From the NCBI RefSeq assembly GCF_022539665.2, contig NC_081337.1, positions 7,540,679 through 7,604,678 on the forward strand: DNA of 64,000 bases, in the 5' to 3' direction. Made by a program: the position numbers and the translations under genes. Positions 1-64,000 of the stretch are shown here, piece after piece. Below the pieces are notes generated by a model, which was not told where the DNA came from, ran no database searches, and worked only from the letters and a program-made list of their open reading frames with translations. The stretch's first letter is position 1, and each line of letters opens with the position of its first letter. Source of the DNA: Daphnia carinata (taxonomy: Eukaryota > Arthropoda > Branchiopoda > Diplostraca > Daphniidae).

Positions 1-1847
1 GGAGCCAAGCTTTGCACCACAAAAAAATGGTAAATCTTAGTTTTTACTGTAGTCTTCAGATATAGGTTTAAGGTCAAAATATCATGGCAACAGGATGATT
101 TGGAACAGGATAACCATTCACCACTTATTCTGTTGTTCTCTGCTGTTAGGTACAAAAATGAGCAAATTTCATTACTTGTTGGTTGCATAGCTGAACTAAG
201 TCCTGAGGAAGAAGCACAACTTTTACATCCTGGAAAGAATGACTTTTCAGTTATGTATAGTTGTAGGAAAAACTGTGCTCAGCTTTGGCTTGGACCAGCA
301 GCTTTCATTAATCATGACTGTCGATCTAACTGCAAGGTTTGAAGCGTGAATCCGTTAACCTTATTATTACAGCGTTCAATTATCATGTTTCCTCGACATA
401 GTTTGTTGCTACTGGTCGCGGAACTGCCTGCGTTCGAATTTTAAGAGACATCGAAGCTGGCGAAGAAATAACATGTTTTTATGGTGAAGATTTCTTTGGC
501 GACAACAATTGCTTTTGCGAGTGTGAAACTTGCGAAAGACGTGGCACAGGTGCATTTGCAAAAAATAAGAAAAGCAGTCCCGAAGCGACCGCAAAGGAAG
601 AACGATACCGCCTCCGTGAAACACATTTGCGACTGAGTCGCGTGAAAAAGCAGACAGACAAAGAACCGATTGTATCGCTAACGGGACGCTCTTCTCGAAA
701 TCCACCCACCCCGGTGCCAATAGAGGACAGAGAAACTGTTCCAAGAGCGTTAGACGTCAAAGAGCTAAGACGTAAAGGGCTCACTAGGTACAATCTACTT
801 TTAATCTCATCGTAAGCGTTCTTTATACGTTTTTTTATTTCAAATATTCTTTGGTCCGTTAGGTATGATGCCGAGTTACTGGTTGCTCAAGGTTACGCCA
901 TATGTAATGAGAGTAAAACTAATAGTGAAGAAAATAGTGGTAATAGTGGGAGTGTAAATCACCACCAGGGCGCGAAAGTAGTTCCTGCCACTTCGCGTGT
1001 ACGTGCCAAACGCCGCCGCCGATCACAAACTACAAAGGAAGTGAATGGAACAAATACAGCAACTACTACACATAAGAATGTTGCTAATCATAGCGTTGGG
1101 CATAAAAAACAAAGCGCTGGAGCAGTAAGAAGCTTACGTTCTCGCACGGTCCGCGGTGTCGAGAGTGACGTGGTCCAAAATACCGCCTTGGAAGGTTCTC
1201 AACCTGAGAATAATGATATAAAACAATCTGGAATGCGTTTACGAAACAAAAAAACGCTTGAAACGACAGCACCGACGGGAACACCTGCTGTAGCCTACCC
1301 CGTTGCCACGACGGAGACCGAGTGCGTCAGTCACGAGAGTGATGTTTACGAGTTCACCGATTTTGAAAACGAAAATGGACTTCAACGAGAAAGCCCAGCA
1401 GTGTCCGAGAAAGAATCTACCACAGAGGAGAGGAAATCTCGATCAGCTACTCCTCCTCCGCCATCTTCGCGTGAACATGCAGCTCACCAACCAGCGTTGG
1501 TGACATCACCAGGTGGACGTCTTAAGCTGACACTTCGGATGAAACGCAGTCCTGTCCTAGACGAAGTCATTGAATCCGGTAGCAGTATGGGTGGTAGCCA
1601 CCAACAAAATATGATACCCGTTTACGAGGTCCTTCGTGTTGAAGGACTAGAAATGGATGGGGAAAGCGAACAGGAACAAACCCATAAAAGCCGGGTACGT
1701 CGAAACCAAAGACGTAGGTCGCCATCTTTAATCCCCAATTCATCCCGAATGGGAGTGTTGCCGACCACCAAACGATTGCGACTGATATTTGGCAATGAAT
1801 CGCACACTATCGATCTACCTCCCACAAACTTTTCCTCAGTTGAGTGA
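1..1847 (+). CDS. Suv4-20: Histone-lysine N-methyltransferase Suv4-20 (KMT5B/C family), 5'-truncated by window edge
   Basis: Deposits H4K20 di- and trimethylation in the nucleus. Four exons read in one frame (1-29, 150-336, 402-787, 863-1847; 528 residues visible); the N-terminus lies outside the window. The first exon ends inside the codon for W of TTKKW and the next continues [16 protein letters not shown], as in the family. SET features are present: FSVMYS, the NHDC motif in [30 protein letters not shown], and the following zinc-binding CxCxxC (CECETC). About 390 C-terminal residues are low-complexity, basic and Ser/Pro-rich, as is usual in this family, and end in TGA at 1845-1847. Introns are 65-120 bp. 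The identification is from family motifs seen directly. Confidence 0.95.
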
Positions 1848-3105
1848 CGTAGTTCTTGTTCATCAGCAAGTGACCAAATTTGGCCTAGCGACATCAATCT
1901 GCTAAATTCGACAGTTTTATGAAATCGAGTGATAAATCAACCGATATACAAGGAAGTGAATAAGTTCAATATCATTTGTTTCACAGCCAGTACTCATACA
2001 TTCACTTGATCTATTTAAATGTTTTTCTGTTCACCAGCCATCTCATTTTCGGATTCCAATATGGCAAGCTGTATCCTTCTGAAACTTACTGATGTATTCC
2101 CCTCGCATTTGACCACTTTTTTAAAAATGTCGAGTCACACGATTTTAATACTTTCATATTTTTTTTTGCGCAGCATTTCTCAAATTTTATTTTATTTTAA
2201 AATTCAGACTAGCGCAAACAGGATTCGCCAACAATTTGGCCGCCTCCTAGCCCCCTTCTCTTCCAACTCTATCTCGTTCCTAATGACCTTTCTTCTTCGT
2301 CTATCATGCTTTATATTTGAAACCAGAAATTCTGCCCCTGCATGTGTTCACTTATTGGAGTTCTAGTAACACTTTTGATGAGCGGGTCACAACCAGCAAG
2401 TCAGTTCATATTACTTGAGATTGCTCCCGATTCTACCAAGGGCAAAGTTTCTGCAAACGTGCCGTTCTTTTCAATCTCATCGGGTTCCTTATGTCGCCCC
2501 ATTATTGATAGTAGTATCTATTGAAGAGTACGTTGAATACAACTATGGACGCAAGAAATCACGCTTAATGAAATAGATCTGACAGATCCTGTTTCAAACT
2601 GCGTAGTTGTGTAATAAGGATGGAACATCCTTATCAGTCAACCAATCGATTTCTGTCTTCGTCAGCTCCCTGCTGTTGTGCCCTTTGTCGCCATTTCTTT
2701 ATAATGTGTCCCCTGAGATATAACCGTGTAATTTCATCTTCTTTTCTCAGTTGCTCGCGGACTTCGTCCGATTCGGGATCACCGAGAGGATATTTGCAAA
2801 GATGTCACTTGGTTCACTTCTAATCCATCGCGGCTTGCTTTTCGCCATTGTTCTAAGTAAAGTATAACCCCAATTTTATTTACAGTATTCTTTTCGGTAT
2901 GTTTTTCTTGTTTTGTTTTTTTCTCCCAAAGTTATGGGCATTGAGCCCTAACTTGCCGGGCCTTAATACATTTTAATGTAGGACCAAATCATAAAAGGTA
3001 AGGGAAAAAAGTTATTCAACGTTGATGAAAGCATTAGAATACATGATCTCCTATAACATTTTTGATTTCTGGCATTTAAAACGACAGGTGACCTAAAACT
3101 AATCA
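1848..3105. other. Intergenic stretch, Suv4-20 to receptor gene
   Basis: No convincing gene. It should hold the Suv4-20 3' UTR and the 5' end of the receptor gene. A plus-strand ATG at 2342 opens a short ORF with a signal-peptide-like start (MCSLIGVLVTLLMSG). It could be a leader exon for the receptor downstream, but no good splice donor supports this. Confidence 0.4.
2634..2848 (-). pseudogene. Possible frameshifted small gene
   Basis: On the minus strand an ATG in good context (ACAATGGCG, 2848) begins MAKSKPRWIRSEPSDI and stops after 33 codons. An overlapping frame about 2 nt out of register then stays open for about 54 codons to TGA at 2634-2636. It has a strongly helical, charged composition (DPESDEVREQLRKEDE, then KKWRQRAQQQ). 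No GT-AG intron fits between the two frames. It may be a decayed small gene, an assembly error or chance. I do not recognise a family. Confidence 0.22.
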
Positions 3106-4794
3106 ATGATTTCTTTAGCATGGGTGCAGTATCCCGCTGTGGAAGCTGACTCCTTCAACGTTATTGAAAAGCTTCACGAAAATCTCCTAGAATCATACAA
3201 CAAACAAATTCGTCCAGTAATGAATCACACCCAGGCGGTCAACCTTCAAGCCGGTTTGACACTCACCAACTTTGATTTCGTAAATTTTCTATGAACATTT
3301 TACATTTTTACGTGTACGTTGGTTACAACTTTATTTCGGATTGCAGGATGAATCACTATCGAAATTTTCAGCAAAAGGATTCTTTTATATGGTAATTCAG
3401 TGACTCAATAAAAAAATATATTAGACCTAACTTTTGAAACTGTATCCGCAGGAATGGAAAGATCCCCGTTTTATGTGGTCTCCTGCAGATTACGAGGGGT
3501 TAAAAAGTATCCATTTGCCTAGCGAAAAAGTATGGAAACCGGATCTTGAAGTACGTTTTCATTCGTGGTATATCAAGACGGCAATATATAACGTTTATTA
3601 TTAAGGTTTACAATTCATACGGAACGCTGTCTGATGATCGCAGTTTTGCTGCTAACGATGTGTTAATCACTTCCGATGGCACCGTTATTTTCGTCCCCAT
3701 AAGCAAGCTAGATTCGATCTGCATCTCTGATGCGACTTTGTATCCATTCGATAGCGTAACATGTACGACAATTATTGGCTCATGGACACATAACGCATAT
3801 GAAATCAACATAAACACAAGGAAAAATACAACCACGGTACAATGCGTTTTTAAATAATATCCCACATTAGCCTGTCCTTTAGCCAGGTTGCATTGTTATC
3901 AGGTGGATGTCCAAGATCTAACAAGCCGAAGGATGCTTCAGTGGAATTTGATGTCGACAAATGCATCCATAGAAGTCAAAGTATACGACTGCTGTCCCGA
4001 ACCCTATGCAAATCTGCGGCTAAGCTTTACCATGCAGAGATCGTTGTCGGCGTCTTCGGCTGTCATTACGCCAACTGTCGGTATTTCCACGCATCCCTTT
4101 TGTTTTTATTACACAAAGTTGCTATTTCTTTTTATCCTTTAATCAATCTTTCCCAATTAGTAATCGCGATCCTCACCCTGGCAATTTTCTTCATACCCCC
4201 CGCGGTTGGTGCTAAGCTTGTCGTTGGAGTATTAAATGTGGTTGTCCACTGCATCTTCTTATTATATTTGAAAACGATATTGCCGTCCGGAAGTATCAAC
4301 ACGCCCGTCATTGGTAAATTGTTAATCCACGAATCAAGGTTTACAAGTATCATACTTACTAAATTGATTTTGGTGGAATAGTCTCCTTCTATAGTGGCTC
4401 ATTGGTTGCAGCGATGTTTTCCGTTTTGTTTACCATTTTGTCTCTACGTTGGACTCGATTTCCAAAATTAATTCCACCACCGGCTCTGATTCAAAACTGC
4501 CTAACCGGCCGAGTTGGCATTTTGCTTGGCGTTGAACATAAGGTTAGTTTTCTATATTACAAGTTTCTGTATTTTAAAATTTGACACAGCTTCATTATAC
4601 AGTATTCTAGCAACCGTTTTGCACAAAAGGAGCTTATTGAGAAAAATTCCCAGCAGTTTGTTTCAAATGATTCGGAATCTCGGGATGTCGAGATTCAACA
4701 GGAATGGCTCAGCGTTTGTTTAGCACTGGATCGCATCATGGTATTCATCTATTGCACTTTTATGGCAGTCTCGATTTCCAGTTTCCTGTGTTGA
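3106..4794 (+). CDS. Divergent nicotinic acetylcholine receptor-like subunit (Cys-loop ligand-gated channel)
   Basis: Plasma-membrane pentameric channel subunit. Exons: 3106-3279, 3347-3391, 3452-3550, 3606-3836, 3903-4080, 4161-4313, 4382-4542, 4603-4794 (410 residues from the first in-frame ATG). The extracellular domain has WKDPRFMW, the Cys-loop C-x13-C ([15 protein letters not shown]), loop [10 protein letters not shown], and a vicinal YDCCPEPY in loop C, the hallmark of alpha subunits. Four hydrophobic segments follow; the M3-M4 loop is short, about 75 residues. M2 is odd: the intracellular GEK is GAK, 2' and 9' are Val, 6' is Leu, and the outer 20' Glu is Thr. No signal peptide is visible, so a 5' leader exon is probably missing and the start is uncertain. 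Confidence 0.85.
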
Positions 4795-5108
4795 ATTAAT
4801 TCACCTTCTGAGGGAAGCTTCTACATCCGTGTCCTTACTGTCCCATAATATCTTTTATTGACGCTTTTACTTTAGATTTGGGCTATAGCAATATTCAAAA
4901 TCAATAATACCTTAACACGCTTAAGTTTTGGGACGGGCGAGCACACAAGGACAAAGTTACAATTATGTTAGCTCTTTAATTTGGCAATACAAATTGAATC
5001 TCAACTTATATAGTTTTGTAATTTTATAGAATAAAATTTCCTTTACGAAAAGGTTGCTTACTAAATATCTTTTTTTACAAAAAAAAAATATTTAAATATC
5101 ATAATAAC

Positions 5109-5163
5109 AAAGATTCGAACCCGTGACAGCAGCGTGGCAGCTACAAACTATGCCACAGCGCCT
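5109..5163 (-). repeat. tRNA-derived (SINE-like) element, minus strand
   Basis: Read on the minus strand it shows GGCGCTGTGGCATAGTTTG (A-box-like) followed about 30 nt later by GGGTTCGAATC (B-box). The flanks do not form an acceptor stem, so this is a tRNA-like repeat head and not a tRNA gene. Confidence 0.55.
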
Positions 5164-5231
5164 TATTTCAATCGCTTAGTATACGTATAAGCTACCTATT
5201 TAACTGATAAACACCCAAAACAAAATTTGGT

Positions 5232-5311
5232 TGGGATGTGCGGTCGTGTTACAGAGGTTATCACCCTCGCTTTGTATTCTGTCCACCCCGGGTTCAAGTC
5301 CCGACACCGCC
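5232..5311 (+). repeat. tRNA-derived (SINE-like) element, copy 1
   Basis: Contains GATGTGCGGTC, an A-box-like GTGTTACAGAGGTTATC, the B-box GGGTTCAAGTCCC and the end GACACCGCCA. It is nearly the same sequence as the element at 5541-5620, about 310 bp downstream in direct orientation. The 5' GCGGT can pair with 3' ACCGC, but the anticodon arm is not canonical. Confidence 0.6.
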
Positions 5312-5540
5312 AATTAATACTGTTCTAAAATAAATAAAATGGGTATTTTTTTTATATACATTTATAAAAATAATAAAAAATTTTTTGAAGCAATGGCGTC
5401 TATAAGAAACGAACACGGACAGTTGACGTATGATGTCAGTGCTATACCACAGCGCCATAACACAGCGCGACACCACTATTAGTCACATATTATATAGCTC
5501 CGGTATTAGAACGAAGGTCGAAGAAAAATAAATTTGTTTG

Positions 5541-5620
5541 AGATGTGCGGTCCTGGCACAGTGGTTACCACCTTCGCTTCGCATTCTGAAGGCCCCGGGT
5601 TCAAGTCCCGACACCGCCAA
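5541..5620 (+). repeat. tRNA-derived (SINE-like) element, copy 2
   Basis: A-box TGGCACAGTGGTTACC and B-box GGTTCAAGTCC are both close to the RNA polymerase III consensus. GCGGT/ACCGC ends could pair. The segment between the D and T arms is too long for a normal anticodon arm, so I call it tRNA-like. It is followed by a pyrimidine-rich tract and then a purine-rich simple repeat, as in SINE bodies. Confidence 0.6.
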
Positions 5621-6814
5621 TTTCCCCCCCTCCCTTTCCCTCCAATTCTTCATTCAAGATACGCAAGATTCTTCATCTCATCGAATTACGCAAGCTTCTA
5701 CAACGGATCAAGACGGATCAAGACGCAAGATTCTACGCCTTCAAGAAAGAAAAAAGAAGAGAGAAAACAAGAAGAGAAAAAAGAAGAGAGAAAACAAGAA
5801 GAGAAAAAAGAAGAGAATAAAGAAGAAGAAAGAAAGAAGAGAAAAAAGAAGAGCCATGCCTACTATAAAGGGGCTAAATGGCCTACCAAAAAAAAGCCTT
5901 GCCAGGCTAAAAATGGCAAAAAAAAAAGCCTTGCTAGGCTAAAAATCGATCTGTAGTACTGTTCACTACCTTGAAGATCGACCCAAAAGCTGAAAGGTAG
6001 AGAGGAGGTAATCGGAGCTCGTAGGTTGTTCGTAAGCCTCCCCATGGCCACTAGGTTCATGGATGCTGGCAGCTAATCATCGGTGCAATGTGACCCAATT
6101 CGATACCCGTAAGTTTTTGTTGTTTTGTGTTGCCTTTTTCTTATCTTCTTTGTTGTATCAAGTTGTGAAGTTCATGAAAGAGTGGTAAGTAGTATTATAG
6201 AGTTATTAGTAATATTATTGCTATATAAGCTATATAACAAGCTATATATAAGAGACCCGAGTTCGAATCTAGCCTCAGTCATTTCTTTTTTCCCTTTCTC
6301 TCTCGATCTCTCTTCGATACCGTTTTTTTTGGTTTCCGTACTGTGTCTAACACCAGTAGACCGTACAGTAGGTAGGCTACTTACACCAGCGGCTAGCAGG
6401 TTAGTAGGCAGATCTTACAAATCGTAAGTTTTGCATATTCAGCTTCATTTTTGTAAATATTTGCAACACGTGTCGCCTCCCGTTAGGTTTGCTAATAAAA
6501 CATAATAACATAATAAACGCTGCTAAAACACTAATAAAACATTACTTACATAGCTGGTGCCATTTAAAAATAGCTAAAACTATATTATTTTTCTTCCGTG
6601 CTGGCCTCCATTCTTTTAAAAAATTAAAGTTCCCGCCTTAAAGAGTCATCTAGCAATTGCATTTAATACTACGAACGACTTGTTTTTATTGCAGACTAAC
6701 TTTAATGTAGTTGTGTGAAAATTAGCTACAGTTGCTATTAGTTGATTCAACTTAAAGCGTTGGCCGTAGTAATATTTAACGAAATTGCCTTTGTCTTTCT
6801 GAATCACGCAATCA

Positions 6815-6949
6815 ATGGCAGATTTCGAAAATTACGATATGGTTTCTGATACTTCATATCTGGCTTCCCAACATGAAAAAGCTTTGGCTTTGTGAGCCCA
6901 ACTCGACTTTGAGAAGATAAATTATGAATCCGCCATCCAGCTTCTCTGA
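6815..6949 (+). pseudogene. Orphan N-terminal ORF interrupted by TGA
   Basis: ATG at 6815 begins MADFENYDMVSDTSY and runs to TGA at 6893-6895. The same frame then resumes with AQLDFEKINYESAIQLL before a second TGA at 6947-6949. The first stop overlaps a strong splice donor (TTGTGAGC), so it may be a first exon whose partner I could not find. The helical EKALAL/FEKINYESAIQLL pattern is TPR-like. It is either a gene relic or a real first exon; family unknown. Confidence 0.25.
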
Positions 6950-7180
6950 AAATTGGAATGCTCTCGTAATAGATACAGATCATAGATCAATAGCAGAACG
7001 CTATCGCTAGATGGCGGCCTTTACCAGGATATTTTTTTTTTATACCAAGACATGAACCATGCGTTGTTTCCCGATGGTTTGCTCTTTCATCCATCGTCAG
7101 ACGACAGCTATTCACTTGAGATCCACATGTCTCAAGCATTAACACTAAGTTTTTGAATTTGATTTTGAGTCTCGTTTATT

Positions 7181-7660
7181 ATGTCGACTTCCTTGTTGAA
7201 GAAAAGTTTACGACTGTTCGAGGACGACGAAAAGCGAGACAACTCTGTGAAAAAGAAATCGTCGCAAAGAAAAGTTGAACGTGTTATCCACAAATCGCCT
7301 ACCGCTATTAAGAAGCAAGCGACTCTAAAAGACAGGAAAGTTAAATCAGCAATTGAAGTATTTGTCAAGAAACATCCCAAGCAAGATAGAACGCTTGAGA
7401 ACTTGGCCTTGCTTGAAAAGCTATCACAGAAGAAGACCATCACCGAGGAGTCAGCCAACAAGGTTTGGGATTTGCAAAATAGATCTAATACTTAGAGAAG
7501 CTTTTGAATAATTTATTTTATTTTATTCCAGATATTCTCGTATCAACTGAAAAAGCAACACAAAGCTATCGAAAAGACACCTAAAAAGAAAGAAAATTCT
7601 ACTGTTTTTACTGAAGAAGACTTTCTTAAGTTTGAACAAGAATATTTTGTGAAGGCTTAA
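7181..7660 (+). CDS. RPS19BP1: Active regulator of SIRT1 (AROS / RPS19-binding protein 1)
   Basis: Small basic nucleolar protein; in vertebrates AROS binds ribosomal protein S19 and SIRT1 and takes part in small-subunit assembly. Two exons, 7181-7462 and 7532-7660, give 136 residues, the same length as I recall for the human protein. The start MSTSLLKKSLRLFE resembles the family N-terminus. The C-terminal signature VFTEEDFLKFEQEYF matches the conserved AROS end. The middle is Lys/Arg-rich. The stop at 7658-7660 lies only 17 nt before the DPM2 start codon, on the same strand. Confidence 0.88.
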
Positions 7661-7677
7661 AACCAAAATATGAACTG

Positions 7678-7908
7678 ATGGCAGTTGGGAATGACATTGT
7701 GACTGGAAAAATATTACTATTTCTGTGCATCATTTTTTCAATCTATTATACTTTCTGGACCATTTGTCTCCCACTGTTGGAACCTAACTTTTTTGCTCAT
7801 CAATACTTTCCTGATAACTTGTATGCCATTGGTGTTCCCTTATCTATACTAAGTGTGATGGTGACTGTATTATCTGTGTATGCTCTGTGGCTTATGAAGT
7901 TTCAGTGA
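7678..7908 (+). CDS. DPM2: Dolichol-phosphate mannosyltransferase regulatory subunit DPM2
   Basis: Two-pass ER membrane protein that stabilises the dolichol-phosphate-mannose synthase complex, which feeds N-glycosylation, O-mannosylation and GPI anchors. Single exon, 76 residues (vertebrate forms about 84). Two hydrophobic segments at about residues 11-35 and 50-72 flank a short loop. Conserved features include YYTFW, the LP pair, YFPDNLYAIGVPL and the short cytosolic tail. The start ATG (7678) overlaps the stop of a two-codon upstream ORF (ATG AAC TGA at 7670-7678) in a TGATG arrangement, 17 nt after the AROS stop. Confidence 0.85.
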   Translation: MAVGNDIVTGKILLFLCIIFSIYYTFWTICLPLLEPNFFAHQYFPDNLYAIGVPLSILSVMVTVLSVYALWLMKFQ

Positions 7909-7958
7909 TTTTTGTCCTCATGATTTCACTACAATGCCTTAACAGAGTTGGGAGGAGA

Positions 7959-8599
7959 ATGTTGACGGTTGGCATATCAGGTAACCATCTTTTTATTTCC
8001 TGTTAGCATAAATATCTTAAGGTAATGACGAAAGGTATGATTTTACATTAGGCGTAACGTGTGGGGGTAAATCATCGATCGCCGATTTATTAAAATCAAC
8101 GTTCCCGAGAGCAAAACTTGTTTGTCAAGATGATTTTTATTTTTCCTCTGGCGACTCAAAGTCTCAAGAACTGGATGGTGTCGGTCATCCCAATTGGGAT
8201 TCTCTTGACAGCATCGATATGATTTCAATGACGCGTAAAGTTCAAGAGATTATCGACGATGTCTCAAACGAAAAGCTGCCAACACAAAACCTTCTGATTA
8301 TTGATGGCTTTCTAATCTTCAACTACCCGCCACTTGCACAACTATGCGACTTAAAATACTTTGTGACACTCCCTTTCGAGGAGTGCCTTGCTCGCCGTCG
8401 CAAAAGGACCTCCTACCACATACCAGAGCAACCATCGTATGTTTCGGATGTAGCATGGCCTATGTATCTTCTTCACTTAAAAGAGATGCAAAAGTTATCT
8501 TTCGCCAACGAAATCCAATATCTCGATGGCACCGTCAATTTACATGAAAACTTTAACCGCATCCTTAAAGATATTGAAACCTATTTTGATGGCGTATGA
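7959..8599 (+). CDS. NMRK: Nicotinamide riboside kinase (NMRK1/2 family)
   Basis: Phosphorylates nicotinamide riboside to NMN in NAD+ salvage; cytosolic. Exons 7959-7980 and 8052-8599 give 189 residues. The P-loop GVTCGGKSS is split by the intron (the first exon carries only MLTVGIS). DDFYF and NWDSLDSID match the Walker-type and substrate regions, followed by LLIIDGFLIFNYPPL and the basic lid RRRKRTSYH. The start lies 50 nt after the DPM2 stop on the same strand. The gap contains CCTTAACAG, an acceptor-like site that could serve trans-splicing. Confidence 0.9.
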
Positions 8600-8633
8600 A
8601 AAGGTTTTGAATACAGTCACAGTGCTCGTCTTG

Positions 8634-8998
8634 ATGCATGATATATATTTTTTTATATTTGTAGTTGTTGCTGTAACGGCGTTCGTAAACATGTCATTGA
8701 GAAGACGAGTTTACGGGAAACAACTTTGGGTTCCTCCTAGGCCAAACTCCCAACACCGGAAGCGGCATCAACGAAAAGCAGACACCCTGAGACCCAAACA
8801 GCAAACAACCAACGCTACGCAGCTAAGAATTGTTTAAAAAGTGAAATTGATATATACTTACTACCAATGACGAGTATTCATGGACAAGCAAATAGAATTA
8901 TTTCTAGCTCTCGCTTTCGCAGTGCAACGCTCGACGAACTATTTGGTAAACCAGCTGTTGAAAGGATAGCAAACAGTGGACTCAAAGGAACATTTTAA
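8634..8998 (+). CDS. Hypothetical small ORFs downstream of NMRK
   Basis: Two short frames. ATG 8634 to stop 8837 encodes a membrane-like start (MHDIYFFIFVVVAVTAFV) with a basic tail; the same frame is open upstream to an ATG at 8589, overlapping the NMRK stop. A second frame with ATG 8867 and TAA 8996-8998 encodes 43 residues, including SSSRFRSATLDELFGKPAVE. This second frame stays open back to an acceptor-like TTCCTCCTAG at about 8740, so it could be the last exon of a spliced gene. No family is recognised. Confidence 0.25.
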
Positions 8999-10622
8999 AA
9001 AGGAGACTCAAATGAACAGGAAAAATTCTTCGTATATTCATTTTTTTTTTGTTCACTAAAAACGAAAGTGCTTAACAAAAATTTACTCGTGATTTTAATA
9101 GAACAAACCAACACAATTACCATAAGACGGACACATGAAGTATAATGGAGGGAACTATAATTCTCGGGCCATTTTTGGTTTAGAGAAAAGCTACAGGTTT
9201 CAATTGACATGATGATTTTCCTCGTGGGATCGCAAACGACACTACAAAAATCAATTACAGAAGAGGTACACATAGACGAAACCATGAATGAGTGCCCATC
9301 AATGACGTACAACCCATTGGTAAGTGACCCTTCACCAACCTCATTTGTGGACGCTCGTGAAATATTGAATGAAAATTTATCAAAACATCTCACGTGCAAT
9401 TTGAATAGCTGAACCTTGGTTCTGGGATATTAAAAAAAATAAGTTTCCAATTGTTACAAAGAAACGATAAAAAAACTTTCGATTTCGTCGGAGTATTTTC
9501 AATGGGCTTACTTGGCTCGAGAGGATTCGATACTTCCGTTAAAATGGGCTTTGAAGAGCAACCGTTTATAACGTGTAAGGAGGTTCAAAAAATAAAAATA
9601 AAATCCCTGGGTTTCATGGATTTTACAAACAGTTTATTAAGTAAGCAATTTTTTTTATTTCATGGTAGACTATTATTTTCTAGCCACAGAAGGAGGGGGG
9701 TGGTAATATCGCTATTTTTTTTATGTTAAAAGCATTTGAAGTGTGAAAACTGTTACAGGGTTTATCATCTACTACGCGAATGCTGACCGACGCAAAGCAG
9801 ATCGGAAATATAAGGCACCACTCAGAAATGCAAAGGCACACGTATGTACAAATTTTGACAGCGCTGCTGCGTTTCGATAAACCCAAAGAAAGTTTGTTTT
9901 AAAACTTTGAAAACCAGAAAGACTTGAAAAGATTTGAAGAAGGCTTATTTTCTCAACATTGCAATACTTTTTTTTCAGTTAATGAACCTTTTTTTCCCAA
10001 AATGGTGAGGTAAGGGAACATTTAACAAAAGACAATAAACCAGAAACAGTTTCAGTAGACTGTATAGACTTAAGAAAAACATTGAATTATTTTTTAAAGT
10101 TGAGAAAAAAAGAGTTTAATCGCTGTTTTTTTTACTTCTTAATGTTGTTTTTTTCCTCTATTATTATTTATTTGTTAAAATCCTTTTATACTATATCTTT
10201 GAAATCAACGAAAAATCGAATTTCGAATTGTTTTCTCTCTATACATTGCAACGGCAACGATGCTCTTACTGTTTTACGTCATCGGCAAGACCAGTGTTTT
10301 TTTTCAGGGTACACGATAAAGTCTGTTACGCTTATTGCAGGCAGTGCTTGCCTTTAGACGATTTCTGGTTTCAAATGTAAGCGTGATTAGGTCTATACAT
10401 GTCGCATAGACACATTTGCCATGTGACCCTCTTAGCTACGTTCGTTCCTTTTTTTTTTTTTGGGGGGGGGGGTTTAACGGCTTGTCTTGAACACTTTTCT
10501 TTGACATTTAAAAAATGAACGTTGCCTACCTTTGAGTAAGTTTTCATCTAGCTAGCACACACTTTCTCAATCCCTTTCTTTGTTTTTTTTTTTCATTTTT
10601 TTTTAGATGGGTGTATGCAGGT
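8999..10622. other. Intergenic, A/T-rich
   Basis: No supported gene. Short frames at 9209-9412 and 9451-9729 on the plus strand look protein-like in places (for example FDFVGVFSMGLLGSRGFD), and a strong donor (GTAAGT) lies at 9320, but no coherent exon chain emerged. Homopolymer tracts occur near 10449-10474 and 10580-10603. Confidence 0.5.
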
Positions 10623-13600
10623 TTACATATAGTTGAGCCACGGCTCCAAACCCCCTGTAAAAATTCCGGCTGCAGTCGCTACACTAGGTTTGGTGGTAGA
10701 AGATGTTGGTGGTGAAGAAGGCAAGTACGAGTGTTGCTGATAAGCATCCACCACATTAGCTGGCACTGAATTCCCTGTTATAGAAGATGCGTGGCCGTAA
10801 AAATATTGAGCAGCATTGGCTTCGACGGATGAAGTCGTCGGACCTCTTGCAGGATTCGCACCAGGGTGTTCTAGCTGATGTTGAGGTGCATTCATAACTG
10901 CACCACCAGGTTGCAAACGCTTGACAGAAAATTTAAAGAAGCGTCAGTAAAAAAGAATAGATGTAAAAACAAACTAGGTTACATCATACCGATGAGTAAA
11001 GTTCCTGATAGCTTGACTGATGTTGAGCGTGTTGAGCAGCGGGGCTGTTACAGTTACTGTTACTACGACTGCTGCTGCAGCTGCTGTACGTAAAGTTCGT
11101 AGTTGCAGCAATCGCAGCTGCAATCGGCGAGGCGACTGGCGAATTCAATGACGTGCAACTTGGAGGAGAAGAGACGTAGGATTGGGCGGAATCACTCCTG
11201 TCTTCCGACGAGGTCGCTTGCTGCTGTTGCAAAGGCCCGTAACCGTTGCAGTTTCCGTAAGGGTAATTACGCTGAAGGAGGGCGCCTACGTTGTTGGACG
11301 TGTGAGACCATGGCAGGTAAATACCAACTCCTGCGCTCTGATGATCTAGATAGGCTTGCTGCTCGTACATGCAATTATTGGACGCAATAGTAACAGGAAT
11401 CGTGGAAGAATAGTTGGAATGGGAGTACGATGATGAGATGGGGTTATTGTTGAATGCCCCGATGTCACTTCCAGATGCTACACCTCCAATAGCGACGCTG
11501 TGCTGAAAGTAAGAGTTGTATTCTTCTTGATCGGCAGTGACCGAAGTTTCGTTGCACAAGATGTTTGTTGCATTTGTGCTTGAATAGCTTTTACAACCAA
11601 TATCTGAAAGAGAAGATTTCTAATGATATTTGAAGTTATGGAAATCAATGTGATTATCAAAGAGATGTCTGGGATTAATCAGACATCGATAGTAGGAAGT
11701 AGATGGGTACGGACCTGGAGCTTCCCCACCGCTGATTAGAGTGTGCGTAGACTCGACGAGGCCTTCAGATAATGGAATTCGGCGTTCTGGTGTTCCAGCT
11801 GATAATGGCTGCGAAGGAACGGAAGCGCTAAGATGGGCACCAGTTGCATTAACTTTATGGCTGTTTACTTCGCTTCCTAGGGCAAATCGATGGGACGGAA
11901 AAAATATTTATGAAGTAAATGCTCAATCAATATATTGATTGTTTGGATAACAACAAATTTTATTGGTATTGAGAATATTGCAATGTGAGAGGTGTCAACT
12001 TACCACCGGTACGGTCGAATGAGGAGGCCTGACCCGACGGCGATGTCGCTACTTTTATCGCTGAACGGGAATGATTACGTAATTTAGTGCCGATTGATTT
12101 GGTCCCGGTACGAGGTGAATCCCTTTCTTTTTGTATCCTTTAAATCATTCAATTAAAAACAATTACATCAACTAGGCCAATAATCCGTGCAAAAGGGCGT
12201 TAAATAAAAAGTGACGACGTAATGTCACTGTTGCTTAATATCAAATAACAACCCAGGCCTATTGAAAAAAAAGACTAAATGTGCAACCTTGTTGACGAAT
12301 GGTGATGATGCTTTAGACGCGTTTTGGCCACTGTGGAAGGAACCGAATTTGCGCTGCTCGACGACGGCATTTGCGATGATTTAGCGCCAGCAATCTTGCG
12401 CCGCCTTGGTTGATATTTGTAGTCGGGATGCTCTTGTTTGTGCAGCTCTCGTAGTCGTTCGGCCTGCTTCACAAATGGCCTCTTGTCGTCGTCGCTCAAT
12501 ACCCTAATATATTTCATTGATTAACTTTTTTTAATTGGTATTTTTTAACGTGCAGGGAAAAAGGAAAGGGTCTTTTATGACCGGAAAAATGATTCAATCT
12601 GCAAGGCAACTGCCTTGCCGCCGGGACGATATGAATCTGTACATACTTTTATTATGAGGGCCTAGTTTATTAGTCTACTTTCAAATTTTGTTTTCCGAAT
12701 GAGCCTATTCCCATTTTTATTTGTACCGAGAGTTAATGTTTGACAAAAAATGTCGATGTACACGTGTCACCTGGTAGGTACATATATTGCTCAACTTTAG
12801 AGGCAGCTGACAGTCTCTCAAGCCGTCACTGTATGATAAACCATAATAATCAGTTTACAACCTTCAATAAATGGAGTATGACCCGTTGCTGGATGAGGAC
12901 AGTCACGTAGGCCGTAGTCTATTATTAGCCTTCATTAGCCGACAAAAATGTGATGATGACCTATGTTATGGTGGCCGTTTGTGTGCCACACCCATGCAAT
13001 GACGCATTGCGTGATAAAAAAACAATTTTGCCTGATACAAATTGTTAAATGATTCGTCAATAGGTAATTTTCATTTTCTGCCGCTCAATTCCCGGCAACA
13101 GCAAATTCGAGTTTAAATTTAGCTTCTGATTCAAGTCTTTTTCTGAAAAATAATTATCCGATTTCCCGAAATACTTCGGTCAAAAGTGTCAGAATGCTGA
13201 ATATGTCAAGACGCACTTGTGGTCTTCGCGGAAAGGAATTGTTGGACAAACTCAAGAGGCCTGCACGAAATTAGACTGGACGCATCATCTAAGGCGTGCC
13301 ATTCCTTTTTCAGTTGTATTATATTATTTTGTTTGATTCAACGGATGCACTTTTCTTTTCCCTTCTGAAAATATTGTTACTCATACAAGTGGCTGAGCAA
13401 CAAGAAAGAGATCGTCTTGCTGCACCTTAATGTCACAAAGTGCTTGTGGGTCCCTGGATAAAAGACGGCACGAGGAGTGTGTTGAAGAGCTAAAACGCAG
13501 TGAAAAAGAATGTCAACTATGCTAGGCAAAAAATAAAAGGCGAAGTGACGTTAAAAAAATCAGCCATAGATCGATGATAAAGGGGCGTAATAAAGGACGA

Positions 13601-16600
13601 GCGAAACTATTGACAGAGCACTTGACAATCGTCCTAGCATCATCGGCCCCCTTCCTCTCAAATAATGATTTACAATAGCACGCCTATTGGAATGTTATTA
13701 CTTTTATTCGGTCCTTCATTTTTGTGCTACTCAGCTCGACTCTCCACGGATACTCTGTCAACAAATGGCCGTTCAGAATGCGAAGGCTTTCGAACTCCCG
13801 GAACATTCCCTCTTGTTATGACGTGGCTCCATATGGTTTTGTACATTGTTTTGGTACGGTCATGCCCTATTCCTCTTTTTCGTTGCTTCCATAGCTATAT
13901 GCGGTATTATGTTTAATTTTTGATGAACAAAAAGTTCAGAAGGGAAAGAAAAAAAATGACAAGGAGGGTAAACACGAAATATGAACGCGACAAGAATAGA
14001 GCATTTGAGGTCATCTTGCTGCGGGGATGTTTGGGACAAGATGTCACATCGGCTTATTGTAAACAGCACAATTTTCCACAAGCCTTGTGTATTGTTTATA
14101 TACACGAAAATTCATTGCGTTTGAGTTCTTGAATGTCGACAGTTTCGTGACGAGCAACACAGGGTTCGGTCAAACCGAAGGCCGTCGGTTTTCCTCATAT
14201 AACAGCTGAAAGAGAATTTTTAAAAAATCTTTTGATTCGATTTTTCGATTGAAATTATATCTTCTGATCGTCGAAGGTATAACATAATCGAACTCAGCGT
14301 TCAATTGTGGCTACGCCGCTTGGTTTTTATCGAATTCCAAGAGATGTCCATTTTGGCCGATTTTGACAAAAATGAGAAGGCTATAGCCTTCCCACTTTTT
14401 CATTTTTGGCCAAATTTCAAATTTGGCGTAAAATACATGAATTCGATGCAGAATTGAATGCTAATCACGAATATCTAGTTTATTCTTCAATCGGCCTTGT
14501 AGCTTTTGAATTAAACATAAAAAACAAAAAAGTCGGGCTTATTTCGTCGGGCTTAAAATTTCTATTGATTTTCCTATAATAAATAATATCATTAAATCTA
14601 GATAACTATACATGGGTAAGATTAAAAAGGAGCACGAAAATGACCTTTATTTTTACGTAGAGTTTATGGTTTTTGAGTAATTTAAAAAATATAAAAGTAC
14701 GTGAGATAGAAATGTTAAGCGCCGAGAAAAAAAAATAAGCCCGACTTTTCCTATTTAAATATTATATCATTAAATAGAGATAACCATATATGATTTGGAT
14801 TCTAAATTTAACAATGAACACGAAAATGAACTTTGTTTTTACGTTGAGTTTATGGTTTGGTAAAGAACTGCGATGTGTCATATTAACGCTGTAGCGTACT
14901 GGCGCGCTAGTAAGTTTTTTGATTCGGTGTTTTGCAACATGCCAAAACAGCACAATTTTTTAGTTTATTTTGAAAACGCGTGGCTTAACAAGAAAACCAC
15001 TAACATAATTGAACTCAGCGTCCATTTTGGCCGATTTTGACAAGAGTGAGAAGGCAAAGCAACTAGCGGACCAAATTTTATGGGCAGTCGTCCCAAAAAA
15101 ACAGTGTCAACTACAGTTTTACTGTATAGTACTACGAACAAAGGTCATGTGGGTTCAGCTGTGCATATTATCTGCTACGTGTTTTTCCCCAAAGTTTGAT
15201 AGAACTAACCGCGTCATAAAAAATCAAATTCTACGTGAAAACTTGTTGGCCAGTGCGTCTGATAACCTTCAAAAATTGGCATCACCATAACCATTTTTGT
15301 ACGAAAATGGAAATCGACTCGCAGTTCGATGTACTGTCCATTGCTCATAAATGACATACCCACTCTCGAGTGAGGTTTGCATATAATAGTTGGTTGAACG
15401 AGGAATCCTAAATGTTAACGGTACTGCCACGAATACCAATTTATCCGCGGAACCCCGTCTCCTCGTTCATTGTCCATCCCAACGCTATTATTTAACGACA
15501 GAATATAAAAAAAAGATCTTTGTTAACGCGTAACAAGAATGCTATGCTCATGAACCATCATTAACATTTACGTTTGTTGACTGTTTTCGACTAACCACCA
15601 ACACCCCCAGCGAAGATGGAAGTCCTTGTCAACGTCAAAAATCGATTAAAAACATTAGTGAAACACGTGCGCGTTAATAGACTATGACACAGCTAGACAT
15701 GTAAAGAGCCACAGGGATAGTGAAGTGATTATCGCCGACTGGACTTATCGCATTGCCACGTGCACTGTTTTCGAACAGAAGCACGCCAAGTAACGAAAAA
15801 AAAAGATGGCTAGGATATGTTCGACACTCCTTGTCGGTGTATCTACACTTGTTCAGTATGTTAGGCAAAAAAATAAAAAGGTGGTTATCAGCTAGAGCCT
15901 GTGTTGAAGATACCGAAGGAGAGGATGATGTACGTTATACCGATGCCTATCAGAGTCTATTGGCAAACTCAACGAGCTCAGACAAGGGGAAAGGGCAGTA
16001 CCAATTATCGGCTATTTTTCTGCAACCATTTTGTCCCAACTAAACGTGTTGTCCATTTTTTTTTTCACACAGCCAATGGATAGGAAACATGTGACACTGG
16101 CTCGTGACAGAAGCAACGGGTGACTGGTGGCTTTTCTTAGTTATGGCTCTACAACACGAAGGGTAGTTTTAAGAACTTGAGGAGGGTTGTAGCCTTCCTA
16201 GTCGATATAGAGGCCGTACGGGAAAAAAAAAGGCGGCGGCGGTGGCCGCTGAGGGGAAAGATTAGCCGACCTGAAAAGAAGCCGCTGACGGATGCACGTA
16301 CACACACATACACAGGGATTGGTAAACACGGAGCCAACACACAGATCGTAGTCCTCCGACATCACCAGACCTCCGCGACCCCTGTCTCTTTTTCTTTTTT
16401 TTTTCTTGTCAATATATTTATATATATAAACTGTAAGCTGCATCGATTTTAGCTGTCTATAAAGCCGCCTAAATATGCCCTAGAGCTCATGCTGTCTCTC
16501 TCTCTCTCTTTCTTTTCGTGTTTCCTTTGGCAGAGAGCAGGGGCAATTTTTTTTTATTCTTAAAAGTCGTTAAGCGCTTAAGGAAAAGACGCAACAGAGG

Positions 16601-19600
16601 ATCCGGCTACTGGAATTGAATTCAGAGTCTTTGGGAAACTCCAGTCCTCTGAAGGATGGGATTTTGGGTGTAGTGCACGAGACTGTTACAAATGATTGTT
16701 TCGATTTGAAAGCAAGATTGCAAGCAGATTTTGTTGTAGAAATTCGGGGAGCTATCATTTGGACGATGGAAATGCATCTCCTTTTTTATCTCGTTTTCTT
16801 TTTCTTTCTTTCCTCTGCTTCTTTTCTCTTTTTATTTCGAGTTTTATTTTTCTTCTTGTTGTTGTTTTGTTGGTTTTTATTCTTGTTCTCCCTCTCTCTC
16901 TCTCTCTCTCGACAGCAGCAGCTACATAATATTGCTTTAGAAGCCATCCATGGAAGTAACTACTTATTGTTGATGGATATCCCCTCAACCGCGGCGGTGG
17001 TCAGAGGATCTCACGTGTACGTGTCAAAGGCTTTTTTTTTTATTATTTATTATTTATTTCTTTTTATCGAGAGAACTACTTCTCCCGTCGAAGTCTTTCT
17101 CTCTCTTTTTTCATTCTTTCTTTTTTTTTCCCCTGTCCAGTTGGTATTTTATAGATGAGACACGTCAAAGTTTCAAAGCTCCGGATCTGTTGAGAAAGAG
17201 ACGAGAGAGACAGCATCTGAAAAAAAAAACATATGAGACGTCGGGAAGCGTGAAAGGATAGTAGCCAGCAAGATGACCTCTGCCAAATAATGCTTTTAAT
17301 GGAGGTCATCAGTAGCGCGATGATATGTCAGCTCACTGTTCGGGAGCACCCAAGAAAAAGAAATAAAAAGGGGGGAAACAAAAAAAGAAGAAGAAGAAGA
17401 AGAAGAAGAAAAAGAGCGACAGAAAGCATTCTCATCTGAAACTTGCCGCCGTCGCCATTGTGGCCGCCGCCCGGGACCGGCCGCACACGGACACATACCC
17501 AACGCCATGTTCGGCCTGACTGATACATGACCATCGATGGCCCTTTGGCATTTGACAATCAATCGAATGGACTGGATCCCTTTTGACCATCATCATTTAT
17601 CGGATAGCCTTGTTTTCTTGTCTCTCTACCTGCTGCTTCGACGTCGCTTCTGTATTATATTACACATCCGTGCTGCCGTTGCTTGCTGCCGTCTTTTTCT
17701 ACTATGTGGAGCCGTATGCATCTAGACAGTGATGCTGCGGTCGTATCGTGACGCAGTATCGGAATTCATTCCCATATGACAGTAGGCGAGTGATGGATTA
17801 TTATTCGGACCACATTAAGATTCGGTTGAGAAACGCAATCGGGTATAGGCGGGATACTGAAGAGAGAAGGGGAGAGACAGAGAGAGGTAGAATGAAGGCG
17901 GTCACTTAACATGCGGGCGTGCATGCATCCATACAAAGTGTGCGTTATTACAGGAATTGCTACGTTCACCCTTCTTTTCTTTCCGAGTTGCCATTCGTCC
18001 AAGACGTTTGTCGTGCATAACTATCCAAGGGGAAAATTCTTTCGGAAGGGCGAAATTAAATCGACGAGACGTTTACTTTCAAATGTGCGACTTAACTGAG
18101 ATAGTTTTAATAATAAATAAATTAATAATAATAATTAAATTTAATAATAATAACCCTCGATAACTCTCATGATTTTCTCAACTGGTAATCATAGCTAGCT
18201 ATAAAAATTCGAACATGTTTAATTTCACATCGTCTAGATACTCAGCTTTGATTTTCCTATGACTCGCCATGAACTCGTAAAGCTGCGTGAATGCCAGCTT
18301 TTCGAATAGCAGGAGCATTTCAAATACTTCGCATTATTGTTTCCAGAATGGCATGGCTTATCGTTCGATTATATAGCCAATACGGGACTAGAAGGATGGG
18401 GACACCCTATAGTTCTAATTCCCACTAAGCGTTTAAATAGTTCAGATGTGGTAACGCCGATACCACATTCAATTCGTACAAAGCTCACACGCACACAAAA
18501 AAAATGATTGCAACGACTGGCTGGTTGTTGTTGACATTCCATCGGCGCCAGTACACGGAGACACGGCCCGCCAAAGCCAGCAGTCAACCATAAGACTAAC
18601 AGGGCGGTTAATCAGCTAAACAGAACTGTTATCAAGTTCAAACAGCGCCGCCCATAGCCGATCAGCCTGATTGACTATTGTTATTACGAAAGCAGGCGGG
18701 CTCTGTCATCCAAAGGCATTAGTTTTTTTTTTTTTTGCCTACGTGATGTACCAATGTGAGCATCATACAGTTGGCCATAATTCAGAAAACAAAACAATGA
18801 TGTGGGGAAACTGCACATTGACCACGGCACCAAGCTGACTAGCTATAAGGTGAACGTTCTTACCTCCATAACCGGCCGAGTGTTTTGCTCAACTCGGCAT
18901 TGTGCAACTGCGGATATTGGTCGGCTAATTGCCGTCTGGCCTCTTGCGCCCATACCATGAAAGCGTTCATCGGCCGTTTGACGTGAGTGTCTCTCTTTTC
19001 TGGATTCGACCTGCTGCAGTTGGCCATTTGCATATTTGGAAAAAATAAAATAAATAAAGGAGTTCATCAATTGTTAGATCTAGGCCTTATTTTCTAATAA
19101 TGACGTAGCGAACAAACGATCTACAAAACTAATGTTCGTTATTCGGCTTCTCTCTGGCTCGATATGACATGATATAAATCAACGTACGTTCGCTTTATTT
19201 TTGCTACCGTCAGGGACAATGGTGCGTCATCACATTTTTGTTGAACGACCTTTTCTTTCCTACCCCAACAACGTAAACATAGTGTACGTGCCAGTGGCGT
19301 GTACATTTGCACGTAAGCCCTGATAATAACGTTTCACATATTTAAGGTACCCCACAAACAAGAAAACAATAAAATCTGATTGATCAAGCAGATGGACTAA
19401 AGTCCATCTTATATGCCCGGAATTGTATGGGACACGTCACAACCCAATGTTGTATTGCGTCAGTATCGATTGAATCAATCAATTGCTTTTGTTTTACATT
19501 TGATACATATTGGCCCGGGCAAGAAACGTGACCGGAAGTATAAGAAAACAAAAGCAGAGAAAATCATTGAACATATCAATTCGTAAGCAATTACATTGCG

Positions 19601-20003
19601 CCCTAATTCAATGATTTAATAATATCATTTTTTATTTGTTACCACCAATCGTGGTAGTTTAGCCATTAGCCTATCCTTCAGTGGCCTAAGGCTTATAGGC
19701 TACACATGGAATAATCGAACTTAATTAACGGCTAATAGATTTTTAAACGCTTTACCTGCTTGCCAATGGCACTAGGTTCCAATCGTAGCCTTGCAAAACC
19801 TTGGCAACGGCATTGCCGATATCCGACTTGGGTAGATGTTGCTGGGCCAATTGCATGATAGACGAGGCTCTGTTCGTACCATGAGGATGATGTAGGGACG
19901 AATTACCTGCCGATGACGATACCACCACCGGTAAACTCATTTTCATTTTGATGACCGATGCTAATTCAGCATCTGACGGATGTTGATATGAACACATTTC
20001 CAT
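10623..20003 (-). CDS. SoxE: SoxE-group HMG-box transcription factor (Sox8/9/10, Sox100B type)
   Basis: Nuclear DNA-binding factor. Seven coding exons, in transcript order: 20003-19756, 19010-18864, 12503-12288, 12137-12004, 11876-11715, 11603-10990, 10919-10623; 605 residues. Exon 1 carries the SoxE dimerisation motif ([19 protein letters not shown]). The HMG box starts [18 protein letters not shown] in exon 2 and is split after LGRLWR; exon 3 continues [17 protein letters not shown] and [12 protein letters not shown], the SoxE signature. The rest is Ser/Gln/Asn-rich, likely transactivating. The intron inside the box is about 6.4 kb, an obvious place for enhancers. The exon 2 acceptor is a CAGCAG tandem site, which would add or drop one residue. 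Confidence 0.93.
14265..15050. repeat. Dispersed repeat in the SoxE intron
   Basis: Shares long blocks with 42700-43030: ATGAATTCGATGCAGA..TTGAATGC and AAACAAAAAAGTCGGGCTTA. It also shares CTAGCGCGCCAGTACGCTAC, inverted, with about 48300-48340. Internally it has a degenerate tandem duplication (about 14600-14672 against 14778-14866) and GTCGGGCTTA/TAAGCCCGAC in opposite orientations. No ORF. Probably a non-autonomous transposon; class undetermined. Confidence 0.6.
16890..16910. repeat. (CT)n microsatellite
   Basis: Uninterrupted CT dinucleotides within a pyrimidine-rich stretch (about 16780-17150) of the long SoxE intron. Confidence 0.9.
17386..17413. repeat. (GAA)n microsatellite
   Basis: About nine AAG/GAA units in the long SoxE intron. 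Confidence 0.9.
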
Positions 20004-23000
20004 TCTCGTTGATCAAGCACTAGCTCGCACGATTCGAGCAAAGATGTTTATAGTAATAATCAATGACCAATGTTACCGCATTCGTTTGTCAATGATGTCG
20101 ATATAGGCCGTGCAAATTTACTGAGTAACGAAGACAAGTCTTTCAATCACCATGAAATAGTTTTAAAAAATCCTATCGTGATTTCTGAATACAAGGATCG
20201 ATCCTGTATAATAATCCACACTGTTGTTCTTCCACTTTTGGAAAACCAAATTTGATTTCTTTGTTTAAGGATTGGATTGGAAATGGCACCGATAGCTGTT
20301 GGGAACGGAAGGCACAAAGAAGAATATACACATGCGCAAAATGGACAGTCAATTTTGCGGCCGATGCATCCACTTGTTTCCTCGAACTCTCGTTTCTTTC
20401 GACTGTCCCCCCACTGCGTCTGTGCGGCTAAAGTTATAAGGCCAAAAAGTGCAGCGGCAGCGTGTGCGCGGTGTGCGTTTGTATCAACGGGAGGCGATCT
20501 CCGATTGGCTCTCGAATCGACCAATAGGTTTCATCGTGCACGCGGATACTTTTTTTTTACAGCCATCCTTATATCTCTCTATAATCATTTCGGCTATGCT
20601 TTAGTATCACTTTTGCTTTATTAATGGCGTCTTTTCAAATGGCGTGCAATCTGCAGGATGCAGCACACTGTATACAAAACTGATTGGCTTTTGAGTTTTA
20701 AAATTAAAATTGCTTTCTTTATTTCTAATAGTAGAAATATGAAAACAAGAGGCTTTTCATTTTCCGAACTTAAAACACAATTTGGTGCTGATTCATTTTT
20801 TTTATCGCGTTCAGTTGGTTCTAGTCTGTTCGTATTCTCCTAAATTTACCTTCCATTTTTTTTTGGCAGGCTTTGCGCAAATAAGAAGAACCAACAAACA
20901 TATATCTTGCAGAGAATACTAGCGTTTTACAAGCTAGGCCTAAGTTGAAATTTCGATCTGGAAAGGTTACATTCTGTACGGTACATCTTTTTGTCTTGCT
21001 TTAGCATTCGATTAAACTATGACTCAAGTTCTGCCACACCATTTTTTCATTTTACAAAGAACATGGACCTAACAGTGTATCTTAGCATGTAAAAATGAGG
21101 GGTAGTAACATAGGTATAGGTGTTTCAAGTCTTTCATTATCACAGTTGAAGCTGACTGGTATTAATAAAGGAATCATTCAGAGGTTATGGCTGGGCACAG
21201 GAAATCCGTTAAGAACCCGCTGCTTCAGTTTTTTTTGCGTTCTTTTGCTGTTCGTTGTGACAAATATGCGCAAATGAGGTCATCTTGTTTCACTGATATG
21301 CGCCAATTGAACTTCATTCGTGCAAACGCCAGGCCAAAGTACAAATTTATTGCGTCGCTCTATTTATACGACTAATCACACTTGCCGTATAACGACATTG
21401 AACTAAACACTTTGAATTTAGAAAAAGAAATGCCCACATCCGAATTTTGTTTTGCTACGATAGGGTTGTTGTAGATACTGGTCAAAATCAATGACAAGTA
21501 AATGTTTTATACAGCCGAATGTCCCCACGCAAACGTATATTCTCGTCTAAAAGCTGAAATGATTGACCCTTTTAAAAGATTTCCATTCATGTAACTCCAT
21601 GCACCAACTACATTTAATGATCTAAGGAATAGTACAGATGATTGAAAAGACTTTGTTGACTACAAACTTTGCAGTGTAATCCATTGTGTTGATTGTATCG
21701 TCTTCTAATTTGAACTCAACAGGCCTAGATGATATTGGATAGCTAGAAAACACCACAATGTCTAAGACGAAAGCCCAACAGTGTGCGTATAACCGTCCAA
21801 ACTGATTTTACGAGACACAATGAATAGCTTATAGCTGCTAGCCATCTATCAGATATCATGTGTGACACGCCATATAAAGGTTGACATTTCTAAGATTAAT
21901 TAGGCTTTGGTTATATTCCATTAGAATCTTATTCATCTTATCTCTTTGTTGTCTCGTGACATCAGACAAATATGAGTGCATTAGGTCCAAAAAATACCAC
22001 GTACTATTGAGAAATGGGCTTCTCAGAACGTTATGCAATACCCTGCGCTATATTTGACATCCATATTTTAAAGCACGATACAAGCATTGCTGCAACGAAT
22101 CTCTCGGCATTTGTTTACATTCCTATCACGCAGCCCGTAAAGAAAATACACCGCAAAACTCGTGGGGACAAAAAAGCTACTGGTTGACTCCTTCAAGTCA
22201 TCTCATCTTTCACGAGCAAAGCAGCAGAAACGACGCGAGGGAAAGGAGAACCATAACTCCACCCATTTGCCTTTGTCGTCCTTTCCGCTGCGCTGCTTAT
22301 TGGTATCGACATGTGTATCGATGGCTGTTGTTCACGTCGCCTCAACACATTCCGCCAAGTTCACCACTTCACCGTCTAATTAGCGAACGCCCTCGTCGGC
22401 TACACGACCGATCATCGGCAAGCGCGTCAAACAGACAAGCTGTGACAAATGCGAATGGGACAAAGACCGCCGTTAATTTCAAGCAGGGATTCAAAGCGAA
22501 ACAGGGATCGATCGAAAAGATTTGTGTTTTGTCCAGGGCATCGGGGAAATGATTATCCTGCTATTCCCGAAAAACGTTTGATCTGCTTGTGCGTGTTATC
22601 TGGCGCGGCCAAACCCCCATGCCGAGTCCCGTTAACTGATAGAATCGTTTCTCCCTTTCTCTGTTTCTCGCTGGCCTACTCATCACGATGTTCCGCCTCG
22701 CTGCGGGAAACCCTTCATCGGCCGGCGGTAACATCTATACAAGCGATGTACAAGAGCAGTTCCGAAGAGGAAAAAAGAGGAAATTCAATTTAAAACAAAA
22801 GCAAAACAAACAAACAAAAAGGAAAAACAACGAATGAAAATCAGATTCAGCGGAAAGCAAAATTTTAATCCGTGCACGCAGCTGCGTCACACAAGCACGC
22901 GGTGCATTTTTCATCGTCTGACCAATAAGCTTGGTTAGTGATTACGAATTGAAGATCAAAAAAAGATCAGTTGAAAATCGGCTGCAACGTCATGATTAAG

Positions 23001-26000
23001 ACAGCCTATCGTCGATAGCGTCTTCAGCTTTCGCCCAAACAAGTCAAACGACACGAAAAGAAAGTCGACTTCAACGCTAACAGTATACAGAAAACAAAAA
23101 AAAAAGGGGGGGGGAAGCGAAGGCTCTGTGTTTTTTCTCTAATTGGTATATCGAGCGAATTAAAAAGTGAGTCGCAGACGTAAAAGAGACACGAAGAAAA
23201 AGGACGGGTGACATGGTTCGGTCCGTGGTTTGTTTATATATGTATATACTAGTTTCACTGTTCAGCACACACGAACTGAGAAAACAAACCCACCCTGTTT
23301 CGCCCCTCCTTCTTCGTTCTTGTCCCCTTTCAGCCTCTCCTCAATGCTCCGTTCGGAGGGAGTCAACTTTCAAACGCGCCGCCGCCGTGCTCGAGCCACC
23401 GCTGTGCTGCCGTCACCGTCAGCTATCCCGAACCCCCCGCGCCTCCCCCTCAGCAGACTTGTTTTCTTTTTTTTTTTTTTAAGTTATCCCAACTATTTTT
23501 TTTGTGTGTGTGGACCAGATACAGCGGCTCTCCCCTTTCGCTTGTCAGTGTATAACTCTTTACGTTCAAAACGGTTTGTTTTGGGATTTTCTTTTTTTCT
23601 TAATGGGCTAATGACTTGTGATAAACTTCGATCTCATTGTACGCGATGCTAATCGAATGGGTTGTAGGAATTCACGGATATGTACGGAATACTGAGTACT
23701 ACTACGCAATAATTGATGGGATATAGCAACATAGAAATGACCTCTCAAAACATAAGGTCGCCAAACGGTCAAGCAGCCACACCCATATGATCCGGGATCG
23801 CGGGAGAGATGGGTCACGTGAACGGAAGTTGTAAGACGTTTCAGCGGGGCGGGCTGTCGACGTCAGCCGATCGCATTTTGATGCAACATGTTGGTGTGCA
23901 TTCAAGCATGGAACAGTCGACAGCCAGTCGAAGTTTGCATTTGATATAACTTCCAAGTTCGAAAGTCGGGCCTTGCTCGATATTCAAACGTTGCACGGAG
24001 CATGTTCTACTCGAGTGATGCAAGCCGAGAAAAAAAAGAAAGGGTAAAATTGCTGGAGATAAGATAAGCGATCGATATTTGGATAGTTTTGATTCTTATT
24101 TCTCTTTATAGGATCATATTCAGCTCAAAGTGGGGAGATCGTGTGGCCGCTCGCTGGGCCGTCGGCTCTTTTGTGCGTTGAAACCTGCCGCCGCGCGGTG
24201 ACACTGCAGCTCAACTCGTTCGACGCGCCTGCAGCAGTAGAAACAAAACAAAAGCAATCTGAATCTATTTCTACGTAGCAGACGTTTAGCGTAGCTATCC
24301 GCCTACACGTAGGAATGAGGCATAAGAGGTTTGGAACTGTAGATTGGACGATCGGAATGGATAGTCGGGGTTTGTAAAGATTTCGGCCGTTTGATGGCGG
24401 CCGAGATCTGCACGAAAAGAGCGATCGGCGTCGCTGAGCATAGGGCGGTGATTTTCCTCAATATGCTTCGCTTGTGGTTCGTCGTCAAATTCTTATCGCA
24501 ACGATCGACTATTTACCAATCAACTGGCACAATCGATTCAAGCCTTTGGGTTATGAAAGTGTAATGTCCTCTCGTTCTCGAAAAGAAAACCTGCTCCCAC
24601 GGAGTGTAACGCTACACGGCGAAAGAGAGGTCGAATTTCTAGAATTCATCATCAATCAAGTTGTTTCGATTTATAATTTTTTAAAGGGGGAAGGTGAGGG
24701 GGGTGGAGAGAGAGGGAGGCATTTAAAAATATTTCTTTAATGATTTACAGAGTTAGCCGCGAGACACAGAGACATGACTAGACTCGATTTCCTTTTTCTA
24801 TATCTAGAGAAGACTACACCAATTTGATAGCGATAACCCGAGCGAGAAACAAACACGCCGAACGGCGCACATGTAACTTTAATGATTTTGACACTCAGCT
24901 TTTAACATAACTATCCATTTCGTATATGCGTATATTTAGTCATGCACGTGGCTTATAAAAACTTGTAAGCTAATTTTTTGCTCAGTTTTTTTTTTTCCAA
25001 CGTCCAATTCACTCGGGGTAAAGTAATTCAAAATTTGTTCCATCCAGTTTTTTATACTAATATAGTATTGCGTATGCCCTCTAAAGAATCAACGTCGCCT
25101 ATCAGTTAAATAACCATACGTTTTTGCGTCATTCGCATGTCAGAATCTAACATTTCCAACGTCTTCAGAACAATTTGGTAGGCATCAAGAATTTCTAAAT
25201 TCAACACGTTTAATCCTTTCATTACTATTTCTATATCTATCGCGTTTTAATCCCGAATCGTGTGTTAACAGGGACGTTTTTCATTGTAATTGTGGACAGT
25301 CCACCAGATCTCCTGCTGTTCAACACAAAGCTCAAGAATAATAATATCATCTTATTGGCCCAAGGATGTTAAAAAAGAAGAAAAGGGAGCAGGGGTTAGG
25401 ATGGGTGTGTATGTGTACACATGAAAAGCAAATGTATATTTTGTAACAGTAATTACTATCTAGCCACAGCTGGAAATAGGAAACCGGACTGCCCTTACTC
25501 CTTTTACGCGTTCGCCGTCTTTGACTTGGACCGAAGGTGCCGCTGGGTAGACTTGTTTTGCGGAGGCGGGCCACGCATGCAATAGATTATGTTCCGCTAG
25601 ATTCCGTCTCAGTGCAAAAAGAAGAGGGTTTTCAAGAGACGCAGTTAAAATTGCGCTACGATGTGTACGAGAGAGTCATATAGATGCGCCCGACCGCGTT
25701 TGCTTCTTGTAGTACATTTGTTGGACTATGGATCCGGAAACCGTTAAATGACCGCCCAACGTAGCCGCCGTTGCTGATAAATGTACAGAGCGTCACGGCG
25801 TGCAGTGACACATCATTAAGACGGCTCCGACTAACGCGATTGCAAATGTGCCGACACGTTGCGCATCAGCATGTAGCCCAGCGAGCAATATGATGGAAAG
25901 CGAAGCCAAGTAGCCAACGACGCTTATTTATTTATTTATTTATTTTTTCAATGTATAACAAACTGGAACAAAATAGAATGAATGTGAATGCTATTCGTCT

Positions 26001-26815
26001 ACTTGGATGTCAGCGGCACTGACTCGGTGGATATCACTTGAAAATTAGCTACGCTTCGAAAACGGCTTGATGAATCATGCATGGCGGAATCTTGTCATTC
26101 ACGTTTCGTAAAGTGATATAGAAACATAAAAGGAATTCGAAGAGATATAATATCTCTGGCGGTTTTATAATCTGAAAAAATGTCTATTACGTAACTCTAT
26201 TGTATAATTGTGCGTGTTTAAAGCATCTACTATTGACTCTTGGATGAATTATCTGTTACATGAAATTGCCGAGAAAACCAGTAGACAGGCGCATGACACG
26301 TAACAGAAAACGTTATGGAGTGTTTTATCTTGCTCGTTTTACAGAAATCCTTCCAACGTTTAAACTAAATTGTCTTATTTCACCGATATTGTGATACTAG
26401 GCATCGCAGGAAGAGTTCATGTTATAGTGAATAGTTAAGCGGAATAGAGGATAATTAATAGCACCACAACTTAAAAAAAAGTTTTATTTGTTTTACGAAG
26501 CAACAATTACAAACATTTCCATCTCAAACGATAATATCTCGTGTCTACATAAAGAGACATGGGAATAATACACGCAATCGTTTTCTTCTTGAACTTTACT
26601 AGTACCAATGTTACATTTAAAAAACAAGGTTTTATTTTCTAGGAGAGTAATATTTCGTTTCCTGGTAATTACTAGATCACGATACAATCCGCAATACTAT
26701 ATACTGCGGCTTATCTTCATCAAAGAAGCAGAACTCACAAAATTGTGGGGCATGTCGTAGATCTCAATCCACAGTAAAACTCTTTCCAGAATAGTCACAA
26801 TACAATCTCCAATAG
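20004..26815. other. Long non-coding interval upstream of SoxE
   Basis: No convincing protein-coding or RNA gene on either strand across 6.8 kb. The parts around 22100-22800 and 23300-24500 are richer in G+C and CpG than the surroundings and give several overlapping frames, a composition effect. Given position and orientation, it probably holds the SoxE promoter, 5' UTR exons and regulatory DNA, plus the 3' flank of the TSSC4-like gene. Confidence 0.5.
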
Positions 26816-27559
26816 CTATACTTTTTTTTCATCACTGTTATTATCATCATTATCATTGTCATCACCTTCTTCTTCTAGATGGCTGAGACAACTTTGAACT
26901 TTTGCTTTCTGTGATGAATTTTCCCCTTTCACTTTTTTTTCTTTCTTGGTTTCTTTTGCTCTTTTGAATCCAAATTCAAAAGCTGGCATACACAATTTCC
27001 CATCTCTGTATGTTTTACTTTTTTCTGCCCTTCTGTCACAAGTTCTTTCACAAGTTCTGGGCTTCTTGAACACAATCTTCCCAGTATCCACAGGTTCTGG
27101 AATTTCATCTTCAAGACTGTGTTTTCTTTTTTCCAAGTCTTTGAGGAATGAAAGAGCAGCTGCAGTGTTTGACTTATCAGTGACATCAGAGGTTGTGGCC
27201 AAACTGTACTTCACCCATTTATGTGGGTTTCTTTTGTGATCAGGAGTATTTGTTTTGTTAAGATATTGATAACGTCTTGGTGCATGAGATGACTTTTTTA
27301 GTTTTGGCATGGGCCTTTTGAACATACTTTCTTCTCCCTTATATGATGTCACATCATCATTTATTGAAGCCTCTTCTTCTGTTAGGCTGTTGCAAGCTGC
27401 CGACGAAGGCAATGCGTATACTTCTTTTTGGGCGAGCTCTACAACCGGTAAATTTCCAAATATCGATTCCCGTCTGGCAGAAAACGCTTCAGTTTGGCAT
27501 TGTAACGAGAAACTGTCCTTTCTACCCGATTCTAACTTTCCTATTCTACCAGGTTCCAT
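26816..27559 (-). CDS. TSSC4: TSSC4-like protein (U5 snRNP assembly factor family)
   Basis: In vertebrates TSSC4 is a nuclear chaperone of U5 snRNP and the tri-snRNP. Here it is a single coding exon of 247 residues. Family-like blocks are SIFGNLP near residue 33 and the core PDHKRNPHKWVKYSLATTSD, followed by SNTAAALSFLKDLEKRK. The C-terminus is Lys-rich and ends in an acidic Asp/Asn/Glu run. The start is the ATG of MEPGRIGKLE at 27559. The gene is divergent from RSL1D1, 450 bp away. Identification rests on the central block; the rest is low complexity. Confidence 0.75.
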   Translation of the reverse strand: MEPGRIGKLESGRKDSFSLQCQTEAFSARRESIFGNLPVVELAQKEVYALPSSAACNSLTEEEASINDDVTSYKGEESMFKRPMPKLKKSSHAPRRYQYLNKTNTPDHKRNPHKWVKYSLATTSDVTDKSNTAAALSFLKDLEKRKHSLEDEIPEPVDTGKIVFKKPRTCERTCDRRAEKSKTYRDGKLCMPAFEFGFKRAKETKKEKKVKGENSSQKAKVQSCLSHLEEEGDDNDNDDNNSDEKKV

Positions 27560-28009
27560 TCTTTAGAGGATAAATTAAAGTCATAAACATATATCCCTGA
27601 AAGAAAGCAAATACATGTTATGGGTGCCGTAAACGCGAAAAAAACCTCCAAAAAATTCTTACAACTTACGGAGTAAAGGAACCACAATTCTTGATCAGAT
27701 TGAACTTTACTAAATAAAAGCAGACGAAAAACAAAAAAAAATATATTCATATGAATAGTTGCCATTTCTCAAAATATCTTCCTGTTATTTGGCGAAATTT
27801 TAAATTTAAATTACTTTAGTATCAATTTTATATGTATCTCACAATTTTTCCATCTTTGGACTCGTTAGTAGTTACTAGACTTTCAAGTTTTATAGTACAA
27901 AATCACTAAAACGGCAAGACTGTTTCGCAGACGCCACCGACTGCTGGTTTTCCTTAGAAGCACGTGGATCCCTCACTTCGTTTGTTCGGGGCATAATTCA
28001 CTAGTTATC
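27560..28009. promoter_or_regulatory. Shared divergent promoter region, TSSC4-like / RSL1D1
   Basis: 450 bp separates the two start codons, which point away from each other. I infer a bidirectional promoter from position only; no TATA or initiator motif was assigned. Confidence 0.45.
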
Positions 28010-29891
28010 ATGGGTGTCAAAGTTAAAAAGTCGCAGAAACCCGTAACAAATACACAAAAAAAGCATTCCAATGTGAAGAAATCACCAGCTCTCTCCATTC
28101 AAAAAGGAAGTAGCGTACATGTTGGTGCAAAAAAAACAGAAATCAACCAGTGTTCTCCGAAAAAAGCTTCAAATCATGTGGCCCCAGCCCCAACAAAGAC
28201 TGTTATCACTCTCGATCCATCAAAAACTTCGAAATGCGAATTACTGACATCTTCGGTAAATAGATATATTGTTTCCATATCCTGCAGTCTAAATTATCAA
28301 CATCTTTAGGTTGAGGCAGCTGTGATTGCAGCGTTCAAAGCATGGTCTTGCACACTTCAGAAAACAAAAACTGGCCAGCTTTTTGAAGATGATCCGCATC
28401 CTATCAATCTTCTTGTCTCTGCAATAAAGATTTCCAGTTCTGATTCACAACCCCTAAGGGTGTTAGTAAAACAAAATCATTTAGAAACCATGTTAACACA
28501 ACAAATTTATATATTTTTGCATTTATTTCAGTAAGCTCCCAAACCCATTTTTGAATGGGGATTGCGACATTTGTTTGATTGTGAAGGATTTGGAGAAAGG
28601 ATGGAAGGTAGATCATGAACCTACAACCCAATATTATCAAGAACTTCTTGACAGTAAAAATGTCTCCTTTATTACTGAGGTATTTTTATATTTCAAATAA
28701 CTTTCAAGTACTCTACTTAACTTTGAAGAACTAATTTGATATATAAATGTCCTAGGTTATGCCTCTACGACAGTTAAGAGTTGAGTTTAAACCTTATGAA
28801 GCGCGAGGAAAATTTGCTAAACGCTTTGATGCTATGTTTGTGGACAAAAGAATTGCTAAGTTTGTTCCAAGATATCTTGGCAAATCTTTTTATCAAGCTG
28901 GCAAGTAAGTAACATACTATTTCACCTGTTAGTGTACACAGATATTATTAAATAGATTGTTCAGTTATTGATCAACTTTTTTTTTCTCTTCAAGGCTACC
29001 GGTGTCAGTTGACCTGGAAGCTGACGATCTTTTGACTGAAATCAATCAAGCTCTGTCTATAAGTATGATGTCTATGTCTAATAACGGCACAAGTACACAA
29101 ATGCAGATTGGGCTCTCGAATCAGACTGAAAAAGAAATCGTTGAGAATATCATGGCAGTCTATCAGAGCATGCAAAAACATTTTCCTGGCAAATTTGCGA
29201 ATATCCGTAGCTTATGTATTCGTTTCGGCAGCCACCCCTGGACTGTACCTATCTACGTCAGTTTTGGTATGTTAGTAATACAGCTAACCTGCCTATCAAA
29301 ACATTTTTATTTATTTATGGTTTTTTATTTATTTTTTTATTTTTAGCCACTCTGGATACAGTGTCATTGCCAATTTCCAAAAAACATACTGAACCACTCA
29401 TTGACGATCTTAGCACACTTGCACCGGGTTGGAAAGTTGCTGTGTATCCTAGCGGCGAAGTTAAAAAGATTCCCGACGTAGAGTACCAACGCACGGATTT
29501 AGACGCTGAGATTGAAGACTTAGAAGCACCCGAAAATAACCTAGAAGATGAAGATATGTCTGATACGGAAGCTGAAGAAAAGCTTACGGTTGCCAGAACT
29601 TCAAAGAAAACTAGAAAAGCGGAAGTATCAGACGTTGAAGAAGGTGAATCAGAAAACATGTTAAAAACTTCAAAGGAAAAGAAATCCGCCGATGAAAGCA
29701 GTGAAGACGAAGGCGATGCACTGGAAGAGCAGTATATGAATGAACTAGATACTCTTGAAGGTGAATTACTTGGAGAACAGGATAAAGAGGAGACGGAACC
29801 AGGAGAACCAGAAAAAGTTGAACTGAAACCGCAGAAAACCAAAAAGAAAGTATTTAAAAAATCTATTGCCAAGAAAAAGGAAAAACACTAA
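28010..29891 (+). CDS. RSL1D1: Ribosomal L1 domain-containing protein 1 (RSL1D1 / Cic1 family)
   Basis: Nucleolar ribosome-biogenesis factor with an L1 fold. Exons: 28010-28255, 28310-28459, 28536-28679, 28756-28904, 28995-29266, 29347-29891; 501 residues. A basic N-terminus (about 82 residues, Lys-rich) precedes the L1-like domain: EAAVIAAFKAW, INLLVSAIK, DICLIVKDLEKGW, MPLRQLRVEFKPYEARGKFAKRFDAMFVDKRIAKFVPRYLGK, FANIRSLCIRFG. The C-terminal third is acidic, then Lys-rich. Exon 3 is taken to start after TAAG at 28532-28535, because the earlier CAG would give an immediate stop. Confidence 0.92.
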
Positions 29892-30441
29892 GCGTAAAGG
29901 CCATGCAAGGCCTGTGTAAGTTGTGTTGAACCGCTTGACAAATAAATTACCAAAATTTGGCGAATGCAATGGGCATTACTAAGAAGTTGTTTTTTTTTGT
30001 TCAGCAGCTATGTATACATCTTATTGACAAAAATAGTTTTACGAAAGGACTTTTGATACCAGAACATTTATTTGCTATTTTTGTTTCCACGCTAAAGTTC
30101 CTTCTCTGTAAATTTTAAATATGAAAAGAGGGAAAACACTTAACTTAGTCGCCTGTAGCTACGTTACTTCATCTGAGCTAGCGTTCTATAATAAACGAAA
30201 AACAAAGTAAAAGTTTTTCCTCATATTCATGTTCATTAATGAAACTGAACAAATTCACTTTAATACTTAATCGAATGAAATCACAGAAACTTATTAGGTT
30301 GCCTTAGATTGATAATTTTGAACTGAAAATAGCTTTGTACTGAGTTCCACATTGTAGTCGAGAAACATTCCACTTCTTGTTTTCACATTTTAAGTACTTC
30401 TGTCGTCTGTAACACGTGCGTCACTTGCAGAATCGGCCAAA

Positions 30442-32471
30442 ATGTAAGTAGTTATGAACCTAAACCAAATAATTTGTCATTTTTTGACATCGCGTAAATG
30501 GCATGCTATATTTTAACTTTTATTAAATATTTTGGTTTGCAGGGTTTCCAAAAGAAAGTTGTCAGAATCCAGTGAAAAAGATGAAATTGCCCATGTCCTT
30601 GCACAGTTCAAATCGGAAAGTGGTGAACTATTAGAATCTCCGATAGACTTGCCTCTGAATATAACTGCTGAGAATTTGCAGTTAATTTGCAATGCATTTA
30701 TTGAAAAAAATGACAGTGAACCCACACCATATACATTTTTTGTTAAGGATATTGAGGTAACAACCAATCTTGCAGCTGCCTTGAAAAATGAAGTGCTTGA
30801 TAGTGAAAAGGTATTGGAAATCATATATCAACCCCAAGCTGTTTTTCAAGTAAGAGCAGTAACCAGATGTACCAGGTGTGTTCAGAATTTATTCTAAGGT
30901 AATTTAGAAGCTACATCTAAATATATATATGTTTCAGCTCATTGCCAGGTCATTCAGAAGCTGTAATCTCTGTAAGTTTCAGTCCAGATGGAAAACAATT
31001 GGCTAGTGGCTCAGGTGATACAACTGTTAGATTTTGGGACCTTAATACTGAAAGTCCATTATTCACATGCAAAGGTAAGCATGTAAAATGCTTTGAATTT
31101 TTAAAACAGTTGTTACAACAAGGCAGCAGACTAAAGCTAACATTTTCTAGGGCACAAACATTGGGTTCTCTGTACTGCTTGGTCTCCCAATGGACAAACA
31201 TTAGCGTCAGCATGCAAAACTGGTGAAATTCGACTGTGGGATTCTGCAACTGGAACACAGAAAGGCAAACCACTTGTTGGCCATAAACAGTGGGTTACAT
31301 GGCTTGTTTGGGAACCATTTCATCTGAACCCACATTGTAGGAAGTTGGCAAGCTCTTCGAAAGATGGAGACGTCCGCATATGGGATGTGGTTATTGGTTC
31401 CTGTTTAATCAATCTTGCTGGTCATCAGCAAGGAGTATCATGTATAAGATGGGGAGGATCTGGACTTATATATTCTGCGTCACAGGTGTTCAAAATAATT
31501 TTTTATCAAAATCAATCCAAAATGCTAGTATTTTAACCGATTTGTAATTATACAGGATCGAACAGTAAAAGTTTGGCGATCTGAAGACGGAATATTATGC
31601 AGGACGCTACAAGGGCATGCACATTGGGTTAACACGTTAGCCTTGAGTACTGATTATGTTCTGCGTACTGGAGCTTTCGAACCAGCAGAAGTAGGGCGTC
31701 CACAGAAAATTTTGTCGCCTGAAGAAGCCCAGAGTAAAGCGCTTGACCGATACAAACTAGTACAACAAATCGGACCCGAACGTTTAGTGTCTGGTTCGGA
31801 TGATTTTACGCTTTTTTTATGGAATCCTGAATCAGATAAGAAGCATATAGGTATGTTTTTGGTGGTATTGGTGAATGGAAAACCTGTTGTTACGTTTATT
31901 GGTTTCTCCTCTTTTTAGCACGGATGACTGGTCATCAGCAGTTGGTCAATGATGTAAAGTTTTCTCCTGACTCCAGACTTATTGCGTCCGCGTCCTTTGA
32001 CAAATCCATCAAAATCTGGGATGGTCGAACGGGCACATTCATAACTACCCTAAGAGGTCATGTACAAGCAGTTTATCAAATTGCCTGGTCCGCGGATTCC
32101 CGCCTACTTGTTAGCGGAAGCGCTGATTCTACTTTGAAAGGTTATTGCTGGCTGAAATTCATCGTATTAATTTTTAAAATTATTTATTATTATTATTCAT
32201 TGTGTTTCCTCCTAATTATTGTGTAGAAAATTTGATTAACTTGTTTGTTTCAACAGTTTGGAATCTAAAGACTAAGAAGTTGCATTTGGACTTACCTGGC
32301 CACGGAGATGAAGTATTTGCTGTTGATTGGAGCCCTGACTCGCAACGAGTTGTCTCTGGAGGACGTGATAAAGTTCTGAAAATGTAAATGAGATATTTTC
32401 TATAAACTGTGAATTCTTTGATTGATTGAGTTTAAAATCCGCGTTTTCCTGCTATCAGATGGCGATATTAA
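30442..32471 (+). CDS. NLE1: Notchless homologue NLE1 (Rsa4), WD40 ribosome assembly factor
   Basis: Nucleolar 60S assembly factor, partner of the Rea1/Midasin AAA ATPase. Exons: 30442-30443, 30543-30875, 30938-31074, 31151-31485, 31556-31850, 31919-32140, 32257-32383, 32459-32471; 487 residues, the usual size. The start codon is split: AT at the end of exon 1, G at the start of exon 2. The N-terminal NLE domain contains LPLNITAENLQLICNAF. WD40 blades follow (SGSGDTTVRFWD, LASSSKDGDVRIWD, SASFDKSIKIWD, SGSADSTLKVWN, SGGRDKVLKIW). The last exon is 13 nt and completes the terminal IWRY; without it the protein would stop early at KM. Confidence 0.97.
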
Positions 32472-33696
32472 CAGAAATCTTCCGTTCAGAAAAACCCTGA
32501 TGGATAAGCGTTGTCCTTTTGACATTTCTGGAAATGATCTGCAATAAAATGACGGTAATAGCCAAGTATTGTCGAATCAGTGTTCTACCGAATAAAATCA
32601 AGTCAAAGAAAAATTGGGTTTAAGAATAAATAATCGTAGATTTTTTATTCTTTATTTGTCGGATAAATCTAGTGTTTTTCCGTTTGTTATTCTGGTTATT
32701 TTTGAGCTCTGATTTTACACTTATTCACGAATTTCCAGTAAATTTAAAACAAAAATATTCGAATATTTCGTTGTTTTTGTGCAGTCGGAGCTCGACACTG
32801 ATTTGCTGAAACCCCTGTGCCGTATAGTTCGCCTTCATAACTAGTAAAGTTAGGGCTATCTAGCAAAATGTTTCGACCCAACCTACAATTGTCAAAACAG
32901 TCTGCTGGATCACCCAAATCGACTATTTTTAGGCGATGAACTATAGAACACCGGTTTTTTGCAAACTGGTACCAAGCCTTATTTGCTTAAAAACAAGAAT
33001 CGGGAAAAAAAATTATAATTCGAATTTGAATGTGGCATGCATTCGAAAATTCGATTCTTGAATAACAAAATCAGTGTTTCAAAACAAAAATACCGAATAT
33101 AGTAATATCAAATTTTATTCGACGAAAGAAGAAATCAACGATTCTTTATTCTTTTTCGACATTTTTATTTGGAAATTATTTTTCGGCAGTACGTTGATTC
33201 TTACCACATCGATTTAATGCAACTACGACTATATGAAGATTAAGCGTTTCACTTAATTAAAAGGTTTCTCGGACTAGCATCAATGTTTAAACGAAATGTT
33301 TAAAAACTTATGAACAGCCAAAGAGGTGATATCAGACAATTTATAAATATTTGAAGGCATTTGTAACGTCAAACGTATATAGCCTTAAATTCGATCACTC
33401 CAGATAGTGTACTATCTATCTAATCCACAATATAATATTGACATGAGTAAATAGCCACCCTGACTTCAGGTGACCAGGTAAGTTAGACGTCAGAATGGGC
33501 GTATAGTATGACGTGTTTTTGCAGTGAGACGATATTATTTGTTTTGTTTGATATCAGTCTAATGTGATAGACAAAATAGAGGTTCAGCGCAGTAGATTAC
33601 GTAGGTTTGTACTTTTCTTAAACAATCAATATAGAGTTTATCTGATATTTTGTTTGTTTTTTCTAGGTTTATAAATAGGTCTTCTCACTTTGGGTA
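32472..33696. other. Intergenic, A/T-rich
   Basis: No gene seen. Contains short palindromic ATTCGAAT/GAATTTGAAT repeats around 33016-33065. Confidence 0.5.
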
Positions 33697-35690
33697 ATGC
33701 AGGGTAGTGAAATTGTAGCTTTGAATTCGAACACATTCACCTTGCTATACATAATGCATCACCAAGCGGAACATGTGCGGAAATGGAGGTTTTATGTATT
33801 TATCATTATTTGTGGATTGACGTCAACCCCTGCCACAGCAATTACTCCCGAAGGTATCCATGAAAAGAATTTAAATATATTTTGTTTAAGAATTTTAATA
33901 CCTTGGTTGTAATCAAAAGTACGTTTAACTCTGTCTCCATATATTCAGCCGAAAACCTTATTCGAACCTGGTCGCCTTTGATCTGGTTACATAGTGAGGA
34001 AAAATTCCTACCGAGTTCCGTAGAATTCTTCTTACCTGAAGTAACAATTCAAAATAACGAAAGTGCAATCGTCCAGGAATATGTTACCCCTGAAAATCTT
34101 ATAGGCGGTGAAGCGAGTGTGACGTTACATATGCAAACGCGAGAACCTTTAGGTATGTTTGAATAAAATATAATAAAATAAGAATAAAATAATATAAAAC
34201 ATTCTTTAAAGTGCAATTTTGCTGCAAATTTATCGTTTCAGCTTTTCATCATTGCCTTTCCTTGTCGTTCTAGATTGTCCGTCTTGTTACAACCTGGATA
34301 TGTTTTTCGGTCAGGCGATTGAGAATGGTGGAGTACCGACCTACACAATCTATCGTGAATACGACGATGCGTTTAACACGCTGGACGTTTCTTATTTTGC
34401 CTTTTACCCATATAACCGTGGGAAGGATGCATGTGTCGGTAGCGTATTTGCATTTATTTATTCGGTTTCCTAGCGGAAGAAATTAGTGTAATAAGGTTTC
34501 ACTTGTTACGAAATTCTTGACTGCTCGTTTTGGCTATTTCTAACTTATTCACGGCATTGCAGGTGTTCCAATTAATGGGAGCTGTGCAGGAGCAGAAAAA
34601 AATCTAGGAAATCACGTAGGAGACTGGGAACACAATGCTTTGCGTTTTAGAGTACGTCTCTTCATAATTTCTAGACTTGTCACTAAATTCTATTTAAAAT
34701 TTCTATCTTTGTAAATTCCAAAAAGAACGGGCAGCCGTATTTGATTCACCTTAACGTTCACAGCTTTGGCGCTTATTATGAATGGAATGAGACTACACAA
34801 AATTTTCAATTCCTTGTCGGCGAAGAAGTTCGCTCTGCGGTACGAGATGTTGTCTAAACCCACATTACTTTTCATGTCGCTATACCCAAAAGCGAGAAAG
34901 AATGAACCAATTTTAAATGCAGGTTAACCCGAATTATGACGGCAGTCCTTACGAAAAGGATGCAAGGTATGAACCGCGATATCCGCCTACCGTTGAGCTA
35001 ATGGGAACTCATCCGATAGTGTACAGTGCAAATGGCTCGCATGGTCTTTGGGGATCACCGGGTTTGTCAAAATTTTACCGGTTAATTACAACTCTGCTTT
35101 TCAAATTTATCTGTTTTCCGTCCATGCTTTATCGCCAGACGTGCACACCTACGTTCCGGGTTTACCTCTCCAGGACTTCACCGATGAAGGAAAGGATATA
35201 TGATAATAATTAAGAAATATAGGATTTCAAATAACGTTCAACTTTATTTCTCTTTATTGATTTGTCTTTTGGGTATATGCAGGAACCGCTTGGACAACAT
35301 GGGATAACCTTATTCTCATTCCGTGGTTGCCGAGCAACGTTAGGTAAGCATAAAAAACTACGTGTTTTTATGATTGGTTCCAACTGCAGTATTTAATTTA
35401 ATCATATTTCAAAGCTACGAAGGAAATTTGAACTGGCTAAATTTTCTTGGGGACTGGGGTAACAGCGCCGAAGGGTGTGAATACGAAATCATTACAGGTA
35501 ATATAAAATGTAAAATTTTATACATAACATTAAGTAACAAATGTGCAATTTTTTGTTTCGTATTTTCGTAATTGCGACCGGACCCGGCCTTCTGCAAAAA
35601 GGGGAGTGTGAACTTGGTTCGGGACCCAGTGGTCCAAGAAGCAAAGTTGATTTCCCAGATCCACAACCTAAGACATCTATGGACAATTGA
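33697..35690 (+). CDS. VPS62/DUF946-like protein with N-terminal signal or anchor
   Basis: Function unknown in animals; the family is named for yeast Vps62 and is common in plants and fungi. Exons: 33697-33853, 33949-34152, 34274-34438, 34563-34651, 34726-34839, 34923-35061, 35139-35159, 35283-35343, 35415-35497, 35602-35690; 373 residues from the first ATG. A hydrophobic segment (FYVFIIICGLTSTPATA) looks like a signal peptide, possibly from the second ATG, MHHQ. Family motifs: WSPLIWLHSEEKFLPSSVE, CPSCYN, FYPYNRG, VGDWEHN, HPIVYSANGSHGLWGSPG, TWDNL, FLGDWGN and EIITGECELGSGPSGP. The last acceptor (CTTCTGCAAAAAG) is weak but restores the family C-terminus. Confidence 0.85.
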
Positions 35691-35869
35691 TAATTGATAG
35701 CCCTACAGACACTACAACACAAAGAAAACTTGTCCCTATACGCGAGTCATCCTTTGCATATGGCTTTGCATTTACTTGCCTTAAATAAAACAGAAATAAA
35801 TTTATAATACAGCACAAGTCTGGTTTTCCCATTTAGCAGCAATCGAAAGTGGGCAAAAGTATCTGACTA

Positions 35870-36420
35870 GGGCTCGGCCCCGCGACGATCGGGCACGATT
35901 TTGGCCGACTCACGCACGGGTTTTTTTTTTTTTTAAAGGACAAACCGGTGCGGTTCGGTTTGCCAGTTTGTCCAAACCGATTGAACCGCGGTTCGAGGGT
36001 TTGTACCCGCAGTTTGTACTCCCGCTAAACTGCGGTTTTGCACGGTTTGCACCGCGGTTTTACGGTTTGCACCATGGATTTCCAGTTTGCATAGGATAAT
36101 ACATCAGTAACAGAGTTTGTCGCTAGATGGCGCAAGATCGACCAATTTTCGATCGCGATGCCTACAAGTCTGATCGGAAATTTGATTTATAACAAGTTGC
36201 TGACCGCCATTACGCTCACAACAATTAGTCATAATTACTTGATTTGGAATTTTAGCAAAATTTCAAAAAAAAATTTTAATGGCGGTTCAAACCGGTTTGG
36301 CCCAGTTGCAAACCGAAAACCAAACCGCAGTCAAAAATGGCTAAACCGAACCGACGGTTTGACGATTTTTAAATGAAAAACCGCGGTTTGACCCGATCAA
36401 AGACGATCGGGGCCGAGCCC
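35870..36420. mobile_element. MITE-like element with GGGCTCGGCCCC terminal inverted repeats
   Basis: 551 bp bounded by inverted GGGCTCGGCCCC and GGGGCCGAGCCC, flanked on both sides by TA (35868-35869, 36421-36422), consistent with TA target duplication as in Tc1/mariner elements. The inside is full of degenerate CGGTTTGCA/AAACCG motifs in both orientations. No ORF. A related right end (GACGATCGG...GAGCCCTATATCTGA) lies at about 36598-36635. Confidence 0.75.
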
Positions 36421-36861
36421 TATATCCAGAGTCATAGAAACCTGGTTGCTCTACGGTGTGTGTAAATGCTACAAGGGTTTGCGGGGACTTGTGGTCGACT
36501 GGCAGTTAAATAGAACCTAGCGGTTTTGGTGGAAATGAAAATGAGCCCTGCCAAAATTTCGACAGCCAATCATGACCCGAAACGAGGGGGAAGTCAAAGA
36601 CGATCGGATGGCCAAGTCAAGCGAGCCCTATATCTGACGCGCTAGTTTGGACGTTAATTGTCGAGAAGCCTTATTAATCGAGCTGGCAACGTCGGACTCA
36701 GTTCCAGATGTGTGTGGGTACTGGTATTTACTGGTATTTTTTTTTCAAAGGAAAACACGTTGACGTCGCCGTGCATTAAACGATACAAACTACTGTTGTG
36801 TTCAAATCTGCAGTTAATGGGAAAAAGACGATTCATTCTTTAAGTGGCCAATAATATAGAA

Positions 36862-39800
36862 ATGGAAGATGACCATTTCCTCGCAGTGATACTTAGCAAC
36901 CTATTCCGGAAGGAATCTAACGGTGATGCAATCGAATTCTTTCTTCGGCGGAGAAGGTTAAGTCCCAATCAAAACAACGGAGAATTGGACAACAAGCTAA
37001 AAAAGTTAAAACAACAGATTGAGGTTTGGAATTCTATTCTAATCTTGTTTTTAGTTTCTTAACTGGATAAGCTTTTGCAACATAGAATTGTGGAGGATGT
37101 TTTGGGGAAGAGCCTAGAGGTTGTCACTCAATAGAACTTGTTTTTCCTGAACAAATTGACAACATTGATGAAGTTGATTCAGACATATTCAAAGCTGAAT
37201 ACATAGATGAATGCATCAAGTGTGGTGAGCTCCTTGATCTGGAAGATTTCAGGTAAATCCAATACTGTAGAACATTGCATCTGAACGTAACACTAGGTGT
37301 TGTAGGCTTGGCAAATCTCCATATAGTTCCATAAACATAAACAGGATTATGAAAGGTCATGAATCTTGGGATTCTGTGTCAAGAACTAGGTAAGATTTAA
37401 TTATTATATAATTGATCCAAAATAATTTATTCTGAAAAGACATACTTGTGAAGTCCTGCAAAAGGTAGAAAATTACCAGACTTTGGGCCCCTGTTACAAA
37501 GATCACCTGAATCACAGAAAAACTGTGTTCCTGTTAAAAAGTCTGTAGAAATTAGTTTTGATATTTAGTAATGTACGATGATCTAAGAATTTCTTTGTTA
37601 TAGAAGTCGCCGTGTAGAATATTCTATTGAAGAAGATTTGGCTATTTTAAAATTTTTGCTGGCAAACAACTTGCATGATAAAGTACGAGGAAACACTATA
37701 TGGAAAATAGTTCACAGAGTAAGTTCAGGAACTTAATAGACAATATTGATATAACAGTGTTGAGATGAATTGCTTCCTCTTTCAATTCTTTTGCAGAACT
37801 TTCCAAACCACAGCTATCATTCTTTGCATAACCGATTCCGACGTTTTATTCTCCCCAACCTCAGCAAATACAAGGGCCTGACGAATAGTGAACGTAAACT
37901 ATTCAGCCACAATGTCTCCTCTGATAGTTCTACATTTTTGCCAAAAAAAACCATTCAGGTAATACTCCATGTGATAGCTTTCCATTCCTATTAAATTTAT
38001 TTTCGAAAATTTCAGACCGACAATCGGAGTTCCATAAATAACAAGACGTTGACGACTGAAAGTGCAATAACAGTAGTTGATCAAGAAACGGTTCTTGCCC
38101 CTATTTGTGTGCTGGAAGAAGTTTCTGAAAGGAATCCAAAAAAGGCGATAAAAAGTAACGCAGATAGCGGCTTAAAAAAGGAAGTGTCATCGAATAAAGT
38201 AAACAACAACAAAAAAATAAAATAAATTTTTTAAGATTTTTCTGTAACTACATCCATCTAAACTGTTTCATGTTTATCTATCACTTTTCAGCTGGGAAAA
38301 ACCTTACTCCTTCGTGGGTTCGATGATTCCGATATAGAAGAAAGCATGACTTTGACCCCCAATACCCTGGAAGTGGTACTTAGCAATTTGTTTCGGAAGG
38401 AGTCAAATGGTGACGCAATTGAGTTTTACATGCAACGTAATCGCTTTTGTCATTTGGAAAACAGCGTTGAACTGGAAGAGAAGTACGGAAAGTTAAAAGA
38501 ACAAATCGAGGTATTTGGAAAAGCTTTTCCTGTTTTCCCATTTTAGCCTATTATGTTATACTGGATACCTCTTTATGTAAAGATATGTTTAAATAGAAAT
38601 GTGGAGGATTTCTTGGAGAAACACCTACAAGTTGCCATGCCATAGAACTAGTGTTTCCTGAAGTGGTTGATGACACCACAGAAATTGAATCAGACGTATT
38701 TAAAGCGGAATATGTGGAAGCGTGTCTTAAGTGTGGCGATCTTCGTAATTTAGAAGACTTCCGGTAATTTTTTATTTCGGCACATAAAAATGCTGAGTAC
38801 ATTGAAATAACTAGTGGTTTTTCACACCGTTTTTATCTAGACTGGGCACATCACCCTATGATGGCTCGATCAACATCAACAGTATAATGAAAGGACATGA
38901 TTCGTGGGATTCTGTAATAAGAAAGGATCTTCGAAAAGGCAGAAAGTTGCCAAATTTGGAATCTTCTTCTGAATCAATTAAGAGCATCTGTTCAGGCAAA
39001 AAGTTTGTTGCAATAGTATTTATTATTGATCCTGTGCTTATAAGCTCCGACACATTTATTTGTTATGTTTATTATTTTCTTTTTTTCCAGGAGACGACGT
39101 AACGAATATTCGGTAGAAGAAGATTTAGCTATTTTAAAATTCCTGATGTTAAAAAATTTGCACGATAAAGTAGAAGGGAACAGTATTTGGAAAATAGTTC
39201 ATAATGTAGGTTTTGCAAAATGGAAAGAGAAAAAATTCCTTGTATGTAAAAATGTTGTATTTATTTTTGTATCTTTTTAGGAGTTTCCGTTGCACTCTTC
39301 TCAGTCTTTACGAAATCGATTTCGACGGCATATTCTTCCCAACCTCCATAGTTACAAAGATTTGACGAATACTGAGCGCAACCTTTTCAGTCGTGGTTCA
39401 TCCAGTGATGACTCTTGCACTTCTCTATCGGGGAAAACGCAGAAGGTGACGAGGAAAAAGTGGCGTATTTTTTAGATAATCATTGTTCTAAAGTTTTATC
39501 GAAAATCAGTCAGATACATCCGCTACTTCACACAAAGAAAATCAAAATGACGTCGTGGCGGTAAGGAATATTTCGTGTTCAGAAAAGAATCCAAACGATC
39601 TTGTAATACTTGTACTTTGTTTTTATTTCTTCAACTTCTTACTGGATACGTCTACGTTCAATGCCATTAATATAATTCCCGATGTCATTAACTAGGTGTC
39701 GACTCCTGCAGATTTTGCATTCCCAAAGACTGTAGTACACGAAAGCGGTCTTTCTTCCAACGTCATGGAAAATTGTAATTCTGTCACATCAGCCGTGTCT

Positions 39801-42152
39801 TTAACAAATGGGAGAAAAACAAAAGAAAAGGAAGTTGGGTAAGCTGATAAAGAATAGCAAATTATCTTGATTCCATATTTTCCTTGATTCGATTGCTATT
39901 TTCCTTAACAAAAAGCTTTCACTTCCCAGGGAATTCACTGTTGAAACAGACAAATGCGTTCTTGAATACATCATCAGGCACAAGCGATATACGGAAGTGT
40001 CGGAAATGAAGCTGTGGAAGGACATACAAAAAAGCATTTTCAAACGTAAGTTGTTATAATAAATAGTAAGCTTTCATTAGTTTTGATTTATTAATCATTT
40101 GTAATCCGCAGAACGAGACTGGAAAGCTATTAAACAAAGGTTTCATGATGTTATTGTTAAAGATCTTGAATCTGAAGAGTATTCCCTCGACGAAAATGTT
40201 ATTCAGAAATTTCGTGCGAAAAATTTGTCCTCGTCAAGTGAACAGAATAACAGTTCCGACGAAGATGATTCGTCTCCACCATCTCATCCGAAAGCACGAA
40301 AAGCTGCGTACGACTACGTGTCCTTCAACTGCAATAAAAGCATAACTAATAATTCAGTTCTTTTTTTTTTTAGGCCAAGACCATACACGTTTAAAGAAGA
40401 TAAGCTCATTATTGACTACATCGTCAAATCTGAAAGATTTGAAGAAATACGGGGAAAACGTCTCTGGGTAGACATTCAGGATAAGGTTTTGCATGGTAGG
40501 GTATTTGAATGATGTATTTTTCGAGGAATTTATTTTTAAAAAATTTCTCATCCATTAGGATACAATCGTACGTGGGAGTCTGCTAAGAACCGTTTTCTTC
40601 GAACTTTATTTAAAAATCTTACGCTGTACCGGCTTAATCCAGAGATTATTTCCAAATTTGAATGTGGAGCTGTTGCTGAAAGTGAATTCGAGTACTTATA
40701 GTAGCATAATTACTGTGCCTGTTTAACGCGGTTGCTTGTCTTTCAGGACATTTAGGTGGAGTCAACGATAGAAGAAGTTCCAGACATATCTCCACCAAAA
40801 TTAGTAACATCGTTGAATAAGTTGTTAAACTGCAGAAGTAGTTCTTATATTCGTTTCATTTTGCTCTTTAGAAAACAGTAGGAAAACCGAAGACTCGGAC
40901 GAAGACGTGCTTCCTAAGCATCCAGCCTTAGGGACGGAAAAAATAGCAACGCCGGTAATTGATGTAGTCGCACCTTATGTTTGAATAGATGAAATATTTA
41001 AAAGAATTTTTGCAGTCCAAGAAGTCCAAACGGCACCTGTTTCGACAGCCTATCATTCCAATACCGGTCATTTTTTCTCCCCAACCGGGCCCTTCTCTAC
41101 CTAAGAAAAAAGTATAATACCACATCTAAAACTAATATATGCCTGCTCATGATACATTAATCCGCAGTATTTTGCGTTAACCGGTTACGGTGAAACACAC
41201 GCATAACTATTGTTAGTTCACCGTCAAACTGGACAGAAATTTGGTCTAACCCTTTAGCGGTTGAAACCTTTCATTTTTGCTTAACACATTGTTGATAATT
41301 TGAAATCCAGCTATAAATTTCATATTTTATAATTAGGGTGGCTCGACGAGAGTGAATACTCCTGCAGAACTGGAACCGCCAGCAGCTGCGCCAGAAGCTG
41401 CTGAACAGTTGTCGAAGTCGCCGGAAGTTTTACACACCGTAACCACATTACCGATGGGAGGACTGACGAAAACTGCTGGTGCCACATCGACTGAATCTAC
41501 TGTAAGCGCTACGTCGTTCAAAAGCCAGACTTTACCGAAAAAGTTGCAACCAGCGCCTTCTTTAAGATGTTCAGTTGTCTTAAAAAAACTGAGACAGACC
41601 GAACTAGAGAAGTATGGTTGTAAAGCCGTCTCACAACAGAAAATGTTTAACTACTCTACTAGCGCTGGCCCCTCCGTTCATCCCCCTCCTACTACGCCTC
41701 CACCTGTAAGCCCCTTGAAAGCTTCACGTTTTACAGTCGAGATATCCTCGGACCTATTAGCGGCCAGATTATCGGCTGCTGGATCCTCTGTGTTGGCAGT
41801 GGCACAAGCTAACCAAGAATCAGGTTGGCTGCCATTGTCCTCATTATCTGGAGAACCCATTCAACATAGCGAACCGTTGAAGAGTTCTCATGATACCTCG
41901 GCTTGCACCACCTCTCACGAACTTTTGGACAAATTTCAACTGTGTTCGTCCGTGACAATAGTATCGTCGAACGTTGAAAGTTGTTCGGTGGACGATGAAG
42001 AGCATGTTGAAGCAGAAGTTCCTGATCAAGTGAGTTTTTCTGCATTATTAAAAGTAAGCAATCCAACACAAACAAGAGTTTCTACTCATAGTTATTTGGA
42101 ATTAACGAAGGATGGCCTGTCGAGTGATGGCTACCGTACGCCAGAAGGTTAA
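36862..42152 (+). CDS. RAP1 (TERF2IP)-like protein with duplicated BRCT-Myb units and four Myb modules
   Basis: RAP1 is a telomere-bound shelterin subunit with an N-terminal BRCT and a RAP1-type Myb. I model 22 exons: 36862-37023, 37086-37252, 37306-37389, 37469-37540, 37604-37718, 37797-37958, 38016-38198, 38292-38510, 38597-38763, 38841-39002, 39091-39205, 39281-39445, 39510-39602, 39696-39838, 39930-40045, 40112-40307, 40374-40495, 40559-40681, 40756-40803, 40872-40954, 41016-41111, 41337-42152; 1202 residues. BRCT-like unit 1 is about residues 1-115 (LFRKESNGDAIEFFL, DIFKAEYIDECIKCG, LEDFRLG); Myb 1 about 163-222 (YSIEEDLAILKFLLANNL, TIWKIVH, SLHNRFRRFILPNL). The unit repeats at about 333-560. 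Mybs 3 and 4 lie at about 670-730 and 774-835. The last intron is optional: read through, the protein ends PKKKV at 41117. Confidence 0.72.
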
Positions 42153-42699
42153 CGCGACGATTTCAGTCACGAACCCTACTGTGGAATTTTGTTGCATTCG
42201 ATACGCCTTTTGCTTCAAGAGCGCATAAGCTATAAATCTAAGTAACGGTGACATTCTAAAATTTTCAACTTGAATGTCGTTCTTAACTGAAATAGGTTTT
42301 GAATTCAATATGCATCCAACAAAATAAATATACAGTTAACATGTGTGAAAATCTTCCAGTTTTTGCGATTAATTGTGGCGCTTTTTATCACCAGATTATT
42401 GTCATGCTCGGCAAACCTAAAGTTCGGTTTCATTGTTGCGTATTCCCATTAAGACAGTTACAAATCGGAGCGCATGATTTTGCACTCCGTTGTTATGAGA
42501 GCAACGCAGCAACATCAGTTCGGGAGCAGCTGCACGACAACGGCCGAAACGTAAAAAACTTTTATGAAACTCCACAAAACCCGTGTCAAATCCGTATCAC
42601 AGCTAACATCGGTCTTACATCAGTTTTTGTGTTTTATTTAAAAAACGGCTGGTTACACGAGAAAACCAATAGCTGAATTGAAATCCGCATTCACTTTTC

Positions 42700-43030
42700 A
42701 TTATACTGAGTCAGTTTCGTCCAGGCTTCCCACTTTTTCATTTTTGACCAAATTTCAAATTTGCCTAAAACACATGAATTCGATGCAGATTGAATGCCAA
42801 TCACGAATATCTAGTTTATTTTGCAATTGGCATTATAGTTTTTGAAATAAACATAAAAAACAAAAAAGTCGGGCTTATTTTTTGTCTGCCGAGCGACGAA
42901 ATAAGCCCGACTTTTCCCATTTTTTTAGTTTATTTTGAAAACAGTTGGTTTAACGAGAAAAACACTAACATAATCGAATTCAGCGTTTAATTTTGACTAT
43001 GCCATGTGGTTTTTATAGAGTTCCAATAGA
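42700..43030. repeat. Dispersed repeat fragment left of the inverted duplication
   Basis: Shares ATGAATTCGATGCAGA, CACGAATATCTAGTTTATT and AAACAAAAAAGTCGGGCTTA blocks with 14420-14540 in the SoxE intron, and ACTAACATAATCGAATTCAGCG with about 14285 and 15000. Same family, plus orientation. Confidence 0.65.
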
Positions 43031-43234
43031 TTATGGCAATCCGTTTTACACAAAAAAAAAAAAATTTCGCCAAAAAAAAAAAATCACACTTTTTTCTTTT
43101 TTTCCGACACGTAGCCATCTACCGCTCAGACTCGTTATTACTGGCGTAGGCAATTTCAGTCCATTAGATGCCATTCGCAGTTAGTTCAGGAACTTGGATG
43201 GAGAATAACGCGTGGGTGGAGGAACAATTGAAAA

Positions 43235-43977
43235 ATGGATAAGATAATACAACAAAAGGATGGTAAGTATAAACATTATTATATTGGTTTTCAATTATTA
43301 ACTATTGTTTATTAGATCAAATTATGAAGCTGCAGGCCCAATTATTGGAACAACACAAAATATTAGATAACAGCAAAGCTAAGGATGGTAAGGCCTAATA
43401 CGTAATGATTCTATTTATTTGCTTTTATTCATTTGTGTTTTGTAGCTCAAATTTTGAGTCTACAAGCTCAGCTAGGGGAAAAGAACAAATTGGAATGGAA
43501 CAGTTTCCAAACAGTGAAGGAGGTTTTTCAAAACTCATCCCTAACTGAACATGAGGATGAATTGGCATTAGGTGAACACAGTCAGGTACCTAAACTTTTC
43601 AAATAAGAATTCAAAATAAGTATAGAATTTTAACAAACAATTATTTATTGTTTAGTTATTCAGTCTACCACCTGACAGTGTGTTAAAGTTAAATTCTGTT
43701 AGTGCTGCACTAAAAGAATTGTTAGTAATAAGCCCATGCAGTGAAGGAACTGAACAATTGTGGGACCGTATTTGGGCCGAAAATGGGTGTGGTACAGAAA
43801 CCCAGAAATGGCACAAGTTCAACATGAAACATGGATTAGGTACTTTTCGGTTTTTTGTCTATCGAAAAAGTATTTTTAATGCTATTATTTTGCATTCACA
43901 GAATTTTAGCAGGGGATCAAGTCAACTCTGGAAGTGTTACAGGATGGAAGAGTGAGCCTACAGTTGAAAAACACTGA
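43235..43977 (+). pseudogene. Unknown small coiled-coil-like gene, left copy (probably frame-damaged)
   Basis: Exons 43235-43262, 43316-43387, 43446-43585, 43656-43839 and 43910-43977 give a 163-residue frame. It starts MDKIIQQKDDQIMKLQAQL, with two similar short exons (QIMKLQAQLLEQ, QILSLQAQLGEK) that look like a duplicated heptad exon. The conserved core is EGTEQLWDRIWAENGCGTETQKW. Near the 3' end this copy has five A's where the right copy has six, so it stops early at TGA 43975-43977. An intact-looking later exon (EASNNSASLAKEQLVLYIQSV, about 44098-44200) is then out of frame. No family recognised. Confidence 0.5.
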
Positions 43978-44974
43978 AAGTGCATTACCATTAAGGTATG
44001 AGGTAAAGTAATAGAGTATGCAAATTGTCTAATGAGAAGTACCATCTTGTGTGAATGAATCCTGTGTAACAGCAATCCTTTATAGTTCTGTTATAGCTAG
44101 AAGCCTCAAATAATTCTGCTTCTCTTGCTAAAGAACAACTTGTCCTTTACATTCAGAGTGTTGGTGAAGCTGGGTACTTAAATGGCCCTAAAGATGTTTC
44201 ATTTCGTTGGCATTGCAGCGATGAACATCATACATGGACTCTTTAGGTATGAAAGGAATTTTCTTGAAAAATTTTTGAATTTATGATGAAGCTTTTCTCC
44301 TCCTTTTTGCCAACCATGTCTAATCTAAAAAAAAATTTTATCCAATAGGAAAGGATTTTCATGTACTGGGAAAACAACTATCAACAATGCAACATTCTAC
44401 AGGTGCTAGTTTATCATTCAAGAGCCTTATACAATGATTTTCATCTGCAATTTGTATGTCCTTTCCCAAGCTTCCACCAGAAGTTGAATCTATGAGTCAT
44501 GTAAGTTCCATGATCAACAATTGATGTGTTTAACGGTGTTGTTTTTCTTTTCTCAGTGTAGGTTAATAGTAACATTGGATCTGAAAAAATTCTTGGTTGG
44601 GGCCTGACACTGAATAAATTGTAATGATTGGATGGATGACATGATATTTCTATACTTCATTCGGATTCCCGAGACGGTATTTGATATTTAAAAAATTGAA
44701 GTGCATATCTGGGCTCCCTTCCTTTCCGTAGCCCCGTTTCCCCTTGACTCGTAATAAGCCCGTAGGGGGTCATGCCCCTACTGTACGGTATATATAAAAA
44801 TAACATATACCGAGGTTTGGAGGGCTCTGGCCGGAAAGGGGACGTGGGGGTCCGCTTAGTCCGATGATGTGTTCACGGAGGGCGACGTGGCTATCCACAA
44901 ATCCGAACTAAAGGTTAATCGCTCCAGTAAAAATGTTCCATATCTTCGACTCTTCTTCCGGCTTCTCTTAGCCA

Positions 44975-45034
44975 ATCACCGGGTAATCTCCCCGGTGGGT
45001 CAACAAGGCAGTGTCTCCCCCTGCCTGGGTTGAC
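44975..45034 (+). other. Tandem hairpins in the left arm
   Basis: CACCGGG...CCCGGTG (about 44977-44998) is followed directly by GTCAAC..AGGCAG/CTGCCT..GTTGAC (44999-45034). Both stems are preserved in the right arm (46017-46052 and onward). Could be a structured RNA or a transposon end. Confidence 0.4.
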
Positions 45035-45353
45035 GGCAACTTTTGAAAGGGCTATTGTGCCTTTTTAAAGTTGCAAAAATAATTGTAATGTGCAGAGATT
45101 GTATAAATATATTTTTTGCAAAATTCGTTTCTTTCATTGTCTGTATTCGCTGTGTTCACACGTTACACTTTTTATATTTAGCTTGCTTAATTCACCTTTA
45201 TTGTTTTTGTCACCTTTGATGGTAAGCATTGTTTCCATTGGTTTATCGTTTATCTGTAAGTATTATTTATTACAATCTTTGAATTGTTCAACTTAGATTC
45301 AAGGAACAATCTGGATATTTTATGAAGTAATTTTGTATTTTGTTTTACTCGTA

Positions 45354-45420
45354 TGGGAACCGATCCCCAGACATTTAGCGTGCAACGCCGATGCTCTAAC
45401 ATTGAGCCACGAGATGTATT
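45354..45420 (-). repeat. tRNA-like element in the spacer, minus strand
   Basis: On the minus strand: CGTGGCTCAATGTTAGAGCATCGGCG, then GGGGATCGGTTCCC. It mirrors the element at 45701-45766, so the spacer has its own inverted pair. Confidence 0.5.
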
Positions 45421-45700
45421 TAAATTTTTTATTATCGCATATCATATGTTATCGTCTAGGATGTTTATGCAGTCTTTCACAACTATATGTTTATCTTTCT
45501 ATTGCTTCCATAAGGTTCTTAGCTCTGTGGAAGAGCTTTTATCTGCGATACCTGTTACCCTGGGTTCAAACCTCAGTAGATGTGTAAAAATGAAGTAGAA
45601 TATTGTACAAGAGTATATTGCAGAATTGCATTTCAGTTTTATTCTAAGTGTAAATGCAAGTCCACAAGTGACTAGAAAAAAAAGCCAAACTAAAATCATA

Positions 45701-45766
45701 TGATTCGTGGCTCATTGGTAGAGCATCGGCGAGATATGCCGAACATCCAGGGTTCGATCCCTGGAT
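45701..45766 (+). repeat. tRNA-like element in the spacer, plus strand
   Basis: Good D-arm sequence (TGGCTCATTGGTAGAGCA), a perfect five-pair stem TCGGC/GCCGA with a 7-nt loop, and a T arm CCAGG-GTTCGATC-CCTGG. The flanks do not pair as an acceptor stem and the base before the anticodon is A, not T. I call it a tRNA-derived repeat, not a working tRNA gene. Confidence 0.55.
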
Positions 45767-45780
45767 AATAATAGAATGCT

Positions 45781-48030
45781 TACAGATAAACGATAAACCA
45801 ATACCCGTCACCTTACCATCAAATGTGACAAAAACAAATATAGCAAAGCCAAAAAAAAAATTGATTAATGTAATGTGTGAACAAGCTAACACAGACAATG
45901 AAAGAAACGAATTTTGCAAAAAATATTTTATAAAAAAAATTTTATTGACAATTCTCTGCACATTACAATTATTTTTGCAACTTTAAAAAGGCACAATAGC
46001 CCTTTCAAAAGTTGCCGTCAACCCAGGCAGGGGGAGACACTGCCTTGTTGACCCACCGGGGAGATTACCCGGTGATTGGCTAAGAGAAGCCGGAAGAAGA
46101 GCTGAAGATTTGGAACATTTTTACAGGAGCGATTAACCTTTAGTTCGGATTTGTGGGCAGCCACATCACCCTCCGTGAACACATCATCGGACGAAGCGGC
46201 ACCCCACGTCCCCTTTCCGGCCAGAGCCCTCCAAACCTCGGTATATGTTGTTTTTATATATACCGTACAGTAGGGGCATGACCCCCTACGGGCTTATTAT
46301 GAGTCAAGGGGAAACGGGGCTTCAGAAAAGAAGGGAGCCCAGATATGCACTTCAATTTTTTAAATATCAAATACCGTCTGGGGAATCCGAATTAAGTATA
46401 GCAATGTCATGTCATCCATCCAATCAATACAATTTATTCAGTGTCTTGCCCCAACCAAGAATCTTTTCAGATCCAATGTTACTATTAACCTATATTGAGA
46501 AAAGAAAAACAACACCGTTAAACACATCAATTGTTGATCATGGAACTTACATGACTCATAGATTCAACTTCTGGTGGAAGCTTGGGAAAGGACATACAAA
46601 TTGCAGATTAACTTCATTGTATAAGGCTCTTGAATGATAAACTAGCACCTGTAGAATGTTGCATTGTTGATAGTTGTTTTCCCAGTACATGAAAATCCTT
46701 TCCTATTGGATAAAATTTTTTTTGGTAGATAAGACCTGGTTGGCAAAAAGGAGGAGAAATTCTTCGTCATAAATTCAAAATTATTTGAAGAAAAATCCTT
46801 TCATACCTAAAGAGTCCATGTATGATGTTCATCTCTGCAATAGCAGCAAAATTAAAACATCTTTAGGGCCATTTAAATACCCAGTTTCCCCAACACTCTG
46901 AACATAAAGGACAAGTTGTTCTTTAGACAGAGAAGCAGAATTATTTGAGGCTTCTAGCTGTGACAGAACTATAAAGGATTGCTGTTGTACTGGATTCATT
47001 AACACAAGATGGTACTTCTCATTAGGCAATTTGCATTACTCTATTAATTTACCTCACACCTTACGGTAATGCACTCTCAGTGTTTTTTCATCTGTAGGCT
47101 CACTCTTCCATCCTGTAACACTTCCAGACTTGATTTGATCCCCCGTTAAAATCTGTGAATGCAAAATAATAGCATTAAAAATACTTTTTCGATAGACAAA
47201 AAACCGAAAAGTACCTAATCCATGTTTCATGTTGAACTTGTGCCATTTCTGGGTTTCTGTACCACACCCATTTTCGGCCCAAATACGTTCCCACAATTGT
47301 TCAGTTCCTTCACTGCATGAGGTTATTACTAACGATTCTTTTAGGGCAGCACTAACAGAATTTAAATTTAACACACTGTCATGTGGTGGACTGAATAACT
47401 AAGCAATAAATAATTGTTTGTTAAAATTCTATACTTATTTTGAATTCTTATTTGAAAACTTTAGGTACCTGGCTGTGTTCACCTAATGCCAACTCATCCT
47501 CACGTTCAGTTAGAGATGAGTTTTGAAAAACCTCCTTCACTGTTTGGAAACTGTTCCGTTCCAATTTGTTCTTTTCCCCTAGCTGAGCTTGAAGACTCAA
47601 AATTTGAGCTACAAAACACGAATGAATAAAAGCAAATAAATAGAATCATTACGTGTTAGGCCTACGATCCTTAGCTTTGTTATCTAATATTTTGTGTTGT
47701 TCCAATAACTGGGCCTGCAGCTTCATAATTTGATCTAATAAACAATAATTAATAATTGAAAACCAATATAATAATGTTTATACTTACCATTTTTTTGTTT
47801 TATTATCTTATCCATTTTTCAATTGTTCCTCCAGCCACGCGTTGTTCTCCAGCCACGCTACTCAATTAACTGCTAATGGGATACAATTAACTCAAATTGC
47901 TTACATGCCTGTAATAACGAAACCGACTGATAGATGGCTACGGGTAGAAAAAAGAGAAAAAAGTGCGATTTTTTTTTTTTTTTTTTCCGCCATTTTTTTT
48001 TTTTTTTTTTATGTAAAACGGATTGCCATA
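45781..48030 (-). repeat. Right arm of the large imperfect inverted duplication
   Basis: Inverted counterpart of 43032-45259 (see that entry). The outer end has longer T tracts (about 47971-48010) than the matching A tracts on the left. Confidence 0.85.
47054..47815 (-). pseudogene. Unknown small gene, right copy
   Basis: Minus-strand counterpart of 43235-43977, starting MDKIIKQK at 47815. The core is nearly the same (EGTEQLWERIWAENGCGTETQKW), and the 3' frame is longer (SGSVTGWKSEPTDEKTLRVHYRK) because the A tract keeps six bases. Here the acceptor before that exon is TTTTAA where the left copy has TTTTAG, so its last junction does not splice in frame. Each copy therefore seems to have a different lesion. 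Confidence 0.45.
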
Positions 48031-48440
48031 AAACTATACGGTTTCGATTCAGAATTGAATGCTGATCACGGAAATCAAGTTTATTTTTCAATGAGGCTTA
48101 TAACTATAAGCCTAATATTAATTAAACGAAAAAAACGAAAAAATGAGAAAAGTCGGGCTTATTTTTTCGGGCTTAAAACTTTTTCCTGTAAAAACTGACT
48201 CATCAAAATTGGTTGAATATCACAGGATATACTCAAAATTGAATGGGGATTTGGGGAAAATTGCAATTTTTTTCATTAAGTCAATCGTTTTTGAAATACA
48301 CCGAATATTGTACAGAATGCTAGCGCGCCAGTACGCTACGGCGCTAGCGCGATGCAGCAGAAATATTCGATGTATTCCCAGAATGGTTTTCATAATGGAA
48401 AAAATAACAATTATATCGAATTTTTCCCGCGCTGCAGCAC
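48031..48440. repeat. Dispersed repeat fragment right of the inverted duplication
   Basis: Contains GAAAAGTCGGGCTTATTTTTTCGGGCTTAAAA and GCTAGCGCGCCAGTACGCTAC, which match the SoxE-intron repeat; the second block is inverted relative to it. Also carries TTCAGAATTGAATGCTGATCACG. Confidence 0.6.
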
Positions 48441-49092
48441 AAAAATTCGGTGTATGTCAAACGGTTGTCTTAACACATTAAAACATTTTGCTAGGTTGAG
48501 TTACCTGGGGAAATGTTTGCAAGTTCAAGGCAATCTAGCTGCGGTCACGAACACTCGGCAATCCTATTGGGCCTGGTTGCTGCATCAGGCCTCTATACAC
48601 AATACTTACCACGAAATCAATATTGGATCAATGGAAAAAAAGTATGCATAAAGGGAGTAACACATGAAAAGTGTATTAAGCAAAAACGTATTAGCCTAGA
48701 CAACAAAGATGAATGAAATCTGGACACTCCCGAGTATCACATTTAAGCACATAAAGGATCGAATTTAAATAGATGCAAGCTATTCGTTTCGAATAGAATC
48801 TTGAGGTGATCATGTAAATATGTAACAGGAAAATCGTGAAAGCCTTCGGATGAAAGGATATTTGAAATGTATAGCCCAGACTTCCTCACAACATTATTTC
48901 AATTCTAGTGATGAAAATGAACTAGCTTTGGGACATTGAAAGTGTGAACGTCTCATTTGTATCGGAAAATCTCATAATTGCTTTCGAGGAATTCGGTTGG
49001 CTATTACGGAGGTAAATAGAAACTTGTTTTCAACGAGGTTTGCTCAGATCGAAAGAGCTGACTTGAGTGGAAGCACTTAATCATCGTTTCAT
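48441..49092. other. Intergenic
   Basis: No gene or clear repeat recognised. The right part is the 3' flank of the LENG8-like gene. Confidence 0.5.
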
Positions 49093-52000
49093 TCACCAGG
49101 CAGTTAAATTAACAGTACTAGCTTTGCAATCAATCTGAGCTTTGCTATCATCAGAGTAGACAATAGGCAGCTCCTTTGAAAATTCGTGCCAAGCGTCCAG
49201 AGTAGGAAATCCAAGTTGCGTCGTCACCAACTCCACCGGAATATTTGGACGATAACTAATGGTATAAGTGTAAGAAATATTATTTCACGTTCAGGACAAG
49301 AACAAGTAATAGGACAAAACACGAGGATCAAAATCTTGGACTGATGCGCTCGACTGAAAAGGCAATTTTTAAAATACAAAGACTTGAAGAGAAAAAAAAA
49401 AAGTAGAAAAGACGTATAGTTCTAATAATGTTTCTGCTAAACGAGCGCAAGTCCAAGAATTTTGACCACTCTCCAAAAAATAACACGGTATCGTACAAAA
49501 CCCGTTCGTTGAAATCCTGTAAAATAACAAGTTACGTTCATCAACTTAAAACTTTCAATGGCAAGGATAAAAGCAGCTAGAAACGATTTTTCAAGAAAGA
49601 AATAACAAGGAAAGAGAATAAGCAAGGAAAACTTGTGCCTGAATCCCCTGTCAGATAAGGCACTTCAAAAATGTCTTAAAAATTAATGAAAATAAATTTA
49701 AAATAAAAGAAGCCGGAATACGTACGCTTTGATCAGAGTCTTTAAAGCAACTTTTCTCTCCCTGTCGGCAAACCAGGTGATTAAATGGGCCGACATTCGA
49801 GGAGCTTTGTTATACAGTCGGAAAAAACGTCGAAAGTTGGCCAACGCCCAGGATGAACGTACCTCTAAGGCATGAGCGACACATTCGTCGGATTTTTCTG
49901 TAGAAGTTAGGCTAGCCATGGTGGTGTTTAAATCTGCATACAAGCAACACATAGTATATACAAATTAGCCTCAAAAATAAAACGAATAAAAGCTAAATAA
50001 CAAAGAAAGAAAAAAACACACTCTTGTTTACAAGAAAGAGAACTACGAACCCATGGTACTCTTGGTAAAAATGTAGTAGAGGATCCGGTAGGCTGTAAAC
50101 TCTAAGATATTCTTGCCTCCTACTTCGTGATGAAGGGCCTTCAACTGCGTCTGGCATTGATTGAACTCTTCATGATCAGCGGCCTCTAGAGCTAGTCGGG
50201 CATGTGTTTCGTAGACTTCAACTGTAAAAGAATCCCGAATTCCCTGCACCGTCAGATCCTGTCTTATTGATTTCAATTGATCACAACAGGAACGATAATC
50301 AGGATTAGCGATCCAAGATGATTTGACCTGTACAAAACGGATTAGTTAATAACACAATCTGAATATGGCCACAAATCAATACATACTCTATAAAGTGCTT
50401 TTTTCAGAATAGGCACAGGTCTGACAGTCGACGGATCTGGAGCTGCAGTCAACCTAAAAAATGGCTTCTCAACTTCGCAACAGGTGCCAACAATAAGTAA
50501 ATTCGACCAATCTTCGTCCCCGGTAACGTCTTCCCTATACAAGCTGCTGTCACCCAATGCAGTGAGCCGTGATTTCTTGGGCATTTGGAAGCGGGCCTGA
50601 CGTTTACGCAGTTTGTCTGGAGAGGTCCAATTTGCGCCCAACACAGTTCGATTCCCAGACCCCAAAACTGCACCTACTTTCCCTGTAGCACCCACTAACT
50701 TTTTTTGGTTTTTTCTCTTCTGTTTCTTTTGTTGGGATTTTGTAAGCTTTTTGAAAGGTGTCGGTGATGAGCGACTAAAGGGAGACGAGCGTGAATGGGA
50801 CGGGGAACGGCTTCGAGACCGCGATAAGGAACGGCTGCTCGAACGTCTTCTACCAGCCGGTGAGCGAGTTGGAGATCGAGATCGAGACCGAGAAGATGAT
50901 GACGATGAAGACGATGAGGATTTTCTCAGGGCAGCACCGTAAAGTGCTTTCCGTTGTGCTTTCAGCTGAAACGAGATTTGATTTTGTTTAGTGCCAGCTG
51001 ATGCCTTCAACGGAGATATTCCTAGAATGGAAGCCCCTGTCATATGGGAGCTATTGCCCAAATCGGTTGGTTTTCCATTTTTTAAAGATGGAGCATCACT
51101 TGTAACTGGTTTGACGGCCGAAATTTCTAAGCAACTAGGTGCAGTTTTAAAAGGAGAAACATTCTTTCCACAATTTGGGATCATCCGGAATCCAGACCCT
51201 CCAGCTGGCGAGCCTCCAACAGTAACTCCAGCTTTTATAGGAGCCACACTGAATCCCGATGTCCCTGCCTTCATGTCAGAGGCAACTCCGCTTGTTGGCA
51301 CGTTTATTTCTGCCTGAAAAAAAAAAATAAATAAAAAAAAACGATTGATCGAATAAATTTTTCTTGTGACAAAGTAATTCAGCTTACCCTTGACAAATTC
51401 GGGAGGGGCTCGTTATACCAATCTTTAGTATTGGTTATTCCCTTTCTTTCAGCTGACGAGATTTTCCCCCTAAGAATTAATTCAACCAAATCTTTGTCAA
51501 CTTTCGAATGACATTTGGCAAAACAGCGTTCAACGTAAAGACGGAGGCTAGGCGGCCATTTATCCACCATTTCAGAAGTTTTAGCTTGCCCAAGGATTCG
51601 CTCCGGAGACTTGCTACTAGTGTCCTGTTGATCACTAGCAGCCACTTGTGCGTTAGTAGGGTATTGTGGAACCTGTATGGTTCCTGCACTTCCTGGTGAC
51701 TTATTTTCTTGCTTTTGCTTCTGCAATTTATTGCCCTTGGAGGGAATTGTGAATTTAATAGAACCTGGAGGGGGTGGCTCATACGAAGCTGTAACAGCAG
51801 GAGGGGGAGGAGGAGGGGGCAGAGGTGGTGGAAGGCTTGGCAAGGGTGGAGGAACAGAAGCATTTCCTACAGTAGAAGTTACAGGAGGCATTTGGTAACC
51901 ATTTCCATTCCAAGTGCCTTGTCCCATCCACTGGCCTTGCATGGGAGTCGGATACCCATACGCCTAAAACAAAGATTGCACTGAAGTATTGATAATTGTA

Positions 52001-52487
52001 CATTTTTCAAGAAATTAACTCACATATGGATAGTATGACATTTGTCCGTGCGGAACCTGGTAAGGGAACTGCCTGGAAGAAGCAATTAATCATGAATATT
52101 GAAGCTATGTTCATAGTCTTTTGTTATTCAATTGTTTAAAACCATTAATATGCACATACACCATTCATTTATGTGTACATGCAAAGCCATATGAAATCTG
52201 CTATCATGTAAAAATGAAGAGTTTAAAAACCATTCATGATAACACATCAGACTTCTTAACATAAAATCACACCTTTCTACTATTTCCTCTATCAACTCGG
52301 TGTACAAACAACCAAAAGCAGGTATATATTTGAAAATGACCTAAAGTAGTACTTACGGGTAGGCTTGGCCAGGTATTGCTCCATAATTGTAATAGCCTGC
52401 ATACGGTTGTTGCTGTTGCCATCCTGCTTGATTAGTTTGTTGTGGGTTGGCTTGTTGCTGTTGGGTATTTGGTTTCCCATCTCCCAT
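49093..52487 (-). CDS. LENG8: LENG8-like protein (SAC3/GANP/THP3 family)
   Basis: Nuclear mRNA-processing or export factor related to yeast Thp3. Exons in transcript order: 52487-52357, 52072-52024, 51963-51388, 51313-50387, 50327-50051, 49933-49726, 49255-49093; 776 residues. The N-terminus is Gln/Asn-rich ([15 protein letters not shown]), then Gly/Pro/Tyr-rich with a poly-Pro run. A Ser-Arg tract ([21 protein letters not shown]) precedes [10 protein letters not shown]. The C-terminal SAC3 domain is clear: [101 protein letters not shown] 470 bp intron precedes the last exon. Confidence 0.93.
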
Positions 52488-53099
52488 TTTAAAATTACTT
52501 TTATGCAAGGCACAATTTAATTCTACTTCTTTCTAACACTGATGGAAAACTCGTAATCGTCAAACGTTCGGCTATTTTTCTCTTCGACAAACTGGACAAC
52601 TATAGGCTATATCTTCCTAATCGAATTTAAGATATTTTTTTCACTTAATACATCTATAACCAAGAATAACTAAAAAAAAAAAGCTTTAAGTTTAGGTCAA
52701 TCAGATGGACGCACAAGCACAACGGAACGATCAGCCCGAAATAATGGAGATATCCTAGCACAAGAAGGAATGGAGTATAGGGAGACATCTGGCGGACTGA
52801 AACTGAAATGTAGATGCTTGCCTCATGAAGGGAACGGATACGGTAAGCACAAGCACAACCTTACAATCACCAAATCATGTAATTTATATATCAATGAAAT
52901 AAGGTTGCAAACGTTGTGAATAAAGCTTATTTGAGCTATTAAACTACTTCACAAATTAGACTAACGAATTCGATACATACATTTGAATGTATATTGATAT
53001 TGACGCAACATTCTTTTCGTAACGGTCTGGTTTAACATGTATTGAGCACAGTATCGGCGTATCGACAAGGTAACCAAAGAAGTGACTTGAAAAATATTT
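52488..53099. other. Intergenic, LENG8 5' flank
   Basis: No gene. Holds the LENG8 promoter side and the 3' end of the downstream-facing LRR-like gene. Confidence 0.5.
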
Positions 53100-55306
53100 T
53101 TACCAGACGTCCTCATCGTCAAACGAACCGCCGTCTACATCTTCATCATCATAATCGTCAAAAAAATCATCAATATCTTCACGGAAAACGTCAATGTCTT
53201 CCATCCAACCGCCATGGGATTCCCTTTCGTCACCGAAGCCAAACCCGTTACCCGCTCCATTATCATGGCTCGATTCTTCTGAATCGCCGCTGCTCAATTC
53301 TTCGTCAGAGGTTTCGTAAGGAAAATTCTGGGTCTGATACGGGCAAAGGATGGAGGACTGGCTGCGTTCAAACTTGAGACGTATCTTTAGAGACCCTTTG
53401 CTGAAATAATCCATCAGATCATACGAATTCTCTCTTTCTACTTTTGAATTCAGCATTCCACTAGGGAGGCCCAGCTCTTTCAGTTTCGGCAGTTGATGAG
53501 AGAGCATCTTGGTTCCAGCCATGGTTAGACCCGAACATTGTCGAATTCGTAAGATATGAATGCGTTGCCAGTACTTTGCCATATCGCACCAGTTCGCAAT
53601 GCTAGACGCTTTGGTACCAATGTGGCAGCATTCGAGGTCCAAATATAATAAAGAGCTTTTTTCTTCAAACAAATGCGAATATTGCGTATGAAGGCAAATG
53701 TCACTTTCCAGACGGTTGAGTTTAGGAAGAAAGGGCTCATGAGGCGAATATCTTTCCTCTGGATCTTCGGTTTGCAATACAATCGATGAAGCCAGGAAAA
53801 TTCGTAGGGCCTCTAGCTCTTTGCATGTAATGAGATCTGTAATATCAATGCAGTCGCAAGAAACAAAGGTAAGCTGTGTCAACTGGGCGGCAATGGCTGT
53901 AAGAATCGCTTTGCGGTAATCCGGTGACACTTTGATGAAAGTTACAAATTGGACCTGCAAAACAGACTGATTCTGGTTCCACCTACAGGTTACATATAAA
54001 CTTTAACGTTACCTTAGGCCATTCCGTAACTAAAATCGAACGAAGCTGGTCAGGTGTTACAGGATCAGTGTGCAACAGCTGGGAGAAAGTAACTTCCATT
54101 AAATTAGGACACATACGGCCAATAGCTCTCATCATCATTTCGTCACAAACATTGACAAAGTCAATGCTAGTCAGGGCGATAGGACCTGCAAAAAGCAATA
54201 AGTAATTCTCTTTTAAAACATTTCAAGGCATAAAGCAGTTTAAGCAGAACCAAGTTACCAGAAAATGGCACGTTAACTTCCCACGGTAGACGAGCGCGAG
54301 AATTAGTTCCATCACCGTCATGGTATGTAATCTGTCCGTGGTTATTTGCACTGATCTCATTTGCTGTTGGAATTTGGTGGAGAAGTTTCACAGCGGAGCT
54401 GACCGGTGAACTAAAATGATCTATTCTTTGCAAGTTCGGCAAGTTACGCAAGAGAAAGACAATGGAAGATGGTGAAAGTCTGGAGAATTCACGGCTTTTT
54501 TGAAATTTTTTCTTTTCTTCAATATCTTCTAACTGTAAGTGTTGAAGAGTGGAACAAAACGGAGTAAGATAAGCAGGTGATATTTTTTTGTTTACGTAAG
54601 TTTCTTCCTCGAGGATGGTCTCTTCATCAGCAAAACTACACATTGTTTCTCCGAACATTAACGAAAGAATATCTTTTTTCTGAAAGCGAAAACCCGTAAT
54701 GCAAAGATGAAGGAGTCGCGGGCAAGACACTCCTATACAGTTTAATAAGGTCCTATGATGCTTGTTGAGATAATAAAGCGAAAGAGTTGTCAACTTGGAC
54801 AAGGTGTTCAAGGATATCAGAATAGGATTCAGCTTCTCTATTGGTGTTGATTTTGCCACCATTTCAAAGTTTAATTTCAATTTTTCAATATTCGGAGAGT
54901 GATTGCAAATAGTCTGAACAAACTTCTCATTTGGCTCAGCTTTTGGGAAAACTACATGAGTATCAAGTTCGATAAAGCTATTGTCCAGAACACAGTCTAG
55001 AAACACCCAAATGTCTGACTTCTGGTCAGTATCATAAAAGTTTCTATTGAATTCACAGACCAGTCTTTTTCTGATCTCATCATTCATTATTCCAACAAGA
55101 TGATGGTTAAGACGATTTCTGACAAAACATCGTACGTTAGAACTGGTTAAAAAATGATTAAGGGAAATCAGAGATGAGTACGAATTCATGTCTCGTCTGT
55201 CTTCGGGCCGATGTTCTGAACAAAGTAGTAAATTACTGATAATCTCACGATAACAAGCCGTGAAAGCTGTCTCTTCAAGACGAGTGACCACATATTTTTT
55301 CCTCAT
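53100..55306 (-). CDS. Leucine-rich repeat-like protein with acidic C-terminal tail
   Basis: Exons 55306-54259, 54185-54013 and 53954-53100; 691 residues. Leu-rich segments with LRR-like spacing recur throughout (LSKLTTLSLYYLN, CPRLLHLCITGF, LRNLPNLQRIDHF, CPNLMEVTFSQLL, LPKLKELGLPSG). This resembles the curved LRR part of F-box/LRR substrate receptors, but I see no F-box at the N-terminus. The last 70 or so residues are very acidic (runs of D and E with SSGDSEES), with few basic residues. Role unknown; a protein-interaction scaffold or a lineage-specific F-box-like protein is an inference. Confidence 0.75.
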
Positions 55307-56333
55307 GCCGACAATATGAATGTCACGGATGTAGTTTCAAATAAGTTACTCGGATACTTGAGAGAAAACTGCTTATCTTCACCATAAAAACTTATTTATC
55401 TTTTAACTTCGTCTGCTATGTCGATGTGTCGTCCGCTTTTTTTAAAACTAAGGCGCCAAGAATTAGTTTTTCAAAACATTATGGGGATAAATGTAGGAAC
55501 ATTGTGATGAGTGTTGCAGGATGTTGCATCTTCCTTGACACTTATTAATATTCAAGTAAATATGACGATGTTGCAGGCCATGGCTTTCTGTACAATCACG
55601 TTCAGCTAGCTAAAACGTGTAAGTCTTCCTGTTCTATATGGAAAAAATAAGAGTTTATTCTCGAACATCGACATCTTTATACGAAAAAAATTTTCGGTGA
55701 ATTTTTCTTTTCGTCAGTTTAAAGAATCAGTAATTTAGCTCCAGAAATGATTTTAGCCACTATTTAATTTTACCATCGTTCTTTTCCATGTTTTGCCATC
55801 CACGATTCAACTTTCAACTATTGATTATTCAACAACCTTAAATGTATAGACAATGCTTTCACGCAAAGGGGCGCGATGTTGCGTGGAGTCGTGAACTCCA
55901 TCAGTCTGAACAGGATTCTGATTACAAATGGCAATGTTATTTTTAGTTTTCTAAACCAAAAAAAGCGCGTCTCACATACGTTATTTCACACCAAAGTACC
56001 AATTTTTTCATTCAGAATTTAATACACATTAACATTTTACTCAAGTTTTACTAAACATTTGATTTTTCTGTTTGTGAATTGCACGTGGATGGCGTTAAAG
56101 CGGAATGGGAGGAGTTGAGAGCGGAAAGAGAGGATTTTGCGATATATAGCCCGCCGTCTGCTTGTTTTGTTTCCTGTGCATACATGATACGTACGACAGA
56201 AGTGCCCTACACCAGTAGCAGCTAGCTAGAATAAAAAAAAAAAGGTGCACTACCAATTTTTTCCCAATTAAAAGTTAGTGTTTTGTAATTTTGAAAATTG
56301 TCGCAGCAATCTACAACCACAGTAGTTTTTAAG
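55307..56333. promoter_or_regulatory. Divergent intergenic region, LRR-like gene / PTRH2
   Basis: About 1 kb between two divergent start codons; no coding feature. Promoters of both genes are expected here by position only. Confidence 0.4.
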
Positions 56334-57252
56334 ATGTGGAAACCTAATGAAGATTTTGTTAGTATTCTGCTTTCAATGGGAATTTCCAGGAATGTTGCGG
56401 AAAGGGTAGCTATATTTCCCATTGTATACTATTCTATTCAGAGTAGGACTTATCAAGTTTTTAGGCATTGCTCAACACAGGAAATAGCTCGGCTGAAATG
56501 GCAGCTGCATGGGTTTTTGATCATCCTGATAGAACATTGCCTGAGCTTCCTCTCACTGCTGATGAAATTGCAAACCTCTCAGGTATTGGCGGCTTTCGGT
56601 GGCTCAGTTGTAAATCACAGCAATTCTCTATATCAAGTAAATTAAAAATCTTGTGATAGACTTACCACCCCAGGAAAACATGAGCGATGAGAATTGTGGG
56701 GAAGATGAGGAAGACGATGTGCTGCCAGAAGCCTATGATGGCCCATACAAAATGGTTTTTGTTGTCAACACTGAATTAGGAATGGGAGTAGGGAAAATTG
56801 CAGCACAAGTAATTCTTGGACATAATTTTAAAATGCCAAGCTTTGCTGTTATACAGCATCATTTCTGTTTGTTAAAGGTGGCACATGCTGCTCTAGGGTT
56901 ACACCGTGCGCTGATTGACAAGGAAATGGAAGAAAATGAAGAATGTGGGCCTTTGACTTGTTGGGAAGACTATGATGGGTAACATAAATTTTTCAATTGT
57001 CACATTTGTCAGCATCCTTCTCAAAACATATGTGTTTCTGTTATATATAGAGAAAGAAAAATTGCTCTGAAAGGTGAAAGCAAGGAACATCTCCTTGATC
57101 TATTAAAGCAAGCAAAAGAAGCTGGCCTTTGTCACTACTTGGTGAGCGACGCAGGCCACACGCAAGTTGCACCAGGCTCAAATACTGTGTTATCCATTTT
57201 TGGGAAAGAATCTGAAGTTAACCAAATTACTGGGAAACTGAAGTTGCTATAG
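56334..57252 (+). CDS. PTRH2: Peptidyl-tRNA hydrolase 2 with N-terminal UBA domain
   Basis: Pth2 cleaves peptidyl-tRNA released from stalled ribosomes. Exons: 56334-56405, 56465-56582, 56660-56808, 56878-56978, 57051-57252; 213 residues. Residues about 5-48 form a UBA-like three-helix segment ([34 protein letters not shown]), then an acidic linker. The Pth2 core has [69 protein letters not shown] and a C-terminal TGKLKLL. The intron after GKIAAQ must be removed to join VAHAALG, as in all family members. Vertebrate PTRH2 has a membrane anchor where this one has UBA. Confidence 0.92.
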
Positions 57253-57267
57253 CAAGCATTAAAACAT

Positions 57268-57447
57268 CTATTCAATTCCATACAAATTTCTAAAGGGTTC
57301 TCGCGTTGATTCAGTGAAATCATTGGAGTTTCGTTTCATAAGTCTTCTTCCTTTAATCCGTAAGAGCAATACCATTTCTACTGTTTTTTCGGGTAATAGC
57401 GAAAGTTCATCTAAGTCATAAAATTGACTCATCGGATCTTGTTTCAT
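57268..57447 (-). CDS. Hypothetical 59-residue ORF
   Basis: ATG at 57447 gives MKQDPMSQFYDLDELSLLPEK and ends at TAG 57268-57270, tail-to-tail with PTRH2 (stop 57252). The composition looks protein-like (acidic N-half, basic ILRIKGRR-type middle). A stop lies just upstream in frame and no clear acceptor is present, so it would have to be a single-exon microprotein. It may be chance within the PTRH2 3' UTR. Confidence 0.25.
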   Translation of the reverse strand: MKQDPMSQFYDLDELSLLPEKTVEMVLLLRIKGRRLMKRNSNDFTESTREPFRNLYGIE

Positions 57448-58074
57448 TATAAGAATAGCAAATTCATCGAACAATTATCTTGCAGGTTCTGTTATTTAAA
57501 TTGTATGGGATCCAATATTATTTATTTTATGATACCTGTAAATACGAAGTTGATTTGTTCCCATACACTGAATATGTAGACTGGCCAGTTAGGTATCGCA
57601 GCGAAAAATGAATAGGACAACAAAGTACAAAATTTGAATTGTATTTGCGTATCACTGTTGCTGGGAGCTATTTTAATTCTTTAGATCGGTCAGCAAAGAG
57701 ATCACGATTGAAATGAAAACATTCGTCGCTTTCTAGATGTCTCGGTAGAGACAAAATCCAGACAGTAAAGACAGAACTAAACGAAAATTATTTACATGCA
57801 CAAAACAAAAACGTTCCATCTCTAAATGGGATTTCAAAGAAAATGTGGTGGCAGGGAACGAGGTAGATAGCTGAAATTGTTTTGACCCACGAAATCTGAT
57901 TATTGTTCATGCAACTTGATGAATTCGAACCAAAGGGAATTTGTTGGTTAGGCTCGGTTACTGAGTGAGGTAGAGAACGTGAGTTCTAATCACTACGGTT
58001 CTAATTACTACTCTGATCATGCAGAGAAACAGCGTTTCACATTGCAAAACGGAAAGTAGAAGGGATTCACGTTC
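57448..58074. other. Intergenic between convergent genes
   Basis: No gene or repeat seen; 3' flanks of PTRH2 and the zinc-finger gene. Confidence 0.5.
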
Positions 58075-61000
58075 TTAGCGTGTGGACTGTAGATATGCTC
58101 GAGCCATATCTTCCAGACGACGCATTCGTGTTGGGTACCTGAGAAGGATGAAGAAAATATAATAGTGGGTTTTCAGGTTGAAAAAATTGAATCATCTTTA
58201 GCACAAATTTTAATACTTAGTCAGTCTTGAGTAGGACTTGAAAATTCCGCTTTTAATGGCTTTTTCTAGCGCTTGACCAAGTTGAAGCCTGTCGAGTGCA
58301 TGTGACTACAGATTTCATTCAGTTTATGAAATGTGAGCGACAAAACTCCTTGATTAATGTTATTTACCTCGCTACAATTTGACGTAATTGCTTTTAACGC
58401 GAGCTGGTCGCGTTCAATAGTACAATCCGTAGTTGAAGTACTAGAAGTATTACAATCGTCAATCGTACAAACACCTTTGTAACCGATAATAGTTGTTTCG
58501 GAATCAACCGTTTCCCCCTTGGTAAGAGTTTTTTCTGATTCCTTTTCAGTAAGAAATGTCTGTTTTGGGCCATCCTCTTCTTGAGCTCCATTGCTAGCGG
58601 GTTCAGGCAGACACTCGATTACAACGCTGGTTGGATGCTCCTCTTCATCTTTCAAATAAAAGTGCGATTAGTAGCCATAAAACAATAATCAACCTGTCGG
58701 CTACCTTACCTTGACTGATGATCTTATTATTACTTTTAACTGATTTTTTGTTCGTTAACGAACACGACGAATTGAGTTTCATATTTGTCTTCTTGCTAGT
58801 ATTTCTCGGAAAACCAAGTATATCAGAACTTGGTTTAGCAATATTTTTCTTATTGTCCTTCGAGATGTCCACACTTTTCTTTTTCTCATAAGAATTCTTT
58901 TGTGTTCCAGGAGATTTGCCTTTTTTCTGTTTTTGATTTTGCACGACTTCTTCTTTTCGAGGAAGTTGCTTTCCCTTACGAGCTGACTTTCGTGCTAATT
59001 CAATTTTTGTAACAGCCTCTCGCGGTGTACGATTTTCTGTTAATTTTTTTGGTTTCTGCACCTTAGCAGATTTAGAATTGGACACGTTATCATTCTTCTT
59101 TACCACGATTTTTGCCTTCTTAAGTCTTTCTTCAGAAACATCTCTTTCCACCGTCTGCTCTATTGCCTTCTTTTTCGATTTGTTTCCAATGATTTTAGAA
59201 TCTACTAGTGACACACTGCGTTTCTCTTTTCTGTACATCTTCAACTCTGAACTAGATGAAATAGCATCAGTGTGCTTGCCATCCTTGTTGATCATCGAAG
59301 ACAAGTTAGCAGAAAGTTCATCCTCATCAATGGCATCGCAACCTTCTAATAAATGCCTTTTGAAATTACTGCGATAAACATAATGCTTAGAGCAAAATGG
59401 ACATCTCTGCTCGGTCACTCGAACTCTTTGTTCAGGTGACAATGCTTCTAAGAAACTGGCCTCCACTTGATCTTCCATAACCAACACCATCGACACCTTC
59501 CGACTTGAACGAACAGGCCTCCTTTCTAATGCCAATGGAGTCTCGTTGGTTTCTCGTTTTTCTTTCACAGGCCCGTTTTTAGTTGTCTTCCTATGAGATT
59601 TGGTTGATCCGGAATCCTTTTTCAACAGTGTTGACTTGACTGGAGATTTAGCAGAAAAAACTTGAGAGGATATGGCAGGAGAAGGAGAGCTGGTTGATTT
59701 TTTCTTCTGGACATTGGAAATCGTAGCGTGACTGCCGTTAATACGAGTATATGCGGCAGATCTTGAACCGTTTACCGGAGAACTTGGCAGAACGTCTGAT
59801 TTTCGCTTATTACTGGGACTCCCTACGATGGTTTTCATTTTGCCAGAATCCTGTGACAGTTTTTTTGTTTGGACTTTTGTTGTGACACTCTTTTGTTTCT
59901 CTTCTGGTGCTGAAATTTGAGCGCGGTCTTCCATGGATTCAATCAGCTTCTTGGGGCAATAATGTTTGTGTTTGAGGACAGATGTATGTGACTTAAACTT
60001 CTTTTGACATCCGTCGCATTCGTGTAAATCGGTAGTGGATTTTGGTGTAGAACTTGCAACAATTAGAGTAGTCCTTTTTTTCACGTTATTGTGGGGACTC
60101 ATAGGAATAACGGATGCATTCGCTTGCTGCAGACTGACTCGTTGACGCAGAAGCCTTTTCGTGACAATGACCTTTTTCTTCTTTGTCGGAGGAGGTTCAC
60201 TAAAGGAAAGAACACGCCGAGCACTTCTCCGTAATACTCCAGGTGCATCTTTATCTACAGCATCTAAGGGAAACCATAATTATCGAAACTATGAGTAACT
60301 CAAGCATTTATTTATTTTTTTACTAATTTCAAACCTTCTTTAGGTGAACGGCTTCGAAGAGATCGCGTAGCCGATGAATTTTTCGTTTGGCTAGATATTG
60401 TCCTCTGCATTCCTCTACTTCGCCCATTTTTAGTTTCAGGCTGATTCCAATGATTCCGCCTGGAACTGGGATTCACTTTTATACGGCGCTTTCGGGAGGG
60501 ACTGGCCGACACGTGGTTGGAACATAAGAGGATATGACTGTGAAGTTCCGGAATTGACTGAACGGCGAAATGGCACTTGGTGCATTTAAAATTATTTGAA
60601 GGAAGATTCAGTCCACCAGTGCCGGAACGCGTAATTTGTCTAGTTAGCTCTCCGGCCAAATCAACTTCGATTGATTGATCTAGTTGAACGTGAGTGCACC
60701 AAACGCCGTTGTGACTCTTTTGCTGATGGTCTAATAAAGCTAGGAAATCGTGAAATATTTCTCCGCACGGTGAACAAATGTAACGTTTTTTTCGAATCCA
60801 CTCGCCACTGAATTCCGGCTGCCGAGTGGCTGTTTCCTCTTTCACTGTTGGATTCGTCTTTGCAGGGAGCAAATTCAACGCCTTTGAAATGTCCGAGTCT
60901 TCCGGGCCGTCTTGACTAGAGCTGCCGTCAGTTTTGGCAATTTCTTGCAATTTCCACGACTGCAACCCATTAAAGTATGCCATTTGGATTGGCACATCCA

Positions 61001-62274
61001 ATTTATGCACTTCGATGACACCCTGGTTTGTTTCTCCCCAAGACCAACGCTGAGGTGGGGGTGGATCACCATTGGATGCATCGACATCAAATATGTCATC
61101 CTTTGAAAAAATAACCAATATTAATAACAAAAAGTAGATCGAAACGAAATCCTTATGTTCATCAACTTACTGCAGGGGCGACTGACCGAATATGGTTTCT
61201 TTTACCATCAAGAAACCGATTGAGGTTTTCATTGGCATTGGGAATAACGCGCAATAAATCTTGAGAGTTTATCTGATTTCCAGACGATACCATAGGTGAC
61301 AGAGTTGACTGATGTAATGTTGGTTTGCCAGACAGTTTGCGCGACAACAACCAACCAGGTGAGCAGATGCCATATCGTCCATGAGCTACTCGGCGATGAC
61401 GGCACATATTGATGTATGAATTGAACATTTTGGAACACAGCGTGCAAGCAAATCGAAAAACAGGAGCTGGACATCCCAGCTTCAAGGATGCTTCCATGTC
61501 CATTTCTTCACTCTTCTCTGCTGGACTTATTGCCAAAAAATCGTCTCCAGCCTCACTTGTTTCTCCTGACTGGAGGCCCGTTTCGGATTCCGGTTTGGAA
61601 GGTGGACCAGGAAGCTCGGCTGGAGATTGATTTCCTCCACGACATTGGTTTTTCTTAACATGTTTCAGAAGGGTTTTACGTAGCGAAAAAGCCGTACTGC
61701 AGCGAGGACAGCGATTAGTGCCTCCCTGCTGCCTATCGCCATTGATGAGATCCACCGTTACGGTCTGCGATGGTCCCCCGTGCGATTCCAAATGTTTGAG
61801 CAAGTCATTCTTGGTCCGTAGTAGACGGCTAGTTTTTGTAACAGATGATTCAGTAATTCGTTTTTACAATTACAAGTATTCTTACCCGCAATGGTGACAT
61901 CGGAATAACAACGGAGACGGGTTATTAAGACGGTTAATCAGTCTATCGTTGGGTCCCGATGCCGGAAAACCACTTCGTTGATGCTGGCCGGCCACGGCGA
62001 TGGCGCAATTATTGAGATCGCGCGGGCTCAGAAAGGCGAAGTTGATGTGAAAACGCAAATAGTGTCGCTTAAGACTAAAAGAGCGTTTAAAAATGCCATT
62101 TGGTGGTGGGCAGAGGTCACATACGAAGACTTTCTGTCCGCGCTTTCCGCGTTCCACATGGTGAGGCTCCAATTCAAATTGATAGTAGTTGCCATTAACG
62201 TTGACAGATGTCGGGGGCTCGGACGCTTCCAGCAGAAGCGACGGGGACGAAGCACCACGCCGATGTACTTTCAT
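58075..62274 (-). CDS. Long C2H2 zinc-finger protein
   Basis: Probable nuclear DNA-binding protein. Exons in transcript order: 62274-61886, 61828-61171, 61100-60335, 60263-58710, 58648-58368, 58305-58217, 58138-58075; 1266 residues from the first ATG. C2H2-type fingers include FVCDLC...H-x4-H, one split by intron 1 (CHHCG / RLLRTKNDLLKHLESH), CPRCSTAF...LLKHV, CTLCSKMFNSYINMCRHRRVAH, CSPCGEIF...LLDHQQKSH, CTKCHFAV, CDGCQKKFKSHTSVLKHKHYC and CPFCSKHYVYRSNFKRHL. Long Lys/Ser-rich linkers lie between. Two short exons give the end LGQALEKAIKSGIFKSYSRL plus RRLEDMARAYLQSTR. The frame is open upstream of the first ATG, so a 5' exon may be missing. Family unassigned. Confidence 0.82.
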
Positions 62275-63935
62275 CGTTGTCGACGGTACTTCGGCGTCTA
62301 CGCACTGTTCTACCGCATAAAAATGTATTTATTGCCCACTTCCGGCGAAATCTAAGAGAAAAATAAGTATTTTATAGGCATATTACAGTCGTTCCAAAAC
62401 TTATTCCTGACAATTATGATACTTTATTTGAAATTCAATTCATCTTTCCGTAGCAATTACAACCAATGAAAATCTTCTTCGTCCAATTAAATCGCTTGAT
62501 ATAAACTATGAAAAGCCCGATGAAGCAAATAAGCAGAATTCGATAAAAGAAATTGATATTCAAAAAGGCAATAACTGAACGTATGCTGATCACGTAGAGG
62601 TGAGTGCACAAGATACATTGAAGATGTCACCTATTTATGATCTATCTATTTTTTTGTTTCCTCCCCTATCCTTTCTTTTTTTTTGTCGGAGAAAACCAAA
62701 AAACAGAAAAAAAACGAGAGGTTTCACGTCTGACATTCCCCCGGGCTTCTTCATCAGAAACCTCCATGCGAAGCAGTATCTTCTCGACCCCCCCCCCCCC
62801 TTCCTACCCCTTCCATTTTCCTCTCCGGAACCCCAAATGTTCAATTCTGATTTAAAGTGCAAAAAGAGAAAAAATTCTTACCCTGTCAAAAACACGTAGC
62901 ACCCAAAACTAACTGCCTCGTTATCAGAACAAGATACCCTTCAAAAGCCAAATAAAAGGAAAAGAAGCAAGGTAACGATAGTATGCCGCTTCGGTCCATA
63001 GATACCCAGAAATTATAGGCCATTCCCAGACCACGCAAACATCGTAGAACACACGGAGCCATTTCCCATCGTAGTAAACTTTCTAACAAGTTTCGCAAAA
63101 AAAGGACATGGAAGAAAACAATACGCCCGATTTCGAGACGAATAACAGACATACGTTTTTTAGGAATTTCACGTAGGCAAGACTAGGTTGTACACAAGTT
63201 ACGTATACATGGAGTTTGATATGGGGGGGGTGGTCTTTATTTCTGCCTAGGGAGGCTACAAAGAACAAAAATAGTGGCTATTTACCTGTATATGTGATCA
63301 AACCCCTTCCAGGGCTTGATATTAGAACAGTTAATAACAGAAATCAGTGAATATAAGGTGAATTAAGGCCCAAAAACAGTGACTCCGAAGGGAACCAAAA
63401 ACGAGGATGGACGAAACCAAACACATACACACACAGATACACCAGCTCTACTGAGCGTGCTGAATACGGCTTGAATGTATGCCCTCTGTGGGCACGGGAC
63501 TTCGTTGTGAGTTGAGACCCAACAGCAGCCCCCCTCCCCTTTTCGTTTTCCCCCCTCCACTTCTCTCCCTTCTTTTTTTCTCCTTTCTCCCAGCCTTATT
63601 CATCGTTTCTATCGAGGCCGTCTGCTAGCAAAGGCCATAAAATTTAGTAACGCCATGTTAGTGTTATGCGAAGCACATAGATGGTAGCTGAAGACACTAG
63701 CAAACAAACATTTGAAATAACAGCCGATTTTTAATGGACAGTTTACGTCAACAATGGTTGGCCTTGTCTGAAGAATCTTACTTTAAAGAAGTGAAAATAG
63801 TAACACGCGAATATTTTAATGTCATGTCGGTGATGTTTGAATTGTTGTGATATACAATTAAAAGCTGCATTTGATTCGAGCCTTGTTTTGTGAACATTTT
63901 GAAAAGGAAAAGTCCATTTTCAGCAAGTACACAAA
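62275..63935. other. Intergenic, zinc-finger 5' flank
   Basis: No gene recognised. Poly-C (62790-62800) and T-rich tracts, and a pyrimidine-rich block near 63525-63590. Should include the promoter of the zinc-finger gene and of the partial gene at the right edge. Confidence 0.5.
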
Positions 63936-63972
63936 ATGAGTGATGCAAACATGTTAGTTTTCTTAAGCATCG
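63936..63972 (+). CDS. Possible first coding exon of a gene running out of the window
   Basis: ATG at 63936 (ACAAAATGAG) encodes MSDANMLVFLSI and ends at a GTATGT donor (63973). A hydrophobic start suggests a small membrane or secreted protein. Too short to identify. Confidence 0.3.
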
Positions 63973-64000
63973 GTATGTTTCTACTTATTCATTGTACCGA

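Follow-up and report, generated by a model that had tools for sequence, protein, structure and literature searches.

A RAP1-family gene of Daphnia with a tandemly doubled BRCT-Myb unit and four Myb modules

Sequence profiles strongly support the product of LOC130688185 from Daphnia carinata as a RAP1-family protein, in which a block formed by a BRCT domain, a linker and a RAP1-type Myb occurs twice in tandem and is followed by two more Mybs and a Ser/Pro-rich tail. This doubled layout hints that Daphnia RAP1 may grip chromosome-end DNA by itself. The product considered here (isoform X2, P0001) carries the database label "uncharacterized". Its exons matched letter for letter, at 36862-42149, the window analysed, which is the whole stretch of 64,000 nucleotides (Table 1). 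In this spliced mapping, in which only GT/GC..AG introns were permitted, the first ATG was found at 36862, the final codon ended at 42149 and was followed by the stop TAA (42150-42152), and 21 of 21 introns were GT..AG. The outer coordinates proposed in the earlier note, 36862..42152, were exact. Every match to P0001 in the D. carinata assembly fell at this locus.

Table 1. Features of the RAP1-family gene in the window
Feature	Coordinates	Strand	Basis
Complete coding sequence with stop codon (1209 aa in 22 exons)	36862..42152	+	Exact spliced mapping; single locus
Unit 1: BRCT, linker and Myb (residues 1-245; exons 1-5 and part of 6)	36862..37916	+	
BRCT copy 1, residues 39-110	36976..37306	+	Pfam BRCT_2, 36.8 bits (alone)
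Exon 4, SPAKGRKLPDFG linker	37454..37540	+	Spliced mapping
Myb1, residues 173-228, in unit 1	37620..37865	+	Myb_Rap1, 36.7 bits alone
Intron 7, phase 0, linking unit 1 region to unit 2	38199..38291	+	Spliced mapping
Unit 2: BRCT, linker and Myb (residues 341-580; exons 8-11 and part of 12)	38352..39400	+	
BRCT copy 2, residues about 371-449	38442..38841	+	BRCT_2, 24.4 bits alone (cut-off 27.3)
Myb2, residues 508-562, in unit 2	39107..39346	+	Myb_Rap1, 38.6 bits alone
Myb3, residues 676-724	39934..40146	+	Myb_Rap1, 19.3 bits alone (cut-off 27.1)
Myb4, residues 782-837	40384..40614	+	Myb_Rap1, 33.2 bits alone
Ser/Pro-rich tail, residues 863-1209, without RCT match	40755..42149	+	Profile searches

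Pfam searches of the annotated protein recognized Myb_Rap1 (PF08914) in four stretches (105.4 bits) and BRCT_2 in two (55.3 bits), with the BRCT standing before the Myb; the segment NLFRKESNGDAIEFF (residues 13-27) precedes BRCT copy 1. The proteins of D. sinensis, D. magna and D. pulex also presented four Myb_Rap1 stretches each, and all eight units from the four Daphnia species matched both Myb_Rap1 and BRCT_2 at E <= 0.01. These searches bore out the earlier note, which had read an arthropod RAP1 relative with tandemly duplicated units, two BRCT-like domains and four Mybs, and had placed the second BRCT at residues 333-455, in agreement with a BRCT copy 2 ending near 455. When the segments were scored alone, Myb1, Myb2, Myb4 and BRCT copy 1 exceeded their curated cut-offs, whereas Myb3 and BRCT copy 2, although recognized in the whole protein, remained below theirs. 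A generic Myb factor was rejected, because Myb_Rap1 outscored the other Myb profiles (105.4 versus 26.3 bits for Myb_DNA-bind_6 and 21.2 bits for Myb_DNA-binding) and because a BRCT precedes a Myb twice in P0001. In P0001 the Rap1-DNA-bind profile (PF09197) scored 23.0 bits, above its cut-off (22.4), but this was the case in only one of the four species. The TRF domain (PF08558) was absent from the Pfam matches of P0001, which does not place the protein with TRF1/TRF2.

The top solved structure matched by sequence was human TERF2IP (8rd4_D, E 2.7e-6), in an alignment carried mostly by the Myb, the BRCT part alone being not significant (8.7 bits). Human RAP1 (TERF2IP; 8rd4_D, 1fex_A) shares with Daphnia the order of a BRCT followed by a RAP1-type Myb. 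However, its single Myb is accompanied by an RCT that tethers it to TRF2 (PMC12221994, PMC4416457), whereas two BRCTs, four Mybs and no RCT were found in Daphnia. Saccharomyces cerevisiae Rap1 (6ldm, 1ign) resembles the Daphnia protein in bearing more than one Myb per chain, with helices of the form ....RFR, but its sequence match is weak (E 0.52) and it differs in its single BRCT, two Mybs and RCT (PMC4416457).

On balance, we lean with modest confidence towards a Daphnia RAP1 that, by its doubled BRCT-Myb unit, would bind TTAGG directly via several Mybs and dock partners by its BRCTs and tail. The N-terminal block was doubled within the gene, upstream of two additional Mybs, and the protein would sit on double-stranded telomere DNA as yeast Rap1 does. 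Each Myb would read about one 5-bp repeat, and several together could supply the affinity missing from the single vertebrate RAP1 Myb, so that the RCT-TRF2 tether would become dispensable. The two BRCTs and the tail might in turn hold partners at the chromosome end, possibly Ku, keeping end joining away. In a comparison by eye with the human sequence, two lysines of the Ku-contacting patch appear to be kept in unit 1 and R55 appears to be unmatched. In human RAP1, this basic patch comprises K39, R40 and R55 (PMC12221994).

Such a reading is consistent with what has been described for known Rap1 proteins. Those with two Mybs bind DNA tightly, and those with one Myb do so weakly and are held in place through the RCT (PMC4416457). 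Each yeast Rap1 Myb touches a 5-bp half-site (PMC6510891), and the Candida albicans protein, a yeast relative likened here by description, is named Rap1 and binds telomeric repeats despite missing the RCT (PMC6510891, PMC4416457). Among ecdysozoans, Caenorhabditis TEBP-1 and TEBP-2, also compared by description, are double-strand telomere binders with an N-terminal region like RAP1 homeodomains (PMC8113555); the word BRCT is absent from the main text of that paper. A multivalent telomere protein, as the earlier note had suggested, is a plausible reading of the layout. A bolder version, to which we give only tentative credence, is a TRF-less cap in which RAP1 would be the main double-strand binder, its four Mybs reading successive 5-bp TTAGG repeats and its two BRCTs per molecule docking two Ku or two chromosome ends. 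If true, Daphnia would offer a metazoan counterpart of yeast Rap1, contradicting the view of arthropods without shelterin parts.

The Myb sequences themselves were unequal in the support they give to direct binding. In one register, the recognition helices read NSIRHRFR and NAWRDRFR in yeast, QSLKDRYL in human, and HSLHNRFR and QSLRNRFR in Myb1 and Myb2 of D. carinata; the others in P0001 are KAIKQRFH and ESAKNRFL, versus the DLKDKW-type telobox motif of the TRF1/TRF2 Myb. The last helix Arg, which is Leu in human, was kept in four of four Myb1s and three of four Myb2s, being lost in D. magna Myb2, and the final residue of Myb3 and Myb4 was His or Leu, never Arg, in all four species. Net charge ranged from +3 to +5 in Myb1, likewise in Myb4, and Myb2 was nearly neutral (0 to +2). 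Human R133, which enters the DNA minor groove (PMC12221994), aligned with an Arg kept in 4/4 Myb1s and 2/4 Myb2s, the N-arm Arg being missing from Myb2 of D. magna and D. pulex.

It is possible, but in our judgement unlikely, that Daphnia RAP1 is instead recruited in the canonical manner, i.e., that a diverged TRF carries it via the tail, and that the extra Mybs and the second BRCT serve in protein docking, with little DNA binding. This is the mode used by human and fission yeast Rap1 (PMC4416457). It would agree with the Myb3 and Myb4 helices without the last Arg, and with three short tail motifs common to all four Daphnia species (around residues 911-931, 1011-1034 and 1068-1090). However, the RCT profile (PF11626) found no match up to E 10 in the four proteins, in a Pfam search filtered so that few matches beyond about 0.1 are kept, and a profile of the tail against solved structures returned nothing convincing, the best match being the Bloom HRDC domain (E 0.52). 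The earlier observation of a Ser/Pro-rich tail lacking a recognisable RCT was thereby upheld at the level of profiles, which a diverged RCT fold might escape. The codon pattern of the DLKDKW telobox gave 0 matches in the assembly. Family searches of the genome were likewise empty for TRF and RCT, but they are insensitive across introns, could miss a TRF and did miss the known Myb_Rap1 gene itself, so these empty answers weigh little. More than one Myb per chain goes with the directly binding Rap1s (PMC4416457), which again argues for direct binding in Daphnia.

The setting of the gene also bears on whether it acts at telomeres. A RAP1-descended chromatin or transcription regulator, reading promoter or subtelomeric sites rather than capping telomeres, seems quite improbable to us. 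Yeast Rap1 and HpRap1A do work at promoters and subtelomeres (PMC6510891), and the long Ser/Pro-rich tail might resemble activation regions. However, TTAGG arrays and telomerase are found in the same assembly, and no second locus matched P0001. TTAGG is the Daphnia telomere repeat (PMC4427308); a 30-mer of it gave 4378+781 matches in the assembly versus 0 for the control, and matches to TERT, POT1-like and Ku proteins were present. The same 2015 paper on Daphnia telomeres reported a POT1 homologue and suggested a search for its partners (PMC4427308). In a survey from 2014, BLAST searches of aphids, two mites and four further insects reportedly turned up no shelterin gene, not even RAP1, and its authors inferred a loss of these genes in arthropods (PMC4296714).

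The doubling itself was supported by several lines of evidence. First, unit 1 and unit 2 aligned over 237 aa at 62% identity (290 bits, E 1.6e-104); when unit 2 was shuffled 500 times, the highest score was 25.8 bits. Second, intron positions and phases were common to both units; by sequence likeness the introns gave a mixed picture that favours neither side, the five matching pairs ranking 1, 4, 8, 25 and 57 of 190 pairs. Third, the layout of two BRCTs and four Mybs was also found in D. sinensis, D. magna and D. pulex, as one continuous annotated protein each. In a tree of the units, unit 1s and unit 2s fell on either side of one branch (support 88/86), which was recovered in 100% of 200 bootstrap trees of the four species; in a label-shuffle test, 13 of 500 shuffles were as low, a count in which near-copies make labels cluster. 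Judged from these sequences, the duplication most likely predates the split of the four species compared, and separate duplication or conversion in each species is not favoured, since the tree splits unit 1s from unit 2s.

The single splice chain joining two blocks of about 240 residues, as claimed in the earlier note, is present in the P0001 model, the basis for one mRNA being the public gene models of four Daphnia species. Two separate genes were rejected because a continuous protein is annotated in four of four species and maps exactly in the window. An artefact of gene model or assembly, in which two neighbouring genes, or a repeat that had collapsed, would be taken for one gene, is hardly credible: likeness of the units could mislead an assembly, but they are only 62% identical and lie on opposite sides of one tree branch, both stand in one continuous annotated protein in each species, and the joining intron keeps the frame, with no stop in the joined frame. 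The origin of the downstream Mybs is less clear-cut: the intron pattern alone favours Myb3 and Myb4 as a duplicated pair, but the two are 32% identical in D. carinata and 38% in D. pulex, values that do not exceed those for Myb1 and Myb4 (32% and 42%, respectively).

No description of the doubled layout was found among the matches listed in the open-licence literature, in line with the earlier note; however, the protein is public, and the D. magna copy already bears the database name 'Repressor/activator protein 1 homolog'. A conserved RAP1-family gene offers a direct handle on the largely open question of which proteins cap arthropod TTAGG telomeres, in an animal workable in the laboratory. 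The layout also allows a test of whether RAP1 has repeatedly passed from being carried by TRF to reading DNA itself by gaining Mybs within one chain and losing the RCT.

Viral contigs gave no match to the Daphnia protein, and outside Daphnia the scoring of 7987 candidates yielded no relative at E <= 10, in a search whose length window also excluded the 1200-residue Daphnia proteins. A further search revealed one relative among 5223 candidates, a JGI metagenome protein of 323 aa (P0005); relatives in other arthropods may nevertheless have escaped both searches. The source contig of P0005 has only 1174 bases, so that the protein may or may not continue into a second unit, and its BRCT_2 score (24.3 bits) is below the cut-off. 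It presented a single BRCT-Myb unit that shares 51% identity with unit 1 and has the same GRKLPDFG linker.

The protein search led to P0001, an annotated Daphnia carinata protein of 1209 aa recorded as 'uncharacterized protein LOC130688185 isoform X2 [Daphnia carinata]', which was mapped exactly to the window as a spliced chain of 22 exons followed by TAA. All 21 introns were GT..AG in this mapping, which permitted GT/GC..AG introns only, and exon 37454-37540 belonged to the chain. An earlier note had claimed a RAP1-like gene with a doubled BRCT-Myb unit at 36862..42152, and its outer coordinates and residue numbers agree with this model. In the whole assembly, the P0001 exon matches (19/19) fell at a single locus, the gene itself.

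Locations of the features discussed (window positions, unless an assembly contig of D. carinata, G000, is named)
Feature	Location	Strand	Remark
P0001 coding exons	36862-42149	+	22 exons
Unit 1 stretch split by intron 3	37306-37540	+	equivalent to exon 10
Exon 10 (unit 2)	38841-39002	+	without intron 3
Inverted repeat	43072-47980		directly downstream of the gene
String of long open frames	58269-62328	-	
TTAGG array stretch (L025)	G000:C4:4792000-4801000		array from about 4,795,789
POT1-type OB match (L010)	G000:C8:4896377-4899670		143-codon open frame

Four Myb_Rap1 stretches (105.4 bits combined) and two BRCT_2 stretches (55.3 bits combined) were found in P0001 by Pfam, bearing out the proposed BRCT and RAP1-type Myb content, and the proteins of D. 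sinensis, D. magna and D. pulex each likewise presented four Myb_Rap1 and two BRCT_2 stretches. When scored singly, Myb1 (36.7), Myb2 (38.6) and Myb4 (33.2) exceeded the cut-off of 27.1 and Myb3 (19.3) did not; BRCT copy 1 reached 36.8 bits and BRCT copy 2 24.4 bits, respectively above and under the cut-off of 27.3. Both families were matched by 8/8 BRCT-Myb units of the four species at E <= 0.01. The yeast-type Rap1-DNA-bind family (PF09197) scored 23.0 in P0001, above its cut-off of 22.4, and remained below it in the other three species (19.9, 11.2 and 18.7). A profile of the eight units was also compared with 177,635 distinct solved-chain sequences, and seven matches were obtained at E <= 1, headed by human RAP1 (8rd4_D, E 2.7e-6; 1fex_A, E 0.00065), with yeast Rap1 (6ldm) at E 0.52 and the remaining ones, unrelated or generic, at E 0.32 or weaker. 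In the human RAP1 alignment, the Myb part contributed 19.2 bits and the BRCT part 8.7 bits, the latter not significant by itself. Judged by these family features, both BRCT and RAP1-Myb, the Daphnia protein is a RAP1 variant, set apart from known RAP1 by its doubled BRCT-Myb unit and its four Mybs.

The two units, each composed of a BRCT copy, a linker and a Myb (residues 1-245 and 341-580), were 62% identical across 237 aligned residues, at 290 bits and E 1.6e-104, against a best score of 25.8 bits for 500 shuffled versions of unit 2. The gene structure was repeated as well: introns 8, 9, 10 and 11 within unit 2 match introns 1, 2, 4 and 5 of unit 1, with phases 0, 2, 2 and 0 in both, introns 6 and 12 directly after the units are each of phase 0, exons 2 and 9 are each of 167 bases, and exons 5 and 11 are of 115 and 112 bases; intron 3 is extra to unit 1. 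Myb3 and Myb4 have a common pattern of a phase-2 intron ahead of each and a phase-1 intron within each. No pairing of the two is apparent from identity, the values for Myb3-Myb4, Myb1-Myb4 and Myb1-Myb2 being 32%, 32% and 75% in D. carinata and 38%, 42% and 72% in D. pulex.

In an unrooted tree of the eight units and P0005, a metagenome protein that formed a long branch, one branch parted the unit 1s from the unit 2s (support 88/86; 100% of 200 bootstrap trees), the drawn root being a midpoint only; 13/500 label shuffles were equally low. This placement on two sides of one branch favours a duplication that would predate the split of D. pulex from the other three Daphnia. Since the P0005 linker GRKLPDFG is unit-1-like and exon 10 of unit 2 is without intron 3, unit 1 may be the one closer to the ancestral form.

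P0005 (323 residues, from a 1174-base contig) holds one BRCT-Myb unit, 51% identical, and was the single match of the unit profile among 5223 candidates. With an 823-residue partial model as query, four proteins were recovered at E <= 0.01 among 7989 scored candidates, all from Daphnia (carinata, sinensis, magna and pulex), and the D. magna record was already named 'Repressor/activator protein 1 homolog'. A profile from unit 2 to Myb4 matched none of 7987 candidates at E <= 10, under length limits that shut out the 1200-residue Daphnia proteins. Because these searches depend on shared words, they say little about distant arthropods. A BLAST survey published in 2014, which took in aphids, four further insects and two mites, reports no shelterin genes, RAP1 included, and generalises this to arthropods (PMC4296714), and the available portion of a 2015 Daphnia telomere paper reports a POT1 homologue as the only shelterin part (PMC4427308). 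No paper in the open-licence literature joined TERF2IP with Daphnia, and among the matches listed there no title or abstract start described the doubled layout, which may be mentioned elsewhere.

According to two sources, Rap1 proteins with two Mybs per chain bind tightly and directly, and those with one Myb bind weakly and are tethered by the RAP1 C-terminal domain (RCT) to Taz1 or TRF2 (PMC4416457, PMC6510891); in yeast Rap1 every Myb contacts a half-site of 5 bp, and telomeric repeats are bound by the Rap1 of C. albicans though it is without an RCT (PMC6510891). The Daphnia telomere repeat, TTAGG, is also of 5 bp (PMC4427308). The recognition helices were NSIRHRFR and NAWRDRFR in yeast, QSLKDRYL in human, and HSLHNRFR (Myb1), QSLRNRFR (Myb2), KAIKQRFH (Myb3) and ESAKNRFL (Myb4) in D. 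carinata, where the register came from the 8-unit profile alignment for yeast, human, Myb1 and Myb2, from a separate analysis for Myb3 and from inspection by eye for Myb4. The helix-final residue is Leu in human, whereas it is Arg in 4/4 Daphnia Myb1s and 3/4 Myb2s (Gln in D. magna); it is Arg in 0/4 species for Myb3 and in 0/4 for Myb4. In the DNA-PK complex, human R133 inserts into the minor groove (PMC12221994), and the equivalent position is Arg in 4/4 Myb1s and 2/4 Myb2s. Given both arginines in Myb1 and the multi-Myb Rap1 precedents, the Daphnia protein is likely to bind telomere DNA directly; Myb1 would be the best candidate reader of the repeat, and the remaining Mybs could add affinity or spacing.

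The earlier note had seen no RCT in the tail, and this held as non-detection, not as proven absence: residues 863-1209 were without any Pfam match, RCT was not detected by Pfam up to E 10 (with filters that discard most matches above about 0.1), and a four-species tail profile did not detect it among solved structures, the best match being Bloom HRDC (E 0.52). Tail conservation was low and patchy for the most part, with three short motifs retained.

For the BRCTs, the Ku-contact patch is presumably only partly kept in Daphnia, as compared by eye with the human sequence, and docking of Ku by either BRCT is a guess. Ku matches were found on two contigs of the assembly. Human RAP1 BRCT touches KU70 via a basic patch (K39, R40 and R55 were mutated) and blocks LIG4, and the authors describe the KU70 contact as broadly conserved across metazoa (PMC12221994).

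As for the telomere setting, (TTAGG)6 occurred 4378 times forward and 781 times in reverse in the assembly, with 0 for the backward control, and a TERT RNA-binding domain was matched at 127.2 bits. Contig ends were sampled as 12 stretches of about 4 kb, from 6 of the 106 contigs, and 0/12 contained TTAGG three times in tandem on one strand or the other. The L025 array, mid-contig (9.4 Mb) and interrupted, runs for about 5.2 kb to the stretch end and is either an interstitial array or an assembly join. At L010, a POT1-type OB match of 35.9 bits with more frames alongside makes this putative protein a candidate chromosome-end partner. Genome family searches gave no match for TRF or RCT, each a weak blank, as a comparable search missed Myb_Rap1 too. 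The telobox motif of TRF is DLKDKW, and its codon pattern had 0 matches in 108 Mb, where an intron or motif variant would mask a match; a typical TRF would thus seem to be missing, with modest support.

Regarding the neighbouring features, the inverted repeat has arms of about 2.1 kb around a centre of 778 nt, and the arms comprise seven pieces of 84-96% complementarity, the longest being 809 nt at 94%. Farther along the window, Cys/His pairs in the string of open frames resemble, by eye, C2H2 zinc fingers.
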